From Gammaproteobacteria bacterium (GTDB taxonomy: Bacteria > Pseudomonadota > Gammaproteobacteria > JAKDMP01), in the NCBI GenBank assembly GCA_027018875.1, contig JALUYA010000015.1, positions 1 through 64,000 on the forward strand: a DNA stretch of 64,000 nt. Direction: 5' to 3'. Position numbers and translations under genes: made by a program. Of the stretch, positions 1 through 64,000 are shown one piece after another. How positions within the stretch are numbered: the stretch's first letter is position 1; each line of letters begins with the position of its first letter. A model generated the notes under the pieces. That model ran no database searches. It saw nothing but the letters and a program-made list of their open reading frames with translations, and was not told where the DNA came from.

Positions 1-58
1 ATACCACGTGCCAGGGGGCGACAATCCCCAGGGCAGTCTCGAAAAGCCGCTCGTTCAT
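1..58 (-). CDS. ISL3-family transposase, N-terminal fragment (cut by window edge)
   Basis: Only the first 19 codons lie in the window, read from an ATG at 58 toward base 1. The peptide MNERLFETALGIVAPWHVV resembles the start of ISL3-family transposases, which open with a short helix and a conserved LG(I/L)..PW.V stretch before a zinc-binding region. The rest of the gene lies outside, so integrity cannot be judged. It runs in the same direction as the sugar-phosphate operon upstream of it. The call rests on recall of the family's N-terminal pattern alone. Confidence 0.6.
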   Translation of the reverse strand, partial: MNERLFETALGIVAPWHVV

Positions 59-132
59 CAGGGTCCGGTCCGTTATCAGTGAGGTACGGCTACTATAGGG
101 CCGCCCACTCAGATTTCAAAAGAGGCTTTTTT
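1..132 (-). mobile_element. Likely end of an ISL3-type insertion sequence
   Basis: The transposase start at 58 implies that one end of the element lies between there and the end of pgl at 173. The stretch at about 98-132 (GC-rich, then AGATTTCAAAAGAGGC and a T run) is a candidate terminal inverted repeat, since ISL3-type ends are tens of bases long and start G-rich. The other end and the 8-bp target duplication are outside the window, so the boundary is inferred. Confidence 0.35.
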
Positions 133-172
133 ACTCATTGAGATTTCACATAATGCAATTCGAAAAATGGTT

Positions 173-847
173 TTATCCGGTACCCACTGCCTTATTGTCG
201 GCGAGTAGAATACATTGTTTGGCATTAAGCCGGGCTGCTGGTAAAGTGGCATCCCCCGCAAGCAACCCCTCCACCGCAGGACGCTTGTCGGCGCCGGTAA
301 CGAGCCAGAATATGAGGCGTGCCCGGTTCAAAAGCGGGTAGGTCAGGGTCATTCGCCGATGCCCTTGATAGGCATCGCTACTCCAGGCGACATCATGATA
401 GTATTCATCGAGTAGCGGATCGCCGGGAACCAGCGAGGCGGTGTGCCCGTCCTTGCCAAGTCCCAAATGAACCAGATCAAGAACAGGCGGTTGGCCAAGC
501 AGTTCCGCGAGCCGGGCGGCATAGATGGAGGCACCTACCATGCCTGCTTCCACCGGCATGGGTTCGATACGAGCCCGAGAGGGAAGGGCGGCAAGTAGAT
601 GGGTTAGATTACGTTGATCGTCGCCGCTGGCACAATCGCGTTCGTCCACCTGGAAAAAAATAATTTTCTCCCAGGGCAGTTCACGCTTAGCCAGCTCCTG
701 AAACATAGGCCATGGCGTACGGCCTCCGCTTAAGGCGACAAAGGCCGTACCACGATCCCGGATTGCCTTGAGTACGGTAGTGACGATCAATTCCGCCCCG
801 GCGTGTGCTGCATCGAAGGGCCCGGAGAATACTTCGAGCCGGATCAT
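173..847 (-). CDS. pgl: 6-phosphogluconolactonase
   Basis: Hydrolyses 6-phosphoglucono-1,5-lactone to 6-phosphogluconate, the second step of the oxidative pentose phosphate pathway, in the cytoplasm. The 224-residue product has the DevB/SOL family marks: SGGRTP near the N-terminus, VDERD in the middle and GLGKDGHTASL, which carries the catalytic histidine region. The start at 847 was chosen because its ATG overlaps the TGA of the preceding phosphatase gene (ATGA) and has AGGAG about ten bases upstream; a longer reading from 880 would run into that gene. It is the last gene of the zwf operon and follows the enzyme that makes its substrate by one gene. Confidence 0.93.
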   Translation of the reverse strand: MIRLEVFSGPFDAAHAGAELIVTTVLKAIRDRGTAFVALSGGRTPWPMFQELAKRELPWEKIIFFQVDERDCASGDDQRNLTHLLAALPSRARIEPMPVEAGMVGASIYAARLAELLGQPPVLDLVHLGLGKDGHTASLVPGDPLLDEYYHDVAWSSDAYQGHRRMTLTYPLLNRARLIFWLVTGADKRPAVEGLLAGDATLPAARLNAKQCILLADNKAVGTG

Positions 848-1443
848 GATTCGTTGCTCCTGGCGGGGCTGGCATTCCACAGAGAGATAACGCGATAGGC
901 ATGCTCATATCCAAGTTTCGATATCGCGCTCGCGTTCAGGACGAGACGTTGCCCGGCCTCAGCGGGAAGTCCTATCCAGCGCGAGGCAAGAACCCGTAAA
1001 AAGTGCCCGTGGGAAAACACCAGGATATCGCCATTCGTCCGGATCAGTTGTTCGATTGCGGCATCCGCCCGCTGTTCGACCTGGCGCAGGCTTTCCCCGT
1101 GAGGAACAGCGGCACTCCAGATGAGCCAGTCTCGTCCTCGTTCGTGGCGGATATCGGCAGAAGTGCGACCTTCGAATTCGCCATAGTCCCATTCGCGCAG
1201 CAGCGGGAGAATTTTTGGATTTGGAAAACCCGCTAATCGAGCCGTTTCCCTGGCTCGAGATAGTGGTGAGGTGAAAACGGCCGCAAAATGAGTTCCGATA
1301 CGATCGATTTCCCGCCCCAGCTTGCGCGCCTGGCTTTGGCCACGGAGATTCAGGGGAACGTCCGTCAAACCAGTGTGCCTTCCCTTGGCGCTCCAATCGG
1401 TTTCGCCGTGACGCGTAACCCAAAGCACGGAAGGTTTTGTCAT
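844..1443 (-). CDS. SHB17-like histidine phosphatase, probable sedoheptulose-1,7-bisphosphatase
   Basis: A 199-residue protein of the histidine phosphatase (phosphoglycerate mutase) superfamily. RHGETDW carries the phospho-accepting histidine and FSHGH the second catalytic histidine. The segment [11 protein letters not shown] and the later P-x-GES resemble yeast SHB17, which removes the C1 phosphate of sedoheptulose 1,7-bisphosphate, and its bacterial relatives. Placed between zwf and pgl, such a phosphatase would drive carbon irreversibly into sedoheptulose 7-phosphate, the substrate of transaldolase and phosphoketolase. Start chosen at 1443 because ATGA overlaps the zwf stop. Substrate is inferred from motif and context; a broad-specificity sugar phosphatase is the main alternative. 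Confidence 0.75.
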
Positions 1444-2825
1444 GCCTCCGGCTTGTGCCATCCGCCCTGCGAGGCGGTCAGGGCATAGGCTTCATCCGGA
1501 CCCCAGGAACCCGGATCGTAGTAATAAACCGGGGTTTTCATCGTCAGAATGGGATCGATGATGCACCAGGCTGCTTCCACCCCATCGCGACGCGCAAACA
1601 AAGCTTGATCTCCCTTGAGTGCATCGCCGATCAGGCGTTGATAGGGGAGAGCGTCCTCGGATTGGTCGCTCACTACTTCCAGTTCCGTGGTCCGCCCCGA
1701 CAGGGTTTCTCCGGGCTGTTTGGAGCGTGCTCCCAGGGCGATTTCAACGCGGTCGGGCCCAAGGCGAAAACGGAAGTAATTGACATTGCCCGCTATCGGC
1801 TCCTGGAAGATGTCATGCGGTGGGCGACGTAACCGAATGAAAACTTCGGTCGCCGTCACCGGCAGGCGTTTCCCGGTACGGATGAATATGGGCACATCGG
1901 ACCAGCGCCAATTATCGATGTGTACCCGCATGGCGGCAAAGGTTTCAATATTCGAATTGGGGTGGACTCCGGCCTCATTGCGGTAGCCCTGGAATTGCCC
2001 GCGTACCAGGCTGCGACCGGTTAGTGGGCGTACGGAACGCAGTAGTTTGACTTTCTCATCCCGCAGAGATCGAGCGTCGCTGCCGATGGGGGGCTCCATG
2101 CACAAGATGGCAATCACTTGCAACAGGTGGTTTTGCACGACATCACGAATAGCACCCACCTCATCATAAAATGCACCGCGGCCTTCGACCCCAAATTTTT
2201 CGGCCATGGTGATCTGGATGGATTCGACATAGGTACGATCCCAGATCGGTTCGAGAAAGGTATTGGCGAAGCGGAAATACAGTAGATTCTGCACCGGCTC
2301 TTTTCCCAGGTAATGATCGATGCGAAATACCTGTTCCTCGGGGAAAAACCGTAGCAGAATGCGATCGAGTTCCTGTGCCGATTTCAAGTCGCGCCCAAAC
2401 GGCTTTTCCACTACCACTCGTCCCTGCCGGGACAGTTTCGCTTGGTGCAAGCCTTCGATGACGGTAGAAAAGAGACTTGGCGGGATAGCCAAGTAGAATA
2501 GCGGATGCGAGGTTTGCTTGAGTTTTATTGCTAAAGAGTTATAGATGGTGTCGCTACGGTAATCCCCGTCGATATATTCCAGGCGGGAGAGCAAGCGCTC
2601 GATAGCCGATTGGTCATCATTGCGGCCATGCTCCTTGATACTAGCCCGGACCCGCTCACGCAGTTTTTCGATATCCCATCCGGACTTCGCCACTCCGATG
2701 ATTGGCACATCGAGCAGGCGGTTGATTTCCAGTCGTTCCAGGGAGGGAAAGATTTTTTTATAGGCTAAGTCGCCCGTAGCGCCAAATAGAACCAAGGCAT
2801 CGGATTTTTGTGGGGGCTCCGTCAT
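1440..2825 (-). CDS. zwf: Glucose-6-phosphate 1-dehydrogenase
   Basis: Oxidises glucose 6-phosphate to 6-phosphogluconolactone with reduction of NAD(P)+, the entry to the oxidative pentose phosphate pathway. The 461-residue length is slightly shorter than the usual 480-500. [12 protein letters not shown] is the N-terminal dinucleotide-binding loop, VVEKPFG lies in the substrate pocket and RIDHYLGKE carries the catalytic histidine and substrate-binding lysine. Its ATG at 2825 overlaps the gnd stop by ATGA and its own stop overlaps the next gene in the same way, so the genes are translationally coupled. Cofactor preference cannot be read from the sequence with confidence. Confidence 0.96.
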
Positions 2826-3844
2826 CCCGAGGCTCCTTTTTTCTCTGCATGTCCACCGAATTCGCTACGCATTGCAGATAAAATCTTATCGGCGAACTGG
2901 GCTTCTGCACGAGTGGAAAAACGCTCGAATAGGGCGGTCGCCAGTACTGGTGCCGGAGAACCGGATTCAACAGCGGCCCGAATCGTCCAGCGTCCTTCGC
3001 CGGAATCCGATACCCGCCCGGTAAAGTTTTTCAGTGTCGAGTCCCGTGCCAATGCGTCGGCGGTAAGATCCAGGAGCCAGGAAGCAATTACGGTGCCTCG
3101 GCGCCAAAGTTCGGTGATTTCTGGGATATCCAGATCGTAGGAATAGGCCTCGGGATCGGCGATTGGGGCGGTTTCGGCATCCCGATCCCGTTGCTTTGTG
3201 CCGACATTGGCATGAGCAAGCAGATTGAGTCCCTCCGCATAGGCGGCCATCAGGCCATATTCGATACCGTTATGCACCATTTTCACGAAATGCCCGGCTC
3301 CGGATGATCCGCAACGCAGGTAGCCTTCTACCGCCGTGCCGGCCCTCTCACCCCGTCCCGGCGTACGTGGTGCGCTGTTCTCACCGGGGCCGAGCGACTT
3401 GAAAATAGGATCAAGGTGTTTGCAGGCGGCCTCATTGCCGCCGATCATCAGGCAATATCCTCGTTCCTGTCCCCAAACGCCTCCGGAGACACCGACGTCT
3501 AGATAATGGATACCATCGGCGACAAGTTTCTTGGATCGACGTAAATCATCGCGATAATACGAATTGCCTCCATCGATGAGCATATCACCCTCATTCATCA
3601 AGGGAGCCACTTTCTCTATGGTCTGGTCTACCAGGGCCGCCGGTATCATCATCCAAACGGCACGGGGCTGTTCCAGCTTTTCCATAAATTCAAGCAGCGA
3701 GCCGGCGGGGATGGCTCCCTCGGCGGCCATTTTCTCCACGGCCGTTTCATTGACGTCGTACACTACGAGTTGATGCCCGTTCTGCATTAAACGCCGAGTC
3801 ATGTTCCCGCCCATTCGACCCAAACCAATCATTCCTATTTGCAT
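2822..3844 (-). CDS. gnd: 6-phosphogluconate dehydrogenase, decarboxylating (short form)
   Basis: Converts 6-phosphogluconate to ribulose 5-phosphate and CO2. The 340-residue protein belongs to the short class (GntZ/YqeC-like, often NAD-preferring), not the 470-residue NADP class. [12 protein letters not shown] is the Rossmann motif, [11 protein letters not shown] and [19 protein letters not shown] bind substrate, and [13 protein letters not shown] carries the catalytic lysine. The start at 3844 follows AGGAGA by six bases; a longer reading would add 33 residues with no family match. A 31-bp gap separates it from the transaldolase/isomerase gene upstream. Confidence 0.93.
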
Positions 3845-3875
3845 GGAAATTCTCCTGTATCCTGAAGTTCCTAAA

Positions 3876-6518
3876 TTAGGAATCCTTTTCAGAAGCGAAC
3901 AGTAAAAAATCGGTAAAATCGACCCGAAAAATGCGTCGATCATATTCTTTCAGTGCCATGTAATCGCCGGCCGCCTGTGCCGCGAACAACTGCTTGAAGC
4001 TGTAGTCGCGTCCGGGAATTTTCAGGTCGGGGGCGAGATCTTCTATGAGTTGAATGAAAACCCCATTGGAGCTTCCGCCCTTATGTAGCTGCCCGGTAGA
4101 ATGAAGATAGCGAGGTCCTAATCCCAAAGTCGTGGCAACCCGGAAACGGTTACGGAGATTCTCCCGTACCAGGCCCAGTTCGGTGAAGCGTTCGGATTCC
4201 GTGGCCACATAGGCCTGAATAGCCAGGTAGTCTCCCGGATGCAGCGCTTGAAACGCTTCCGCTGCGCTCGTGATGGGAAGCTTTGGTATGCCTTCAGCCA
4301 ATACCCGGGCCGCCGCTTTTTTCGCCGCTTCCACATTGGGTTGGTTGAAGGGGTTAATGTTGAGCACCTTGCCGGCCATGGCAATGGCGAACTCCCAGCG
4401 CAGGCATTCGGCACCGATGCTGTAGCGATCCATATAGGGGAGATAAAGAACCGGGTGCCCAGCCTCGGCCAGCGCCGCAAGCCTGCCATTACCACTGTCC
4501 TCCCCCAGGCAGATGAAAAACCGGTCCGCAGCGTAAACCTCGGGTTTGCCAAGCGGCTCGTCAACCACCGGGAGGATTCCGACACCTTCCTTTCCGGTAG
4601 ATTCGGCAATCAACTGCTCCAGCCAGGTGCCGAAGGCGCGAATCTCGGGCGGCATGACCAATGTCAGTTTATCACGTCCGTGTAGAGCCGCATAACCGAT
4701 GGCGGCCCCTAAGTACAGGCCGGGATTGTTCTCCGGTTTTACGTCGGGCATGCAGGCCGTGATCATCCGCTTGGCCCGGTTTAAGAGCTCGGCCATATCG
4801 ACTGCGAGAAGCGCCGCTGCAACTAGGCCGAAGTGCGATAACGCCGAATAGCGCCCGCCAATGTCGGGATTGTTGAAAAATACCCGCCGAAATCCCCGTT
4901 CCTTGCCGATTTTTCCTAATTCTGATCCTTCGTCGGTAATTGCCGCATAGTGGTTGGAATCGGAGTTCAATGACCAGAAATAGTCCAGATGACAACGTGT
5001 TTCCAGTGTGCCACCCGATTTGGAAGCAAACAGGAACAGGGTTTGTCCTAGTGGCAATGACGCCGCAGCCTGGCGTATGGTAACGGGATTGCTGCTGTCG
5101 AGTACCAGCATCTTCAAGCCGCTGCTACCGCGAAAGGTCTGATTGAGTACCTGGGGAAAGAGACTCGAACCACCCATACCGCTCCACAGGACATGAGTGA
5201 TGCCATCCCGGTGAAGCTCCTCGACGAATTGTTTCAGGGGCGAAATTTCTGCGAGCATCTCCTGCGGCGAATCAAGCCAGCCGAGACGGTCGGAGATCTC
5301 CGTGGGATCGGGTTTCCACAAACTGTAATCACGTTGCCACATACGCTCCATGGCCTTGAGACGACTCAATTCCCGGATGGTGTCGCTGATACCGCTACCG
5401 AGCATGCCAAGGCGATTGCGTTCGCGGGCATCGATTTCCCCCAGCTCCGTGAGCCTGTTTTCGATGCGTGCCAGCAGCTTGTGGTAGGATTCACTAAATT
5501 TTTTCTTGCCCTCTTCTTGGAGTTCCCGGGCCAGCTGACGGGTGTTTATACCGGCTTTTTCAATGGCTTGAATTATATCATCGGCATTTCCTCCGTCTTC
5601 AGGAAGGGGGGAGCCGGGCATACCCTCCTTGGCAAAGGTCAATAAAGTGGACTCGGGTATGGTGTTGATTGTGTCGGGTGCCGTCAGCCCCGAGATATAA
5701 TATCCGACGGGCAAGTCTGGATCCTTGACTCCCGTGCTGGCCCACAGCAGCCGTTGCGGCAAGGCTCCATTGTTTGCCAGTTTTTTCCACCGCTCCGAGG
5801 CCAGAACCCTACGATAGGCACGGTAAGTTTGGCGACCAATTGCCAAGCCAAGCCTATTTTTCAGGTGCCCCGGCAAAATCTCCGCGCTGGCTTTGTCCCA
5901 TCTGGAAACGAATAAAGAGGCGACCGAGGGAACCTGGAGGGGGAGGCCGTCCATCAAGCGCCGTTCAATACCCCGAAGATAGGCTTCGGCAGCCGCCTGG
6001 TATTGTTCCGGGGAGAACAGCAGGGTGACATTGACTGGAATTCCTTCATAGATCAGCTGCTCGGTTATGCGAGCACCTGCCGGGGTCCCGGGAACCTTAA
6101 TCAGGAGATTTTCCCTCCTTGCCCTGGCATAGAGTTTGCGTGCCTGGGCAACAGATCCATCCATGTCATCGGCAAGTTCGGGCGATAGTTCCAGTGAGAC
6201 GAAACCATCCCGGGCGCCCGTTTTCTCATAGGTAGGTCGAAACAGCTCGGCGGCGCGAGTGAGATCTTCCAGTGCCAACTCGAAGAAGATGGCTTCGGAA
6301 TTAAGCCCGTTTTTACCCAAGTGGCTACGGATCGAGGTGTCGTAGTCATCGCTCCCGGCAATGGCGTGCTCGAAAATCGTTGGATTCGAGGTTAGCCCGG
6401 TGAGAGCATATGTGCCGAGATAGGATTCAAGCTGCCTATCATCAAGCAATCTACGGCGGATATTGTCCAGCCAAATGCTTTCTCCCAGGTCATGCAAGGC
6501 TTGCAGCGGATTCATCAT
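3876..6518 (-). CDS. Bifunctional transaldolase / glucose-6-phosphate isomerase
   Basis: An 880-residue fusion. Residues 1 to about 370 are transaldolase (class found in cyanobacteria and actinobacteria): LTSNPTIFEHAI near the N-terminus and the Schiff-base lysine at about 141 in LIKVPGT. Residues from about 400 on are glucose-6-phosphate isomerase: SKSGGTLET binds the phosphate and GIGILP-like and STGQLHKGG stretches form the active site. The fusion joins the non-oxidative pentose phosphate branch to hexose phosphates, so triose and fructose 6-phosphate made by transaldolase can recycle to glucose 6-phosphate for zwf next door. Similar tal-pgi fusions are known in several autotrophic proteobacteria. 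The ORF is intact. Confidence 0.95.
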   Translation of the reverse strand: MMNPLQALHDLGESIWLDNIRRRLLDDRQLESYLGTYALTGLTSNPTIFEHAIAGSDDYDTSIRSHLGKNGLNSEAIFFELALEDLTRAAELFRPTYEKTGARDGFVSLELSPELADDMDGSVAQARKLYARARRENLLIKVPGTPAGARITEQLIYEGIPVNVTLLFSPEQYQAAAEAYLRGIERRLMDGLPLQVPSVASLFVSRWDKASAEILPGHLKNRLGLAIGRQTYRAYRRVLASERWKKLANNGALPQRLLWASTGVKDPDLPVGYYISGLTAPDTINTIPESTLLTFAKEGMPGSPLPEDGGNADDIIQAIEKAGINTRQLARELQEEGKKKFSESYHKLLARIENRLTELGEIDARERNRLGMLGSGISDTIRELSRLKAMERMWQRDYSLWKPDPTEISDRLGWLDSPQEMLAEISPLKQFVEELHRDGITHVLWSGMGGSSLFPQVLNQTFRGSSGLKMLVLDSSNPVTIRQAAASLPLGQTLFLFASKSGGTLETRCHLDYFWSLNSDSNHYAAITDEGSELGKIGKERGFRRVFFNNPDIGGRYSALSHFGLVAAALLAVDMAELLNRAKRMITACMPDVKPENNPGLYLGAAIGYAALHGRDKLTLVMPPEIRAFGTWLEQLIAESTGKEGVGILPVVDEPLGKPEVYAADRFFICLGEDSGNGRLAALAEAGHPVLYLPYMDRYSIGAECLRWEFAIAMAGKVLNINPFNQPNVEAAKKAAARVLAEGIPKLPITSAAEAFQALHPGDYLAIQAYVATESERFTELGLVRENLRNRFRVATTLGLGPRYLHSTGQLHKGGSSNGVFIQLIEDLAPDLKIPGRDYSFKQLFAAQAAGDYMALKEYDRRIFRVDFTDFLLFASEKDS

Positions 6519-6540
6519 TTATGCCCCCAACCTCGTCGTA

Positions 6541-8958
6541 TCAATGCCTAGGCTTTTGACCTAGGCGTTTTTCAACTTCCAGCACGTATCGAGTCGTCGC
6601 CAAAACGGTATCGGCATTCAGACTCATGGAATCGATGCCGGCCTTGACGAGAAACTCCGCGATTTCCGGGTAATCCGAAGGGCCCTGGCCACACAGGCCT
6701 GAATGAATATGGTTGCGGCGACATCCTGCGATGGCTTCGCCGAGCATTTTCATGACCCCGGGATCGCGCTCGTCGTAATCAGAGGCCACAATTTCAGAGT
6801 CACGATCCACCCCGAGCACCAACTGAGTGAGATCATTGGAACCGATGGAAAAGCCATCAAACCGTTTAGAAAATTCGTCCACTTGGAGCACATTATTCGG
6901 AATTTCGCACATGGCGTAAATTTTAAGTTTATGTTCGCCGCGTTTAAGCCCGAATTTAGCCATTTGCTCAATAACCCGGTCGGCTTCGGTCACCCGGCGA
7001 ACAAACGGGATCATGAGAATGACATTGTCCAGCCCCAGGGTTTCCCGAACCCGCTGCATGGCTTCACACTCGAGTCGAAACGCTTCCTCGTAACGCGGAT
7101 GTACATAGCGTGAGGCCCCACGAAATCCTAGCATGGGGTTTTCCTCCTTGGGCTCGAAATCACCTCCACCCAGTAGAGCCGCATACTCGTTACTCTTGAA
7201 ATCGGAAAGCCTTACCACCACGGGACGGGGATAAAAGGCAGCCGCGATCGTGCCGACGGCCTCCGACAAGCGCATGACAAAATACTCGCGTCCATCCTGG
7301 TATCCTCTTGTCAAGGCTTCGATTTTTTGACGTATGAGTGTATCGGTAATCTTCTCCGGGTAAAGCAAGGCCAAAGGGTGTGCTTTGATCGACTCGTTGA
7401 TGATAAATTCAAGCCGTGCCAAGCCGACTCCGTCATTCGGTAAAAAACTGGTCTTGAAGGCCAGGGCCGGATTGCCTAAGTTAAGCATGATACGAGTGTT
7501 TGGGCGGGGTAGGGTGGAAAGATCGGTGCGTTCGATTTCAAAGGGAACCTCCCCGGCATAAACTCTGCCGACATCCCCTTCGGCACAGGAGACGGTCAGC
7601 ATTTGCCCATCTTGCAGCATTCGGGTCGCCGATTTAGTGCCGACAACGGCGGGAATACCGAGTTCGCGCGCCACGATGGCGGCATGGCAGGTCCGGCCAC
7701 CGCGGTTGGTGACGATAGCCGCGGCCTTTTTCATGATGGGTTCCCAGTCGGGTGTCGTGGTATCCGTAATCAGGACTTCGCCGGGTTTAAAGTCTTCGAG
7801 CGGTGTCTGGGTGTTGATTACCCGGGCCAAGCCACTGGCGATTTTGTTGCCGACCGCCCGTCCCATAACCAGAACTTTTCCGCTTCCCTGGATCCGGTAT
7901 TCCTCCAGTAGGGTTTCGTGACGTTGTGAGGCTACCGTCTCCGGGCGTGCCTGAACCATATAAATCAGGCCATCTTCTCCATCCTTAGCCCATTCCATAT
8001 CCATTGGACGGGGTTCACCGGCCCGTTTGCTGTAGTGGCGTTCTATTTTCAGGGCATAGTCGGCAAGCAGGAGTACATCTTCGTCATTGATCGAGAAAGC
8101 GGCTCGTTTCTCTGCCGATGTTTCAATATTTTTAACCCTTTCCGAGTCATCCTGATCGGCATATACCATGGTGAGATGTTTGCTTCCCAACCGTCGGGAC
8201 AACACGGCGCGATATCCTTTTTCAAACGTTGGCTTGTGGACATAAAACTCATCCGGGTCGATACTTCCCTGGACGATATTTTCGCCAAGCCCATAGGCCG
8301 AATTGATAAAAACCACATCGCGAAAACCCGATTCGGTATCCAGCGAAAACATGACTCCCGAAGCCCCCAAGTCCGAACGAACCATTTTCATCACGGTGAT
8401 CGAGAGACTGACATCAAAGTGATCGAATCCGCGTTCCATCCGGTAGCTGATTGCCCTGTCGGTGAAAAGGCTGGCGAAACACTGACGACAGGTATCGAGC
8501 AATTCTTCCTCGTTCCGGACATTCAGATAAGTTTCCTGTTGCCCGGCAAAACTCGCGGTAGGGAGGTCTTCTGCGGTCGCGGAGCTGCGGACTGCGAGGG
8601 AAAGCTTGTCACCATATTCCTTTTTCAAATCAAGATACGCAGAGAAGATTTCCTGTTTCAGATCATCCGGAAGAATCGCGGCATATACCAGGTCCCGGGC
8701 CCGCTTGCCACGCTCGGCCAGAGCCCTGACATCACCGGCACGGAGATCGGCAAGAGTCTTACGCAAGGGTGTTTCCAGCCCGGCAGTCTCAATAAGGTGA
8801 CGATATGCCTGAGCCGTGATCGCGTATCCATTCGGAACCCGTACTCCCTCATCGGTCAGGTTACGATACATCTCCCCCAAGGAAGCTCCCTTACCGCCGA
8901 CGAAGTTGACATCGTCGATCCCGATCTCACGAAAAAAACGAATATATTTGTAGGCCAT
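6541..8958 (-). CDS. ppsA: Phosphoenolpyruvate synthase (copy 1)
   Basis: Makes phosphoenolpyruvate from pyruvate and ATP (products AMP and phosphate), the gluconeogenic bypass of pyruvate kinase. At 805 residues it has the usual size. The N-terminal ATP-grasp half contains LAVRSSATAEDLPTASFAGQQ; the swivelling domain carries the phosphohistidine at about 425 in GGRTCHAAIVAREL; the C-terminal barrel contains GSNDLTQL and HSGLCGQGPSDYPE with the catalytic cysteine. Preceded by a toroid-repeat gene 27 bp upstream and followed by the transaldolase/isomerase 22 bp downstream. A close paralogue with the same upstream neighbour lies at 26173-28590. GGGAG precedes the ATG. Confidence 0.95.
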   Translation of the reverse strand: MAYKYIRFFREIGIDDVNFVGGKGASLGEMYRNLTDEGVRVPNGYAITAQAYRHLIETAGLETPLRKTLADLRAGDVRALAERGKRARDLVYAAILPDDLKQEIFSAYLDLKKEYGDKLSLAVRSSATAEDLPTASFAGQQETYLNVRNEEELLDTCRQCFASLFTDRAISYRMERGFDHFDVSLSITVMKMVRSDLGASGVMFSLDTESGFRDVVFINSAYGLGENIVQGSIDPDEFYVHKPTFEKGYRAVLSRRLGSKHLTMVYADQDDSERVKNIETSAEKRAAFSINDEDVLLLADYALKIERHYSKRAGEPRPMDMEWAKDGEDGLIYMVQARPETVASQRHETLLEEYRIQGSGKVLVMGRAVGNKIASGLARVINTQTPLEDFKPGEVLITDTTTPDWEPIMKKAAAIVTNRGGRTCHAAIVARELGIPAVVGTKSATRMLQDGQMLTVSCAEGDVGRVYAGEVPFEIERTDLSTLPRPNTRIMLNLGNPALAFKTSFLPNDGVGLARLEFIINESIKAHPLALLYPEKITDTLIRQKIEALTRGYQDGREYFVMRLSEAVGTIAAAFYPRPVVVRLSDFKSNEYAALLGGGDFEPKEENPMLGFRGASRYVHPRYEEAFRLECEAMQRVRETLGLDNVILMIPFVRRVTEADRVIEQMAKFGLKRGEHKLKIYAMCEIPNNVLQVDEFSKRFDGFSIGSNDLTQLVLGVDRDSEIVASDYDERDPGVMKMLGEAIAGCRRNHIHSGLCGQGPSDYPEIAEFLVKAGIDSMSLNADTVLATTRYVLEVEKRLGQKPRH

Positions 8959-8985
8959 GATGGAACTCCCAAATAAAAAAGAGGA

Positions 8986-9912
8986 TCAGCGATTCTTGTG
9001 GTCTAGTTTAACCAGTAAACGCACCGCCCAATAAGTATCTTCCAGAGTCGGCATAGCGCCCAGTTGCCTGGAAAAACCGCCCCCGGGGCGTTGGCAGGCG
9101 GCAATCGTTCTAAAAATGGCCTGAACATACCGCGGTGCAGCGCCAAATGCGCGCATAAGGTCAACGCCGGCATTGAGCACTTCAATCGTGCTGCTGCGAC
9201 CATGAGGTACGGCGCGGAATCCAAAGAGTGGATCCTCGCAGGAGCGGGAAAAAGCCAGCATTCGCCGATTGGGAAGCAGGTCGGCAACCTGAATCAAGCG
9301 TAAGGCCTGGGCCGTATCCACCAGGTTTGGCGCACCACGAACAAAGGCACCACCCGGTTCCGACATTTCGTCCAGCGCGGTGGCTACAGCCTCTTGGCAT
9401 CGTTCCAGGACGGTAACGACGTGGAACCGCCGGGCAAGATCAATAAACCGAGTTAGCTCCAGCAACCTGGGTGAATCGGCTTCACCCTCTACCTGAGTAA
9501 GGAGAATATCCGATCGCCGGGTAAGCCAGGGAACCACGTCTTGCCGGGGAGCCGCGTCAAGAAAATCCAGAGCCAGTAGAGTGTACCAGGCAGTTGCCAG
9601 GGCGGAATAGGAACCATCATCGCCTTGAATTGCGCCGAGCCAGCGGCGACAAGATTCCGCGTGGGGTATATCGACTTCGAAGAATCGCAGAATAGCCAGG
9701 GCATGATAAGTATCCGCGGCTCCAGGTTCTTCAACACCCCAGCTGCGATAATAGGAAAAGCCTCCGGAGGGTGTTTGACGCCCGAGGACATAACGGATTG
9801 CCGCTTCGCAGTCCACCAGGTTCGTAGTAGACCGGTTTTTGACTAAAACATCTGTAGCGGTCACGCTGAGCCTTGCCTTGCCGAAAACATAACTATTGTA
9901 AGTCACTGACAT
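8986..9912 (-). CDS. Prenyltransferase/squalene-cyclase-like toroid repeat protein (copy 1)
   Basis: About 308 residues of repeated alpha-helical hairpins with Gly-rich turns (QTPSGGFSYYR, QGDDGSYSALATAW, EPGGAFVRG, QRPGGGFSRQLG), the signature of the alpha/alpha toroid shared by protein prenyltransferase beta subunits and terpene cyclases. I see neither the DCTE/QW-box set of squalene cyclases nor the zinc ligands of farnesyltransferase, so a catalytic role is doubtful. A paralogue at 25184-26152 also sits directly before a PEP synthase gene, which suggests a function tied to that enzyme. Start is uncertain: the ATG at 9912 has no clear ribosome site, and an internal GTG near residue 17 follows AAGG. 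Confidence 0.7.
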   Translation of the reverse strand: MSVTYNSYVFGKARLSVTATDVLVKNRSTTNLVDCEAAIRYVLGRQTPSGGFSYYRSWGVEEPGAADTYHALAILRFFEVDIPHAESCRRWLGAIQGDDGSYSALATAWYTLLALDFLDAAPRQDVVPWLTRRSDILLTQVEGEADSPRLLELTRFIDLARRFHVVTVLERCQEAVATALDEMSEPGGAFVRGAPNLVDTAQALRLIQVADLLPNRRMLAFSRSCEDPLFGFRAVPHGRSSTIEVLNAGVDLMRAFGAAPRYVQAIFRTIAACQRPGGGFSRQLGAMPTLEDTYWAVRLLVKLDHKNR

Positions 9913-10160
9913 TGACTAACGGGGGCAATGACACATGCTAAAGGTTTCACATCGATGCAAAATCTCATAAGAAGCAAATATCTTATTGTTATCCAATAAC
10001 TTGAATCCTGGATATCATTCCGTCTCTGGAATAAAGTTAATATAAAACAGCCTCCATCATTTTACATAATATATCTTATGCGCATTAATACCAGGCTAAA
10101 CCCGTAGCTATTTAAATAATCGAATATCGGTTGGAATCGACCTGGGATCAAGTCGGGCCA
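9913..10160. promoter_or_regulatory. AT-rich leader/promoter region of the toroid-ppsA-zwf operon
   Basis: Noncoding and clearly richer in A and T than its neighbours. It should hold the promoter of the minus-strand operon starting at 9912. TTATTG-TTATC-CAATAA at 9983-9999 is a perfect inverted repeat about 70 bp before the start codon and could be an operator. I found no FNR box here, unlike the next intergenic region. No convincing -35/-10 pair can be singled out. Confidence 0.4.
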
Positions 10161-10910
10161 TTACCCCCCTGCTGGGTGGGAACACCGGGTTTCCAGTTCA
10201 AAGCGATCGAGAAGGTGAATTTTTTTCCCTTTTATCGAGATCAAGCCTCGCTCCTGAAAGACTTTCAGAACCCGGCTCAAAGTTTCCGGGGCAATACGCA
10301 GATGGCTGGCGATATCGCGACGGGTCATCTTCAGTGTGAATTCGACGGCCGAATAACCGCGAACTTCCATTTTGGCGCCGAATCCAATCAGAAAAGAGGC
10401 CACCCGATTCTCGGCCCCCTCCAAGGCCATAAACCATTCCTCATGACTAATTTCCGCACTTAGGATGCGCAATAGCCGGCGTTCTAGACCGGGTACGCGT
10501 CGACTCAATGTCAACAATTGCTCGTAGGGTACCCGGCAGACCACCGCGGTATCGAGCACGGTAACCTGGGTAATATGTCGCGCGGCAGCAATGGCATCAA
10601 GTCCGATCAACTCGCCCGGTAAGAGAAATTCAGCCACGTGCTCGGCATTGCTTTCACCGAAAACGGAGGATTTGAGTAGGCCGCTGCGGATGGCATAAAC
10701 CGCCCGAAAGGGTTCGCCGGCCCGGATCAGTGTTTCGCCTTTGTGCAATGGTCCGATATTGTGCACGAACGCTGCAAGCTGCTCGATAAGATCAATAGGT
10801 AGATGATCCGGAATGCACAAAGCCCGTAGGGAGCAATGCAGACAGGCTCCGGTGAGCCGTTGCGGATACGGTGTACTTTTCCCTTCTCCGTCGATCGATT
10901 CTGTATTCAT
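10161..10910 (-). CDS. fnr: FNR/ANR-type oxygen-sensing transcription regulator
   Basis: A 249-residue Crp/Fnr-family activator. Cysteines at 23, 26, 32 and 125 have the spacing of the E. coli FNR ligands (20, 23, 29, 122), so it should hold an oxygen-labile 4Fe-4S cluster. The cyclic-nucleotide-like domain covers about 40-155. The C-terminal helix-turn-helix contains PETLSRV, keeping the Glu, Ser and Arg that read TTGAT half-sites. Start set at the ATG at 10910; a longer TTG reading begins inside the FNR box upstream. The box and a good -10 upstream imply autoregulation. Perfect FNR boxes at 17521, 17812 and 20922 are likely further targets. Confidence 0.93.
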   Translation of the reverse strand: MNTESIDGEGKSTPYPQRLTGACLHCSLRALCIPDHLPIDLIEQLAAFVHNIGPLHKGETLIRAGEPFRAVYAIRSGLLKSSVFGESNAEHVAEFLLPGELIGLDAIAAARHITQVTVLDTAVVCRVPYEQLLTLSRRVPGLERRLLRILSAEISHEEWFMALEGAENRVASFLIGFGAKMEVRGYSAVEFTLKMTRRDIASHLRIAPETLSRVLKVFQERGLISIKGKKIHLLDRFELETRCSHPAGG

Positions 10911-10936
10911 CTGCCGATTCCCCGGTAGCGGCTGCG

Positions 10937-10979
10937 ATTGTAACCGATAACCCGAAAGCCGGTAATTGATCCAGATCAA
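10937..10979 (-). promoter_or_regulatory. FNR-dependent promoter of fnr
   Basis: TTGATCCAGATCAA at 10966-10979 is a perfect palindromic FNR site. On the minus strand TACAAT (10942-10937) lies so that transcription would start near 10930, putting the box centre about 42 bp upstream, the class II activator position. This implies that fnr controls itself. Confidence 0.75.
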
Positions 10980-11004
10980 GATTCATGCCGGGCCGTATTG
11001 TAAT
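10966..11004 (+). promoter_or_regulatory. FNR-dependent promoter toward the 52-residue ORF and xfp
   Basis: The same palindromic FNR site faces the plus strand. TGTAAT at 10999-11004 is a fair -10, giving a start near 11011 and a box centre about 38 bp upstream. One box would therefore serve divergent promoters. The plus-strand promoter fit is weaker than the minus-strand one. Confidence 0.6.
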
Positions 11005-11089
11005 GAGATGGCCGGCATCCATATACTTACATCCATATGCTTATAAAGCGGCTCCCTCGTGCATAGATCCATCTGTTTTAGGAGAAAAC

Positions 11090-11248
11090 GTGTGCACTTA
11101 TTCTCAACAAGCATCCATCGCCGGCAGTATCTGCGCCCTCCCCCGCCAAGTCACGCCCGAGTTACGCAAATCCCGGGCCGATACCAGCCTGGAAACTCTT
11201 CGTTTTGAATACGAGGGCTTGGCGCCGTTCAAGAAATCAGATTTGTAA
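11090..11248 (+). CDS. Small hypothetical protein, 52 residues
   Basis: Starts with GTG at 11090, eight bases after a strong AGGAG, and ends with TAA at 11248, 87 bp before phosphoketolase. The product begins MCTYSQQAS and ends FKKSDL; it has two cysteines and a charged second half, with no membrane segment. I recognise no family. Its place directly after an FNR-type promoter and ahead of xfp suggests it is transcribed with xfp under low oxygen. A leader peptide or small regulator is possible but not shown. Confidence 0.5.
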   Translation: MCTYSQQASIAGSICALPRQVTPELRKSRADTSLETLRFEYEGLAPFKKSDL

Positions 11249-11335
11249 CTAGTTTATTCCTCTTTTTAAGCTTTCCCGGTCGGGGTCCCTGCCCGGGTAT
11301 TCATTCATCCCTTTAGGTATTTTTGGAGTTTCATC

Positions 11336-13726
11336 ATGACCGCTTCTACTCCCCGACCCACCATCCTGGATCCCGACACCCTGAAGAAAATGGATGATTA
11401 TTGGCATGCAAGCCTATACTTGTGCGCCGGGATGCTGTATCTGCGTGACAATCCTTTGCTTAAGCAACCACTGAAACCTGAGCATATCAAGCGCCGGTTA
11501 TTGGGCCATTGGGGTTCGGATCCGGCCCAGACCTTTGCATGGGTCCATCTCAACCGCCTCATCCGCGAGCGGGATTTGAATATGATCTACCTCTCGGGTC
11601 CCGGCCACGGTGCTCCCTCCATGCTTTCCCAAGCCTATCTTGAAGGTACTTATTCGGAGACTTACCCCGACAAAAGCCAGGATGAAGAAGGTATGCAGCG
11701 GTTTTTCAAGGAATTTTCCTTCCCGGGAGGGTTGGGCAGTCATTGTACGCCGGAGACGCCGGGATCGATCCATGAAGGGGGGGAGCTGGGATATTCCCTA
11801 TCCCATGCCTTTGGCGCCGTATTTGACAATCCGGATTTAATCGCCGCCGTTGTCATTGGCGATGGCGAAGCGGAAACCGGCCCACTGGCCACATCATGGC
11901 ACTCGAACAAATTCCTTAATCCGGCCCGTGACGGCGCGGTACTTCCCATCCTGAATTTGAATGGCTACAAGATCGCCAATCCAACGATTCTCGCACGTAT
12001 TCCCCATGAGCAGCTCGAGAATCTGTTTTTGGGCTACGGATACCAGCCTTATTTTGTTGCAGGCGATGACCCCGAGACCCTGCATCAGGTCATGGCCCAA
12101 ACCCTGGATGGGGTGTTCGATGAGATTCACTCCATTCAACATCGGGCACGTACGGGAGGCCGGGTTTCGGGAGTTCGTTGGCCGCTGATTGTCTTACGTA
12201 CTCCCAAGGGTTGGACTTGTCCCCGGGAAATCGATGGTCACCGGCTGGAAGGGTTCTGGCGCGCACATCAGATTCCCTTTCAGGTACAGAGCAATCCGGC
12301 GCACCTTGCGCTCCTCGAACAATGGCTGCGAAGCTATGAACCGGAACGGCTGTTCGATAGTCAAGGGCGATTGATCGCGGGGTTGCGTGATCTGGCCCCT
12401 AAAGGGAGGCGTCGCATGAGCGCCAACCCGGTCACCAATGGTGGCCTGGTGCGCAAGGCGCTCAAGCTGCCGAATTTCCGGGAACATGGCGTAGATGTGC
12501 CCCAACCCGGACAGGTGGAGGTGGAGAACACCCGGGTTCTTGGCCGTTTCCTGCGCGATGTGATGCGCGAGAACATATCCAACTTTCGGGTCTTTGGCCC
12601 CGACGAAACGGCCTCGAATCGGCTGGATGATTTATACCAGGTGACGCAGAAGACTTGGCTTGCCGAAATTCGGCCCGAGGATGCCGATGGCAGCCACTTG
12701 GCGCCCGACGGGCGGGTGATGGAAATGCTGAGTGAGCATACTTTGGAGGGCTGGCTGGAAGGGTATCTACTAACCGGACGCCATGGGCTGCTGTCCTCTT
12801 ATGAGGCCTTTATTCATGTCATCGATTCAATGTTCAACCAACATGCAAAATGGCTTGAGAAATGTCTTGTGGTCCCCTGGCGCACCCGGATCTCATCGCT
12901 CAATCTTCTGGTAAGTTCAATTGTCTGGCGTCAGGATCACAACGGGTTTTCACACCAGGATCCAGGTTTTCTCGATGTAGTCACCAACAAGAGCCCGAGC
13001 GTCACGCGCATTTATCTCCCTCCCGACGCGAACTGCCTGCTTTCGGTAGCCGATCACTGCTTGCGCAGCACGCATTATGTCAACGTAATCGTGGCCGATA
13101 AGGAGCCGCATTTGCAATACTTGTCGATGGCGGAAGCGGTTACACACTGTACCAAGGGGATCGGCATCTGGGACTGGGCCAGCAATGATGGCAACGATGA
13201 GCCCGATATCATCATGGCGGCGGCGGGAGATGTGCCGACGCAGGAAGCCCTGGCAGCCACGGCGCTGCTGCGCGAGTATTTTCCTAATCTCAAGGTACGT
13301 TTTATCAATGTGGTCGATCTGTTTCGCCTGCTCCCGGCAAGCGAACACGAGCATGGTTTGTCGGATCACGACTTTAACGGGTTATTTACGCTGGATAAAC
13401 CCATTGTATTTAACTTCCATGGTTATCCTTATCTGATTCACAAGCTGGTCTATCGGCGCGAGAACTCCCGCAATATTCATGTCCGCGGCTACAAGGAACA
13501 CGGTAACATCAACACCCCGATGGGACTTGCCATTCGTAACCAGATTGATCGTTTCAACCTGGTGATCGATGTCATCGATCGAGTGCCGCAGTTGCAAGTA
13601 GCCGGTGCTCATATCAAAGAGCGGATGAAGGACGCAATTATCACCAGCCTTGACTTTGCCGCCCGAGAAGGTTACGACCAACCCGAGTTCAGCAGTTGGA
13701 AATGGCCTTACGAGCGTGACGGGTAA
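11336..13726 (+). CDS. xfp: Xylulose-5-phosphate/fructose-6-phosphate phosphoketolase
   Basis: Thiamine-diphosphate enzyme that splits xylulose 5-phosphate (or fructose 6-phosphate) with phosphate into acetyl phosphate and glyceraldehyde 3-phosphate (or erythrose 4-phosphate). The 796 residues match the family length. GPGHGAPS near the N-terminus, [19 protein letters not shown] for diphosphate/metal binding and [11 protein letters not shown] are characteristic. GGAG precedes the ATG. Acetyl phosphate can go to acetate kinase (31590) for ATP or to the phosphotransacylase (30604). The upstream FNR box suggests induction at low oxygen. The gene converges with the Acd-Pat gene, which handles acetyl-CoA. 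Confidence 0.96.
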
Positions 13727-13746
13727 TGGTCCCGGGCACCAGAATC

Positions 13747-13772
13747 TCAGGCTGGATCTAGATCCAGCCTGA
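13747..13772. terminator. Palindrome between convergent genes, possible bidirectional terminator
   Basis: TCAGGCTGGATC-TA-GATCCAGCCTGA is a perfect 12-bp inverted repeat. It starts with the stop codon of the minus-strand Acd-Pat gene and lies 20 bp after the xfp stop. Neither side has a clear T run, so intrinsic termination is plausible but weakly supported. Confidence 0.45.
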
Positions 13773-16419
13773 CTCGGCGTACGGACAGATCGTCGGGATC
13801 GAATTCCAACCGGAACCCCAACCGGCGGCAGACCGTTAACATGGGGATGTTTTCGGCCAGCACATAGCCGAAAATCTGCTTGAGCCCGTGTTCACGCGCA
13901 TAATCGACGATCTTGTCCATCAGTAGCCGTCCCAATCCCTGCCGCGCGTAGTCGCGGCGGATCAGGATCGCATACTCCCCCTCGATATTATCAGGGTCGC
14001 AACCGATGCGAACCACCCCGATCATTTCCGGGTCGGCGGGGGGCGTGCGAAACAGCACCAGAGCCATTTCTCGGGCGTAATCGATCTGGGTCAGGCGCGC
14101 GGCCAGATCATGGTCCAACATCTTGAGTGAATGGTGAAACCGTAATCGAATTTCCTCGGGGGATAGCTGTGCGAATAGCCTCTGCATCGCCGGCTCATCT
14201 TCGGGACGAATCGGCCGCAGCAGCAAGGTCTCGCCTCCCCGCGTTTTTACCCGCTCCTCAAGTTCCCGTGGATAAGGTCGGATCGCGAGATCTTCTCCGG
14301 GCGCAAGCGCCGTAGGAGCTATACGAGAGCGGGCATCGAGTGCAATTACACCATCCGGTGAGGCCAGAAGCGGGTTAATCTCTAGTTCTTGTATCTGCGG
14401 TAGATTGCAGGCAATTTGTCCTACGCGCACGAGAGCAAGGGCGAGCCCATCAAGGTCTACCGCCTTGACGTTGCCATATCCGGCAAGCATCCGGGAAATA
14501 CGGGTCTCCGAGATCTGTTCCCGCGCCAAGTGCAGGTCGAGTGGAGGGAGCCCCAATGCACGGTCATTAACCAGTTCGGCCGCGGTGCCACCATGGCCGA
14601 ATAGGATTACTGGCCCAAATACGGGATCCCGGAAAAACCCCGTCATAAGTTCACGTGAACCCTGGCGTTGTGCCAGAGGCTCCACGATAAAACCTTCCAC
14701 CTCCAGATCCGGGGCATGCCGGTGCACTCTTTCGAGCATGTGCCGCGCTTCACGACAAACCGTATCGGGGTCGGTCAGACCGAGTACGACGCCCCCGATA
14801 TCCGACTTATGAACGATTTCGGAGGAGGCGATCTTAAGTACCACGGCGGCCCCGATCCGGTGCGCGGCAGCGGCGGCCTCCTCCGGGGTCGCCACCATCC
14901 GGGTGGGCAGAGTAGCGATTCCGTAGGCATGAAGAATCTTATGGACATCGGGTTCCGCCAACCAGCTGCGCCCGGCGGCAAGTTCTCGCGCGATGACGCT
15001 TTGAGCTATCGCCGGATCTTGCTCAAATTCACCCGGATACAAGGGCGGAGTTTGCATCAGATTATTTTGTGCCTGCCGATGGTGAATCCGGTACATGAAG
15101 GCGCGGACCGCCTGCTCCGGCGTTTCAAATGCGGGCACGGCATGCTCGGTAAGACACCGGCGGGCAGCTTCGGCCTGGGTACCGCCGACCACGGCGGCGG
15201 CAACCCGCGGGCGACGCTGCCGGGCGGCGAACTCACCGATAGACTCGGCGAGTTCCACCGGCGGCGCAATCGCCGTCGGACAAACGATAACCAGGGCTGC
15301 ATTGACCGAACGGTCGGCGGCAAGCACATCCAGTGTCGCCCGGTAACGCTCCCCATCGGCATCACCGGTGATGTTGATGGGGTTGGCATGGGACCAACTC
15401 GCTGGCAGTACCTGATCGAGTGCAGCTAGGGTCGAGGGGGAAAGTTTTGCCAGTTCGCCACCCTCTTCTGCCAGTGCATCCGCGGCCAGCACACCCATAC
15501 CTCCCCCATTGGAAACAATGACCAAGCCGGTGTTGCCAATCAGCGCCGGTTCGCCCAAAATGGCGGCGGCATCAAACAATTCCTGTAACTCCCGGACTCG
15601 CAACATTCCGGCACGATGGAATGCTGCCGCGTATACCGCATCGGCACCGGCCATGGCGCCGGTGTGTGCGACGATCGCCGATCGGCCACTTTCGAATCTC
15701 CCCCCTTTGACCACAATTACGGGTTTGAGGCGGCTTGCGGCCCGGGCGGCCGACATGAACTTGCGGGCATGGTGCAGCGACTCGATATAGAGCAATATTG
15801 CCCGCGTGTGGTAATCGGCAGCGAGATAGTCCAACATGTCTCCGAAATCGACGTCGGCGACTTCCCCTAGCGAGGCGATCAGGGAAAAGCCTTTACCGCG
15901 CGAAGTGGCCCAGTCGAGTACCGCGGTGGCTAAGGCACCGGATTGGGCGACAAAGGCCAGTCCACCGGTATTGGGGGTGGCATGGGCGAAACTGGCGTTC
16001 AATCCGTGTCGGGGATTGATTACCCCTAGGCAATTAGGGCCCACAAGTCGCAGGCCGCAATTGCGCCCCGCACTGAGGGTCTTGGCCAGCAGATCGCTAC
16101 CGGGACTCAATCCGGCGCTGATTGCAACCGCGCCCCGGGTACCGGCTGCGGCCAGGTCGGCAATGATTTTGGGCACGCTCCGTGCTGGAGTGGCAATAAT
16201 GGCGAGATCGACTGGTGCTGGAAGATCCTTGATGCGCCGGTAACACCGGTGGGAGAATAGTGTCTCATGGCGGGGATTGACCCAGTACAGCGGGCCATGA
16301 AATCCTCCGGCCAGGAGATTTTCGGCAATTCCCCGCCCCACGGTGTGCGAACGCTCGCTTGCACCGATCAGGGCCACGGAGTTGGGACGAAAAATGGCAT
16401 CGAGGTTGTGCAGACTCAT
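13747..16419 (-). CDS. Acd-Pat fusion: NDP-forming acyl-CoA synthetase-like protein with GNAT acetyltransferase
   Basis: An 890-residue protein. CoA-binding and ligase domains come first (about 1-450; LIGASERSHTVGRG, LVGPNCLGV, FVAQSGAL), then an ATP-grasp domain (about 480-695), then a GNAT acetyltransferase (about 715-890; RQGLGRLLM for acetyl-CoA). This is the architecture of Pat/PatZ, which acetylates lysines of acetyl-CoA synthetase and other central enzymes. A histidine in AHTGAMAG is kept at the place where ADP-forming acetyl-CoA synthetases carry their phosphohistidine, so it might also interconvert acetyl-CoA and acetate with ATP. That is inference. Convergent with xfp; a long hairpin lies in its upstream region. 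Confidence 0.88.
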   Translation of the reverse strand: MSLHNLDAIFRPNSVALIGASERSHTVGRGIAENLLAGGFHGPLYWVNPRHETLFSHRCYRRIKDLPAPVDLAIIATPARSVPKIIADLAAAGTRGAVAISAGLSPGSDLLAKTLSAGRNCGLRLVGPNCLGVINPRHGLNASFAHATPNTGGLAFVAQSGALATAVLDWATSRGKGFSLIASLGEVADVDFGDMLDYLAADYHTRAILLYIESLHHARKFMSAARAASRLKPVIVVKGGRFESGRSAIVAHTGAMAGADAVYAAAFHRAGMLRVRELQELFDAAAILGEPALIGNTGLVIVSNGGGMGVLAADALAEEGGELAKLSPSTLAALDQVLPASWSHANPINITGDADGERYRATLDVLAADRSVNAALVIVCPTAIAPPVELAESIGEFAARQRRPRVAAAVVGGTQAEAARRCLTEHAVPAFETPEQAVRAFMYRIHHRQAQNNLMQTPPLYPGEFEQDPAIAQSVIARELAAGRSWLAEPDVHKILHAYGIATLPTRMVATPEEAAAAAHRIGAAVVLKIASSEIVHKSDIGGVVLGLTDPDTVCREARHMLERVHRHAPDLEVEGFIVEPLAQRQGSRELMTGFFRDPVFGPVILFGHGGTAAELVNDRALGLPPLDLHLAREQISETRISRMLAGYGNVKAVDLDGLALALVRVGQIACNLPQIQELEINPLLASPDGVIALDARSRIAPTALAPGEDLAIRPYPRELEERVKTRGGETLLLRPIRPEDEPAMQRLFAQLSPEEIRLRFHHSLKMLDHDLAARLTQIDYAREMALVLFRTPPADPEMIGVVRIGCDPDNIEGEYAILIRRDYARQGLGRLLMDKIVDYAREHGLKQIFGYVLAENIPMLTVCRRLGFRLEFDPDDLSVRRVRLDLDPA

Positions 16420-16781
16420 GGGCGGGGTCTTCCATTCATTAGCGAATATGCGATGGCATCAAGCGAGTGTGAGCCGTTCATAAAGATATCGATCTGCATG
16501 CCAATCCCCCCCCGCCTCCACACGGCAATTCCCGGTGTGCCTGAAAGCTCTTTGTGTATCTCGCGGATCATTGGGCCGCGAGATACACAAAGAGATGTTC
16601 TTGCATCAGATCTGGAAATCTGTTGGGCTTGGGAAGCAACCTGCTGCATTACGAGGTTTGCGGCCAAAGTATCTCCGAGTTCTCGTTGCGTGGGCCCCCT
16701 TAGGTGTCTCAAGGTCAGAAATACTTTCCCGCCGTACCCGCTGCGATTTACCTAAGTCCGACAAACTCCTGGCTTACCAGG
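16420..16781. other. Noncoding region upstream of the Acd-Pat gene
   Basis: The 362 bp between the Acd-Pat start and the end of the small membrane protein gene. It holds the 19-bp hairpin described separately and a GC-rich stretch near the gene start. An open minus-strand frame crosses it (16416-16712, TTG start) and ends in an ATGA overlap with the Acd-Pat gene, but it lacks a ribosome site and resembles nothing I know, so I do not call it a gene. Confidence 0.5.
16548..16594. repeat. Perfect 19-bp inverted repeat with 9-base loop
   Basis: Left arm 16548-16566, loop ATCATTGGG, right arm 16576-16594; all 19 pairs match. No T run follows on either strand, so it is not a standard terminator. 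It lies about 130 bp upstream of the Acd-Pat gene and would fold in that transcript's leader. It could be an operator pair, an RNA control element, or a copy of a dispersed palindromic repeat. Confidence 0.8.
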
Positions 16782-17384
16782 TCATAGTCCGAGATTTCCG
16801 AGTAATTTTTCGCTCCCACTACCGGCAAGAAAAGAAATGGCACCGGTGGCAAGAATAGCAACTAGAACCAGTGAGGTGGTAACGGATGGATCACTATATT
16901 TGGATATAGCGATAATCCCCAGTACCAGATCTCCGGCCCCGATGAGCAACATGCCCGAGGCGGCATTGGTAAAATGCTGGGATACCAATCCCGAAGCGGA
17001 TTCTTGGTGTTCGAGTGTCGCCTGAGTCCGACGAGCCGCATCCCCAGCAGCCAGAATAAAGGCTGCACCAAAGGCGATGATGGCCGCACCGGTCAGTATA
17101 GCCGGGGCCACACCAAGCAGAGTCAAAATACCCAGAACAATCCCTGCGGCACCGGCCGTACTTTGCGAATTGAAACCAAAACCGTCTGTTATGCCGACTT
17201 CGGCAAGTGCCTGGGCGGAGGCGCAGGCACTTTGGGCGCCGCCGGCCAGAAACAACAGGCCCAGAATGATGATGCCGATTCCCGCCAGAATCCAGGGTGC
17301 CACGCCCGCCAGACCGATAATACCTACGGCCAAGGCGCCGGCACCGAGGGCCCCTACGAAAAATCCAGAACTAGATGAGTTCAC
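16782..17384 (-). CDS. Small multi-pass membrane protein with three internal repeats
   Basis: A 200-residue, strongly hydrophobic protein made of three repeats, each with two membrane helices: GALGAGALAVGIIGLAGVAP, then AAGIVLGILTLLGVAPAILT, then SGMLLIGAGDLVLGIIAI. The layout recalls HdeD/DUF308-type acid-response membrane proteins, though I cannot confirm the family. The start is GTG at 17384 preceded by AGGAGGT at ideal spacing, an unusually strong site. A perfect FNR box lies 137 bp upstream of the start codon, so expression at low oxygen is likely. Function unknown. Confidence 0.7.
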   Translation of the reverse strand: MNSSSSGFFVGALGAGALAVGIIGLAGVAPWILAGIGIIILGLLFLAGGAQSACASAQALAEVGITDGFGFNSQSTAGAAGIVLGILTLLGVAPAILTGAAIIAFGAAFILAAGDAARRTQATLEHQESASGLVSQHFTNAASGMLLIGAGDLVLGIIAISKYSDPSVTTSLVLVAILATGAISFLAGSGSEKLLGNLGL

Positions 17385-17520
17385 GATAAATACCTCCTGT
17401 ATTAAAAACGGAGTGAATGCAAGGACGCAGTTCCTTACACATAGCTGGAAACGTTATCGCGTATCCAAAAAATCATTCTAGGATGGAATAATCCAATTTT
17501 CAAGGTAAAAAACCCTAAAC

Positions 17521-17534
17521 TTGATTTCGATCAA
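17521..17534. promoter_or_regulatory. FNR box between the membrane-protein gene and the decayed FNR-like fragment
   Basis: TTGATTTCGATCAA is a perfect FNR palindrome. Toward the minus-strand membrane protein, TAGAAT at 17479-17474 would place the box centre about 60 bp upstream of the start (class I position). Toward the plus strand, TATTTA at 17554-17559 is a weaker -10. The minus-strand target is the more likely intact one. Confidence 0.65.
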
Positions 17535-17641
17535 TTTTTCTCGCGATGAGCCTTATTTACTCGTATTTATATAGTATTACGATGAGGTAGCGCTAAATCC
17601 CTTCCCTGGAGATCGTTTGCATCTTACTGTGCCGGGGCACG

Positions 17642-17815
17642 ATGCCGGGTGCGCCGCACAAGGGCAAGACGCTAATTCGAGGCGGTGCATCCTTCCGGGC
17701 GATTTACGCCACCCGAGGTGGTTCGCCGGGGTTCCCGCGGGTAATTCCGGAATCGAGTCAGCATATGCCTGCCAACTGTTGCGTGTTTCGGCTACTTTAC
17801 AGTTGCATGAATTGA
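17642..17815 (+). pseudogene. Remnant of a second FNR/CRP-family regulator
   Basis: Codons 17654-17722 read PHKGKTLIRGGASFRAIYA followed by TRGG, matching residues 55-77 of the intact FNR at 10161-10910 (LHKGETLIRAGEPFRAVYA then IRSG) at about 15 of 23 positions. Nothing like the cysteine region precedes it, and no effector or DNA-binding region follows before the TGA at 17815. It is therefore a short decayed piece of an FNR paralogue. An FNR box lies upstream (17521), as at the intact fnr. The open frame is not expected to give a functional protein. Confidence 0.65.
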
Positions 17816-17850
17816 TTCAAATCAAGATTCAGAGCAATTTTTCTTGTATT
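17812..17850 (+). promoter_or_regulatory. FNR box and -10 upstream of the 120-residue ORF and galT
   Basis: TTGATTCAAATCAA at 17812-17825 is a perfect FNR palindrome. TGTATT at 17845-17850 is a modest -10, giving a start near 17857 and a box centre about 38 bp upstream. The first start codon downstream is at 17912. The box is clear; the -10 is approximate. Confidence 0.65.
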
Positions 17851-17911
17851 GGTCTCTACGGTACCCCATACTTCTTGTAACCAAGTTCAACCTTACGTTT
17901 CCGGAGGTACC

Positions 17912-18274
17912 ATGGACTTATCCCAAAGGCAAGCGCCCTTTGATCTTGAGGTTTGGCTGCTCATCCCCGGATCACGATTTCCCGCCGCCGGCGTCGCCCA
18001 CGCTCTTGCCGGTCTGGCAGCACCCGAGTTTCAACTCGGAGATTGTCGTGAAAGTGCCCGATTGGTCCATTCACGGAATCACCCCGGGTACGCCCACTGG
18101 CGTTGCCGCTTTCGGTTGACCGGAGCAAAAGATGATGCGTTTTCCACCATACGGCTACTCAAACGCCTGGTCGGTGCCGACTTGGACATCCTTCGTTTCG
18201 AATGCCTGGCACCGCCAAAGGAATTGGGTTACATGCAGGTCGACTCCCCCCCTGCCCATGCGGCCGTGTCATAG
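17912..18274 (+). CDS. Hypothetical protein, 120 residues, FNR-linked
   Basis: Starts at an ATG seven bases after GGAGG and about 55 bp from the predicted FNR-driven transcript start. The product begins MDLSQRQAPFDLEVWLLIPG and looks like a compact soluble alpha/beta fold with strands at FDLEVWLLI, HWRCRFRLT and DLDILRFEC. I recognise no family; a small ligand-binding domain is a guess. It lies 187 bp before the uridylyltransferase gene on the same strand and may share its transcript. The strong ribosome site and the FNR promoter argue that it is real. Confidence 0.65.
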   Translation: MDLSQRQAPFDLEVWLLIPGSRFPAAGVAHALAGLAAPEFQLGDCRESARLVHSRNHPGYAHWRCRFRLTGAKDDAFSTIRLLKRLVGADLDILRFECLAPPKELGYMQVDSPPAHAAVS

Positions 18275-18461
18275 CGAATTCCGGCGCGCGGAACTCACCA
18301 GCGGGTTCGCTTGCCGGGTATTTGTTCACTCCTATTGGTATTACCTGAATTTTAGGGGGATAAGCATGATCGCCAATATGGCGTCGTCGGCTTGTCGTGC
18401 ATAATAATGGCATCAAGTGGTTGGAATCACTCGCCGGAATTTTCCAGGATTAGCGTATCGC

Positions 18462-19457
18462 ATGTCCGAACTACGGCAGGATCTTATCTCCCGCGACTGG
18501 GTAATCGTCAGTCCGGAACGGGCCATACGCCCTCATGAGCATCCGGCGCATATTGCCGGACCATGCCCCTTCTGCCCTGGCCAGGAAGAGATGAACCCGG
18601 CCGCCATCGAAACCATTGAGGATGAACAGGATCGATGGCTGCTCCGCGTGGTTCCCAACAAGTTTCCCGCACTCGACACTCATCCGCTGCCTCAAACCCG
18701 CCGTGGGGGGTGCTGGAGCTGGCCTCATGCCGAGGGTTACGGCCGGCATGAGGTCATAATTGAAAGCCGGGATCATGCGACAACGCTTGGGCTTATGCCG
18801 ATGGCTGCCGCACAGCGGGTTCTCTCGGCCTATGTGAGCCGGTTCCGCACGCTGGCACACGAGGATTCACGCCTGCGCCAGATCATCGTCTTTCGTAATC
18901 ATGGTCCACGGGCCGGCGCCAGCCTGATTCACCCCCATTCCCAGATCATCGCCACGCCCGTGGTGGCTCCGGCGACTCGCCGCCGCACACTCGACGAAAT
19001 CGCTTTTTTTGACACCACTGGCCATTGCGGACGCTGTCACCTGATCGAGCGCGAACGCCGGTCGCGAACTCGCATGGTACTCGAAAGCACGCATTTCGTC
19101 ACTTATGCCCCCTTCGCATCGCCACATCCGTATCAGCTTGAAATCGTTCCGCGGCGCCATTCGGCCGATTTCGGTGGTATTCGTCGCCGTGAGGTGGATG
19201 ATTTGACGATTCACCTTTCCCGCATTCTGGCCGCCCTATATCGGCTGTTGGATGATCCCAGCTACAATCTCGTCGTGACCGGCCCACCGCTTGACCTGAT
19301 CCACCAGGGAGCCAACCATTGGTATATCGAGATCATTCCCCGGCTGACTACCCCGGCCGGATTCGAGATGGGCTCGGGTATTGCGGTGAATGTCAATGCC
19401 CCGGAAACCTCGGCAGCCGCCTTGCGTGAGGCTGTTGAAGCAACTCCCGTTGATTAA
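18462..19457 (+). CDS. galT: Galactose-1-phosphate uridylyltransferase family (GalT)
   Basis: A 331-residue HIT-superfamily nucleotidyltransferase. GPCPFCPGQE gives one zinc-binding pair; IHPHSQIIAT carries the HPH motif with the nucleotidylated histidine at about 159. The family moves UMP between UDP-glucose and hexose 1-phosphates. No galactose genes (galK, galE) are nearby; the neighbours are trehalose synthase and a phosphohexomutase, so it may supply or use UDP- or ADP-glucose for trehalose turnover. Start chosen at 18462, just after AGGA, rather than an upstream in-frame start. Exact nucleotide and sugar are not decided by the motifs. Confidence 0.85.
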   Translation: MSELRQDLISRDWVIVSPERAIRPHEHPAHIAGPCPFCPGQEEMNPAAIETIEDEQDRWLLRVVPNKFPALDTHPLPQTRRGGCWSWPHAEGYGRHEVIIESRDHATTLGLMPMAAAQRVLSAYVSRFRTLAHEDSRLRQIIVFRNHGPRAGASLIHPHSQIIATPVVAPATRRRTLDEIAFFDTTGHCGRCHLIERERRSRTRMVLESTHFVTYAPFASPHPYQLEIVPRRHSADFGGIRRREVDDLTIHLSRILAALYRLLDDPSYNLVVTGPPLDLIHQGANHWYIEIIPRLTTPAGFEMGSGIAVNVNAPETSAAALREAVEATPVD

Positions 19458-19543
19458 AATAAACCTGCTCGGTTGTTGTTAATTTATTTCGATAAGTACT
19501 GGATTAGACGGATATTTCAAGTGATCGTCGGATAATAATCAAT

Positions 19544-19645
19544 ATGCCCGTAGTGATAGAAAATCGGCTTGATCCCAGGTTGGTCGGCACCGATCCCACC
19601 ATCTGTGGAATACTGATTGACAGGCATTCCGGGGCACTTAAATGA
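19544..19645 (+). CDS. Possible 33-residue ORF coupled to treT
   Basis: ATG at 19544, and the stop TGA at 19643-19645 overlaps the treT ATG as ATGA. The peptide begins MPVVIENRLDPRLVG and ends GALK. Its ribosome site is weak (GGAT) and it resembles nothing known, but the coupled overlap could help translate treT, whose own site is poor. Low confidence. Confidence 0.25.
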   Translation: MPVVIENRLDPRLVGTDPTICGILIDRHSGALK

Positions 19646-20895
19646 ACGATGGCATCACTGCTTTCTTCCGCACCGCGAGTTTCAATGACTACGAAGCCTT
19701 GATCGGCGCCGAAACCGCCGAACGGATTCGCCTCAAGGCCAAGCGCTTGCGTGATCTGCACGTCATCAACATCAGCTCGACTTTTTATGGAGGCGGGGTG
19801 GCCGAAATTCTCTCCTCGATCACCCTGCTCGAAAACTCCCTGGGCCTGCGTTCGGACTGGCGCTTGATCCAGGGCAGCCCCGATTTTTTCAGCGTTACCA
19901 AGGAGATCCACAATGCCCTGCAGGGTGCCACCATCGACCTGAGCGAGATCAAGAAAAAAGTCTATCAGCAAGGAGTGTATTACAACTCCCTGCGCATGGA
20001 TCTTACCGCCGATATCGTCCTGGTTCACGATCCCCAACCTCTACCCATGATCACGCACTATCGCCATGTCTGCCCATGGATCTGGCGCTGCCATATCGAT
20101 TTGACTCGACCCCACGAAGGCATCTGGAAATATCTCCGGCCCTTGGTCGAGGAATACGATGGCGTGATCGTTTCCCTACCGGAATATCACCGGCCGATCA
20201 CGGTGCCGCAGTTTGATTTTCTTCCCGCCATCGATCCATTCACGCCGAAAAACCGTGAGATTTCTCCGCAAGAAGCCAAGGCTCGGCTAGCCAGCTACGG
20301 GATCCCGGACGACCTGCCGATTGTCACCCAAATCTCACGCTTCGATCGCTGGAAGGATCCTGAAGGGGTTATCCGGGCCTTCAAAATCGCCCGCCGCGAG
20401 GTGGATGCGACGCTGGTGCTGCTCGGAGACGTTGCGACCGATGACCCCGAAGGGCAGGCCGTATTCGAGTCGCTGCTCGGTGCCAAGGAAGAGCGAATCA
20501 TCATCCTTACCGCCGAAGACACGGCACTTGTCAATGCCTTGCAACGAACGGCTACGGTGGTGATGCAGAAATCGTTACGCGAGGGCTTTGGACTAACCGT
20601 TACCGAGGCCATGTGGAAGGGTGCCGCGGTGATCGGAGGCGACTGTGGCGGCATCCGCAAGCAAATTATTGATGGGCAGAATGGGTTTCTTGTCGCCAGC
20701 GACGAGGCCGCCGCAAAGCGCTTGGTACAGCTGCTCAAGGATCCCGCGCTGCGTCACCGGCTGGGTAAAAAGGCCCACGAAACGGTACGCAGGAATTTTT
20801 TAATGAGCCGCCTAGTCGAACAGTATCTTGACCTGTTCAGCAGCTTCGAACAACGTTTCACTCCGCATCCGCCGAAAAATCGCCCCACTTTGTAA
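19642..20895 (+). CDS. treT: Trehalose glycosyltransferring synthase TreT (GT4 family)
   Basis: A 417-residue GT-B glycosyltransferase. The N-terminal half has STFYGGGVAEIL and VHDPQPLPMI, then WRCHIDLTRP. The C-terminal half has QISRFDRWKDPEGVI and the nucleotide-sugar motif EGFGLTVTEAMWKG. These fit TreT, which reversibly makes trehalose from NDP-glucose and glucose. Run backwards it would release glucose and keep the other unit as NDP-glucose. With galT upstream and a phosphohexomutase downstream this makes a short trehalose/glucose-1-phosphate route. Other GT4 retaining enzymes are the alternative. Confidence 0.85.
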   Translation: MNDGITAFFRTASFNDYEALIGAETAERIRLKAKRLRDLHVINISSTFYGGGVAEILSSITLLENSLGLRSDWRLIQGSPDFFSVTKEIHNALQGATIDLSEIKKKVYQQGVYYNSLRMDLTADIVLVHDPQPLPMITHYRHVCPWIWRCHIDLTRPHEGIWKYLRPLVEEYDGVIVSLPEYHRPITVPQFDFLPAIDPFTPKNREISPQEAKARLASYGIPDDLPIVTQISRFDRWKDPEGVIRAFKIARREVDATLVLLGDVATDDPEGQAVFESLLGAKEERIIILTAEDTALVNALQRTATVVMQKSLREGFGLTVTEAMWKGAAVIGGDCGGIRKQIIDGQNGFLVASDEAAAKRLVQLLKDPALRHRLGKKAHETVRRNFLMSRLVEQYLDLFSSFEQRFTPHPPKNRPTL

Positions 20896-20921
20896 AATAA
20901 TGGGAAAAAATCGTCGGGATC

Positions 20922-20963
20922 TTGATATAGATCAACGTTTTATTACGGGTTCCGGCTTACAAT
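20922..20963 (+). promoter_or_regulatory. FNR-dependent promoter of the H+-ATPase gene
   Basis: TTGATATAGATCAA at 20922-20935 is a perfect FNR box and TACAAT at 20958-20963 a near-consensus -10. A start at about 20970 puts the box centre 41.5 bp upstream, the textbook class II position. The leader would be about 186 bases, longer than usual, with no clear gene in it. Confidence 0.8.
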
Positions 20964-21155
20964 TACTTCGATGGCGAATAAAGTCGCAGCCGGGTTTATG
21001 TTGTTTGATCCGGTCGTGAGTTTCCACTTGTTCGCCAGGGCTGTTTGAGTTATCTACAACGCGGTTATATCACGGCGTATCGATCCCCGAACTGGTTGTT
21101 AGTCAGAATCCGGACCGACACGTAGATGAATATCGGCGAACAGGAGATCACGAGG

Positions 21156-23783
21156 ATGCCCGAGGTCAATAATGCAGCACCGGCCCTGGTGGATGATGCG
21201 GTCAAGGAATATTCACTCGATAAACTATTTGAACACCTGGGATCCGGCAAGGAAGGACTCACTCCCGCCGAGGCCCAGCGGCGTCTCACAGCCTACGGTC
21301 CCAACGCCCTTGTCGAGCGGAATACCCCCTTGTGGCGGCGGCTTCTTGCCTATTTCTGGGGTCCTATTCCCTGGATGATCGAAATTGCCGCGGTTCTTTC
21401 GGCAGCAAACAGCGACTGGAAAAGCTTTGGTGTTATTTTCGCCATGCTGGTCATCAACGGCGGCATCGGCTTTTGGGAAGAGAAGGGGGCCGTAGATGCG
21501 CTCGAAGCGCTTAAGAATCAGTTAGCACTCAAGGCAAGAGTTCTGCGTGGGGGGCAATGGCTGGAGATCGATGCCGCCACGCTGGTGCCCGGTGATATCG
21601 TGCGGTTGCGTCTTGGCAATGTGTTACCCGCCGATGTCAAGCTTTACGAAGGGGATTACCTGGCGGTGGACCAGTCCGCCCTAACCGGTGAGTCGTTGCC
21701 GGTTAATAAAAAACCGGGTGATATCGCCTTCTCGGGTACGATCGCCAAGCAGGGGGAGATGCTCGGCTTGGTCTATGCTACCGGGGAATCTACTTTCTTC
21801 GGTCGTACGGCCAAGCTGGTACAGCAGGCCGCCCCCATCTCGCATTTTCAGAAAGCGGTTCTATCCATCGGTAATTTTCTGATTTTCCTGGCGGTTGTCC
21901 TTTCTATCATTCTCATCGTAGTGGAATTGAGCCGCGGACTATCCTTTCTTGAGCTGATGGCCTTTGTTCTGGTCGTGGTCGTAGCCTCGATCCCGGTGGC
22001 AATGCCCGCCGTACTTTCGGTCACCATGGCACTGGGGGCGCTCGCCCTTTCCCGAATGAAGGCAATCGTTTCCAAGCTGACTTCCATCGAGGAAATGGCT
22101 GGTGTCGATATTCTCTGTTCCGACAAGACCGGTACGCTCACCCAGAACAAGCTCACTCTAGGCGAAACGGCGGTTTTCGATGCGCCCGATGCCCAGGCCG
22201 TGATCCTGGCTGCCGCCCTGGCTTCCAAAGCCGAGGACACGGATGCCATCGATACCGCGGTGTTGAACGGGCTGCAGGATCGAGACACGGATCTGAAGGG
22301 CTATCAACAACTTAAATTCATCCCCTTCGACCCCGTTTCCAAACGCACCGAAGCAACCATTCAAGGGGATGGTGGCACGCAGTTCCGGGTCACCAAGGGT
22401 GCCCCTCAGGTGATTATGGATCTGGCTAAATTGAGCGATCCCGTATGTAAACATGCACAAAAAATTATCGAGGAGACCGCCAAGAAGGGATTTCGCACCT
22501 TGGGAGTCGGGCGTTCCACGGACGATGGCAAAACCTGGACTTTCCTCGGCATCCTGCCCCTGTTTGATCCCCCCCGTGAAGATTCCCGGGGTACCATCGA
22601 GAAAGCCCGGGCACATGGCATCGAGGTCAAGATGGTGACCGGGGATCACCAGGCCATCGGCCGCGAAATTGCCGGTGAACTGGGGTTGGGCACCGGGATC
22701 ATCCCCGTTGACGAACGTCTTTCCCGGGTTGCCGCCGGCGGCGCCGCCACATCGGATCTGGCCGAAGCCGTTGAGAAGGCCGACGGCTTTGCCCAGGTGT
22801 TTCCGGAGCACAAATACGCGATTGTCAAAATACTGCAGAATCGAGGACATTTGGTCGCCATGACCGGCGACGGAGTCAACGATGCTCCAGCCCTCAAACA
22901 GGCCGATGTGGGCATTGCCGTCTCCGGAGCCACCGATGCCGCCCGCAGTGCCGCCAGCCTAATTCTTACCGCCCCGGGGCTAAGCGTGATCGTGCGTGCG
23001 GTGGAGGAAGCCCGGCGCATTTTCGAACGCATGATGAGCTATACCGTGTATCGCATCGCCATGACCCTGGATATCCTGTTTTTCGTCGTAGTGGCGATGC
23101 TGATCTTCAACAGTTACCCCCTTACTGCAATCATGGTTGTGTTGCTCTCACTGCTCGACGACATCCCGATCATGGCTATCGCCTGGGATAACACCATGGT
23201 GCAACCTCAACCGGTGCGCTGGGAAATGCCTCGGGTCATCGGCATTTCAACGGCCATGGGGGCTCTCGCTTTCGGAGGCACCTTTATCCTCTATCTGGTG
23301 TCGCGGTTCCTGTTCAATATGCCGCTGTCCGAGGTGCAGACCATCATGTTTCTGCAGCTTATCGCCGGGGGACATCTACTGTTGTTCCTGACTCGGGTAC
23401 GCGGCCCCTTTTGGCGCCCGCCCTACCCCGCCAGGCCCTTGTTGCTGGCCATCGTGGGAACCCAACTTGTCGGTGCCGCCATGGCCGGTTTCGGCTGGCT
23501 GATGCCCGCCATCCCCTGGACGGTGGTCGGATTGGTCTGGGCTTATAACCTAATCTGGATGGTGGCGGCGGATTTCTCGAAACTAGGCATTCACCGGCTG
23601 TTGAATAGCCGGGCCTTACATCAAAGTCGTTTTCTGCGGGTAATGAATGCCTCCTTGCAGCCGTCTATAACCCAAATACGGCGTGAAGCCGGAGTACTCC
23701 ACCGCGAGCTGGGTACCCTCGAGCGGGCCGAAGGCCGGGAGGTACGGCAAATTGCGGGTCGGTTACGGCACTCCGGAAAATGA
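21156..23783 (+). CDS. P3A-type plasma-membrane H+-ATPase
   Basis: An 875-residue P-type ATPase of the fungal/plant plasma-membrane H+ pump class. The actuator domain has LTGESLPVNK; the phosphorylated aspartate is at about 323 in CSDKTGTLTQN; MTGDGVNDAPALKQADVGIA forms the hinge; IPVAMPAVLSVTMALGA is the M4 ion-binding helix. It exports protons using ATP, helping hold cytoplasmic pH. The start at 21156 (MPEVNN) follows AGGAG by nine bases; an in-frame ATG ten codons earlier lacks such a site. The FNR-type promoter suggests use when respiration is off and fermentation acids build up. Followed directly by the phosphohexomutase. Confidence 0.93.
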   Translation: MPEVNNAAPALVDDAVKEYSLDKLFEHLGSGKEGLTPAEAQRRLTAYGPNALVERNTPLWRRLLAYFWGPIPWMIEIAAVLSAANSDWKSFGVIFAMLVINGGIGFWEEKGAVDALEALKNQLALKARVLRGGQWLEIDAATLVPGDIVRLRLGNVLPADVKLYEGDYLAVDQSALTGESLPVNKKPGDIAFSGTIAKQGEMLGLVYATGESTFFGRTAKLVQQAAPISHFQKAVLSIGNFLIFLAVVLSIILIVVELSRGLSFLELMAFVLVVVVASIPVAMPAVLSVTMALGALALSRMKAIVSKLTSIEEMAGVDILCSDKTGTLTQNKLTLGETAVFDAPDAQAVILAAALASKAEDTDAIDTAVLNGLQDRDTDLKGYQQLKFIPFDPVSKRTEATIQGDGGTQFRVTKGAPQVIMDLAKLSDPVCKHAQKIIEETAKKGFRTLGVGRSTDDGKTWTFLGILPLFDPPREDSRGTIEKARAHGIEVKMVTGDHQAIGREIAGELGLGTGIIPVDERLSRVAAGGAATSDLAEAVEKADGFAQVFPEHKYAIVKILQNRGHLVAMTGDGVNDAPALKQADVGIAVSGATDAARSAASLILTAPGLSVIVRAVEEARRIFERMMSYTVYRIAMTLDILFFVVVAMLIFNSYPLTAIMVVLLSLLDDIPIMAIAWDNTMVQPQPVRWEMPRVIGISTAMGALAFGGTFILYLVSRFLFNMPLSEVQTIMFLQLIAGGHLLLFLTRVRGPFWRPPYPARPLLLAIVGTQLVGAAMAGFGWLMPAIPWTVVGLVWAYNLIWMVAADFSKLGIHRLLNSRALHQSRFLRVMNASLQPSITQIRREAGVLHRELGTLERAEGREVRQIAGRLRHSGK

Positions 23784-23797
23784 TGGAGAATTCAATC

Positions 23798-25180
23798 ATG
23801 GCCACCCCCGCAGTGACAACGAGTATCAACCGCCTGTTCCATGCCTATGATGTGCGCGGTCGTGTGGACACGGACCTGGGCTGCGGCATCGCGATGGAGA
23901 TCGCCCGTGCCTACGGGGACTACCTCGCCCCCAATGGCGACGGATACTTCGTTATCGGGCATGATGTGCGTGCCAGCTCACCCGGTCTTGCCGAGGCGGT
24001 AAGTCTGGGCCTGCGCTCGGGTGGACATGGGGTCACCCACATCGGCTTGTGCTCTACCCCGATGCTCTATTGGAACGGTGCCGACGGCGGTTACACCGGC
24101 TCGGTGATGATTACCGCGAGTCATTTGCCTGCCGTCTATAACGGAATGAAGTTTTGTCGCGAAGACGCCATCCCATTGAGTGCAGCCCGGGGACTACCCG
24201 AGGTACGCAAGCGAATTCGCCCTCTGGAGACAAGAACTTTTGCCTGTAGTCCGGTACTTCGGCATGCATCGCCACTCGAGGACTATGCCCGGATGCTGCG
24301 CCGGTACCTTTCTCCACAACGTGAACTCAAAGTAGCAGTGGATGCGGGCAACGGCATGGGTGCGCTTACTATTGAAAAAACCCTGGGTAATCTCGACCTG
24401 ATCTCATTGGTGACCCTCGGAATGGAGACTGATCCGACCTTTCCCGAGCGCGGTGCCAATCCGCTGGCGCCACATGCAATCAAGCCTCTGGCCGCGGCGG
24501 TTCGCGACAATCACTGCGATTTCGGCGTTGCCTTCGATGGTGATGCCGACCGGGCAATCGCCGTGGACGAATCCGGAGCCATGATCCCTCCCGACCTGCT
24601 TGGTGCCCTGATTGCCCTTCACCTGCTGCAATCCCATCCCGGGGCCATGATTCTGCATGACCTGCGCGCTTCGCGCAGCGTCTCCGAATCTCTTGCTGCC
24701 GCGGGGGGAAGTACGCTGCAAACCCGCGTGGGACACGCCTTTATCAAGCAGGCCATGCGCGAGCATAGGGCACTGTTTGCCCTGGAACTCTCCGGGCACT
24801 ATTACTATGCCGATCTTCATCACACCGACAATGGCCTGCGCACCCTGATCGAGTTGATCAATCTTGTTGCGGCGGCCAACCGGCCACTGTCGCAGCTGAT
24901 CGCTCCGCTCGCCCGGTATCCCACCAGCGGTGAGATCAACCTTCGAGTCACAGACACCGATGCGGCGTTGGACATCCTGGAAAAGCGCTATCCGGGACAC
25001 GATATTCAGCACCTCGACGGCCTGTCGATCGGTGGCAAGAATTGGTGGCTCAATGCCCGTCCGTCGAACACCGAACCCCTGTTGCGGCTCAATGTCGGCG
25101 CTACCACGCTTGAGGTTCTAGAGCGCCACCGGCGCGAGGCGCTCGATGTGCTGGCGCCCTTTGAACAGCAGGAATCCTAG
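23798..25180 (+). CDS. Phosphomannomutase/phosphoglucomutase
   Basis: A 460-residue alpha-D-phosphohexomutase that interconverts hexose 1- and 6-phosphates. The phosphoserine is at about 108 in TASHLP, the position known for P. aeruginosa AlgC; FDGDADRAIAVD binds the metal; RPSNTEPLLRLNV binds substrate phosphate. The start at 23798 follows GGAG by nine bases; earlier in-frame ATGs overlap the ATPase stop. Between TreT/GalT and the pentose phosphate enzymes its likely job is glucose 1-phosphate to glucose 6-phosphate, though mannose phosphates are also possible. Confidence 0.9.
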   Translation: MATPAVTTSINRLFHAYDVRGRVDTDLGCGIAMEIARAYGDYLAPNGDGYFVIGHDVRASSPGLAEAVSLGLRSGGHGVTHIGLCSTPMLYWNGADGGYTGSVMITASHLPAVYNGMKFCREDAIPLSAARGLPEVRKRIRPLETRTFACSPVLRHASPLEDYARMLRRYLSPQRELKVAVDAGNGMGALTIEKTLGNLDLISLVTLGMETDPTFPERGANPLAPHAIKPLAAAVRDNHCDFGVAFDGDADRAIAVDESGAMIPPDLLGALIALHLLQSHPGAMILHDLRASRSVSESLAAAGGSTLQTRVGHAFIKQAMREHRALFALELSGHYYYADLHHTDNGLRTLIELINLVAAANRPLSQLIAPLARYPTSGEINLRVTDTDAALDILEKRYPGHDIQHLDGLSIGGKNWWLNARPSNTEPLLRLNVGATTLEVLERHRREALDVLAPFEQQES

Positions 25181-25183
25181 GTT

Positions 25184-26152
25184 ATGTTAGGTATAATCGG
25201 CATGCTTGGCGCCGGCAGCGAGTATTCTCGGGAAACGCCGGGCACATTCCCGCCGACACACGATAAAGACGGCAAGTTCGGTGGGCCATCGATCCTGGAT
25301 CATGCAGCCACCGCCCGTTACCTGCTCGGGCGCCGGACTCCCTCCGGCGGATACTCTTTTTACCGTACCCCGCAGTGGGGCGTGGAAGAGCCCAACGCAC
25401 CGGATACCCTTGCTGCCATAGCCGCCTTGCGTCTGATCGGCCTGGCGCCTCCCAATCCCGAGGTCACGGTACGGTGGCTGCGAGGCCTGCAGGATGCCAC
25501 CGGATCTTGGCCGACACTCACTATTGGCTGGGCAGCCCTTTGTGCTCTCGATCTGTTGGGCGGGAAACCCCGGTGCGACCCCCGGACCTGGCTGCAGGCG
25601 CAACGCCACTACTACTTATGCGTCTCATCACAACGGCACGAGTGGCGCGGAGTCCTGCTTAATCTCATGCGCCTTACAATTCTGATGAAACGTTATAACC
25701 TGCCCCTCACCGACAAGGAGCGGGTTGCGATCGGACACCGGCTCGAGGATAGCCACGACCCCGCCGGAGGTTGGGCTTGCCCTGGTGCCGACCTCGAGAC
25801 CACTGCCATCGCGGTACAGTTGAGCGGTTGTGCCGCAATTCCCTTGGACCTGGGCACACTTGCCCGGTGGTGGCGGCGCTGCGAGGATCCATCGTTGGGA
25901 ATGCGCCTTGCTCCCGAGGCCGGTGCGACCTCGGTGGGAGCACTGTGGGGCGGCCTCAAATTGGCGCAGCTTAAACCGCGTTATCCCCGAGCTATTGCAG
26001 CGCAATTGGCTTTGCTGCAGCATCCCGAAGGGGGATTGGGAGCACGCCATGGCGCCATCGCCACGGTAAAAGACACTTATCTGGGCCTGGAAACCGAAAC
26101 GCTGGAGTTCAAGCCTCTTCGGGAACGGCATTCCACGAATGCTTTCATCTGA
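25184..26152 (+). CDS. Prenyltransferase/squalene-cyclase-like toroid repeat protein (copy 2)
   Basis: A 322-residue paralogue of the protein at 8986-9912. Both share R-Y-x-L-G-R-x-TPSGG-x-S-x-Y and WGVEEP near the N-terminus and Gly-rich hairpin turns later (LQDATGSWPTLTIGW, HDPAGGWACPG, QHPEGGLGARHG). The fold should be an alpha/alpha toroid, with no obvious cyclase or prenyltransferase active site. It starts three bases after the phosphohexomutase stop and ends 20 bp before PEP synthase copy 2, so the toroid-ppsA pair repeats here in the same order. The role is unknown; a partner or regulator of PEP synthase is my inference. Confidence 0.75.
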   Translation: MLGIIGMLGAGSEYSRETPGTFPPTHDKDGKFGGPSILDHAATARYLLGRRTPSGGYSFYRTPQWGVEEPNAPDTLAAIAALRLIGLAPPNPEVTVRWLRGLQDATGSWPTLTIGWAALCALDLLGGKPRCDPRTWLQAQRHYYLCVSSQRHEWRGVLLNLMRLTILMKRYNLPLTDKERVAIGHRLEDSHDPAGGWACPGADLETTAIAVQLSGCAAIPLDLGTLARWWRRCEDPSLGMRLAPEAGATSVGALWGGLKLAQLKPRYPRAIAAQLALLQHPEGGLGARHGAIATVKDTYLGLETETLEFKPLRERHSTNAFI

Positions 26153-26172
26153 TCTCTTCAGGGGAATACGAT

Positions 26173-28590
26173 ATGAATGAATTCAAGTACTTACGCTTCT
26201 TTAATCAACTTGGGATAAATGACGTGCCCCTGGTGGGTGGGAAGAATGCCTCTCTGGGAGAGATGTATCGCAAGCTTTCAATCGCGGGCGTGCGCATACC
26301 CAATGGCTTCGCCATCACGGCCGCAGCCTATCGTTATATGCTCGACCAAGCGGGCGCCTGGGAGGATCTGCACACGGCGCTCGATGGCCTCGATCCCGCG
26401 GATATCAGCGACCTTGCCCGGCGCAGCAAACGGGCCCGTGAGATCGTCTACAGTGCCGGTCTGCCCGACGATCTGATTGCCGAAATCCTGGCAGGCTACC
26501 ACAAGCTACAGGAAGAATACGGTAAGGATGTAAGCCTGGCTGTGCGCAGTTCCGCCACCGCCGAGGATTTACCCACGGCAAGCTTCGCCGGGCAGCAGGA
26601 TACTTATCTGAACATCCAAGGCGACAAGAATCTGGTCGATGCCTGCCGCCGCGATTTCGCAAGCCTATTTACCGATCGTGCCGTCCACTACCGGGTGGAT
26701 CAGGGATTCGATCACTTCAAGGTATTTCTATCCATCGGTGTGATGAAAATGGTGCGCTCGGATCTGGCCTCCTCCGGCGTGATGTTCTCACTCGACACCG
26801 AGTCGGGTTTCCGTGACGTGGTCTTTATTACCGGCAGTTATGGTTTGGGCGAGAACGTGGTCCAGGGTACCGTAGATCCGGATGAATTTTATGTTCACAA
26901 ACCCACCTTCAATACTGGCCACCGTGCGGTGTTGCGTCGCAGTCTCGGCAGCAAAGCAGTGAAGATGATTTTCGTCGTGGATGAAACCTCTCGCACCACT
27001 GGCAACATTTCCACCCCCAAGGCGGACCGCGAGCGCTATTGCCTGGGGGATACCGATGTGCTGGAACTGGCCGACTACGCCATCAAGATCGAAAGCCACT
27101 ACGGCCACCCCATGGACATAGAGTGGGCCAAAGACGGTTCCGACGGCAAACTTTATATCGTCCAGGCCCGTCCGGAGACCGTAGCCTCCCAGCGCCGAGT
27201 AACCATCCTGGAAACCTATACCCTTGAAGGGAAAGCCACGGTGTTGACCACGGGCCGATCCGTAGGGGAAAAAATCGGTTCGGGGCGCGCTCACGTCATC
27301 GAAAGCCCCGCACATCTGCCTGATTTCAAACCCGGCGAGATACTCATTGCCGATATCACGACACCGGACTGGGAACCGGTGATGAAGACTGCCGCTGCCA
27401 TTGTCACCAACCGTGGCGGGCGCACCTGCCATGCCGCCATTATCGCCCGTGAACTCGGTATCCCTGCCGTGGTGGGCACTGGCGAGGCGACTACGACCGT
27501 GCCCAACGGTGAGATCGTTACCGTGTCCTGTGCCGAGGGTGACAACGGGTATGTGTACCGAGGCGAGGTTCCTTTTCATGTCGATCGAATTGATGTGGGC
27601 GACCTCGCACGCCCGGCGACCGAGATCATGATCAATCTGGGCAATCCGGAGCTGGCATTCAAAACTTCGTTTCTGCCCAACGATGGGATCGGCCTGGCGC
27701 GGATGGAGTTTATCATCAACGAGTCCATCAAGGCGCATCCGCTCGCCCTACTGCACCCGGATAAAATAGGGGATCCCGCCGCCCGCGAGTTGATTCAACA
27801 CCTGATCCACGGTTATGCCAGTGGCGAGGATTTCTTTGTCGAGCGCCTGTCCGAAGGCATCGGCACCATTGCCGCCGCCTTTTATCCCAAACCGGTGGTG
27901 GTACGTCTATCCGACTTCAAGAGCAATGAATATGCGAGCCTTATCGGCGGTAAGGATTTCGAACCCCGGGAAGACAACCCGATGCTGGGCTTTCGCGGGG
28001 CTTCGCGTTATGCCCACCCGGCCTACGCCGAAGGCTTCCGCCTCGAATGCCTAGCGATGAAGCGGGTGCGCGAGACCCTGGGCCTGGACAATGTAATCTT
28101 GATGTTACCCTTTGTCCGCCGTGTGGCGGAAGCGGACCAGGTACTGGAAAAAATGGCCGAATTCGGCCTCAAGCGTGGTGTGGACGGCCTCCAGGTTTAT
28201 GCCATGTGTGAAATTCCCAACAATGTCATCCTAATTGATGAATTTGCCCGTCGCTTCGACGGCTTCTCTATCGGTTCCAACGACCTGACCCAGCTCACGC
28301 TGGGTGTGGATCGGGACAGCGAGATTGTCGCCTTCGATTACAACGAGCGCGACGAGGGCGTAAAGGAGATGATCCGTCTTTCGGTCGAGGGCTGCCACCG
28401 TAACCATATCCACTCCGGACTGTGTGGGCAGGCCCCATCCGACTACCCCGAGATGGCCGAGTTCCTGGTAGAAATTGGCATTGACTCCATGAGTCTCGAT
28501 CCCGATACCGTCGTTCAGGCCACCCGTCATGTCCTGGAGGTCGAGAGACGCCTGGGGCGCAAGGCTCGCCCCGTGATGAAGCCGATATGA
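26173..28590 (+). CDS. ppsA: Phosphoenolpyruvate synthase (copy 2)
   Basis: An 805-residue PEP synthase, clearly paralogous to 6541-8958. It keeps the ATP-grasp motif LAVRSSATAEDLPTASFAGQQ, the phosphohistidine at about 420 in GGRTCHAAIIAREL and the C-terminal GSNDLTQL and HSGLCGQAPSDYPE with the catalytic cysteine. Both copies look intact and active, so they may differ in expression: this one follows the FNR-driven H+-ATPase operon, the other leads the zwf operon. AGGGGA precedes the ATG at good spacing. Confidence 0.95.
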   Translation: MNEFKYLRFFNQLGINDVPLVGGKNASLGEMYRKLSIAGVRIPNGFAITAAAYRYMLDQAGAWEDLHTALDGLDPADISDLARRSKRAREIVYSAGLPDDLIAEILAGYHKLQEEYGKDVSLAVRSSATAEDLPTASFAGQQDTYLNIQGDKNLVDACRRDFASLFTDRAVHYRVDQGFDHFKVFLSIGVMKMVRSDLASSGVMFSLDTESGFRDVVFITGSYGLGENVVQGTVDPDEFYVHKPTFNTGHRAVLRRSLGSKAVKMIFVVDETSRTTGNISTPKADRERYCLGDTDVLELADYAIKIESHYGHPMDIEWAKDGSDGKLYIVQARPETVASQRRVTILETYTLEGKATVLTTGRSVGEKIGSGRAHVIESPAHLPDFKPGEILIADITTPDWEPVMKTAAAIVTNRGGRTCHAAIIARELGIPAVVGTGEATTTVPNGEIVTVSCAEGDNGYVYRGEVPFHVDRIDVGDLARPATEIMINLGNPELAFKTSFLPNDGIGLARMEFIINESIKAHPLALLHPDKIGDPAARELIQHLIHGYASGEDFFVERLSEGIGTIAAAFYPKPVVVRLSDFKSNEYASLIGGKDFEPREDNPMLGFRGASRYAHPAYAEGFRLECLAMKRVRETLGLDNVILMLPFVRRVAEADQVLEKMAEFGLKRGVDGLQVYAMCEIPNNVILIDEFARRFDGFSIGSNDLTQLTLGVDRDSEIVAFDYNERDEGVKEMIRLSVEGCHRNHIHSGLCGQAPSDYPEMAEFLVEIGIDSMSLDPDTVVQATRHVLEVERRLGRKARPVMKPI

Positions 28591-28618
28591 GCCATCTCAC
28601 TTATCACCGGTTCTTGAC

Positions 28619-28644
28619 GCCGGGGTACTTCTTCGTGCACCGGC
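28619..28644 (+). terminator. Hairpin after ppsA copy 2
   Basis: Arms 28619-28628 and 28635-28644 pair with one mismatch and one G-T pair around the loop TTCTTC. It lies about 30 bp past the ppsA stop. No T run follows, so it may be an mRNA-stabilising stem or a weak terminator rather than a strong one. Confidence 0.3.
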
Positions 28645-28686
28645 AGGGACCGACCGTTCGGTAAGGCCTGCTGAGGGGGGAGTAAC

Positions 28687-28830
28687 GTGGATCTTCTTAT
28701 TGATTCCGGTGGCATGAATGCCACAATCCGCTATATTCGAAATCCCGATATTTCCCTGTTGCCTCAGCGAAATCACCTGGATCCTAAAAATTTTCGGCAT
28801 AGAAATACAGGTGCCTATCATGGTGAGTAA
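28687..28830 (+). CDS. Small hypothetical ORF, 47 residues
   Basis: GTG at 28687 stands six bases after GGGGGGAG, a strong ribosome site, and the frame runs to TAA at 28830, overlapping the start of the hydrolase-like gene by 11 bp. The product begins MDLLIDSGG and is rich in Asn, Arg and His toward its end. I recognise no family. It may be a small protein coupled to the next gene, or just a leader. Confidence 0.4.
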   Translation: MDLLIDSGGMNATIRYIRNPDISLLPQRNHLDPKNFRHRNTGAYHGE

Positions 28831-29446
28831 AGCGGCCTGGATCGGCACGGCCGATGACGGCTGGCTGGAGGCGGACCTGTATCCCGCGGGGACTCACTGG
28901 GTCTGCCTATTCCATGACGAACACCACGACAAGACCACCTGGAACGGTCTTGCTCCTTGGTTGCACGGCCAGGGCTATAGCGTTCTTGCCCCCTGTTTTC
29001 GAGGGTATGGCGTTTCCAGTGTCGGTGGTGCCGGTGGTCAATGCTACGACCTGGATGTCGCCGCGACACTCGAATATGCCCGTTACCGTGCCACACAAGT
29101 TTCGGCCCTGGGCATTGGCATGGCCGGTAGTGCCTTGCTCGAGGGGCTGTGCCGGGTACGGGAGCCGATTGCTCACGTAATTTTGCTCTCACCTAGCCGG
29201 GAGCCCGCCACAGGCTATGATTGTCTTGCCGGCAAGGCTGCAGATGCCCTGCTCTGGTATGGCGATGCGGAGCCTTATGCCCAGGCTGCCGCCGCCACTG
29301 CCGCACGACTTCCGTTTCTGCGATCTATCGATATTCAGCACACGTCACTACAGGCACAGGAGTATCTCGACGATCCAGACTATGGTCCCCGGTTGCGGCA
29401 GCGGATTCTTGACTGGCTTGTTTTTCCCCGGGAGGCAGCATCATGA
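28820..29446 (+). CDS. Alpha/beta-hydrolase-like protein without the usual serine
   Basis: A 208-residue protein with a compact alpha/beta-hydrolase layout: WVCLFHDEHHDKTTWNGLAPWLHGQGYSVLAPCFRGYG is typical of strands 3-4 and their loop. At the nucleophile elbow, where GxSxG is expected, I read ALGIGMAGSALLEG, so the serine looks replaced by glycine. A histidine-containing stretch (SIDIQHTSL) is near the C-terminus. It may be a non-catalytic binding protein. Start at 28820 chosen as the first Met before the recognisable fold. It stands between PEP synthase and GAPDH on the same strand. Confidence 0.6.
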   Translation: MVSKAAWIGTADDGWLEADLYPAGTHWVCLFHDEHHDKTTWNGLAPWLHGQGYSVLAPCFRGYGVSSVGGAGGQCYDLDVAATLEYARYRATQVSALGIGMAGSALLEGLCRVREPIAHVILLSPSREPATGYDCLAGKAADALLWYGDAEPYAQAAAATAARLPFLRSIDIQHTSLQAQEYLDDPDYGPRLRQRILDWLVFPREAAS

Positions 29447-29560
29447 GGCAGGTTGATGTTTTGACCCTGGGCGTATCTGCCATTCTTGCTATCTCCGCTG
29501 AAGGGATGGGAGGGCGGACCGCTCTGACTCTAACCTGCTATAAACCGAAGGAGATTTGTC

Positions 29561-30565
29561 ATGAAACGTATCGCCATCAATGGACTCGGCCGAATCGGGC
29601 GCCTGGTTTTGCGCCATTACATAGAAGAAGATCCTGAAGATGTGAAAATCGTCGCCGCTAATGATTTGGTCTCGACCGCCGATCTCGCCTACCTGCTTCA
29701 CTATGACTCGGTGCATGGCCAGTCCCCCTTTTCGGTCGAGGCAACAGCCGACAGCCTGGTGCTGGGCAATCACGAAATCCGTGTTTTTGCATCCCGGGAT
29801 CCGGGCGAATTACCTTGGAGAGATCTCGGGGTGGATGTAGTTTTCGAGTGTACCGGCCGATTCACCGCCCGGGCCGATGCCGCCCGGCATCTCGAGGCGG
29901 GGGCACGCCGGGTTGTGATCGGTGCGCCATCGAAAGATGCCGATATCACATTGATCCTGGGTGTTAATGAGGGCGACTTCGATCCCGCCCACCATGCCGT
30001 TATCTCCAACGCTTCTTGTACCACCAATTCTCTGGTACCGCCGTTGAAGGTACTGCTGGATGGCTTCGGAATCGAAATGGCCATGGTTACTACGATCCAT
30101 GCCTATACCGCAACCCAAAGCGTGGTCGATCGTCCGGACAAGAAGAAAATTCGTGGACGGGCTGCTGCGGTCAACTTGATCCCGACCAGTACCGGCTCGG
30201 ATGTTGCCACGACGCGGGTGCTACCTGAGTTAACCGGGAGACTCCGGGCAATTGCCGTGCGCGCTCCGGTCGCCGACGGCGCCTTGACCGATATCACCGT
30301 CCTAGTCTCCCGTCCGGTCACGATCGAGGCGGTTAACGCGGCCCTGCGCAAGGCCTCCGCAACCGGGCCGCTTGTCAATATTCTCGGCTATAGTGAAGAA
30401 GACTTGGTATCATCGGATATCATTGGTGATGTGCGATCCAGCATTATTCACGCCCAGTCCACCCGCGTGGCCGGAGACCGCATGGTGAAAGTGCAGGCCT
30501 GGTACGATAACGAAACAGGCTATGCCCGGCGGATGCTGGATCTTGCCCTGCAGCTGCCGCTCTGA
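29561..30565 (+). CDS. gap: Glyceraldehyde-3-phosphate dehydrogenase (type I)
   Basis: Oxidises glyceraldehyde 3-phosphate to 1,3-bisphosphoglycerate. The 334-residue enzyme has INGLGRIGRLVLR at the N-terminus, the catalytic cysteine at about 153 in SNASCTTNSL and the conserved VVDRPDKKKIRGRAAAVNLIPTSTG region (here in shorter pieces). The acid residue in AANDL after the second strand points to NAD+ preference. GAAGGAG precedes the ATG. The glyceraldehyde 3-phosphate made by phosphoketolase is its natural substrate here. Confidence 0.95.
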   Translation: MKRIAINGLGRIGRLVLRHYIEEDPEDVKIVAANDLVSTADLAYLLHYDSVHGQSPFSVEATADSLVLGNHEIRVFASRDPGELPWRDLGVDVVFECTGRFTARADAARHLEAGARRVVIGAPSKDADITLILGVNEGDFDPAHHAVISNASCTTNSLVPPLKVLLDGFGIEMAMVTTIHAYTATQSVVDRPDKKKIRGRAAAVNLIPTSTGSDVATTRVLPELTGRLRAIAVRAPVADGALTDITVLVSRPVTIEAVNAALRKASATGPLVNILGYSEEDLVSSDIIGDVRSSIIHAQSTRVAGDRMVKVQAWYDNETGYARRMLDLALQLPL

Positions 30566-30603
30566 GCAATGAGCTTCCAGATGTTAAGCCTTGATGACCA
30601 GGA

Positions 30604-31593
30604 ATGCCGATGATGCAACCAAGCCAATCGGAAAAAATTCCACCGGCGACCCGGTGCCTGCAACAGTTGATTGACGAGGCCCACAGCCTCGGCCCCGTGT
30701 CGGCCGCCGTGGTGGATGCCGCCGAGTTCCATATTCTTAAATTTGCTCTTGAGGCCCAACGCGAAGCGCTGATCAATCCCCTTTTGATCGGCCGCGAACA
30801 TGACATCAGGGCCCTATGCAAACGCTTGGGGGCAGCGGTTTGCCCCCCTGTTCTGGCTGCTAATACGCCTGCAGAGGAAGCCCAGCGTGGCGTCGAAGCC
30901 GTGCGCACCGGCCAGGCCCAGCTGCTCATCAAAGGGCACCTCCATAGCAGTGAATTTCTGCATCCGATCATTACCGAGTTGCGAGAGGCGCCACGAATCT
31001 CACATGTGATGGTATGTGAACTTTCCAGCTATCCGAAATTACTGTTCATCACCGATGCGGCAATCAATATTACTCCCGACCTCGAAACCAAGGCCCAGAT
31101 TATCCAAAATGCGGTGGATCTAGCGCGACTGCTCGGGATCGATCCTCCCCGGGTGGCGGCCCTGTCCGCCGTAGAATTAATCAATCCGCGTATCGCTTCG
31201 ACTATCGATGCCGCTTGTTTGGCCAAGATGGCCGATCGGGGGCAAATCCATAATGCCATCGTGGATGGCCCGTTGGCTTTCGACAATGCTATTTCCCGCG
31301 AGTCGGCGGCCATCAAAGGCATCCACAGCCGGGTTTCCGGTAAGGTCGATATCCTCCTAGTTCCCGACCTGGAATCCGGAAACATCCTTTACAAGGATCT
31401 GGAATACCTTGCCGGGGCCCGATTTGCCGGGGTGGTACTGGGCGCCCAGGTGCCGGTGGTCCTCACCTCCCGAGCCGATCCGAACGAGGCCCGGCTCGAC
31501 TCCCTCGCACTTGCCCGGGTGGCCTGGGCACGGAAACAGAGTGACTCGGTGGAAAAACCCGATTCCGCTGCCGCGCAGGAGGAAAAAGCATGA
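30604..31593 (+). CDS. Phosphate acetyl/butyryltransferase family protein
   Basis: A 329-residue member of the PTA/PTB phosphotransacylase family, moving acyl groups between phosphate and CoA. LLIKGHLHSSEFLHPI, the NITPDLETKAQIIQNAV stretch and the SGKVDILLVPDLESGNILYKDLEYLAGA region are typical, and the length is that of Ptb or of the catalytic domain of Pta. Its stop overlaps the acetate kinase start by ATGA, so the two act as a pair on acyl phosphate. With phosphoketolase in the window acetyl phosphate is the likely substrate. The N-terminal 20 residues look nonconserved. Confidence 0.88.
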   Translation: MPMMQPSQSEKIPPATRCLQQLIDEAHSLGPVSAAVVDAAEFHILKFALEAQREALINPLLIGREHDIRALCKRLGAAVCPPVLAANTPAEEAQRGVEAVRTGQAQLLIKGHLHSSEFLHPIITELREAPRISHVMVCELSSYPKLLFITDAAINITPDLETKAQIIQNAVDLARLLGIDPPRVAALSAVELINPRIASTIDAACLAKMADRGQIHNAIVDGPLAFDNAISRESAAIKGIHSRVSGKVDILLVPDLESGNILYKDLEYLAGARFAGVVLGAQVPVVLTSRADPNEARLDSLALARVAWARKQSDSVEKPDSAAAQEEKA

Positions 31594-32753
31594 GGGTTCT
31601 GTGTATCAATGCCGGATCTTCCTCGTTAAAATTGGCGCTGTATTCGACCCAAGCCGATACCGAGAAGCGCTTGGCCCTTGCTGCGGCGAAACGGATCGGT
31701 CTGCCTAAAGCCCACCTCGAGGTAGATGGAAACCCCGCAGAATGCCCGCTTTCCGATCATCAAAGTGCCCTGAATAGATTGCTCGAACAGCCCGCCTTCA
31801 CGGAATTCGATGCCGTTGGACACCGAATTGTATACGGGGGCAATCACTCGGCTCCAGAACGCTTAACTGCGGATTTACGCCGCCGGATCGAATCGCTAAA
31901 GGCCCTGGCTCCGTTGCATATCCCCCCGGCACTTGCGGCCATCGATGCCGTAACCGCTTGGCGCCCCACGGTGCCCCAAGTTGCCTGCTTCGATACCGCC
32001 TTTCATGTCGGCCTTCCCGATCTGGCCCAACGTATGCCCCTACCCGAGCGTTATCACCAACGGGGTATTCACCGTTATGGTTTTCACGGCTTATCCTATG
32101 AATATATTGTCCGCCGTCTCGGCGAACGGGTTCGGGGTCGGGTAATCGTGGCCCATTTGGGCAATGGATCGAGCCTAGCCGCCCTGCTCGATGGTCGTTC
32201 CGTGGAAACCACCATGGGCATGACCCCTATCGGTGGGGTCATGATGGGCACCCGGAGCGGAGACCTGGATCCTGGGGTACTGATTCATCTGCTACGGACC
32301 GAACATCTGGATGCGGATGCGCTGGAGCGGCTCCTTGAATTCGAGGCCGGCTTGCTCGGAGTATCCGGAACGACTTCCGACATGGAAAAACTGCTTGCCG
32401 CCGCGCCCTGTGATCCGGCAGCCAGGCTTGCGGTGGATCTTTATGCCTATTCGATCAGAAAGGCAATCGGGGCACTGAGCGCAGTACTCGGGGGATTGGA
32501 CCGGTTGGTATTCACCGCCGGAATCGGTGAGAATGCCCCTGCCGTCCGCTGGAATATTTGCCGTAATCTGGAGTATCTCGGGATTCGCCTCGACCCGCAT
32601 GCCAATGACGCCGGAACGGGCCGGATCTCCGCCCTCGGCAGCACCTGCGAGGTCGAAGTCATTGCCACCGATGAAGACGCCATGATCGCTCGCCACACCC
32701 GCTCGGTTTTGTACGACAACAGCAGGTTTGGTAAAACCCTCGATCCGCATTAA
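31590..32753 (+). CDS. ackA: Acetate kinase
   Basis: Makes ATP and acetate from acetyl phosphate and ADP. The 387-residue protein opens with CINAGSSSLK, the phosphate-binding loop of the acetokinase family, and has GFHGLSYEY with the catalytic arginine/histidine region, VAHLGNGSSLAAL and FTAGIGENAP. It is translationally coupled to the phosphotransacylase gene by ATGA. Together with phosphoketolase this gives ATP without respiration. Slightly shorter than the 400-residue norm but complete. Confidence 0.95.
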   Translation: MRVLCINAGSSSLKLALYSTQADTEKRLALAAAKRIGLPKAHLEVDGNPAECPLSDHQSALNRLLEQPAFTEFDAVGHRIVYGGNHSAPERLTADLRRRIESLKALAPLHIPPALAAIDAVTAWRPTVPQVACFDTAFHVGLPDLAQRMPLPERYHQRGIHRYGFHGLSYEYIVRRLGERVRGRVIVAHLGNGSSLAALLDGRSVETTMGMTPIGGVMMGTRSGDLDPGVLIHLLRTEHLDADALERLLEFEAGLLGVSGTTSDMEKLLAAAPCDPAARLAVDLYAYSIRKAIGALSAVLGGLDRLVFTAGIGENAPAVRWNICRNLEYLGIRLDPHANDAGTGRISALGSTCEVEVIATDEDAMIARHTRSVLYDNSRFGKTLDPH

Positions 32754-34103
<1,350 letters not shown>

Positions 34104-34113
34104 ACATCGCGCC

Positions 34114-34401
34114 GTGAGAATTCTCGTCTACTCCGCCCGGCCCTACGACCGTAAAATGCGAGAAGCGGTCCATGCCGCCTACGATCACAACATTGGCTAT
34201 TACGGAGTGCCGCTACGGCAGAGCACAATGATGCTTTCCCGCAGCCACGAAGTGGCCTGCGCTTTCGTCAACGATGATATCCGTGCCGCCACCCTGCAGA
34301 TCTTAAAGAGCCAGGGAGTAGGGCTGGTTCTCCTGCGCTGCACCGGCTACAACAACATATTAATTTTACAGAACTTAATAATCTACTCTAACTTAAAGTA
34401 A
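34114..34401 (+). pseudogene. Truncated D-lactate dehydrogenase (LdhA-type)
   Basis: Starting at GTG 34114, about 85 codons match the N-terminal domain of fermentative D-lactate dehydrogenases: RILVYSARPYDRK, then AFVNDD and LVLLRCTGYNN, where intact LdhA proteins continue into the NAD-binding domain. Here the match ends near 34365, the sequence turns AT-rich and stops at 34401, so roughly 240 residues, including the NAD fold and catalytic residues, are gone. It lies 10 bp after enolase, as though it had been the next gene of a glycolytic operon. The call rests on several separate conserved stretches. Confidence 0.75.
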
Positions 34402-34442
34402 TAATATCATGATTAAATTGAAATAGATATAGGTTATCCGGT

Positions 34443-35543
34443 ATGGCGTGGAAGCAGGGTAAACGAATAGAGGGAGAGACAGGCCTCGATTCCATCTCGA
34501 TTCCCGATCCCGAAGCGCTAGGGCCGGCCTGCGCTGTGAGGCCGGCCCAGGGTAGCGACCGGTACACACCCGGGTCTTGGAATTGGGAACATGGAAATCT
34601 TAATGGATTCTGGAATCCGGGAGAATATGTGTCTCGTCGAGGGGGATTTTGGCATTGGCAAACTCGACGAATGTTACGGCGGCTGCCTAGGCCACCCACG
34701 GCCGGATATTCGAATTTTTCTTCTACCATGCTTGTTCAGCCGGACTTCAATACCCAGGATAGAAACGCGCTTTGGTGGCTCGGACATGCAACCGTCCTAT
34801 TGCGCATCGCGGGGCGCATGGTGCTGACCGATCCGCATTTAAGCCGCTGGGCCGGGCCGGTGCCTTACCTGGGTCCTTCCCGTCGGGTGCCCATGCCGGT
34901 TACGGTTCCGGCATTACCCGCACCCGAACTGGTCCTGATTTCCCACAATCATTTCGATCATTTAGATCGTTCTACCGTGCGCCGGCTCGCAACGACTCAT
35001 CCCGGCACTTTTTTCCTGGTTCCCTTGGGCCTGGGGCCACGCTTGCGACATTGGGGGATTCATCCGGTGCATGAACTCGATTGGTGGGAAAGCATCCAGA
35101 TTGCGGGACTGGAGTTGACCTGCGTTCCCGCCCGCCATTGGAGCCGCCGTACCCTGCTCGATTACAACCATTCCCTATGGTGCGGATGGGTCGTGAAGAC
35201 AGCCGAATTCTGTTTTTATTTCTCGGGTGATACCGCCTACTCCAAGCACCTTACCGAGGTATCCACCCGCCTGGGAACTCCCGACCTGGCCGCATTGCCG
35301 ATCGGGGCGTATGAGCCACGGGACTTCATGCGCCGTGTTCATATCAATCCCGCCGAAGCCGTACGACTGCATCGAGAACTGGGTATCGGGCAGTCTCTTG
35401 CCATTCATTGGGGCACCTTCGAACTGAGCAATGAATCGCTCGATGAACCGCCGCGGGCACTGGCGAAAGCACTCGATCAGGAAGCGCTCGATAGGCGTGA
35501 ATTCATAGTGCTACAACAAGGGGAACGCCATATTCTGGGATAA
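34443..35543 (+). CDS. Metallo-beta-lactamase-fold hydrolase (NAPE-PLD/RomA-like)
   Basis: A 366-residue protein. The metal-binding motif HNHFDH is at about residues 168-173; later ligands are in FSGDTAYS and LAIHWGTFEL. The front third (GFWNPGE, LWWLGHATVLLRIAGRMVLTDPHL) matches bacterial relatives of N-acyl-phosphatidylethanolamine phospholipase D and UlaG-like enzymes. The substrate is not predictable; a phosphodiester or lactone is likely. No signal peptide is evident. The ribosome site is weak (AGG), and the N-terminal 40 residues look nonconserved, so the start may lie further in. Confidence 0.8.
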   Translation: MAWKQGKRIEGETGLDSISIPDPEALGPACAVRPAQGSDRYTPGSWNWEHGNLNGFWNPGEYVSRRGGFWHWQTRRMLRRLPRPPTAGYSNFSSTMLVQPDFNTQDRNALWWLGHATVLLRIAGRMVLTDPHLSRWAGPVPYLGPSRRVPMPVTVPALPAPELVLISHNHFDHLDRSTVRRLATTHPGTFFLVPLGLGPRLRHWGIHPVHELDWWESIQIAGLELTCVPARHWSRRTLLDYNHSLWCGWVVKTAEFCFYFSGDTAYSKHLTEVSTRLGTPDLAALPIGAYEPRDFMRRVHINPAEAVRLHRELGIGQSLAIHWGTFELSNESLDEPPRALAKALDQEALDRREFIVLQQGERHILG

Positions 35544-35623
35544 TTTGCGCACGGCAACAGTTTGACAAACAGGTAATTTACGCTACGCGGGATGAGGGAT
35601 CGGATGAGTGCAGGCAACAGCTT

Positions 35624-36274
35624 ATGAAAAATGAGCTTCCTTCGCGACAGCAGCGCCGCAGTTTCGACCGGATGTGGAACCGCGCCCTGAACCACAACCC
35701 TCGCCTAGATAAGGTGGCCCTCGACGCCTTGCATGGAGAGCTGTTATCCATGGTTTCCGCCTGGAAGGGTCCGGAAAACGGCCTGTCCGATTTGCGGACG
35801 ACAATCATGAATGATATGGATCGCAGCCTGCTTTATGGCGTGTTTCTCACATTAGAACCCGGGATTCGTGAGAAGATCCGAATGCGAATCCCGGAATTGC
35901 CCCAACGTGATGAGGAGGTTGAGCGGCACTTGAAGGCCATGGACCTGCGTATCTCGGTGTTACGCGCGTGGGGAATGCGCTGGTATCTCGATCGCGGAAG
36001 TCATGGTTGGTTCGAAGTTTACCGGCAGGCGGTGCATTTGCGTCATGATGCCGTGCGCCGCGACTTGATCCGGTTATCCGGCGAGTCTGCCGGACCGATT
36101 CATGATTTCCGAGACAGTGCCTCCCGTGCCTTGAACACGGCCCTGCGGCTACGCTTGTTGCAATTACCGCCGGGAGCCTCGATTGATACTTTGAACCGCC
36201 CCCGCCGCTTGAACTCCTTTCCACGACGTCTCTATCATGCATTGTTATCCCGTTTCCGGAACGCGCATGACTAA
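35624..36274 (+). CDS. Hypothetical protein, 216 residues
   Basis: A soluble, arginine-rich and probably mostly helical protein with no signal peptide or membrane segment. I recognise no family. It ends eight bases inside the FadJ-type gene (stop 36272-36274, next ATG 36267), so the two are probably co-translated. It could be an accessory factor of fatty-acid metabolism, but nothing in the sequence shows this. Confidence 0.65.
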   Translation: MKNELPSRQQRRSFDRMWNRALNHNPRLDKVALDALHGELLSMVSAWKGPENGLSDLRTTIMNDMDRSLLYGVFLTLEPGIREKIRMRIPELPQRDEEVERHLKAMDLRISVLRAWGMRWYLDRGSHGWFEVYRQAVHLRHDAVRRDLIRLSGESAGPIHDFRDSASRALNTALRLRLLQLPPGASIDTLNRPRRLNSFPRRLYHALLSRFRNAHD

Positions 36275-38312
36275 GCAGATTACCGGTAGCGAACAGCTTT
36301 GCCATTGGCGCCTGGATGGCGACGAAAAAGACATCGCCTGGCTGCGGCTCGATCAGGCCGAGGCAAACACGAATACGTTGGGTAGGGAAGTGATGGGTGA
36401 GTTGGCCAGGGCACTTGAGTTGATTTCCTCCCGTCGGCCTCGCGCCCTGATCCTGTATTCGGGAAAGAAGAATGGATTTGCGGCAGGTGCCGATATTGGC
36501 GAATTCAGTGAAATCCACGACGAGTCCGAGGCCTATCGACTGGTGCGCGAAGGCCAGGCAGTCCTGGATCGGCTGGCTTCTCTCCCCTGCCCCACCGTGG
36601 CCATGCTGCATGGTTTTGTTCTGGGTGGCGGCCTCGAGCTAGCGCTGGCCTGCCACTACCGGGTAGCTGCCGTAACCCCTGGCCTGCGCCTGGGATTCCC
36701 CGAAGTCCGGCTAGGAATTCACCCCGGTTTTGGAGGTACGGTTCGTGTCATGGCCTTGACAGGAGTGCTTCCGGCCATGGATCTGATGCTAAGCGGTCGG
36801 AGCATCAAGGCGAATACCGCACTGGGTATTGGTTTAGTGGATAAATTGGCAAGCCCGGAAGAATTGCGGGAGAGAGCCACCAACCTGGCTTTGAATCTGC
36901 CCGCGCGGCACCGGGCACCATTGCTACAACGGGTATTGGCGTTGCCTGGATTGCGATATATCGTAGCCCGGTGGTTAACTGGACGGCTCCGGCATAAAGT
37001 GCGGGAAACTCATTACCCTGCCCCATATGCGCTGGTGAAGCTGTGGCGACATCATGGCGGGCGAATGCACCCCGCCAGTTTCGAGGCGGAAGCGCGCTCC
37101 TTCGCCGGGTTGATCTGCATGCCCGGGGCACGCAATCTGGTACGGGTATTTTTTCTGCAGGAACGCCTAAAGGGACTGGGGCATGCCAGTGTATTCAAAC
37201 CTCGTCGGGTGCATATTTTCGGAGCCGGTACGATGGGGGGAGACATTGCCGCCTGGTGTGCCGCCCGGGGCTTCAACGTGACGCTACAGGATCGGGATTT
37301 ATCCGCCATGGAAGGGGCGCTTGAGCGAGCCGATACATATTTCAAGCACCGGTTTCAGACCCCTGATGCTACGGCAACCGCCCGTTCCCGGTTACGGCTG
37401 GATCCGCAGGGCGATGCCCTACCCGACGCCGACCTGGTCATCGAGGCTATTTATGAGAATTACGAGGCCAAGCGTGCCTTGTTGCACGACATCGAGCCCC
37501 GTTTGGGTGAGGACGCCTTGCTGGCCACAAACACCTCCAGTATTCCACTGGAATCACTTGCCGCGGCGATTGAACGCCCATCGCGACTGATCGGACTGCA
37601 TTTTTTTAACCCGGTGGCGCATATGCCCCTAGTGGAGGTGGTGTCCTCGGATATAACCGACGATTTGACGGTGCGGCAGGCACTTGCCGCGGTCAGAGCG
37701 ATCGGCAAGTTACCGCTTCCGGTGGCCGGCAGTCCCGGCTTTTTAGTCAACCGGGTGCTGGCCCCCTATCTGGTAGCCGCACTGACAATCTGGAGCGAAG
37801 GAGTGCCACTGGAGGCCATCGACCGAGCGGCGCAAGACTTTGGTATGCCGATGGGGCCGGCGGAGTTGACCGATACGATCGGCCTGGATGTGGCCTTGTC
37901 GGTGGCCGAAGTGATACGGGAAAAACTCCCGGTTCCACCGCCGGATGAAGTTCGGAAACTGGTTCACCTTGGCCGGCTGGGGCGCAAGTCGGGTCATGGA
38001 CTTTATGCCTGGGAAAATGGGCATGCAGTCAAGGACAGACGCAAGCGCGGCAAGTCCGATCCCTTGTTACAAGATCGGTTGCTGTTTCCCTTGTTGAACG
38101 TCGCAGTAAGCTGCTTGCGCGAAGGCGTTGTGGATGATGCCGACCTGCTTGATGCCGGAGTGGTTTTCGGAACCGGATTTGCTCCTTTTCGAGGTGGACC
38201 AATTCACTATATCCGCACTTGCGGAACCGAACGAATGCGCCACCGGCTCGATGAGTTGGCAACACGCTACGGTAAACTATATGCTCCTGATCCGGGTTGG
38301 GAGACACTGTAA
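36267..38312 (+). CDS. Enoyl-CoA hydratase/3-hydroxyacyl-CoA dehydrogenase (FadJ/FadB-type)
   Basis: A 681-residue multifunctional beta-oxidation enzyme. The hydratase domain (about 1-200) has FAAGADIGEF for the oxyanion hole and HGFVLGGGLELALACHYR, then FPEVRLGIHPGFGGTVR. The dehydrogenase begins near 310 with VHIFGAGTMGGDIAAW (NAD loop) and includes LHFFNPVAHMPLVEVV with the catalytic histidine. Overlaps the preceding hypothetical gene by eight bases and abuts a thioesterase. No thiolase (FadI/FadA) is nearby in the window. It could work in fatty-acid breakdown or in reverse for acyl-CoA reduction. Confidence 0.93.
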   Translation: MTKQITGSEQLCHWRLDGDEKDIAWLRLDQAEANTNTLGREVMGELARALELISSRRPRALILYSGKKNGFAAGADIGEFSEIHDESEAYRLVREGQAVLDRLASLPCPTVAMLHGFVLGGGLELALACHYRVAAVTPGLRLGFPEVRLGIHPGFGGTVRVMALTGVLPAMDLMLSGRSIKANTALGIGLVDKLASPEELRERATNLALNLPARHRAPLLQRVLALPGLRYIVARWLTGRLRHKVRETHYPAPYALVKLWRHHGGRMHPASFEAEARSFAGLICMPGARNLVRVFFLQERLKGLGHASVFKPRRVHIFGAGTMGGDIAAWCAARGFNVTLQDRDLSAMEGALERADTYFKHRFQTPDATATARSRLRLDPQGDALPDADLVIEAIYENYEAKRALLHDIEPRLGEDALLATNTSSIPLESLAAAIERPSRLIGLHFFNPVAHMPLVEVVSSDITDDLTVRQALAAVRAIGKLPLPVAGSPGFLVNRVLAPYLVAALTIWSEGVPLEAIDRAAQDFGMPMGPAELTDTIGLDVALSVAEVIREKLPVPPPDEVRKLVHLGRLGRKSGHGLYAWENGHAVKDRRKRGKSDPLLQDRLLFPLLNVAVSCLREGVVDDADLLDAGVVFGTGFAPFRGGPIHYIRTCGTERMRHRLDELATRYGKLYAPDPGWETL

Positions 38313-38720
38313 ATGCACTTCAAGACACCTCCAGATGATCGGCATGCATCCATCACGACCGTTGCGATGCCGCGGGACACCAATGCGCTGGGCGATATTT
38401 TTGGTGGCTGGTTGATGTCGCATGCAGATATTGCCGGCGCCGTGCTGGCCTATTCCCGCGCCGGAGGCCGCGTGGTAACGGCTGCGGTCGACGGATTCGT
38501 GTTCATCGCCCCGGTCTACGTCGGAGATCTGGTGAGCTTTTACACCGATATTGCCCGCGTCGGGCGGACATCGATCGTGGTGGATGTCACCCTGTTCGCA
38601 CAAAGTGACTGGGGTGCCGGGGAACGGGAACACCGGGTGGCGACCGCGTCCCTGACTTATGTCCATGTAAATCACGATCACCGCCCGACACCGGTGCCGC
38701 CCCGCACGGGGACGGGATAG
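38313..38720 (+). CDS. Acyl-CoA thioesterase, YciA-like hotdog protein
   Basis: A 135-residue single hotdog-domain protein. MPRDTNALGDIFGGWLMS closely follows the YciA pattern, with the catalytic aspartate and the helix wrapped by the sheet; VDGFVFIAPVYVGDLVSFY and RTSIVVDVTL are later strands. It hydrolyses acyl-CoA to free acid and CoA in the cytoplasm. Its ATG follows the FadJ-type stop with no gap, which supports a link to the same acyl-CoA pool. Converges with the methyltransferase gene. Confidence 0.9.
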   Translation: MHFKTPPDDRHASITTVAMPRDTNALGDIFGGWLMSHADIAGAVLAYSRAGGRVVTAAVDGFVFIAPVYVGDLVSFYTDIARVGRTSIVVDVTLFAQSDWGAGEREHRVATASLTYVHVNHDHRPTPVPPRTGTG

Positions 38721-38794
38721 AAAACGAGGTGCCATCCGCGCGGGATCCTACTTCCCATAGATGATCGCTCGATGGCGCCCCATTCCCCCGAAAA

Positions 38795-39517
38795 TCACCC
38801 CCCATCCTTCGCCGTCTGCAAGTCCATCTCATAAACCAGAACGCGGTAAAATCCATTAAATACCGGATGTCTCTCAACCTGGTGCAGGGTCTTTCCCAGC
38901 TTACCCGCTTCGCGTTGTAGTACGGCGCTGATATCTTCCCGCCAAAAATCTTCCAGAAACGGCTCCCAGCGAGTCAACAGTCGGCGCAATAATCGCCGGC
39001 GATAAATCCAATGCCGGCGGGGCTCCGCACCATATTCCGTAATTACCAGGCGGCCACCGGGTTGCAATACCCGCATGGTTTCCGCAAGCGTACGCTGTCG
39101 CGCCGCTACCGGCATCTCATGCATGAGAAAAAAAATCAGTATGGTGGCGAAAGTATTGTCCTGGAATGCCAATATCTCCGCATCCATGCGTACGGACAAC
39201 AGTTGTGAACGTCGGGTAGGCTCAAGTTTGTTGCGGCTGGCTTCAAGCTGTGCCGTAGCCACATCAATCAGGTACAACGATTGGTTGCCTAAATGACCCA
39301 ACAGCGTGGGAGTCAGCTTGCCATAGACACAGGTAAGTTGCAGCATCCGGCCGGTCGGGGAATTTTCAAGACAGTGCAACGTTTGCGTTAACAGGCGTCG
39401 GTATTGTCCAAATAAAATCAGATTAATAATTGGCTGGTGATCAAAAAACCAGATTGAGGGACGCCAAAGATAGGCCCACCAATAGTGGCGTGCCAGATAT
39501 TCCGGCGTACCATCCAA
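38795..39517 (-). CDS. rquA: RquA-like methyltransferase, probable rhodoquinone biosynthesis
   Basis: A protein of about 240 residues. YLARHYWWAYLWRP, INLILFGQYRRLL, LQLTCVYGKLTP, FFLMHEMPVAARQRTLAE and FLEDFWREDI fit RquA as I recall it, an odd SAM-binding methyltransferase relative that turns ubiquinone into rhodoquinone, the low-potential quinone used with fumarate reductase under low oxygen. The TTG at 39517 is the first ordinary start, but ATT at 39538 stands six bases after AAGGAGAG and gives an N-terminus beginning (M)SFWKKFLDGTP; ATT may be the true start. It follows the formate dehydrogenase genes by 72 bp on the same strand. A generic methyltransferase remains possible. Confidence 0.72.
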   Translation of the reverse strand: MDGTPEYLARHYWWAYLWRPSIWFFDHQPIINLILFGQYRRLLTQTLHCLENSPTGRMLQLTCVYGKLTPTLLGHLGNQSLYLIDVATAQLEASRNKLEPTRRSQLLSVRMDAEILAFQDNTFATILIFFLMHEMPVAARQRTLAETMRVLQPGGRLVITEYGAEPRRHWIYRRRLLRRLLTRWEPFLEDFWREDISAVLQREAGKLGKTLHQVERHPVFNGFYRVLVYEMDLQTAKDGG

Positions 39518-39589
39518 AAATTTTTTCCAAAATGAAATGTTGAACTCTCCTTATCCTTGTTTTCCGATCGGTTTATGCCGGTACTGTTA

Positions 39590-42328
39590 TTAAGTGTGCA
39601 TCTGCGATGCCTTGGCAATAGAAACCGCAACCACCTTGAATTCCGGCGTCATGCTGTCCAGGTCCAACACGTTGCTGGTCAGATGGTTAATGGCTGCTTC
39701 GGGAAAATGAAAGGTGGTAAACAAGACCCCGGGGCGAACCTCATTGCTAAGATGCGCCCGCAGGTGCGTCCGCCCCTGCCGCGAACACAGCAATACTTTG
39801 CCCCCATCACCAATACCATAATGTGCCGCATCCAGCGGATTGACCAATAATTCATCGTGATCGACAAGTTCAAGTACCGCTGTACGCCGGGTCATACTGC
39901 CACAATTATAATGTTCCAAGCGCCGTCCAGTGGTAAGGATAAAGGGATATTCCTCCTTATCGTCGCCCAGCAATTCCGGAGTTTCGACGAAATCGGTGAA
40001 TACGAAACGCCCCTTGCCGATCTTGAATTGCTCTGTATGCAGAATCCTGGTATCGCCGCCGTCCGCGTTTACGGGCCACTGCTTGCCATCGGCCCCGAGG
40101 CTGTCCCAGCGCACCCCGGCGAAAAACGGTACCACCTGGGAAATCTCCTCCAGCAGAACCGCCGGGTCATAATCCGCCTGCCGGTAGCCCATGCGGTTCA
40201 TGATATCCACTATGATCCTTCCGTCCGCCCGGGTGCCCTCCAGCGGTGCCATCACCTGGTTCACCCGCTGCACCCGCCGTTCGCCGTTGGTGAAAGTACC
40301 GCTCTTTTCCAGGTGGGAAGCGGCAGGCAGAACCACCTCGGCAAGGCTGGCCGTTTCGGTCATAAACAGCTCCTGCACCACCAGAAAATCCAGTTTCATA
40401 AGCGCTTGCCTGATGTGGGTCGTGTTGGGATCGGTTTGCAGAATATCCTCGCCCATGATCCACAGTGCCTTGAGCTTACCCTCACCCGCAGCGTGCATCA
40501 TCTCGGGTGTCGTCAGTCCCTTTTCCGCGGGCACGGGCCGCCCGTAATGACGTTCATAATGGGCCCGCACCTCGGGGTTGTAGATGTCCAGGTAACCGGC
40601 CCCCAGGTTCGGCTGCACGCCCATGTCGGCCGCACCCTGGACGTTGTTCTGGCCGCGCAATGGATTGAGCCCGACCCCCGGACGCCCGATATTACCGGTC
40701 ATCATGGCCAGCGCGGCAAGCAGCATCACCCCGCGGCTGCCCTGGTAATGTTCCGTAAGCCCGAGGCCATGGAAGGACATGGCGTTTTTTGCCTGGCCGT
40801 AAACCAGTGCCGCATCCCGCACCGTTGCATGACTGACACCGGTGACTTTTTCCAGCCGTTCCAGGTCGATATTCAATGCGGCTCGCCGGAAATCCTCGAA
40901 GCCTTCGGTACGCCGATGTACGAAATCCTCATCGACCAGGCCTTCGATGATGAGGTAGTAGACCAGCATTTCCAACAGTGCCGCATTGGTTCCCGGTCGT
41001 AACGGCAGGTGAATCGTCGCATAGCGGGCCAACTTGGTGCGCACCGGATCGATAACGATCAGGGGGATGCCCTTTATGGCCCGCTGCAATATTTTCGCGC
41101 CGGTGACAGGATGCGCCTCGGTGGGATTTGCCCCCACCACCAGCAAGCAATCGGCTTTCTCGATCTCTGCGATGGAATTGGTGGCCGCGCCGGTGCCGAA
41201 GGTCTTGCGCATGCCGAAAGCGGTCGGTGCGTGACATACCCGGGCACAGCCGTCGATGTTGTTGGTACCGATGACCACCCGCATGAATTTCTGCATCAGG
41301 TAGTTTTCCTCGTTGGTGCAGCGCGAGGAAGAAATACCGCCGATAGCCTGTGGCCCATGTTGTGCCTTGATATGTTCGAGCCGTTGGGCGATATGATCCA
41401 GGGCCTCATCCCAACCGACGGGCCGGAGTTTGCCCTCCTTGCGCAGCAAGGGGGTGCGCAGACGATCGGGATGATGGTAATAGGCAAAGGCATATCGCCC
41501 CTTGAGGCAGGCGTGTCCCTGATTCACTTGGGCATCATCCACCGCATCGATGGCGCGTATCTCTCCGTCTTTCAGCAGTACCTCCAGGTTGCAACCCACC
41601 CCGCAATAGGTGCAAACCGTGCGTACTCGCCGGTCCTCGACCAGGGTCTTGGTTCGAAAGTGATCGGTCAGCGCATTGGTGGGACAGGTCTGTACACAGC
41701 GGCCGCAGGACACACATTCGGATTCCAGGAAGGACTGGTTCAGCGAGGCAATGACCCGGGAAAGGTACCCCCGCCCGTGCATGGCCAGCACAAACTCACC
41801 CTGGATCTCGTCACAGGCGCGGATACAGCGATAACAATGAATGCACTGGGCCGGGTCGAAATGGATGTAGGGATGACTGGTGTCCACCGGGGTCGTCTCG
41901 ACATTGCCGGGAAACCGGCTGGTCACAGCGGCGGGTTGCACAATATCGGTGCCGATCTGCCGCACGAGTTTTTGGAAAGGAGTCGGTTTTTCACCGGGAT
42001 TCGGCACTAACGCTTGTTCGGGATAATCACTCAGCAACAATTCCAGGATTGTCCGGCGGAGTTTGCCGATGCGCGGCGAATTCGGATAGATATAGCGGCC
42101 GGCTTCCACCCGGGTATGGCATGCCGCCACGACACGCCGCGGCCCCTGTTCCGTCGGGGCTATATCGACACTGCACAGCCGGCAGTTCCCGAAAGGCGTC
42201 AACGCCTCGTCGTGGCACAGCACGGGTATCGCATCCGGCCCCTGGTAACGGCTGACAAAGTGATAGATTGTTTCGTCATGCTCAAAGGGATAGGCGACAC
42301 CATCGATATAGGCGATATTCTTACTCAT
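39590..42328 (-). CDS. fdhA: NAD-type formate dehydrogenase, catalytic (alpha) subunit
   Basis: A 912-residue molybdo/tungsto enzyme oxidising formate to CO2. The N-terminus is NuoG-like: a 2Fe-2S region with CHDEALTPFGNCRLC, then ferredoxin pairs CIHCYRCIRACDE and CVSCGRCVQTCP. The catalytic part starts at CTYCGVGCNLEV (4Fe-4S) and carries the active-site cysteine in CARVCHAPT; it is cysteine, not selenocysteine. The C-terminal domain binds the pterin cofactor. It overlaps the beta-subunit stop by eight bases. Electrons should pass through its clusters to the flavin subunit and NAD+. No accessory fdhD/fdhE is in the window. Confidence 0.93.
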   Translation of the reverse strand: MSKNIAYIDGVAYPFEHDETIYHFVSRYQGPDAIPVLCHDEALTPFGNCRLCSVDIAPTEQGPRRVVAACHTRVEAGRYIYPNSPRIGKLRRTILELLLSDYPEQALVPNPGEKPTPFQKLVRQIGTDIVQPAAVTSRFPGNVETTPVDTSHPYIHFDPAQCIHCYRCIRACDEIQGEFVLAMHGRGYLSRVIASLNQSFLESECVSCGRCVQTCPTNALTDHFRTKTLVEDRRVRTVCTYCGVGCNLEVLLKDGEIRAIDAVDDAQVNQGHACLKGRYAFAYYHHPDRLRTPLLRKEGKLRPVGWDEALDHIAQRLEHIKAQHGPQAIGGISSSRCTNEENYLMQKFMRVVIGTNNIDGCARVCHAPTAFGMRKTFGTGAATNSIAEIEKADCLLVVGANPTEAHPVTGAKILQRAIKGIPLIVIDPVRTKLARYATIHLPLRPGTNAALLEMLVYYLIIEGLVDEDFVHRRTEGFEDFRRAALNIDLERLEKVTGVSHATVRDAALVYGQAKNAMSFHGLGLTEHYQGSRGVMLLAALAMMTGNIGRPGVGLNPLRGQNNVQGAADMGVQPNLGAGYLDIYNPEVRAHYERHYGRPVPAEKGLTTPEMMHAAGEGKLKALWIMGEDILQTDPNTTHIRQALMKLDFLVVQELFMTETASLAEVVLPAASHLEKSGTFTNGERRVQRVNQVMAPLEGTRADGRIIVDIMNRMGYRQADYDPAVLLEEISQVVPFFAGVRWDSLGADGKQWPVNADGGDTRILHTEQFKIGKGRFVFTDFVETPELLGDDKEEYPFILTTGRRLEHYNCGSMTRRTAVLELVDHDELLVNPLDAAHYGIGDGGKVLLCSRQGRTHLRAHLSNEVRPGVLFTTFHFPEAAINHLTSNVLDLDSMTPEFKVVAVSIAKASQMHT

Positions 42329-43985
42329 GCTCCGCCTCCAGGCTGAAATAGTCCGCTACTTCGCTTCCGAAGTGATCCAGAATGTTACGCACCGGCAGCG
42401 GCAGACCGCCACCCAGGCCGCACAGGGAACCCAGCTCCAGGGTTTCCAGCAGGCTATCGAAGGCACTGCCATCGACGGGGTGGTCCTCCGTCGCCTCCAG
42501 CAGCATGCGCCGCCCCTTCTCGGTGCCCAGCCGGCAAGGCAGGCACTTACCACAGGATTCGGCGGCCATGAAGGTAAACAGATGGCGCAGGAATTCGATC
42601 ATGGGAAACTCTTGCGGAATAGAGACGACGCCGGCATGCCCCAGCAAGAAATCCTCGCCCGCAAACGACTTGAAATCCAGCGATAACGCAGTAATCTTTT
42701 CCACTGGTATCACACTGCCGAGCGGACCACCCACCTGTATGGCCTTCACCCATGTCCGAAACCCGCCGCCATAACCATAGATCACCCGCTCCAGCGAGGT
42801 GCCCATCTCGACTTCGTGTACCCCGGGAAGGTTAAACCCCCGATCCAGCGATACCAGCTTGGTGCCGGTACTCGCCTCCGTACCCAGCGCGACAAAGGCT
42901 GCACCGCCGTGCTCCAGTATCCAGGGCAGCGCGGCGAAGGTTTCCACGTTGCTCACCAGGGTGGGCCGGCCGAACAGTCCCTCCTGCGCAGGATAAGGGG
43001 GTCGGGTGCGCACCTCGGGCCGCAGGCCTTCGATGGAATTGAGCAGCGCGGTCTCTTCGCCGCAGATGTAAGATCCCGCCCCCCGTATCAGTCGGAATTG
43101 GAATCCCGTCTGCGCAAAGATAGAACTCTGTTCAAATGCCTCGATGGCCTTTGCCACATGTCTTTGCGCCCGGGGATATTCCGCCCGGACATAGAGAAAC
43201 CCGGTATCCGAACCTATCGCCAGCCCGCTCGCCAGCATGCCCGCCAGCACCTGCTGTGGGCGCTCTTCCAGCAGCCAGCGATCCGAAAAGGCCCCCGGGT
43301 CACCTTCATCGCCGTTACAGACAACATACTTCTGGCCCGCCGGCGCGCCGCGGCAGGCGGCAAGCTTGTCGGCGAAAGGGAAACCGGCGCCACCGCGACC
43401 CCGCAGTCCGGATACGGATAGTTCATCTATCAAGGAACGTAGCCCGGACACGGATAGCTCATCCAGTAATGAAACCGGAGTCAAGGACAGCGTTCGGGAT
43501 ATCTGTTGGTAGAGTGCTTCTGTCTCGTTTCCAGTATCACCAAACACCGAGTGCGGCGTATGGCAATAATAAGGAATCACCTCGGTTTCCGGTGCAGTAT
43601 CCGGGCCTGACCCGGTACTGAAACAGCGATCCCCTATCCGGTAGGCGCCGCCACGATAACAGTGTCCGAGGCAGGTGGCTTCACCGATTTGCTCATCCGG
43701 AAACCGCTTCGCCAACCGGGTACGGACCGCTTCCTGTTCTCCGCCCAGCTGGCAAACCGTACCATTACAGACATAGGCCTGTTTGTTGCGGTTACCAGCG
43801 GCGAGGAAATCATAAAAGGATGTAGTGCCCAACAGCGACGCCCGGGAAACCAGGCTATCCTCGGCCAGCGCCTGGAGTTGTTCCCGGGAAGGCGTGCCGG
43901 TCGTCTGTGCCGCCTCCTGCAGTGCCTCGAACAGGCCCTGTTTCTTGCCCCGACGCGCGCTCAGTGCCCGAATATTTTGCGACAT
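42321..43985 (-). CDS. fdhB: Formate dehydrogenase beta subunit, NuoE-NuoF fusion type
   Basis: A 554-residue protein. Residues 1-160 form a NuoE-like thioredoxin-fold domain with 2Fe-2S cysteines in CNGTVC and CLGHC; the rest is NuoF-like, with SGLRGRGGAGFPFADK for NADH/FMN binding, GAGSYICGEETALLNSIEG and the 4Fe-4S cysteines in ESCGKCLPCRLG. It passes electrons from the alpha subunit to NAD+. Just before the glycine loop the stretch LDELSVSGLR occurs twice in tandem, an extra 12 residues not expected in the family. No separate gamma subunit is present, consistent with the fused NuoE part. Confidence 0.92.
   Translation of the reverse strand: MSQNIRALSARRGKKQGLFEALQEAAQTTGTPSREQLQALAEDSLVSRASLLGTTSFYDFLAAGNRNKQAYVCNGTVCQLGGEQEAVRTRLAKRFPDEQIGEATCLGHCYRGGAYRIGDRCFSTGSGPDTAPETEVIPYYCHTPHSVFGDTGNETEALYQQISRTLSLTPVSLLDELSVSGLRSLIDELSVSGLRGRGGAGFPFADKLAACRGAPAGQKYVVCNGDEGDPGAFSDRWLLEERPQQVLAGMLASGLAIGSDTGFLYVRAEYPRAQRHVAKAIEAFEQSSIFAQTGFQFRLIRGAGSYICGEETALLNSIEGLRPEVRTRPPYPAQEGLFGRPTLVSNVETFAALPWILEHGGAAFVALGTEASTGTKLVSLDRGFNLPGVHEVEMGTSLERVIYGYGGGFRTWVKAIQVGGPLGSVIPVEKITALSLDFKSFAGEDFLLGHAGVVSIPQEFPMIEFLRHLFTFMAAESCGKCLPCRLGTEKGRRMLLEATEDHPVDGSAFDSLLETLELGSLCGLGGGLPLPVRNILDHFGSEVADYFSLEAEHE
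43398..43469 (-). repeat. 36-bp tandem duplication inside fdhB
   Basis: Two 36-bp units (43434-43469 and 43398-43433) encode L(L/I)DELSVSGLR plus Ser or Gly. They differ mostly at third codon positions, so the duplication is not brand new and the frame has been kept. It adds 12 residues ahead of the NADH/FMN glycine-rich loop. Confidence 0.85.
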
Positions 43986-44056
43986 GGCTTACCCACCTGC
44001 GCCAGTTAAATCAGAGGAGGTCATCATGCCACCTCACTTCGCTACAAGCAAGCGCC

Positions 44057-45811
44057 TTACCGCCACCGGCAGAAACCCCAGGGGGCGAACGCGTGGCAGA
44101 TCGCACACGGCGATGACTCCGGGTCCATCCAACGGAGACCAGAAAGATTACACCCTACGGTAAGATCGGGCAGAAACAATAAGGTTGCTCGAGGATTCGC
44201 CCGCTTCAGCACACCTCCATTCGCGGGAAGCACCTGTGCGTCTTTTCCTCCCTGGACGATCAGTGTCGGCAGATGAATCTTTTTGATCAACCGCGCCGGA
44301 ACGACCGCGAATTCGCTCCGCAGCAAGCCAGCGGCCGGTGCGAATAATCGGGCCAACCGGTTGCTTGTTAACCGCCCGTGCAGGTGCAGGCTCCAGCCGT
44401 GGCTGTGTTCAATGGCCCGCACCAGCTCATGGACCTCATGGCGGATGCGGGCGATCGATTTTGGTTTCTCTCCCCGCAGTCGAGCCTGGTAAACCAACTG
44501 CGATTCAATCACCCGGGGCAACGGCTCGCCCGCAGACTCCAGCAGCACCAGCGCCTCCGGATGAAGACCGTCTTTTACCACGGCATACAAGGCAATCAAT
44601 CCGCCTGCGGAATGCCCGGAAATCACCAGGCGCGCCGGGTCGATCCCGGGGGTGGCGCCGAGGCGTTCCATCCAGGCGGCGACATCCCCGGCATAGATCG
44701 CGAGGGTCACATGATTACCACTCCCGGTGCTCGTACTCGGGGGCAGTCCCCGCTTGTTGTAGCGCAACACGGCATAGCCCCGGCAACCGAGGTCATAGGC
44801 CAACTGCTTGTAAATAAAGTCATTCAGCCCGAGTGGACTATTGCCGTTTTGGTTCGTTGGATCGGATCCCGGGACCAGGAGTACCGCCGGATGCGGTCCC
44901 CGGTTTCGCGGAATGGTGAGCGTGCCCACCAGCGTCGCCCCGGCCACCCGGATCTTCACCGGCTCGGCTAGCAGGCAACGCCCCTGGCGGGTGAACCGCG
45001 CGGCAAGTGCCTTAGAAAGTGCCGGGAGTTTCATTTGAAAGGAAACCGGGAATTTTATTCCCTCGGCCACGAAATTCACCTCTCCCTGGCGCAGCGCTAA
45101 CAGTCGACGCGTGCCACGCTCCACCCAAAGCATCATGGGGATCACCTGGGGTCCAAATTTCAGGCTGATGCGCAAAGGCCACACCCCGATGTAGTACCCA
45201 TCCTTTTGAAGTCGGAGCAGCCGTTGCACCTTAACCTCTACATGGGCCAATTTAGCGATCTGGGGAATAAATACGTCGAAATCCTGTTGTTTGCCGGCCT
45301 GGTAATGCAGCCCATAGAGCAGCGCCTGCCAACCATTCAGCAAATTGTTGTCGATCACGTAAACCGGGGCCCGATGAGGGATGGAGATGATCCGCTTCCA
45401 CTCACCCTGTTGTATAGTCTCAACAATTTTTCCGGGAAGGAATTGTACCGTTACCTGGAAACCGTTTCCAGCTATTTTGCCTTGCAGGCGATAGCTTTGA
45501 GGTTTTCCCTTCCACTTGGTTACCAAAACGCTGTCGAGCAGCAGTCGCCCCTGCGGCAGTTTCAGTCGCGTGGCACCCGGCAGGATATAACCCGTTGGGG
45601 TCCGGCGTACCGTGACCCGCGCCGTTCCCAAGCTTACGCTACCCTCTTTTACCCGGTAGGTTTCGGTCGCCGCCGCCGCGGAACCCGCCTGTGGCGGGGC
45701 AGCCAATACCTGCGATCCGGTAAGATACCCAATGCCCGCCAACACGTAGAAGCCCGCCTGCAGAAACTGGACGCTCCGACGCATCCGCCTGGCATGGCGC
45801 ATTCTCTTCAT
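44057..45811 (-). CDS. Secreted alpha/beta hydrolase with altered C-terminus
   Basis: A 584-residue protein with an N-terminal hydrophobic segment (signal peptide or anchor; ALAAPP-like cleavage site near residue 38). About residues 40-310 form an unrecognised beta-rich domain; the hydrolase follows with LLVPGSDPTNQNG, ISGHSAGGLIALY (nucleophile serine) and VQGGKDAQVLP (acid). After LFLPDLT the expected catalytic histidine motif is missing; instead VGCNLSGLRWMDPESS continues to the stop, and neither other frame restores it. The 3' end is probably replaced or lost. Start at 45811 follows GGAGAG. Lies between the acyltransferase and fdhB. Confidence 0.75.
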   Translation of the reverse strand: MKRMRHARRMRRSVQFLQAGFYVLAGIGYLTGSQVLAAPPQAGSAAAATETYRVKEGSVSLGTARVTVRRTPTGYILPGATRLKLPQGRLLLDSVLVTKWKGKPQSYRLQGKIAGNGFQVTVQFLPGKIVETIQQGEWKRIISIPHRAPVYVIDNNLLNGWQALLYGLHYQAGKQQDFDVFIPQIAKLAHVEVKVQRLLRLQKDGYYIGVWPLRISLKFGPQVIPMMLWVERGTRRLLALRQGEVNFVAEGIKFPVSFQMKLPALSKALAARFTRQGRCLLAEPVKIRVAGATLVGTLTIPRNRGPHPAVLLVPGSDPTNQNGNSPLGLNDFIYKQLAYDLGCRGYAVLRYNKRGLPPSTSTGSGNHVTLAIYAGDVAAWMERLGATPGIDPARLVISGHSAGGLIALYAVVKDGLHPEALVLLESAGEPLPRVIESQLVYQARLRGEKPKSIARIRHEVHELVRAIEHSHGWSLHLHGRLTSNRLARLFAPAAGLLRSEFAVVPARLIKKIHLPTLIVQGGKDAQVLPANGGVLKRANPRATLLFLPDLTVGCNLSGLRWMDPESSPCAICHAFAPWGFCRWR

Positions 45812-45860
45812 CACACTCTCCTTTGCCGGGTAACCCCAGGAACAAGCCAGGTGGTCGTTT

Positions 45861-46778
45861 TCACTCCCGCGCCCCGGCATCGAGCCGATCGTCCTTGTCG
45901 TGCCATACCGACGTGAGCCAGGAAGCCACTTCGGCTCGCATAGAGGCATCTTCCAAAGACAATCCCCGCCAAGACTCTGGCAGCGGCAATCGTCGCACCA
46001 ACACCTTGGCCAGATGCCTCCTGCCGCTCAAGAAGGTCCATAACGACAACGAACCCTCACCAGGGTAGTAGATAGTAAAGTCATAGACCCAGTGAATCTG
46101 CTTGCCGAGCAACGCCAGGACATAATTCACCCCTCCCGCGCGAGGCTTGAGCAGGTGCCGATAGGGCGAGGCCTGGTGCCGGTGTTTTTGTATCGTAAAA
46201 CGCGTACCCTCGGCAAAATTCATGATGGCAACAGGATAATGCTCAAATTTCCGGCAGGCTCTCCGCGTCGCCTCCAGGTCACGCCCTGCCCGTTCCGGGT
46301 GCCGCTTCAGATAGGCCCGGCTGTAACGGCGCATAAAGGGAAAATCGAGTGCCCACCACGCCAACCCCAACACGGGAACCCAGATCAATTGTTGCTTGAG
46401 AAAAAACCGCAAGAGCGGTAAACGCCGATTACATAGCGCTTGTAACAGCAGAATGTCCATCCATGACTGATGGTTGGCCAACACCAGTACCGATTCGCCG
46501 AGGGTGCTTGGTAGATCACCCGCGAGATCGATCTTAACACCGGAAACCCACCGTAGAAGCCACGTGTTGACTCCGATCCAGGCCTCGGCAATATGTCCTA
46601 ATCCACGGGCACACCAGCCCTGCCACGAAGTCAGCGGCAACGCTAAACGGGCCATGGCAAGCAGAAACAGCGGAGTACACCAGAGCAGGGTGTTGATCGC
46701 AATCGCTCCACTCACACCAATACCCGTCAGAGTGGCCGACAGCCCCCGAGCGGAATATGAAAGTTTGCTGATGTTCAT
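45861..46778 (-). CDS. 1-acylglycerol-3-phosphate acyltransferase family protein (YihG-like)
   Basis: A 305-residue membrane-associated PlsC-type acyltransferase. NHQSWMDIL carries the catalytic H(X)4D, NFAEGTRFT the phosphate-binding EGTR, and a hydrophobic N-terminal helix plus a second segment anchor it in the inner membrane. YihG relatives add acyl chains to lysophosphatidic acid. It ends 49 bp before the secreted hydrolase and starts 46 bp after tyrA on the same strand, so one transcript is possible. Confidence 0.9.
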   Translation of the reverse strand: MNISKLSYSARGLSATLTGIGVSGAIAINTLLWCTPLFLLAMARLALPLTSWQGWCARGLGHIAEAWIGVNTWLLRWVSGVKIDLAGDLPSTLGESVLVLANHQSWMDILLLQALCNRRLPLLRFFLKQQLIWVPVLGLAWWALDFPFMRRYSRAYLKRHPERAGRDLEATRRACRKFEHYPVAIMNFAEGTRFTIQKHRHQASPYRHLLKPRAGGVNYVLALLGKQIHWVYDFTIYYPGEGSLSLWTFLSGRRHLAKVLVRRLPLPESWRGLSLEDASMRAEVASWLTSVWHDKDDRLDAGARE

Positions 46779-46824
46779 TTATTTTCCCCGAATTCGATTC
46801 GGTAATTACATCGGCTGCCAGGCA

Positions 46825-47964
46825 TTAAGTTGTTTCCTGCTGCTCAGCAGGTATCGACGGATGGTAACGTCGTCGCTGGTCAAAGTAAGCAAGCCCTTCC
46901 TGCATGAACCGCGTGAATGCAACCTCATCCGCTTTTTCCACGGTGTGATGCAAATCCCCGATCGTGGCGGACAGCGCCTGCCACATCCCCTCCCCCTCCG
47001 GATTGGAATGTTGGATTTCAAAATACAGATGGGGGTTCTCTGCGACTACCGCCGCCGTTACATCCAACTGGGCGTCAAAAGTGGTGCTGGACAGCCGCGC
47101 CAACAATTCCGCATGGGCCCCGCTGCGGGCAAGCGTCGTGGCGAAAACCAGGTTCAGCGCATGTGACAAACCCAGCACGTAAGCCATGAGCCGGTCATGC
47201 TCCGCCAGGGGTAATGTCACTACTTCGGCCATGGTATCCCCGAAAAGAGTATTTGCCACGGTGTCCGATTCCGCACCCGGAAAATCCAGACTCAATACAT
47301 GCCGCCCTGCCAGCAACTCTACATCGGGACCAAACATCGGATGCAGGCTGGCAACCCGCAAGCCCGCGTTCTGCAATATTTTCAGGTCCGACCGGAGCGG
47401 AGCCTTGATGGAGGCGATTTCGACCACTACCCCTCGGGGATGACGCTCGGAAAGGCGCCGCAAAATCACGCCCATATCAGCCAATGGAACCGCCACGAGT
47501 ATCAAGTCCTGCTCCAGCGGTGAAGTTTCCCAATTCGCAACCCAGTCCATGTCGGGAGATGCCGTTTCCCGAGGGTCGGTACCCTCAACGCGATAACCTT
47601 GGGCCGCGAGAAAACGAACAAACCACCCTCCCATATTACCGCCGGCGCCAATAACCAACGCTCGCCGACCCTGTCCGGGAGCGGTTCTGGTCACCCGTTC
47701 ATGCTCTTGGCGGGTCAGGGATGAGGCGATCAGCAGTTGCAGCACCGATTCTGCAAGTGCCGGATCCAGTGCATGATGCCGGGCAATTCGACGTCCCCGG
47801 TCGAGTACCGCCCGTTCGCGCCGAAAATCCCGGATCGAACGCCCCGCGCAACGTTTGACTTCCCCGATAGCGGCAACAATTTCCTGGCGCTTCGCGACCA
47901 AGCGCAATAATTCATCATCCAGCCCATCCAGGTGTTGGCGGAGTTTGCCCAGATCCATACCCAT
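46825..47964 (-). CDS. tyrA: Bifunctional chorismate mutase / prephenate dehydrogenase
   Basis: About 379 residues. The N-terminal AroQ-type chorismate mutase (about 1-85) shows LDGLDDELLRLVAKRQEIV and the RDFRRE region; the prephenate dehydrogenase starts near 105 with VIGAGGNMGGWFVRF and includes SIKAPL and HPMFGP. It converts chorismate to prephenate and then 4-hydroxyphenylpyruvate for tyrosine. Start at 47964 chosen because AGGA stands upstream; a shorter start two codons on is possible. No repressor site was recognised. Layout as in the E. coli T-protein. Confidence 0.93.
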   Translation of the reverse strand: MGMDLGKLRQHLDGLDDELLRLVAKRQEIVAAIGEVKRCAGRSIRDFRRERAVLDRGRRIARHHALDPALAESVLQLLIASSLTRQEHERVTRTAPGQGRRALVIGAGGNMGGWFVRFLAAQGYRVEGTDPRETASPDMDWVANWETSPLEQDLILVAVPLADMGVILRRLSERHPRGVVVEIASIKAPLRSDLKILQNAGLRVASLHPMFGPDVELLAGRHVLSLDFPGAESDTVANTLFGDTMAEVVTLPLAEHDRLMAYVLGLSHALNLVFATTLARSGAHAELLARLSSTTFDAQLDVTAAVVAENPHLYFEIQHSNPEGEGMWQALSATIGDLHHTVEKADEVAFTRFMQEGLAYFDQRRRYHPSIPAEQQETT

Positions 47965-48104
47965 ATTCTCAGATATCCTTCCTACATGGTAACTCACTAG
48001 CGTCCTAATGCTTTATCGAATAAGTTCAACAAGTTAGGTTAATTAAGAACTTTCCGATTTATATCCGGAGCCAATGAGGCGCCAATCGTATCCCATCAGG
48101 CGAA

Positions 48105-49850
48105 TCAGTATCCCGCCGCCTCGCCATCCTTGCGCGACTCCGATGCCCCCCGGTATTCATGCCGTTTGGCATCAAAACGGATGGCCTGGTAGCCGCCGTA
48201 ACCGCCCACTTCCCAGCCGACGTGATAGCCCATTTTTACCAGGGCGCGGATGGTCGCGCGGGAAAAGCCGGATTCCAGATCTACCGTGCCACCGTTGACT
48301 GCACCCGGTGCACCGGTCGGTTGCGGGCTGCCCACATGGCGGATGCGCGGAGCATCGCCCGCCTCCTGTACGTTCATACCGAAGTCGATCATGTTGACCA
48401 GCACCTCGACCTGGCCCTGCGGCTGCATCGCGCCGCCCATGACTCCGAAGCTCATCCATGGCTTGCCCTTCCTGGTGACAAATCCGGGAATGATGGTGTG
48501 AAACGGCCGCTTTCCGGGTGCGTACACGTTGTAGTCGGCCGGATTCAGGCTGAACAGTTCTCCCCGGTCCTGCAGGTCGAACCCGAGCCCCGGCGGCACC
48601 ATGCCCGAACCCATGCCACGGTAGTTACTCTGGATCAGGGAGACCATGTTGCCCTCGGGATCGGCGGCGGTCATGTAGGTGGTGTCGCCATGCTCGTCAC
48701 TGCGCAAGGCGGGCGGCTTCCCCGGCGGATAGGATTTTGCGACCACTCCCGGGCGAATCAACTTACGCCGTTTCGCGGCGTAGCGCTTGGAAATGAGCCA
48801 GGTGACCGGCACTGCATGAAACCGCGGATCGGTATAGAACCGGGCACGATCGGCGTACACCAGTTTTTTCGCCTCGACCAGCGCATGAATGTAGGCGGGG
48901 CTGTCAAAACCCATCTTGCGCAGGTTAAAGCCTTCGAGGATATTGAGCATCTGCAATACCGCGATCCCCTGCCCGTTCGGGGGCAACTCCCATACGTCGT
49001 AGCCCCGGTAGTTGGTCGAGAGCGGTTTGACCCACTCGGGGTGGTAGTTCGCCAGGTCCTCGTAGGACAGGAATCCACCCTGGCGGTGGATATAGTCGGC
49101 GATAGTATGAGCGATGCGGCCCTTGTAAAACGCCTCCGGCCCACTGCGGGAAATCGCTTCCAGGGTACGGGCCAGGTCCGGATTGCGGAAAATATCGCCT
49201 TCCCGCGGTACGCGTCCATCGGGCATGAATACCTTGCGGAAGTTGGAATATTTCTTGAGTACCCGGGCATTGAGCCGCCAGTAATAGGCGATGAGCTGGG
49301 TTACCGGATAGCCCTCGCGAGCGTAGCGAATCGCGGGCGCGAGAACCTCGTTCATCGGCAGTTTGCCGAAGCGCCGATGCAGCGCGTACCAGCCGGCAAC
49401 CACGCCCGGAACCGTGACCGGAAGCGGCCCGTGGGGCGGAATGTAGTGATAGCCGTGTTTCTTGAACCAGCCCAGGGTCAGCGAGCGCGGCGCGGGCCCG
49501 CTGGCGTTAAGCCCATAGAGCCGCTTCGTCTTCGCGTCCCATACGATTGCGAACAGATCCCCGCCGATTCCCGCTCCGGTCGGCTCCACCACCCCGAGCA
49601 TCGCATCCATGGCAATCGCGGCATCCACGGCATTGCCGCCCTTGCGCATGATCTCAAGCGCGGCCTGAACCGCGAGCGGCTGGCTGGTTGCGGCCATTGC
49701 GTGGCGTGCCAGCACCGGCGAGCGGGAGGCAAACATCCGTCCGGTAATACGGTCGTAGGCATGTGCCGCAGGGCTTGCGAATACAAGCCCTAAAAGTAGT
49801 ACGGCCCCGATCCGGGCGTACACGGCCATAACGCGTGATGTCGGCAACAT
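48105..49850 (-). CDS. ggt: Gamma-glutamyltransferase
   Basis: A 581-residue periplasmic proenzyme with a signal peptide (cationic start, hydrophobic core, ASPAAHA). It self-cleaves before the threonine at about 390 in HGDTTYMT, close to Thr391 of E. coli Ggt; NYRGMGSGMV and later glycines bind the gamma-glutamyl group. It hydrolyses or transfers the gamma-glutamyl part of glutathione and related compounds. AAGGAG precedes the ATG at 49850. GC content is higher than in its right-hand neighbours. No partner gene is adjacent. Confidence 0.93.
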   Translation of the reverse strand: MLPTSRVMAVYARIGAVLLLGLVFASPAAHAYDRITGRMFASRSPVLARHAMAATSQPLAVQAALEIMRKGGNAVDAAIAMDAMLGVVEPTGAGIGGDLFAIVWDAKTKRLYGLNASGPAPRSLTLGWFKKHGYHYIPPHGPLPVTVPGVVAGWYALHRRFGKLPMNEVLAPAIRYAREGYPVTQLIAYYWRLNARVLKKYSNFRKVFMPDGRVPREGDIFRNPDLARTLEAISRSGPEAFYKGRIAHTIADYIHRQGGFLSYEDLANYHPEWVKPLSTNYRGYDVWELPPNGQGIAVLQMLNILEGFNLRKMGFDSPAYIHALVEAKKLVYADRARFYTDPRFHAVPVTWLISKRYAAKRRKLIRPGVVAKSYPPGKPPALRSDEHGDTTYMTAADPEGNMVSLIQSNYRGMGSGMVPPGLGFDLQDRGELFSLNPADYNVYAPGKRPFHTIIPGFVTRKGKPWMSFGVMGGAMQPQGQVEVLVNMIDFGMNVQEAGDAPRIRHVGSPQPTGAPGAVNGGTVDLESGFSRATIRALVKMGYHVGWEVGGYGGYQAIRFDAKRHEYRGASESRKDGEAAGY

Positions 49851-49983
49851 AATTCCAGCTCCTTTCCGAATTGCAGAGACAAGAAACAAAGGCTAACCAG
49901 GCAAAGATAGCACAACCTGCTTGATGAAGTTATAACTGAACCCGGTGTTTGGAAGGTTGAAAAGAGGCGGCGTATCGGGTTGA

Positions 49984-50121
49984 TTTGTTGTTGCAAGACA
50001 CCAAGGCAACCCTTGGAGCTATAGTCAACAGCCTGGTCAGGCGGCGTTCCAAAAGGTGGTAACCGGAATCAAATTCAAATATGGAATCGAGGTAACCGAA
50101 GTCGATCAGATCGCCGCTTGA
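49984..50121 (+). pseudogene. Open fragment resembling a mobile-element protein tail
   Basis: In the 326-bp gap upstream of ggt, the plus-strand frame 49984-50121 reads VVARHQGNPWSYS and then AFQKVVTGIKFKYGIEV before a stop. The last part recalls C-terminal tails of some transposase-associated proteins, but I cannot name the family. There is no start codon context. An overlapping minus-strand frame (49930-50190, 86 codons) also stays open. One of them may be the tail of a lost gene; the rest of the gap shows nothing. Confidence 0.25.
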
Positions 50122-50215
50122 TTCAATCGGGCAAACACCACTTTCGGCAATAACTCGCCGAAAACCACTTGCGACGATAACTCCAAACATTGGGTGGAGC
50201 CACTTCGCACTTTAC

Positions 50216-50917
50216 TCAGCTAAGAATCCCCCAGCGCCGGTAATAACCGACCACCATGGGTGGAAGAAATATGCTGGCGAATAACGCAAACGGTACCAGG
50301 GAATTAGATCCACGGTCATACGTACCAAATAAAAAGGCTGCAATCAAGCCGGAAAAAAATAACACGGCCAGTACGGCAAGTGCAGATATACCACAGGTGC
50401 CTTGCGGGTAATGTTCATAAAAGTAAGCAAGCGCTATTACTCCTGCCGTAAGTGTGCCTGCCACGGTTAAGCCCACCCATACCAAGAACAGGATTCCAAG
50501 CACCGTGGCAGGCGGGTTGAATACACCGTAACTAGTACTTGTTGCCAGCGCTAAAAAGCCACCAACATAAATTAAGCCGAATATTTTCCAGCGGCGCAAG
50601 CTCTTCCCGTCGCGGATGTTTCCGCCGGCAGCGGATAGTGCTGAAGCACGGCGCACACGATGCCATTTCCAGAGACTGAGCAAGCCGCTAAGAACGAAGG
50701 AAGCCGAACCCACAATGGCCAGTACCGCGCCCAAGGACAGCCTTGCCCGGGGCTGAAGCGCCATGCCGAAACCGCTTGTCATGCCGATTCCCAGTAACAG
50801 GACTCCCAAGTATGGACGACTGGAAAAATCAATCCCCCGAATAGGTCGCAGGGTAAAAACAAGTGTGAGCAGCCCTCCCGTGGCTGCCCACAGGCCGGTT
50901 ATTAAAGCGGTTGACAT
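50216..50917 (-). CDS. Hypothetical multi-pass membrane protein, 233 residues
   Basis: Seven or so hydrophobic stretches, e.g. ALITGLWAATGGLLTLVF, YLGVLLLGIGMTSGFGMAL and LAVLAVLFFSGLIAAFLFG, separated by short basic loops, make this an inner-membrane protein. I recognise no family and no catalytic motif. It lies 19 bp after the secreted protein gene on the same strand, so the two are probably co-transcribed. Its GC content is lower than that of the nuo cluster beside it. Confidence 0.7.
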   Translation of the reverse strand: MSTALITGLWAATGGLLTLVFTLRPIRGIDFSSRPYLGVLLLGIGMTSGFGMALQPRARLSLGAVLAIVGSASFVLSGLLSLWKWHRVRRASALSAAGGNIRDGKSLRRWKIFGLIYVGGFLALATSTSYGVFNPPATVLGILFLVWVGLTVAGTLTAGVIALAYFYEHYPQGTCGISALAVLAVLFFSGLIAAFLFGTYDRGSNSLVPFALFASIFLPPMVVGYYRRWGILS

Positions 50918-50936
50918 CGGTCAAGACTCCAAAAAA

Positions 50937-51617
50937 TCAGGGAAAACATTGCTCGTTTGCTTTTATAACTAGTGCTAATCCGTTCTGAATCATAAAGGCC
51001 GCTTCGGTGGCTCCATCGAATAGTCCGGCTACGAGAGCGCCATCCATTGCTCCAACACCGAAACAAAATCCGCCACGTAAAATATCACTCCCTAAGTTCC
51101 TCCAAAATCCCCGTGCAATCTCGATCTCAGTGGGATCAGCATCAAAAATCTCCTGTTTCAACGATGCAAAATGAACCGCACTGCCTTGTACGACATGCCC
51201 CTGAGAATTTAGGGTGAAGGTGCCACTATCTCCGTTTGGTGCGTATTCACTCTTTGTATATACGTAAATTTCCAGGAGATGGCCCCCATTTGAATTCAAT
51301 AGATGTACCTGGATAAACGAGTGCGGTAACTGTACGGATAATTCCCCAGTAGAGGCATTCATTGTTGTTGGTATTGCTATGGTTGTGCCAGCAAGGATCG
51401 AGTTTCCGTTAAGTGTCCTTTCATTTGGATAGGCCGTTCCAGTAAAGTACCCCTCCTTTACAGAGCCTCTCGTTAAGTATGGTTCACGCGGATGGGTGAA
51501 TTGTATACAGTTACTTGAAAGCACCTGTGGGTTGATCGCATTAACGTGGGTTTGACACTTGGCATAAGCAGCCATACTGACAAGGCTAAAAGCTATAGAT
51601 ATAACCGCCCACGACAA
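50937..51617 (-). CDS. Hypothetical secreted protein, possible N-terminal frameshift
   Basis: About 226 residues starting with a hydrophobic stretch ending SMAAYAKC, a likely signal peptide; the rest is polar and beta-rich (FTGTAYPNERTLNGNS, YVYTKSEYAPNGDSG) with a glycine-rich tail. Family unknown. In this frame the only start is a TTG without ribosome site. In another frame ATG at 51655 reads MSNIQNTATFYIF and would join the signal peptide if one base were added in the A4 run (T4 on the coding strand) at 51616-51619. Either a frameshift (real or sequencing error) or an unusual start is present. AT-richer than its neighbours. Confidence 0.55.
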   Translation of the reverse strand: MSWAVISIAFSLVSMAAYAKCQTHVNAINPQVLSSNCIQFTHPREPYLTRGSVKEGYFTGTAYPNERTLNGNSILAGTTIAIPTTMNASTGELSVQLPHSFIQVHLLNSNGGHLLEIYVYTKSEYAPNGDSGTFTLNSQGHVVQGSAVHFASLKQEIFDADPTEIEIARGFWRNLGSDILRGGFCFGVGAMDGALVAGLFDGATEAAFMIQNGLALVIKANEQCFP

Positions 51618-51930
51618 AATATGTAAAATGTGGCTGTATTTTGAATATTGCTCATCACCCCCCCAAAAAAATTAAACGCATGTTTAAAAATTTTCATAAA
51701 CACTTCCTCCTTACAGGACAAATTGCCCATGTCGGATGACATGAGTAAAAGCCTAAATGCTTCCAACATTTAAGTATAGCAACATTTTGCAAATTTGCAC
51801 GGTATCGCATTACCCGGTACGCTTCATCCAAGAAAGGCACGCATTGCGATTATTTCGTCGCTGAAATCCCGGGTATTATCACCCCTCCGGACGGCTGTGT
51901 TTATAGCCGGCGAGGCGGTGCGCCGAGCCG
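51618..51930. other. AT-rich noncoding region at a composition boundary
   Basis: Contains homopolymer runs (C8, A7), the inverted repeat TAAATG/CATTTA at 51754-51772 and no credible gene. It separates the AT-richer hypothetical pair from the GC-rich nuo cluster. It should carry the promoter of the secreted-protein gene on the minus strand; no clear elements were found. Confidence 0.5.
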
Positions 51931-53316
51931 CTAGGTCAACCGACCAAGTAACACCTGCGCCGCCAGGCCGATGCCCAGGGTGAAGACGAAGGCAATGGCC
52001 CATACCAGCCTGGCCAGTGGCATCGGCTCCGGGGCAAAAATCGGCGCCGCGGCATCGCTGCGCTGCCGGTACATCGGTACCACGATGCGCAGATACACCG
52101 CGAGCGACAGCACGCTGTTGAAAATGGCGACCACGGCCAGCCAGGTGAAGTGGGCATCGATGGCGGCGCCGAACAGCAGGAACTTGCCGACGAAGCCGGC
52201 CAGTGGGGGAATGCCGGTCAGGGAAAGGAGAAACAGCACCATCGCCACGCCGACGGCAGGGTTTTTGTGCCCGAGGCCCGCGAACGCGTCGAGGGTTCGC
52301 CCGGTTTGCAAGGCGACGGCAAACGCGCCCAGGTTCATGGCCGCGTAGGCGGCGGCGAAGACGATCAGGGCCGGCAGTGCGAGCGGGCTCACGCCCACCG
52401 CCACCACCCCCAGCAGGAAGTAGCCGGCCTGGGCGATCGATGAATAGGCCAGCAGCCGGACGACATTGTCCTGCACCAGCGCGGCCAGGTAACCAACCGT
52501 CATGGTCAGGACCGCGATAGCGGCGAGGAGAAGTGGCCAGCCACCGGAGACGGGCAGATCGCGCACCACCTGGACCAGGGCGAAGATCGCTCCGATCTTC
52601 GGGACCACCGATAGATAGGCGGCGACCGACAGCGGGGCACCTTCGTAGGCGTCGGGCGCCCAGAAATGAAACGGTACCAGGGAGGCCTTGTAGCCCAGTC
52701 CGACGATGACGGCGATCAGGCCGACGGCGGCGGCGAGCGGGGCCTTGTCGAGGCCGGCCAGGGCGCCGAGCAGCGTCGAGCCGGTGGCGCCGAACCAGTA
52801 GGTGAGACCGAAGATCATCACACTGCCGGTGACCGAGGCGAACACGAAGAACTTCATGGCCGCTTCGGTGGCGGCGTCGTTGCGTGGATAGGCAACCAGC
52901 GCGAAGGCGCCGAGGCCGGAGAGCAGCACGCCGAGCACCAGGAACATCAGGTCACCGCTACCGGCCAGCACCAGGGCGCCGAAGGTGGTGAAGCAGAGCA
53001 GACTGTAGACGGTCCCCTCCCGGTCGCTACCGTGGAGTTCGGCACGGGCCAGCAACAGGGACAACACGGTAGCCGGCAGCAGGATCAGCTTGGCCCAGAT
53101 ACTCAGGGCGTCGATGCGGAAGGTGCCGCTGAAGACACTCGTGTCCACGCCGAGCAGGGGCAAGGTCAGAGCGGTGGCGAGCAGCAGGCCGGAGACGGCG
53201 ACCGTCAACGCGGTACGGGGTCGGCGCAGCATCTCGCACACCAGGGTACCGGCGCCGGTCAGCAGCACGAGGATCTCGGGGATCAGGAACGCGAGGTCGT
53301 GGGCCATCGAGGTCAT
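51931..53316 (-). CDS. nuoN: NADH-quinone oxidoreductase-like subunit N (antiporter-type)
   Basis: A 461-residue, roughly 14-helix membrane protein of the Mrp/NuoL-M-N antiporter family. LGYKASLVPFHFWAPDAYEGAP carries the central channel lysine and the conserved H/W/P stretch. At the helix-5 glutamate of typical NuoN (GLE in the family) I read GVLLSGLGAFALVAY, so the acidic residue seems lost. Last gene of the nuo-like operon, 16 bp after nuoM. Start at 53316 or three codons later; neither has a clear ribosome site. Confidence 0.9.
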   Translation of the reverse strand: MTSMAHDLAFLIPEILVLLTGAGTLVCEMLRRPRTALTVAVSGLLLATALTLPLLGVDTSVFSGTFRIDALSIWAKLILLPATVLSLLLARAELHGSDREGTVYSLLCFTTFGALVLAGSGDLMFLVLGVLLSGLGAFALVAYPRNDAATEAAMKFFVFASVTGSVMIFGLTYWFGATGSTLLGALAGLDKAPLAAAVGLIAVIVGLGYKASLVPFHFWAPDAYEGAPLSVAAYLSVVPKIGAIFALVQVVRDLPVSGGWPLLLAAIAVLTMTVGYLAALVQDNVVRLLAYSSIAQAGYFLLGVVAVGVSPLALPALIVFAAAYAAMNLGAFAVALQTGRTLDAFAGLGHKNPAVGVAMVLFLLSLTGIPPLAGFVGKFLLFGAAIDAHFTWLAVVAIFNSVLSLAVYLRIVVPMYRQRSDAAAPIFAPEPMPLARLVWAIAFVFTLGIGLAAQVLLGRLT

Positions 53317-53332
53317 GCTGCGGTACGCCCCA

Positions 53333-54802
53333 TCAGAAGTGCAGGGTCGCGGTGGTCGTATGGATCACATCCAGCACCCAGGCGGGTGCGACGCCCACCC
53401 CGACGATCAGCACCAGTAACGGGATCATAGTGAGCAGCTCACGCGCGTTCAGATCGGGCAGGCCTTTCCACTGTGCCCGGGGCTCGCCGAGAAAGACCTG
53501 ACCGATGGCCCGCAGGTAGAGGCCCGCGGTGACTACAATACCGAGGATAACGATAAGGGCGACGGGTTCGACCCGCAGGGTCGCCAGGAAGATCTCGAAC
53601 TCGGCCGGGAAGTGCGCCAGTCCCGGCAGGCCCAGCGAGGCGAAGGCGGCCAGTACGAAGGACCAGCCGAGTATCGGCAGCCCTTTCAGCAGGCCGCCGA
53701 AGCGGGCCATCTCCCGCGTGTGGGCACGATCCTGAAGCATGCCGACGAGAAAGAACAGTGCGCCGGTGACCAGGCCGTGGCTGACCATCTGCAGCACCGC
53801 GCCGTCCAGGGCGAGGGCACGCACGGCGGGATCGATGGCCAGCGCGGCGATGGCGACGCCGACGACGACATAGCCCATGTGATTAACGGAAGTATAGGCG
53901 ACCAGGCGCTTGAGATCGGTCTGTGCCAGGGCGGCAAAGGCGCCATAGAGCGCGCTGACCACGCCGAAGATGAGAATGATGACGGCGGCGTAGCGAAATG
54001 CCTCGGGGGTCATCTGCAAGGCGAAGCGGATCAGGCCGTAGGCGCCGAACTTTAGCATCACCCCGGCGAGGATGACGCTGCCGGCGGCGGGAGCCTCGAC
54101 GTGAGCGGCCGGCAGCCAGGTATGCAGCGGAAACAGCGGTATCTTGACCGCGAAGGTAAACAGCATTGCAACCAGCGCCAGCATGGCCGCGATACCGGTC
54201 AATGGCGGGTGGGCAATCCAGACGCGCATGTCGAAGGTATGCGGGTTACTGCCGAGATACAGGCCGAGGATGGCGAGCAGCAGCGGCAGACTGCCCAACA
54301 GGGTATAGAGAAAAAACATCAGCGCCGCACGCTGCCGGCCTTCGTGCCCCCAGCCGGCGATCATGAAGTACATCGAGACCAGCGAGATTTCGAAGAAAAC
54401 ATAGAACAACAGGGCATCCAGTGCCGTGAAGGTACCGATAGACGCGGTTTCCAACAGCAGCATCAAAACCACGTAGGCATGCGGACGTTCCCTGACCTTG
54501 GCCGAAAAAATGAAGGTCAGCAAGAACAGCAGCGCGGTCAGCAACACCAGCGGCAGACTGATGCCGTCCACGCCCACCCGGTAGGCGGCACCGATGGTCG
54601 GCATCCAGTCGATCTGCTCCACCTGGGCGAAACCCACCGGCAGTACGCCCCGCGACCACATCCATACGGCGCTCGCCAGGGTCAGTGCACTGGTACCGAT
54701 ACCGATAGCATGCACAACCCGCACCGGCGCCTTGCGTGCAGCCATAATAAGCAACGCCCCGAGGAGCGGCAGAAACAGAGTGATGGACACGATGGGAAGC
54801 AC
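53333..54802 (-). CDS. nuoM: NADH-quinone oxidoreductase-like subunit M (antiporter-type)
   Basis: A 489-residue antiporter-like subunit. The helix-5 glutamate is in FYVFFEISLVSMYFMI, the central lysine in FAVKIPLFPLHTWLPAAHVEAP, and a second lysine in GVMLKFGAYGLIRF, so the proton path looks intact. It sits between nuoL and nuoN as in complete complex I operons. High GC content and third-position bias create long shadow frames on the opposite strand. Confidence 0.94.
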   Translation of the reverse strand: MLPIVSITLFLPLLGALLIMAARKAPVRVVHAIGIGTSALTLASAVWMWSRGVLPVGFAQVEQIDWMPTIGAAYRVGVDGISLPLVLLTALLFLLTFIFSAKVRERPHAYVVLMLLLETASIGTFTALDALLFYVFFEISLVSMYFMIAGWGHEGRQRAALMFFLYTLLGSLPLLLAILGLYLGSNPHTFDMRVWIAHPPLTGIAAMLALVAMLFTFAVKIPLFPLHTWLPAAHVEAPAAGSVILAGVMLKFGAYGLIRFALQMTPEAFRYAAVIILIFGVVSALYGAFAALAQTDLKRLVAYTSVNHMGYVVVGVAIAALAIDPAVRALALDGAVLQMVSHGLVTGALFFLVGMLQDRAHTREMARFGGLLKGLPILGWSFVLAAFASLGLPGLAHFPAEFEIFLATLRVEPVALIVILGIVVTAGLYLRAIGQVFLGEPRAQWKGLPDLNARELLTMIPLLVLIVGVGVAPAWVLDVIHTTTATLHF

Positions 54803-54816
54803 TCGGGCGTCTCCTC

Positions 54817-56634
54817 TTAAAAGGCCAGTAAAGTCACAAACAGGACGGCGAAAATCAGCGCGGTTGCCACCACGCTGATAGCCAGTTCGCGATGGATCAG
54901 GCCGCTCTGCAAGGTCCGGGCGCGATTGCCGAGATTGACCGTACCCCGCACCAGGGAAAAGATCAGCCCGTCGATGCCTTGGTCATCGCTACGGCGCACG
55001 GCCCGGCCGAGGCCGAGTCCCAGCCGGCCCACCGCCATCACCCCGGCGTACAGGCCGCGTTCCAGCCGCTCGCAACCGCGGGCCAGGGTGAGCGCGGGAC
55101 GTACGATCCAGACATCGACACCGCCGGCGATGGCAAAGCCTTGCCGGGCCCAGGGCAACAGCGGTCCCAGCAGACGCCGCCCGGGGATGAACCAGCCCAG
55201 CGCCAGGCCGCCCAGTGCCGCACTCAAGCCCAAAAGCCGTGCCAATGCGGGTTCGGGAACCGGGGTTGCCAACAGGGTTTCAATGAAGGGAAAAGCCGCC
55301 CCCAGGCCAATGGCCAGGATGACCAGTCCGGCCAGCCCCGCCCCCATCCAGCGCAACCCCGCCACGGGTTGATCCCGGCGCTTGCCCTGCCACAGGATAC
55401 GCAGGGCCCGGGCCATGTAGGCCCCGGTCAACAGGGTGCCGGCCAGGGCGAGCGGCGCCAGGAGTCGCGCGTTGGACGAGGCCAGGGAGGCGGCGATGAC
55501 GGCATCCTTGGCAAAGAACCCGCTCAGCGGCGGGATGCCGGCCAGGGCCAGTGCCGCCAGGGTGAAGCCGGCGAAGATCCATGGCCGGTCCCGGCCGGCG
55601 CCGTGCAGGTCCGCCAGACGGGTGGAGTGGCGGCTGTGCTGGAACACCCCGGCACCGAGGAACAGGGAACTCTTGATGGCCGCGTGGGCGATCAGCAGCA
55701 GCAGCGCCGCCTTGGGCACGCCGGCCCCGACCGCCACCAGCATGAGGCCGTACTGGCTGGAGGTCGAAGCCGCCAGCAGGCGCTTGAGGTCCCTCTCGGC
55801 GAGGGCGATGAGGCCGGTGACCACGGTGGTGATCCCGCCGACGATGCCGATGGCGAGCAGTGCGTCCGGCGGCAGCAGGGGTGCGGTGCGGATCAGCAGG
55901 ATGGCGCCGGCGGCCACCAGCGTCGCCGAATGCAGCAGGGCGGAGACCGGCGTGGGACCGGCCATGGCGCGCTGCAGCCAGTCGTGCAGCGGAGTCTGTG
56001 CGGACTTGCCCATGGCGGCCGCCAGCAGCAGGAGTCCGACGGCGACGCTCGCCCCTGCGCCGCTGTGCAGGGTGACGGCGATCTCGCTGCTGCCGGTGGT
56101 GGCGATGAGGAGGAACACGGCGGCGTAGAGCCCCAGGTCGGCCGTGCGGGTGTAGAGGAAGGCGCGTGTGGCGGCCGAAGCCACGTCGGGACGCCGATAC
56201 CAGAAGCCGATCAGCAGATAGCTGCTGAGCCCGATGAGTTCCCAGGCGGCGAGCAGCAATATCCAGTCGCCGGCGAGCACCAGCGTCTGCATGGCCGCAA
56301 TGAAGAACGACATGGTGGCGAAGAAGCGCACCTTCTCATCGTCCTGCTTCATGTAGCCGACGGCATAGATCAGCACCAGGGCGCCGACCACGGCGACCAA
56401 GGTCGACAGCAGTGCGGTCAGGGGGGTGCCGACCAAGCGCAGCGGCATGTCCGGCAGGCCGGGCAGGATCAGCGCGGCGTGCAGGCCGGCAGATGCGCCG
56501 GCCAACAGCACCAGGCTGGCGATGAGACCGGCACCGGCCCCCAGCAGCGCAAGCATGGCAGGGGCACGGCGCAGCACCGGGATCCCGGCCGCCGCCGCGA
56601 GGGGCGCAAGCACGACCAGGGCGAGGGGGCTCAT
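54817..56634 (-). CDS. nuoL: NADH-quinone oxidoreductase-like subunit L (antiporter-type)
   Basis: A 605-residue antiporter-like subunit with the C-terminal extension expected of NuoL. AAWELIGLSSYLLIGFWY contains the helix-5 glutamate; AMGKSAQTPLHDWLQRAMAGPTPVSALLHSAT contains the channel lysine and conserved histidines (here as separate short motifs). The lateral helix region after residue 500 is shorter and arginine-rich. Starts with an ATGA overlap with nuoK. Its presence argues for ion pumping or antiport by the complex. Confidence 0.94.
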   Translation of the reverse strand: MSPLALVVLAPLAAAAGIPVLRRAPAMLALLGAGAGLIASLVLLAGASAGLHAALILPGLPDMPLRLVGTPLTALLSTLVAVVGALVLIYAVGYMKQDDEKVRFFATMSFFIAAMQTLVLAGDWILLLAAWELIGLSSYLLIGFWYRRPDVASAATRAFLYTRTADLGLYAAVFLLIATTGSSEIAVTLHSGAGASVAVGLLLLAAAMGKSAQTPLHDWLQRAMAGPTPVSALLHSATLVAAGAILLIRTAPLLPPDALLAIGIVGGITTVVTGLIALAERDLKRLLAASTSSQYGLMLVAVGAGVPKAALLLLIAHAAIKSSLFLGAGVFQHSRHSTRLADLHGAGRDRPWIFAGFTLAALALAGIPPLSGFFAKDAVIAASLASSNARLLAPLALAGTLLTGAYMARALRILWQGKRRDQPVAGLRWMGAGLAGLVILAIGLGAAFPFIETLLATPVPEPALARLLGLSAALGGLALGWFIPGRRLLGPLLPWARQGFAIAGGVDVWIVRPALTLARGCERLERGLYAGVMAVGRLGLGLGRAVRRSDDQGIDGLIFSLVRGTVNLGNRARTLQSGLIHRELAISVVATALIFAVLFVTLLAF

Positions 56635-56942
56635 CCTTTCAGCTCCCGCGCCTCTTCCATCTCGACCGATCCCCTGGCGCGGAAGCGTGCGATCGCCACC
56701 CCGAATCCGACCGCCATTTCGACCGCCATCACGGTCATGACGATGAGCACGAACATCTGGCCCGCATAACTTTCCGGGTGGAGGAAACGCCAGAAGGCGA
56801 CCAAGTTGACCAGTGCGCCGGCCAGGATCAGCTCCACGCCCATCATGATCATGACCAGATTGGTTTGGGACAGCGCGCCGTAGAGGCCGATGCCGAACAG
56901 TCCCGCGCCGACGATCAGGGCCGTCAGCAAGTCCGGGCTCAT
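56631..56942 (-). CDS. nuoK: NADH-quinone oxidoreductase-like subunit K
   Basis: A 103-residue, three-helix membrane protein. GVELILAGALVNLVAF holds the first conserved glutamate and MAVEMAVGFGVAI the second, both part of the proton path in complex I. Overlaps nuoJ upstream and nuoL downstream by ATGA, so translation is coupled. Confidence 0.94.
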   Translation of the reverse strand: MSPDLLTALIVGAGLFGIGLYGALSQTNLVMIMMGVELILAGALVNLVAFWRFLHPESYAGQMFVLIVMTVMAVEMAVGFGVAIARFRARGSVEMEEARELKG

Positions 56943-57466
56943 GATGTCTTCTTCCTTTGCAGCACCGGCATGGCGACCGCGGTCGCGGCGATCATGGCGG
57001 TCAGGATGGTGACGCCGGCGGTTTCGAAGATGATCATCGAGCGTCCCAGCAGCTCCGTACCCAGTCCCCGGATCTGTTCCGCGGCCGCGGGGGCGACGGT
57101 TGCCGTCGGACCCCAGTGCGCAAACAGCGCGACCCCGGAAACCGCGAGCGCGCCGATCACGCCCGCCGCGATGGACAGACGCTTCTGGTGGGTCATGTCC
57201 ATTTCCCCGAGTCCGCCCGGGTCCATCATGAACATCACCATGAAGATGGCCATGATGCTCATCTCCGTGGCCATCATCATGATCTGCAAGACACCGAGAA
57301 ACTCCGCCTGCATGGCCAGAAACATCGCACCGAGGGCCGTCTGCGAGAACAGCAATGCCAGCGCCGAGCGCATCATGGATGAAGTGCGGAACACGACCAC
57401 GCCGAACCAGAGCGCGGCGATGCCGAAAAGGGCGATGAAGAAGGTTTGCAGTGTGATCACGGCCAT
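56939..57466 (-). CDS. nuoJ: NADH-quinone oxidoreductase-like subunit J
   Basis: A 175-residue membrane protein starting [15 protein letters not shown]. Five helices are visible, with the methionine-rich helix LGVLQIMMMATEMSIMAIF in the place of the NuoJ pi-bulge helix. The ATG at 57466 lies ten bases inside the end of nuoH; the much longer open frame upstream is a GC-driven artefact. The methionine richness (MMM, FMVMFMM) is notable. Confidence 0.9.
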   Translation of the reverse strand: MAVITLQTFFIALFGIAALWFGVVVFRTSSMMRSALALLFSQTALGAMFLAMQAEFLGVLQIMMMATEMSIMAIFMVMFMMDPGGLGEMDMTHQKRLSIAAGVIGALAVSGVALFAHWGPTATVAPAAAEQIRGLGTELLGRSMIIFETAGVTILTAMIAATAVAMPVLQRKKTS

Positions 57467-58353
57467 ACCAGCACCATAACGCCGACGATGAAGATATTGA
57501 GCAGGGCCAGCGGAATACCCAGTTTCCAGCACCAGGCCAGCAGGTGCGCCTCGCGGATGCGCGGCAGATAATGCCCGATCAACAGCATGGTCGCGCTTAC
57601 GGCTAGTATCTTGACGGCGCTCCAGGCCCAGGGCGGCAGTACCGGTCCCAGCCAGCCGCCCAGATAGAAGACCACCGTGGCCGCCGACAGCGTGATCACC
57701 AGCACCAGTCGTCCCAGCCGGAAGACAGCCAGGCGGACGCCGGTATACTCGCTCGTCACGCCGCCGGCCAGTTCCCCCTCCGCGCTCGGCAGGTCGAACG
57801 GCGGCAGGAAGGCGACCCCCATGGCGGCGATGAAGAACAGGACAAAACCGAGCGGTTGGTAGAGGATGTTCCACAGCCCGGTCTGCGAGGCGACGATGTC
57901 GGTGGTGAGCAGCGATTCGGCCCGCATGGCGACCGCCGTGATGGGCATGACGATGAGCATCGAGTAGGCGATGAGCTGGCCCAGAAATCGCCAACCGCCG
58001 ATCAGGGCATAGGCGCCGTCCGGTCCCCAGCCGGCCATCAACAGGGCCACCAGCACGTAGGCCAGGGCGGCATTTACGAACAGGGCGCCGGTGGCGAGGT
58101 TGGTGATGAAAAGCCCCGGCGCCAACGGCAGGACGGCGGCGGCCAGCAGTGCGGCGATCAGCAGCAGCGCCGGCGCGGTTTCGAAGAAGAGCCGGTCCGG
58201 TTGGCGCGGGACCACGGATTCGCGGCCCAGCAGGGCCATGGCCGCCCAGCCCGGTGCGGCGAGGCGCAGGCGGCCGGTTGCCAGCCGGGCCTCGAGGACC
58301 GCGACCAGATACGCGCCCGCGAAGAGGAACCCGAGGACGACGGCAATCCTCAT
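57457..58353 (-). CDS. nuoH: NADH-quinone oxidoreductase-like subunit H
   Basis: A 298-residue membrane subunit. [17 protein letters not shown] and [15 protein letters not shown] match the conserved quinone-side loop (PFDLPEAE in the family). The N-terminal loop, normally ERK-x-x-GR-x-Q-x-R-x-GP, reads [16 protein letters not shown], so it is degenerate at the contact to the N2-cluster subunit. This fits the loss of the cluster in the fused partner. Its ATG overlaps the fusion gene stop as ATGA. Confidence 0.92.
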
Positions 58354-60089
58354 TGCACGACCTCCCAGGGCGACAGGTCCAGCGAGGCGACCGTGGTGAG
58401 CCCATCCCCCAGTTCCTGCTGTTCCAACAGAGGCGCCACCAAGTCCAGGTGGTGGGTGGACGGCGTATCCAGTCGCGCATCGATCACGCGGCCGTTGTCC
58501 AGAGTCAGTTGCAGACGGGCTTCGCCTCGCGGCGTTTCCACGGCAGCCTCGCCTTTGCCGGATATCACTCCGATATCGACCGGTGTCGGCAGCACGATGG
58601 CCCCCGCGGCCTTGATGAGAGCGAGGCTGTGGCGGGTCTCGTCGAGGCGAACGTGCAGGCGGGCCAGGGCATCCCCCCTGTCCCGACTGACCGCTGTGAA
58701 CCCCAGGGTGGAGCAGGTCTTGTCCCTGCTGCGTGCATCGTCGCCGACCCCGGTGGCGCGCGCCACCGGACCACGCAACACGGTGTCCGGTACCATCCGA
58801 CCGATACCTGCCGTGCGGGATTTCAGTAGCGGGGTTCGCTGCAAGCGTTTGATGAGGGCCTGGAGCGCCGGGCTCAGCGCCATAACTTGCTTTATATCGG
58901 CATGCAGGAACTGCAATTGCAGCGACGCGGCACGGCGTAGCAGCCAGCCGAAGCCGATTTGTCGGGCAAACAGAGCCAGCCAACCCAGATGGCTGGCGAT
59001 GCGTTCACGCTCCATGGCCGCGATGCGTCCGCGCAGAATCTCCTCGTCGGGGGCCTGTCCGGCCGCGGCTTCCAGGGTACGGCAGGCTAGCAGGCGGTAA
59101 CAGATCGGCGCCAACGGGTCCGACGCGCTGAGGTGCTCGACAAAGTCCGCCGCCCCCATGCCGGACGCCGGCAACGCCCCGGATCCGCCTACGAGCGACT
59201 GCGCGCGGGCCTTCGCGATGCCGTCCCCGTCGAGTGTCAGGGTTAGAAGCAGGCCGCCCGGCAGCCCAGGGAAGAACGGGCCGAACGGCACCTCGATCCA
59301 GTCCATCGGCAGGCCGTCGGGGCTGCGCGGCAGATCCTTGGTTACTTCGACCATGGACATAAAACCCATATCGCCGTGGTCCATATCGGCGTCCTGATGT
59401 CCCTGTGCGTGTTCGTCGGCCGATCCGGCCTCGCGGGGCACCAAGTTCATGCCGCATTTGGGACAGGACCCCGGCTCACCCTGCACAATTTCCGGGTGCA
59501 TGGGACAGGTGTATTCGGGCGGGGTAGCGTGCTCTGCGCCGTGATGGGGTTCCGCCGAAGCTGACGCCTCGCGGGGCACCAGGTTCATGCCACACTTGGG
59601 ACAAGAGCCCGGTTGGTCCTGCACCACTTCCGGGTGCATGGGACAGGTGTATTCGATCCGGATCTGTAGTGCCGGGGCATCGAAATCGGATACGCCGAGT
59701 CGGAAGGCGCCGCGGGAAAAGGCGGATCGGAGTCGGGTCACTCCGTCGAGAAGTCCGGATTGCGACAGATCGGCGGTAACGTCGGCGTGAGGCAGCGGCG
59801 AGGGAGTGGCGCTGGCTCCGAGCGAAAAGATTGCACGGGGCCGCATCATCTGGGCATACAGGACGATTACGGCATCACCCAGTTCACGAGGGACGGGGCC
59901 GACCAACAGCAATACATTGGCGTGGCGCGGTGTGGCGGCGATCTGCAGCCCGGCGGATTCGATGTCCAACCCGCGGGCGCGGGCCACTTCCGGGCCCGGG
60001 ACGATGATGGCATGAAGATCGCGGGCCATCGCCGCCGCCGTCAGTCGGCGCAGTCCGGATACAGTCCCCGCTCGAGCGCCTGCGATCAC
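58350..60089 (-). CDS. Fused NuoB-like / two heavy-metal-binding domains / NuoD-like subunit
   Basis: A 579-residue fusion with GTG start, directly after nuoA. Residues about 50-92 ([20 protein letters not shown], then RAIFSLGA) match NuoB or group 4 hydrogenase small subunits, but no cysteine occurs before residue 149, so the N2 4Fe-4S cluster cannot form. Residues 147-173 and 193-219 are two copies of the YTCPMHPE...[12 protein letters not shown] metal-binding domain known from copper/heavy-metal exporters, followed by a His/Asp-rich linker (about 225-242). Residues 262-579 are NuoD-like: [13 protein letters not shown] stands where GPQHPxTHG is usual, then [12 protein letters not shown] and RLDETRHSL. 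NiFe cysteine pairs are absent. NuoC is missing. It should be the only hydrophilic part of this complex. Confidence 0.85.
59428..59654 (-). repeat. 138-bp tandem repeat encoding the two metal-binding domains
   Basis: Segments starting at 59428 and 59566 are near identical for about 90 bases (both open GCCTCGCGGGGCACCA on the plus strand) and repeat with a 138-bp period. They encode the two C-P-M-H-P / C-P-K-C-G-M domains. The close DNA match points to a fairly recent internal duplication. Confidence 0.85.
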
Positions 60090-60455
60090 CTATTGCCTCC
60101 GCAACGCACCCTGGCTCCATCCGTACAGCAGGCCGAGAAAGAGGATGGCCAGGAAAACGCCCATGTCCAGCAGGGCGACCAGCCCCTCCTGCTTATACAC
60201 CACCGCCCACGGGTACATGTAGGCCATCTCCATATCGAAGGCCAGAAACAGCAATGCATAGCCGTAATAGCGTGCGTGATAGCGCACCCATACCGGATCC
60301 CGCGCCAGACGGCCGGACGTCGCCGGCACGTCCTTGCCCGATTCCCGGCGCGCCCGCCCGAGGGCGCGGGCTGCCGCGTACAGGCTCAGCACCAGCCCAA
60401 CCGTACCGACGGCCAGGCCGAGTAATACGCCATATTGTGCCAACGCGTTATTCAC
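60090..60455 (-). CDS. nuoA: NADH-quinone oxidoreductase-like subunit A
   Basis: A 121-residue, three-helix membrane protein. RYHARYYGYALLFLAFDMEMAYMYPWAVVY follows the NuoA pattern around the conserved FDVE (here FDME) and P-W. First gene of the operon; the fusion gene starts right at its stop. Upstream lies a 503-bp noncoding region with the presumed promoter. Confidence 0.92.
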   Translation of the reverse strand: MNNALAQYGVLLGLAVGTVGLVLSLYAAARALGRARRESGKDVPATSGRLARDPVWVRYHARYYGYALLFLAFDMEMAYMYPWAVVYKQEGLVALLDMGVFLAILFLGLLYGWSQGALRRQ

Positions 60456-60958
60456 CCTGGGTATCCTTTCATCCGTTCGACGAGCCGTGCATCGATGTAA
60501 TACTGCCGCTCCTGCAACCTGGCGGCTATCGTTCCGGTTGCTCCCGATTCAATATTGGTGGGTTAGATCGGGATGAGAGTTCAGTGTACAGCAAGACTGA
60601 GAAGTCATAAATTTTCCTCCGCCCGCCCGTGCACTTCCCCGGCGACGGCGGGTCGTGAGGAGAGGATAGGGGAAGGTGACTGACCGGCCGATCGAAATAA
60701 TTTGGCGCGCTCTCCTACGCCGGATCCGGGTGATTGCAGCGATGAGGCCGCATAGGCATTACTCCACTCAATTCTGCGGCCCAAAGTAACACCACTTTCC
60801 AAAGACTAATCCATTTCCCTGCAATATTCCGAATGCTTCGGAAACACTCATACAAATATTTATCCTTTATCTGGATATATTAGGTAATAGATTGTTTCGT
60901 AAGAATTATCTTGTTTGTGGAACATCTGTATTAGCGAGGCATATTATGCATAAAACAT
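60456..60958. promoter_or_regulatory. 503-bp noncoding region upstream of nuoA
   Basis: The nuoA-proximal half is GC-rich and the other half AT-rich. TTCCGAA-TGC-TTCGGAA (60827-60843) is a perfect inverted repeat with a three-base spacer, a good operator candidate. It must carry the minus-strand nuo promoter and the 3' end of the mtnP transcript. I see no FNR box, tRNA or credible gene; a 65-codon minus-strand frame (60605-60802) is composition-driven. Confidence 0.45.
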
Positions 60959-61705
60959 TCAATCCGACCCCAGCATGGGGAGCAAGGCCGCAAGCAGGGA
61001 GTGCACCTGGGTAACGCCCCGCTTCAGGTATTCACGAATTTCGGCATGGATATTCTGCCCCGCCGGCCCACGTCCCGCGGCCCAATTAGTCACCAGGGCG
61101 CAAGTGGCGTAAGAAAGTTCCAGTTCACGGGCGAGCACGGCCTCGGGCATACCCGTCATGCCGACCAGATCACAACCATCGCGTTCGAATCGGTTTATTT
61201 CAGCCGCGGTTTCCAGGCGCGGGCCCTGCATCGCCGCATACACCCCCCCATCGGAGATTTCTGCCTTCCCGGCTTTACCTGCCTGTAAAATCAGCATTCT
61301 CAGGTCGGCATCATATGGAGAACTGAAATCCACATGTACCACCCGGCCTTCCTCAAAAAACGTACTGTCACGCCCATGGGTATAGTCAACTATCTGATCG
61401 GGAACCACAAGCGTACCGGGGTGAAAACGGGAATTAATTGCTCCCACCGAGGCAAAGGCGATGACCTGTTCCACCCCGATATTTTTCAACGCCCAAAGGT
61501 TCGCGCGGTAATTGACCCGATGCGGGGGAATAGTGTGCCCATAGCCGTGGCGAGCGAGAAATACAGCCTTGTGGCCTGCAAGTACACCATGGGCCAAAGG
61601 GCCGGAAGGCTCCCCATAGGGAGTAAAAACCACCTCCCGGCGGTATATTTCAAGTTGTTCCAGTCGGGTAAGACCGGTTCCTCCGAGAATGGCCAGCTTG
61701 GGCAT
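60959..61705 (-). CDS. S-methyl-5'-thioinosine phosphorylase (MTIP) family
   Basis: A 248-residue purine-nucleoside phosphorylase-family enzyme of methylthioadenosine salvage. ILGGTGL binds phosphate, ARHGYGHTIPPHRVNYRAN and GGVYAAMQGPRLETAAEI line the active site. Near the base pocket it reads VTNWAAG, the asparagine form described for thioinosine phosphorylases such as that of Pseudomonas, where MTA phosphorylases have Asp-x-Asp. So deaminated substrate is likely, giving hypoxanthine for the Hpt enzyme encoded three bases upstream. Stop of hpt at 61709; ATG at 61705. Confidence 0.88.
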   Translation of the reverse strand: MPKLAILGGTGLTRLEQLEIYRREVVFTPYGEPSGPLAHGVLAGHKAVFLARHGYGHTIPPHRVNYRANLWALKNIGVEQVIAFASVGAINSRFHPGTLVVPDQIVDYTHGRDSTFFEEGRVVHVDFSSPYDADLRMLILQAGKAGKAEISDGGVYAAMQGPRLETAAEINRFERDGCDLVGMTGMPEAVLARELELSYATCALVTNWAAGRGPAGQNIHAEIREYLKRGVTQVHSLLAALLPMLGSD

Positions 61706-61708
61706 GGG

Positions 61709-62296
61709 TCAGCCTCCTTCATTCAGGGCATAGATAGCCGGAAGATTACGCCAATGTCCCGCATCATCGAGACCGCAACCCACCACGAATGCATCCGGCA
61801 CCTCGAGTGCAACCGAACTGGGCGGGTGTATACCACCGGGGAGATGCGCTCGGCGCTTACGGGCCAATACCGCCGTGAATACTTCCCGTGCACCGGCTTC
61901 GCGGCAGAAGGCCGCAATCGTGGTCAGCGTCACCCCTTCATCGAAAATATCATCCACTACCAGCACCGTGCGTCCCGCAAGTCGCTCGGCCCCGGGTTTG
62001 CGTTCCCAACGAACCGCCCTACCCTTTCTGCCCGACCCGTAACGCCCAAGATGCACATAGTCGAGTTCCAGCGGTATCGCCAGGGCCAGCGTAAGCCAGC
62101 TGGCGTAGTAGAGCGCACCGCACATGACAACCAACACCAGCGGGTTACGCCCCTCCAACCGTGGCCGCAGCCTTTGCGCCTGCATCTGAATCGCGGTCGC
62201 TACCGCCTCGGCATCATGAACCAGCCGTCCCTCGGGATAATAATCTGATCTCGTTGGTGTGTTAATTTCAACTCTCCAGCGTAAAGGAATCACCAT
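61709..62296 (-). CDS. hpt: Hypoxanthine-guanine phosphoribosyltransferase family
   Basis: A purine phosphoribosyltransferase of about 195 residues. VLVVDDIFDEGVTL is the PRPP-binding signature and LVVMCGALYYASWLTLAL holds the pyrophosphate loop region. It salvages hypoxanthine or guanine to the nucleotide and pairs with the MTIP gene next door. The start is unsure: ATG at 62296 lies 29 bases inside nagZ without a good ribosome site, and the conserved part begins near residue 17 (SDYYPEG). A start just past the nagZ stop, perhaps at a rare codon, is possible. Confidence 0.85.
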   Translation of the reverse strand: MVIPLRWRVEINTPTRSDYYPEGRLVHDAEAVATAIQMQAQRLRPRLEGRNPLVLVVMCGALYYASWLTLALAIPLELDYVHLGRYGSGRKGRAVRWERKPGAERLAGRTVLVVDDIFDEGVTLTTIAAFCREAGAREVFTAVLARKRRAHLPGGIHPPSSVALEVPDAFVVGCGLDDAGHWRNLPAIYALNEGG

Positions 62297-63311
62297 TTTC
62301 AAGATGCTTAACAGCACGGCGAACTTGTTGCAGGTATTCCAGTCCCATCTCCGGGCCGGGTTTATCACGGATCGGGGTAAGCCGGCTACGCCGCAATGCC
62401 GAAGCGGGATTGAGCGGCAAGATATCGGCGGCGCCAATGACCGCATTGACCGCGGTGCGGTCATTGCACAAGAGTACCAGGTCACAACCTGCCGCCAGGG
62501 CCGCCGCAACCCGGGACGGGGCGCTACCCCACGCGGCTACCGCGGCCATACTTAGGTCATCCGCCACTGCCACCCCCTCGAAACCGAATTCCCCGCGCAG
62601 AATATCGTGTATCCAGACCCGGGACAGGCTGGCCGGTTCCGGAGCCACCCTAGGATAAACCACATGGTTGAGCATGAGTCCTGCCAGGCCACGCAGCATC
62701 AGACGTTCGAAAGGCATAAGATCCGATACAGCCAGTTCGGAATAGCTCCGGCGATCCACCGGCCGTTCGACATGACTGTCCCCCGCCACCCCGCCGTGCC
62801 CGGGAAAGTGTTTGGCAACCGGGCGCATTCCCGCCGCCTCCATACCCCGGGACCAGGCAAGAGCCAACTCGCTAACGATCTCGGCATCCCGGTGAAAGGC
62901 GCGATCGCCGATCACCCGGCTGCGCCCACCCAGATCCAGCACCGGAGAGAAACTAACATCTACATCAAGGGCGCGCAGCTCCGTGGCCATCAACCAACCG
63001 ACCCCTCGGGCCAGACGGCAGGCAGCCCCGGCGTCCCGTTCATAAACCGCACCGAGACGCGCAGGTGAAGGCAGGCGCGTAACCCCCGCAGTCAGACGCT
63101 GGACTCTGCCCCCTTCCTGGTCGATCGTTATCAACAACGGTGGCGTACGCAGCGCATGAATCTCGCGGCTCAGGGCGGCCACGGCGGCGGCATCCGGACA
63201 GTTCCTCGCAAACAAGATAACACCGCCTACCAGGGGGTGCGCCAGCAGCTCCCGATCCTCGGAAGCGAGATGATTCCCAGCAATATCGACAATCAGCGGA
63301 CCGGGAATCAA
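62268..63311 (-). CDS. nagZ: Beta-N-acetylhexosaminidase NagZ
   Basis: A cytoplasmic glycoside hydrolase family 3 enzyme cleaving GlcNAc from anhydro-muropeptides in cell-wall recycling. IDQEGGRVQRL, KHFPGHGGVAGDSHVERP and VAVADDLSMAAV (nucleophile aspartate) are all present. The start is set at a TTG at 63311, whose TTGA overlaps the stop of the L,D-transpeptidase gene; this gives 347 residues beginning (M)IPGPLIVDIAG, matching the family length. Longer readings would run into the preceding gene. Confidence 0.93.
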   Translation of the reverse strand: MIPGPLIVDIAGNHLASEDRELLAHPLVGGVILFARNCPDAAAVAALSREIHALRTPPLLITIDQEGGRVQRLTAGVTRLPSPARLGAVYERDAGAACRLARGVGWLMATELRALDVDVSFSPVLDLGGRSRVIGDRAFHRDAEIVSELALAWSRGMEAAGMRPVAKHFPGHGGVAGDSHVERPVDRRSYSELAVSDLMPFERLMLRGLAGLMLNHVVYPRVAPEPASLSRVWIHDILRGEFGFEGVAVADDLSMAAVAAWGSAPSRVAAALAAGCDLVLLCNDRTAVNAVIGAADILPLNPASALRRSRLTPIRDKPGPEMGLEYLQQVRRAVKHLENGDSFTLES

Positions 63312-63805
63312 AACGAGTACTCGTGAATGAATACAAGAGAGCCGACATCCAGGGAAGCAAACAATTCGATCACATCCTCGTTGCGCATGCGGATGCAACC
63401 ATGGGAAAGAGGAATGCCTATGGGTTCCTGATCCGGGCAGCCATGAATGTAGATGTAACGGCGCATGGTATCGACCGTTCCCAAACGATTTCGCCCCGGC
63501 TCGCAGCCGGACAGCCAGAGAATTCTAGTCAGAATCCAGTCGCGATCCGGAGCCTTGGCATATAGGCTCGGAGTCAGCTTTTCTCCACTTGGGCGGCGGG
63601 CGACGAAAACCGTTCCCGGTTCGACTCCTGCTCCGATCTTTGCCCGCACTACATGTTTCCCGCGGGGGGTGCAGCGGCTTCCCAGGTGTTCGCCCGCCCC
63701 AAAGCGCGATGTCGATATCTGAAATTGGCGTACCCGGCCCTCCTGCCCGACCAAGACCATGGACTGGGCAGCCAGCGACACACGCGCGAAAGCCCGCTCC
63801 TGCAT
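63308..63805 (-). CDS. L,D-transpeptidase (YkuD/ErfK family) domain protein
   Basis: A 165-residue YkuD-domain protein. YIYIHGCPDQEPIG and LSHGCIRMRNEDVIELF carry the histidine and catalytic cysteine. Such enzymes form 3-3 peptidoglycan crosslinks or attach proteins to the wall. No signal peptide is visible, which is unusual for a periplasmic enzyme; several gammaproteobacterial short homologues also lack one. Coupled to nagZ by a stop/start overlap, which fits a cell-wall theme. Confidence 0.88.
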   Translation of the reverse strand: MQERAFARVSLAAQSMVLVGQEGRVRQFQISTSRFGAGEHLGSRCTPRGKHVVRAKIGAGVEPGTVFVARRPSGEKLTPSLYAKAPDRDWILTRILWLSGCEPGRNRLGTVDTMRRYIYIHGCPDQEPIGIPLSHGCIRMRNEDVIELFASLDVGSLVFIHEYSF

Positions 63806-63811
63806 GGAAGA

Positions 63812-64000
63812 TCAACTCTCCCACCGGGACCAGGGGGTGAGTGCCAAAGCCGCATTGTAATATCGCTCATCATCGGTGATTTCCCGCCCCAACCATTTTG
63901 GCGGCTCGAAACGCTCATCCTCACGTTTGAGTTCTATCTCGGCTACTACCAAGCCTGCATTTTCACCCAAAAACTCATCAACCTCCCAGAGATGACCGAC
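63812..64000 (-). CDS. CYTH-domain protein, C-terminal part (cut by window edge)
   Basis: The minus-strand frame entering at 64000 ends at TGA 63812-63814, six bases before the L,D-transpeptidase start. The 62 residues include WEVDEFLGENAGLVVAEIEL and, further on, PPKWLGREITDD and RYYN, the C-terminal half of the CYTH/triphosphate tunnel metalloenzyme fold (class IV adenylate cyclase or inorganic triphosphatase type). The E-x-E ligands of the barrel's end are in AEIELK. The 5' part lies outside. Likely heads the LDT-nagZ-hpt-mtnP operon. Confidence 0.85.
   Translation of the reverse strand, partial: VGHLWEVDEFLGENAGLVVAEIELKREDERFEPPKWLGREITDDERYYNAALALTPWSRWES

What the first reader, a model, noticed from the sequence alone, without database searches (positions are those of the whole stretch)
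10937..11004. One FNR box between two -10 elements: divergent fnr/xfp control
TTGATCCAGATCAA at 10966 is flanked by TACAAT on the minus strand and TGTAAT on the plus strand, each at close to class II distance. FNR would drive its own gene and the phosphoketolase side at once. FNR is usually described as repressing its own gene in E. coli, so autoactivation would be a switch-like variant.
Basis: partly seen in the sequence, partly recalled or inferred. Interest (0 to 1): 0.6.

Follow-up and report, generated by a model that had tools for sequence, protein, structure and literature searches.

The report
FNR box between fnr and phosphoketolase
A single binding site for an oxygen-sensing regulator sits between the regulator's own gene and a sugar-splitting enzyme gene and probably switches both on when oxygen runs out, an arrangement that resembles known cases in other bacteria.

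Summary
The box TTGATCCAGATCAA (10966-10979) is real and very probably an FNR site: this genome holds 15 exact TTGATNNNNATCAA sites against 0 for the reversed control pattern. Around those 15 boxes, TANNNT -10 elements pile up exactly 22 bp from the box (centre -41.5): 8 of 30 sides, background 1.26%, 0 of 2000 shuffles. So class II spacing is common in this genome. The fnr side fits within one base (TACAAT, gap 23). Best reading: class II activation of fnr and class I activation of a leader-ORF/xfp unit. Auto-activation by this very protein is less sure: the genome has three four-cysteine FNR paralogues, and this one alone of 46 aligned FNRs lacks the activating-region-3 glycine. FNR auto-activation at a class II site is published (Herbaspirillum fnr1, PMC5934665), as is FNR/FixK-family control of phosphoketolase. 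The divergent pairing was seen in no other locus examined. New member of a known kind.

The parts
10966..10979 (.). FNR box TTGATCCAGATCAA (perfect palindromic half-sites)
   Evidence: 15 such sites in the genome against 0 reversed-pattern controls
10937..10942 (-). putative -10 TACAAT of fnr, 23 bp from the box (box centre about -42.5; predicted start near 10930)
   Evidence: one base off the genome's modal gap of 22
10161..10910 (-). fnr-A: FNR-type regulator, 249 aa, ATG at 10910; cysteines C23, C26, C32, C125; recognition residues E209, S212, R213
   Evidence: NCBIfam Fnr 184 bits (below the curated cut-off 228); aligned with FNR of the 5cvr structure and with E. coli FNR
11022..11027 (+). 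putative -10 TATACT of the xfp side, 42 bp from the box (box centre -61.5; predicted start near 11034)
10998..11003 (+). putative -35 TTGTAA paired with TATACT, spacer 18
   Evidence: TTGTAW sits at the same offset after the box at 17812
10999..11004 (+).
   Evidence: gap 19; 0 of 30 box sides have TANNNT there
11090..11248 (+). 52-aa open frame (GTG start, AGGAG upstream) between the box and xfp; no relative found
11336..13726 (+). xfp: xylulose-5-P/fructose-6-P phosphoketolase, 796 aa
   Evidence: NCBIfam and Pfam XFP_N, XFP, XFP_C

Best explanation
The 10966 box is a site for an FNR-family [4Fe-4S] regulator. When oxygen is absent, the bound dimer activates fnr-A leftwards as a class II promoter (box in place of the -35, TACAAT as -10, start near 10930) and activates rightwards, as a class I promoter (box at -61.5, TTGTAA/TATACT, start near 11034), a transcript that carries a 52-residue open frame and the phosphoketolase gene. 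The activator may be FNR-A itself, but one or both of its paralogues FNR-B and FNR-C are at least as likely, which would make fnr-A part of an FNR-activates-FNR network rather than a simple self-loop. Shown: the sequence, the box's genome-wide excess, and the spacing statistics. Inferred: binding, start sites, direction of regulation, and which paralogue acts.
For: Box exact and over-represented, 15 to 0. Modal -10 gap of 22 in this genome (8 of 30 sides, background 36 of 2850, 0 of 2000 shuffles reach 8 at any gap). TACAAT at gap 23 on the fnr side and TATACT at gap 42 on the xfp side; gap 42 holds TANNNT on 2 of 30 sides, this one and the box at C48:34697. E. coli FNR sites at activated promoters with a known start lie at -41.5 +/- 4 in 19 of 23 cases, listed from -40.5 to -45.5, with one at -60.5 (PMC3688515, passages), so -42.5 is ordinary and -61.5 is rare but known. 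FNR-A has the four ligand cysteines and the E--SR recognition residues. The other boxes flank anaerobic genes: ubiT/ubiUV, hemN, nosR and a molybdopterin enzyme.
Against: The joint claim rests on one sequence; no relative with the same fnr/xfp pairing was found, so conservation could not be used. TANNNT at gaps 21-23 arises by chance on about 4% of sides. Gap 42 has only 2 of 30 sides, no clear excess (other gaps hold 2 or 3 as well). FNR-A lacks the activating-region-3 glycine. 308 bp lie between the predicted start and xfp's ATG, with a weak terminator-like hairpin at 11280-11296. Of 44 other FNR genes none has TANNNT 19-24 bp past an upstream box.
Confidence: 0.48

Rival explanations
1. Only fnr-A is FNR-activated (class II); xfp has its own promoter or only background transcription.
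For: The fnr side fits the genome's dominant geometry, while the xfp side needs a rare class I position. In the 110 xfp loci read the only exact box besides this one lies downstream of xfp (L155), so there is no conserved FNR-xfp link.
Against: TATACT sits at exactly -61.5 with a -35 18 bp upstream; FNR/FixK-family control of phosphoketolase is known in Rhodopseudomonas and Bradyrhizobium.
Confidence: 0.25
2. The box represses fnr-A, as in E. coli, or represses one side while activating the other.
For: Negative self-control is the E. coli textbook case (recalled); two of the 44 relatives' fnr genes have an exact box about 20 bp before the start codon, a repressing place.
Against: Here the box is about 62 bp before the start codon with a good -10 between box and gene, the activating geometry of the genome's other boxes.
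Confidence: 0.12
3. Symmetric class II on both sides, as the reader proposed (TACAAT and TGTAAT).
For: Both hexamers exist; a truly symmetric case, gap 22 on both sides, occurs elsewhere in this genome between ubiT and ubiU.
Against: TGTAAT at gap 19 lacks A at position 2; 0 of 30 sides have TANNNT at gap 19; -38.5 is outside the -40.5 to -45.5 that I saw listed for E. coli class II sites.
Confidence: 0.08
4. Chance palindrome without function.
For: Three of the 15 exact sites lie inside coding frames with no -10 at 22 bp and look like chance.
Against: Intergenic, divergent, next to an fnr-type gene, -10 one base off the modal gap.
Confidence: 0.07

Closest known systems
Herbaspirillum seropedicae fnr1 promoter (PMC5934665; abstract and passages read)
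   Same: Three FNR paralogues in one genome; an FNR box at -42 (class II) upstream of an fnr gene; activation by Fnr1 itself and by Fnr3; paralogues that differ most in activating region 3.
   Different: No phosphoketolase on the other side was mentioned in the passages read; regulation there was measured, here it is inferred.
Rhizobium leguminosarum/R. etli fnrN (PMC7888657; passages read)
   Same: Positive self-control through an anaerobox.
   Different: R. leguminosarum has a second, proximal box that represses; no second box of at most one mismatch lies near fnr-A's start here, the other one being inside the gene at 10231.
E. coli fnr (L192)
   Same: Four-cysteine FNR with a box upstream of its own gene.
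   Different: E. coli's box is centred about 26 bp before the start codon (repression, recalled); here about 62 bp with a -10 in between.
FixK-controlled phosphoketolases: alphaproteobacterial FixK core regulon (PMC2908626, Table 1), Rhodopseudomonas palustris Rpal_1869 (PMC3050613, passages), Bradyrhizobium bll2518 with a box at -89 (PMC9104804, passage)
   Same: A phosphoketolase gene under an FNR/FixK-type box.
   Different: FixK lacks the iron-sulphur cluster; the passages seen do not show divergence from an fnr gene.

Membership tests
FNR regulator (protein 10161-10910) | four cluster-ligand cysteines, C-x2-C-x5-C plus a central C | tested here: met
   C23, C26, C32, C125
FNR regulator (protein 10161-10910) | recognition helix E--SR that reads TTGAT | tested here: met
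   E209, S212, R213 invariant in the alignments; that these read TTGAT is recalled
FNR regulator (protein 10161-10910) | NCBIfam PRK11161 (Fnr subfamily) curated cut-off of 228 bits | tested here: not met
   184.2 bits, the best family by far; the paralogues B (180.7) and C (205.2) also fall short, so I write 'FNR-type'
FNR regulator (protein 10161-10910) | oxygen-labile [4Fe-4S] cluster | not testable with these tools
   needs the purified protein
class II FNR-activated promoter (fnr side) | box centred near -41.5 and a -10 about 22 bp past the box | tested here: met
   gap 23, i.e. about -42.5; E. coli class II sites are listed from -40.5 to -45.5
class II FNR-activated promoter (fnr side) | oxygen-dependent transcript start at the predicted place | not testable with these tools
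   no expression data
   TGTAAT at gap 19
class I FNR-activated promoter (xfp side) | box centred at -61.5 or further, with -35 and -10 hexamers | tested here: met
   TATACT at gap 42, TTGTAA 18 bp before it; functional proof lacking

The most novel reading that the evidence does not exclude
The three FNR paralogues of this genome form a mutually activating set in which the activating regions are divided between them: FNR-A keeps activating region 1 but has lost the activating-region-3 glycine (unique among 46), FNR-C keeps activating region 3 but has an altered activating region 1 (W-R-K where nearly all have R-G-F/Y), and A:C heterodimers, oriented on the box, would activate class II promoters such as that of fnr-A, while FNR-A alone could serve the class I xfp promoter.
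Probability: 0.06. Interest if true: 0.65.

Novelty: new member of a known kind. Interest (0 to 1): 0.3.

Why it matters
If true, one oxygen-regulated site commits the cell at once to more of an oxygen sensor and to phosphoketolase, which yields acetyl phosphate without NAD reduction (recalled), a sensible pairing for life without oxygen. Three FNR-type genes that each lie behind an FNR box suggest layered positive feedback, of which only a few cases have been worked out (Herbaspirillum, rhizobia).

Tried and rejected
Conservation of the intergenic region could not be tested: the only other genome of the family (G001) has no xfp match at E <= 1e-100 and only a weak Crp/Fnr match; the search for related loci with FNR-A in genome contigs found none. 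The second scan, with xfp, gave 80 named loci. Reading those 80 plus the 30 best (110 in all, this locus included), only this one has an FNR homologue beside xfp apart from a weak partial hit in L106; the one other exact box lies downstream of xfp (L155), and one-mismatch boxes upstream of xfp occur in a few, the nearest in L118 (Thiogranum sp., about 120 bp before the match). Not all 89 xfp-bearing genomes were read.

Rfam has no match in 9850-11400 at E <= 1. The 52-aa frame has no relative among 20168 frames of fetched loci, no Pfam family and no second copy in its genome. Its C-terminus resembles weakly that of the 120-aa frame at 17912-18274 (score 33; 14 of 1000 shuffles reach it); not pursued.

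This counts against any claim that self-control by FNR is general in this class. A tree of 46 FNRs gave long branches for A, B and C and no firm placing.

Positive-autoregulation search with FNR gave six papers, none on point by its listing. I make no claim that the fnr/xfp pairing is absent from print beyond.

Full report
Observation. The box TTGATCCAGATCAA occupies 10966-10979, between the ATG of an FNR-type gene on the minus strand (10910) and, 357 bp to the right, the ATG of a phosphoketolase gene (11336) on the plus strand. TACAAT (minus, 10942-10937) and TGTAAT (plus, 10999-11004) are present as stated. In the window's genome (2.21 Mb, 54 contigs) 15 exact TTGATNNNNATCAA sites occur and 0 of the reversed control pattern; with one mismatch it is 97 against 10. 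Four of the 15 lie in this window, at 10966, 17521, 17812 and 20922.

Spacing test. For all 15 boxes I read both flanks (30 sides) and asked at which distance TANNNT occurs. At 22 bp, which puts the box centre at -41.5, 8 of 30 sides have it; the background over the other gaps is 36 of 2850, and in 2000 shuffles of the flanks no gap reached 8, the largest count being 5. One of the eight (L038 minus) points back into the 3' end of a glycosyltransferase gene and may be chance. Three boxes lie inside coding frames and have no such -10. So this genome uses class II FNR promoters, as E. coli mostly does (19 of 23 activated promoters with known starts at -41.5 +/- 4, one at -60.5; PMC3688515, passages).

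The two sides of 10966. The fnr side has TACAAT at gap 23, one base from the mode. The xfp side has nothing at 21-23. TATACT at 11022-11027 lies at gap 42, the class I position -61.5 (class definition: PMC6343905, passages), with TTGTAA 18 bp upstream. One other side in the genome (C48:34697, minus) has a -10 at gap 42; two of 30 is not an excess in itself. The box at 17812 shares with 10966 the run AATTGATYCARATCAAGATTCA and has TTGTAT at the same offset and CATACT at gap 41, which suggests a common promoter plan, though weakly. With starts near 10930 and 11034 two polymerases would hardly overlap, whereas two class II polymerases on one dimer probably would (inference).

The regulator. The protein has four cysteines at the FNR positions (C23, C26, C32, C125) and E209, S212, R213 in the recognition helix. 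It scores 184 bits to NCBI's Fnr model, below its cut-off of 228. It is not the only one: the genome holds FNR-B (C1:64364, minus) and FNR-C (C1:16663, plus), both with the cysteine pattern, and a fourth Crp/Fnr protein without it. FNR-C follows ubiU, ubiV and a ubiD-type gene in one direction; the box C1:12723 lies before ubiU, with -10s at gap 22 on both sides, ubiT being the divergent gene. FNR-B follows hemN; a box with TATCAT at gap 22 lies about 3.4 kb upstream, before two cytochrome-region genes in the same direction. Thus each of the three FNR-type genes lies behind an FNR box, directly (A) or at a distance that assumes read-through (B, C).

Which FNR acts. In an alignment of 46 FNRs the glycine at E. 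coli position 85, in the activating-region-3 loop, is kept in 45; only FNR-A has N (position counted on the E. coli sequence; its assignment to activating region 3 is recalled, and that region 3 contacts sigma-70 at class II promoters is stated in PMC5934665). Its activating-region-1 positions are ordinary (S76, T121, R184, Y186, S187). FNR-C is the reverse: G-D-E in the loop, but W-R-K at 184-186. In Herbaspirillum, exchanging region 3 of Fnr1 for that of Fnr3 cut activation of the fnr1 promoter by about 65%. So FNR-A may be a poor class II activator, and its gene may depend on a paralogue. This is inference.

Comparison with what is known. Auto-activation by FNR at a class II site is published for Herbaspirillum fnr1 (box at -42; PMC5934665, abstract and passages) and reported for rhizobial fnrN (PMC7888657, passages); fnrL autoregulation is mentioned for Dinoroseobacter (PMC5398030, passage). 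Phosphoketolase under FNR/FixK-type control is predicted in the alphaproteobacterial FixK core regulon (PMC2908626, Table 1); Rpal_1869 transcript is lower in a fixK mutant in two of the six columns shown, one of them 9.4-fold, and about unchanged or higher in the rest (PMC3050613, passage); bll2518 of Bradyrhizobium falls in a table of lowered genes with a motif at -89 (PMC9104804, passage). What I have not seen elsewhere is the two genes sharing one box: 0 of the 109 other xfp loci read.

Against general self-activation. Of 44 FNR genes of the same class (50 loci given, 6 dropped), 11 have a box within 350 bp upstream, 12 within 350 bp downstream, and none has TANNNT at 19-24 bp past an upstream box (one at 25 bp, L184). 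E. coli fnr has its box about 26 bp before the start codon.

Verdict. The box and a class II fnr promoter are well supported by sequence; a class I xfp promoter is plausible; symmetric class II is unlikely; self-activation by this FNR is undecided. Ordinary in kind, with an uncommon gene pairing and an interesting set of three FNRs.

Noticed in passing
L076 2457-7880 (G000:C1, box at C1:12723-12736): ubiT and ubiU-ubiV-ubiD-type-fnrC diverge from one FNR box with a -10 exactly 22 bp away on both sides: the truly symmetric class II case in this genome.
   Followed up: partly
L077 3832-8055 (G000:C1, box at C1:68541-68554): hemN followed by a second FNR-type gene (FNR-B), with a class II-spaced box about 3.4 kb upstream in the same direction.
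   Followed up: partly
window 10164-10910 and L076 7098-7877: FNR-A lacks the otherwise invariant activating-region-3 glycine (45 of 46 have it); FNR-C has an altered activating region 1 (W-R-K).
   Followed up: partly
window 11090-11248: 52-aa open frame with a good ribosome site between the box and xfp; no relatives found.
   Followed up: partly
window 17812-18274: FNR box followed by a 120-aa open frame with a sub-threshold match (E 0.0064) to the C-terminal domain of bacterial isocitrate dehydrogenase; promoter context resembles that of 10966.
   Followed up: partly
window 20922-23783: Exact FNR box with TACAAT at gap 22, upstream of a P-type cation ATPase gene.
   Followed up: no
L079 (G000:C48:27000-36815): Cluster with nosZ start, nosR-type, apbE-type, HiPIP-like and arsenite-oxidase-type molybdopterin genes, with three exact FNR boxes within 3.7 kb.
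   Followed up: no
L039 1480-1530 (G000:C40:31636): An exact box just after a ferredoxin gene lies inside a longer inverted repeat and may be a terminator rather than an FNR site.
   Followed up: no

What the first reader, a model, noticed from the sequence alone, without database searches (positions are those of the whole stretch)
38795..39538. Probable rhodoquinone enzyme RquA next to formate dehydrogenase
YWWAY, CVYGKLTP, FFLMHEMP and FLEDFWREDI fit the RquA family. RquA is patchily spread and marks rhodoquinone-based anaerobic respiration (fumarate reduction). With fdhA/fdhB upstream on the same strand, formate could feed NADH into such a chain. It fits the FNR theme of the window.
Basis: partly seen in the sequence, partly recalled or inferred. 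Interest (0 to 1): 0.65.

Follow-up and report, generated by a model that had tools for sequence, protein, structure and literature searches.

The report
RquA-like quinone enzyme, unrecognised third branch
The gene encodes a relative of RquA, the enzyme that turns ubiquinone into rhodoquinone, but it belongs to a separate and apparently untested branch of that family that recurs in iron-oxidising, low-oxygen bacteria, so which quinone it makes is an open and testable question.

Summary
Minus strand 39538-38795 encodes a 247-aa RquA-family protein that directly follows fdhB-fdhA. Its likely start is a rare ATT codon with a good ribosome site. It is not an ordinary methyltransferase: RquA model 178.9 bits, best UbiE model 44.7. 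It is also not a standard RquA. Across about 770 Pseudomonadota genomes, scores on the curated RquA model are bimodal: standard RquA at 279-318 bits, and a second set at 143-186 that straddles the 175-bit cut-off and contains this protein. In trees the second set is a separate branch ("clade C"). Placing the window protein with standard RquA is rejected (AU p=0.004). Clade C keeps the odd SAM motif, YWWAY and HExP, but lacks DYHxP and LYQ, invariant in RquA. It recurs in Mariprofundus/Ghiorsea, Gallionella/Ferrigenium, Ca. Tenderia and vent Gammaproteobacteria. Unlike standard RquA (11/11), it often occurs without UbiUV (8/23). This genome has UbiTUV, UbiA, one SDH, no MenD and a Cyc2-like cytochrome-porin. 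Best reading: a SAM-using ubiquinone-modifying enzyme, probably making rhodoquinone or a close analogue. The product is unproven; one published rquA gene from a class where only divergent homologues were found gave no rhodoquinone in E. coli.

The parts
38795..39538 (-). RquA-like gene (clade C), 247 aa, probable ATT start at 39538-39536; motifs YWWAY (19-23), LQLTCVYG (66-73), D92, D119, HEMP (140-143)
   Evidence: NF038261 178.9 bits; alignments and trees; AlphaFold2 pLDDT 92, best PDB match yeast Coq5
39545..39552 (-). Shine-Dalgarno-like AAGGAGAG, about 6 nt before the ATT
   Evidence: read directly from sequence
39590..42328 (-). fdhA, formate dehydrogenase alpha subunit with NuoG-like N-terminal Fe-S domains
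   Evidence: TIGR01591 777.8 bits over cut-off 666.25; Pfam molybdopterin domains
42321..43985 (-). fdhB, NuoE-NuoF fusion, NAD/FMN-binding formate dehydrogenase subunit
   Evidence: Pfam 2Fe-2S_thioredx, Complex1_51K, NADH_4Fe-4S

Best explanation
The gene encodes a membrane-associated, SAM-dependent quinone-modifying enzyme of the RquA family, in a third deep clade ('C') separate from the standard RquA groups A and B. It most likely takes ubiquinone and SAM and replaces a ring methoxy group with an amine, giving rhodoquinone or a close low-potential amino-quinone. In this genome, formate would feed NADH through FdhAB into a quinone pool whose lower potential suits work at low O2: fumarate reduction through the single complex II, or easier reverse electron flow to NAD+. 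Shown here: family, clade, operon-like layout, SAM-site residues, ubiquinone genes. Inferred: substrate, product and physiological use.
For: RquA model 178.9 bits against 44.7 for the best UbiE model. The RquA-like group is separated from UbiE with 100/100 support. About 30 positions are shared by clade C and standard RquA but not by UbiE, including YWWAY, LQxxCxYG, HExP and EPF. R. rubrum D118 and D143, whose double mutant makes no RQ (PMC9814641), correspond to D92 and D119, both present. The genome has UbiA, ubiTUV-ubiD-fnr and sdhCDAB, and no MenD. The sister-family genome G001, without the gene, also lacks UbiUV. No genome held both kinds. Some clade C loci adjoin cytochrome c or Cyc2-like genes.
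Against: The AU test rejects placing it with standard RquA (p=0.004). H170, P172 and Q232 (100% in 40 RquA) are replaced. UbiUV occurs in 11/11 standard-RquA genomes but only 8/23 clade C genomes. A published rquA from class GWC2-55-46 gave no RQ in E. coli (PMC13386864); in what is by its ubiCADG operon that class, all four homologues score below the cut-off and two are clade C. Which one was tested is not known here.
Confidence: 0.55

Rival explanations
1. Clade C is a distinct enzyme: it acts on ubiquinone, or another quinone or quinone precursor, but makes a different product, perhaps an undescribed quinone used by microaerophilic chemolithotrophs in reverse electron transport.
For: Deep separation from RquA; clade-specific residues at 25, 34, 118-121, 168-172 and 230-233; strong presence in Fe(II) oxidisers such as Mariprofundus and Gallionella; often no UbiUV; no RQ from a GWC2-55-46 rquA in E. 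coli (PMC13386864).
Against: The most unusual RquA features (motif I, HExP, YWWAY) are kept. The negative E. coli result may be poor expression, and the tested gene cannot be assigned to clade C for certain. The window protein keeps Asp at 119, where 94% of clade C have Asn.
Confidence: 0.28
2. It is a standard RquA that has merely diverged, fully equivalent to the R. rubrum enzyme, and marks classical rhodoquinone-fumarate respiration.
For: Passes the curated equivalog cut-off (178.9 against 175); UbiTUV and FNR-family regulators in the genome.
Against: AU p=0.004 against grouping with RquA; the bimodal score distribution shows the cut-off runs through the middle of another clade; no dedicated fumarate reductase found; invariant RquA residues missing.
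Confidence: 0.12
3. It is an ordinary SAM methyltransferase of the UbiE/Coq5 type that keeps only a resemblance to RquA.
For: Class I methyltransferase fold; best PDB match is the quinone methyltransferase Coq5; Pfam Ubie_methyltran 43.3 bits; E121 and E168 agree with UbiE.
Against: 44.7 bits against a cut-off of 378 for UbiE; the GxGxG motif I is replaced by CVYG as in RquA; a separate UbiE homologue exists in the genome (L002).
Confidence: 0.05

Closest known systems
RquA (rhodoquinone biosynthesis, NF038261; groups A and B of Stairs et al. 2018, PMC5953543)
   Same: Fold, length, non-canonical motif I, YWWAY, HExP, EPF, Asp pair needed for RQ synthesis; occurs in ubiquinone producers
   Different: Separate clade; lacks DYHxP and LYQ; W25/H34/R185/R232 instead; often without UbiUV; no neighbouring complex II in 80 loci (3 of 18 for standard RquA)
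rquA of Desulfobacterota class GWC2-55-46 (PMC13386864)
   Same: In the class identified here by its ubiCADG operon, two of four homologues are clade C (L107/L181, L180)
   Different: Reported gene gave no RQ in E. coli; the window protein comes from Gammaproteobacteria; which homologue was tested is not known here
UbiE/Coq5 quinone C-methyltransferases
   Same: Class I SAM fold, parent family of RquA according to PMC5953543
   Different: Canonical GxGxG motif I, no YWWAY or HExP; 44.7 bits only

Membership tests
RquA (NF038261 equivalog) | Score over the curated cut-off of 175 bits | tested here: met
   178.9 bits, a marginal pass; the cut-off divides the protein's own clade
RquA (NF038261 equivalog) | Belongs to the clade of standard RquA groups A+B | tested here: not met
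   Trees; AU p=0.004 against grouping with 18 standard RquA
RquA (NF038261 equivalog) | Non-canonical SAM motif I | tested here: met
   LQLTCVYG in place of UbiE LDLAGGTG; deviation described in PMC5953543
RquA (NF038261 equivalog) | Aspartates equivalent to R. rubrum D118 and D143 | tested here: met
   D92 and D119; requirement from PMC9814641. Equivalence inferred from the 25-residue spacing in standard RquA; the R. rubrum sequence itself was not aligned
RquA (NF038261 equivalog) | Residues invariant in 40 standard RquA: H170, P172, Q232 | tested here: not met
   Window has G170, E172, R232
RquA (NF038261 equivalog) | Ubiquinone precursor pathway in the genome | tested here: met
   UbiA 330 bits, UbiTUV-UbiD locus
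RquA (NF038261 equivalog) | Converts ubiquinone to rhodoquinone with SAM and Mn2+ | not testable with these tools
   Needs expression and LC-MS
UbiE/Coq5 methyltransferase | Score over equivalog cut-off and canonical GxGxG motif I | tested here: not met
   44.7 bits against 378; motif I is CVYG
NAD-dependent formate dehydrogenase (FdhA of the neighbours) | TIGR01591 over cut-off plus NuoE/F-type NAD subunit | tested here: met
   777.8 against 666.25 bits; FdhB domains

The most novel reading that the evidence does not exclude
Clade C makes an undescribed low-potential quinone, or rhodoquinone in organisms not known to have it, that microaerophilic Fe(II)-oxidisers and related chemolithotrophs use in reverse electron transport or low-O2 respiration. 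Their quinone pool would then not be plain ubiquinone.
Probability: 0.35. Interest if true: 0.85.

Novelty: new variant of a known kind. Interest (0 to 1): 0.6.

Why it matters
The curated cut-off calls about half of this clade RquA and leaves the other half unnamed, so surveys of rhodoquinone may both over-call and under-call it. If clade C makes rhodoquinone, the energy metabolism of major Fe(II)-oxidisers (Mariprofundus, Gallionella) needs redrawing. If it makes something else, a new quinone is waiting to be found. In the paper library searched, no paper held both rquA and Gallionellaceae; only two held both Zetaproteobacteria and rhodoquinone, and neither title or abstract describes such a gene in that group.

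Tried and rejected
(1) Ordinary methyltransferase: rejected by score, motif I and tree. (2) TTG at 39517 as start: unlikely, about 27 nt from the ribosome site and short of the conserved N-terminus. (3) FNR box on the fdh operon: none with 0-1 mismatch between 39 and 45 kb. (4) Conserved fdh-rquA linkage: in 80 clade C loci no FdhB was found and only 25%-identical molybdopterin relatives of FdhA in three. (5) Known RNA elements at 38-46 kb: none. (6) Plasmid relatives: none. (7) Solved RquA structure: none among the PDB matches. (8) Quinone measurements for Mariprofundus, Ghiorsea or Ferriphaselus: none located in the abstracts and passages read.

Full report
Observation. It scores 178.9 bits on the curated RquA model (cut-off 175), against 44.7 bits for the best UbiE model. 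fdhB (43985-42321) and fdhA (42328-39590) precede it on the same strand, overlapping each other by 8 bases, and fdhA ends 51 bases before it. FdhA is a formate dehydrogenase alpha subunit (777.8 bits, cut-off 666) and FdhB a NuoE-NuoF fusion, so the enzyme is of the NAD-reducing kind. The frame has no ATG/GTG/TTG at its conserved N-terminus. An ATT sits 6 nt after AAGGAGAG, and close relatives have Met at the matching distance from the first Trp, so an ATT start is the simplest reading. The gene has 51% GC against 58-62% for its near neighbours, which fits recent acquisition but does not prove it.

The curated score hides two families. Searches with NF038261 in 369 genomes of the class and 399 of the phylum gave a two-humped distribution: standard RquA at 279-318 bits, one protein at 225, and a second set at 143-186 bits. 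The window protein is in the second set, which the 175-bit cut-off cuts roughly in half. No genome held both kinds.

Phylogeny. In a tree of 83 rows the 27 standard RquA formed one clade (100), and the window protein fell in a separate clade of 50 (SH-aLRT 96), with L020 and L029/L030 branching between. In a second, careful tree of 51 rows, forcing the window protein together with 18 standard RquA was rejected (AU p=0.004), while the whole RquA-like group was separated from UbiE with 100/100 support. The branch to UbiE is very long, so the root inside the RquA-like group is unsure. I call the window's group clade C; groups A and B are those of Stairs et al. (PMC5953543). The orders listed for RquA in that study do not include Gallionellales or Mariprofundales.

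Residues. About 30 positions are shared by clade C (89 sequences) and standard RquA (40) but not by UbiE: Y14, L15, Y19, W21, A22, Y23, L42, Q67, C70, Y72, Q97, H140, E141, P143, E192, P193, W199, Y231 and others. R. rubrum D118 and D143, whose double mutant makes no RQ (PMC9814641), are 25 residues apart. The same spacing identifies them in standard RquA here, and they align with window D92 and D119. At 119, 94% of clade C have Asn; the window has Asp. Residues invariant in standard RquA (H170 and P172 of DYHxP, Q232 of LYQ) are missing. AlphaFold2 gives a confident class I methyltransferase fold (pLDDT 92) whose best PDB match is yeast Coq5 with SAM.

Where clade C lives. The best 80 named loci include Mariprofundus, Ghiorsea, Gallionella, Candidatus Ferrigenium, Candidatus Tenderia and many hydrothermal-vent Gammaproteobacteria. 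The nearest relatives of the window protein (79% identical) are Ca. Tenderia BWSM_60, SZUA-24 and HyVt-414. In one search, 28 genomes of one family (f207) had clade-C-range scores. G381 of that family shows the same UbiA place and score as the genome of Mariprofundus sp. KV. A Cyc2 N-terminal consensus that I wrote myself as a probe found fused cytochrome-porin homologues in all 7 f207 genomes tested and in the window's own genome (L187:8491-7139, followed by a cytochrome c gene). With this loose query, 11 of 25 carriers of clade C or intermediate types had a hit, against 2 of 11 standard-RquA genomes and none of 12 others; relatedness was not corrected for. In L066 and L072 a Cyc2-like gene directly precedes the clade C gene on the same strand, and small cytochrome c genes are frequent neighbours in vent Gammaproteobacteria. 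Neighbourhoods are otherwise not conserved.

Genome setting. The window's genome (2.21 Mb, 95% complete) has UbiA, a ubiT-ubiU-ubiV-ubiD locus next to an FNR/Crp-family gene (UbiT by reading the sequence), one sdhCDAB and no MenD. It can therefore probably make ubiquinone without O2, and its only low-potential quinone route, if any, would be this gene (the futalosine route was not tested). The sister-family genome G001 has neither the gene nor UbiUV. Across genomes, UbiUV is present in 11/11 standard-RquA genomes but 8/23 clade C genomes (Fisher p=0.0005; by family 8/8 against 7/14, p=0.02). Standard rquA adjoins a second complex II in 3 of 18 loci; clade C in 0 of 80.

Functional data from elsewhere. 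PMC13386864 reports an rquA in one genome of Desulfobacterota class GWC2-55-46 that gave no RQ in E. coli. L107 lies in a genome with the ubiC-ubiA-ubiD-ubiG operon described for that class. In its class, 4 of 63 genomes have homologues, all below the cut-off: two clade C and two of an odd lineage near standard RquA. The tested gene is therefore probably not a standard RquA, but it cannot be identified here.

Interpretation. The shared odd motif I, HExP and YWWAY, with the Asp pair kept in this protein, argue that clade C keeps the SAM-dependent, quinone-directed chemistry of RquA. The missing DYHxP/LYQ residues, the different genomic company and the failed E. coli test leave the product open. 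Rhodoquinone or a close analogue is the best guess (0.55). A different product is the main rival.

Noticed in passing
window 39536-39538: Probable rare ATT start codon with a strong ribosome-binding site; relatives start with ATG at or near this point.
   Followed up: partly
window 51931-60089, minus strand: Complex-I-like operon (NuoN, M, L, J, H homologues) ending in a 579-aa protein with two heavy-metal-binding domains ([12 protein letters not shown]) in front of a NuoD-like domain. NuoM/NuoN-like genes are also at G000:C1 (L187:17-1848, by sequence reading).
   Followed up: partly
window 10966, 17521, 17812, 20922: Four perfect TTGATNNNNATCAA FNR-type boxes; 35 sites with up to 2 mismatches against 21 expected, near fermentative and glycolytic genes, not near fdh-rquA.
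   Followed up: no
L187:7139-8491 (G000:C1): Cyc2-like fused cytochrome-porin followed by a monoheme cytochrome c in the window's genome; possible Fe(II) or extracellular electron uptake.
   Followed up: partly
L182, L183: Odd RquA-like proteins (136-146 bits) in the class with the ubiCADG operon, lacking the YWWAY block and branching next to standard RquA.
   Followed up: partly
L020 (G009), L029/L030 (family f112), L019 (G008): Intermediate RquA-like proteins that branch between clade C and standard RquA or score in the gap (225 bits).
   Followed up: partly
L054:10802-11578 and similar loci: A membrane protein with one CxxCH haem motif and no Pfam match lies one gene after the clade C gene in about 12 vent Gammaproteobacteria loci (up to four genes away in 18), near 2-oxoacid:ferredoxin oxidoreductase-like genes.
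   Followed up: partly
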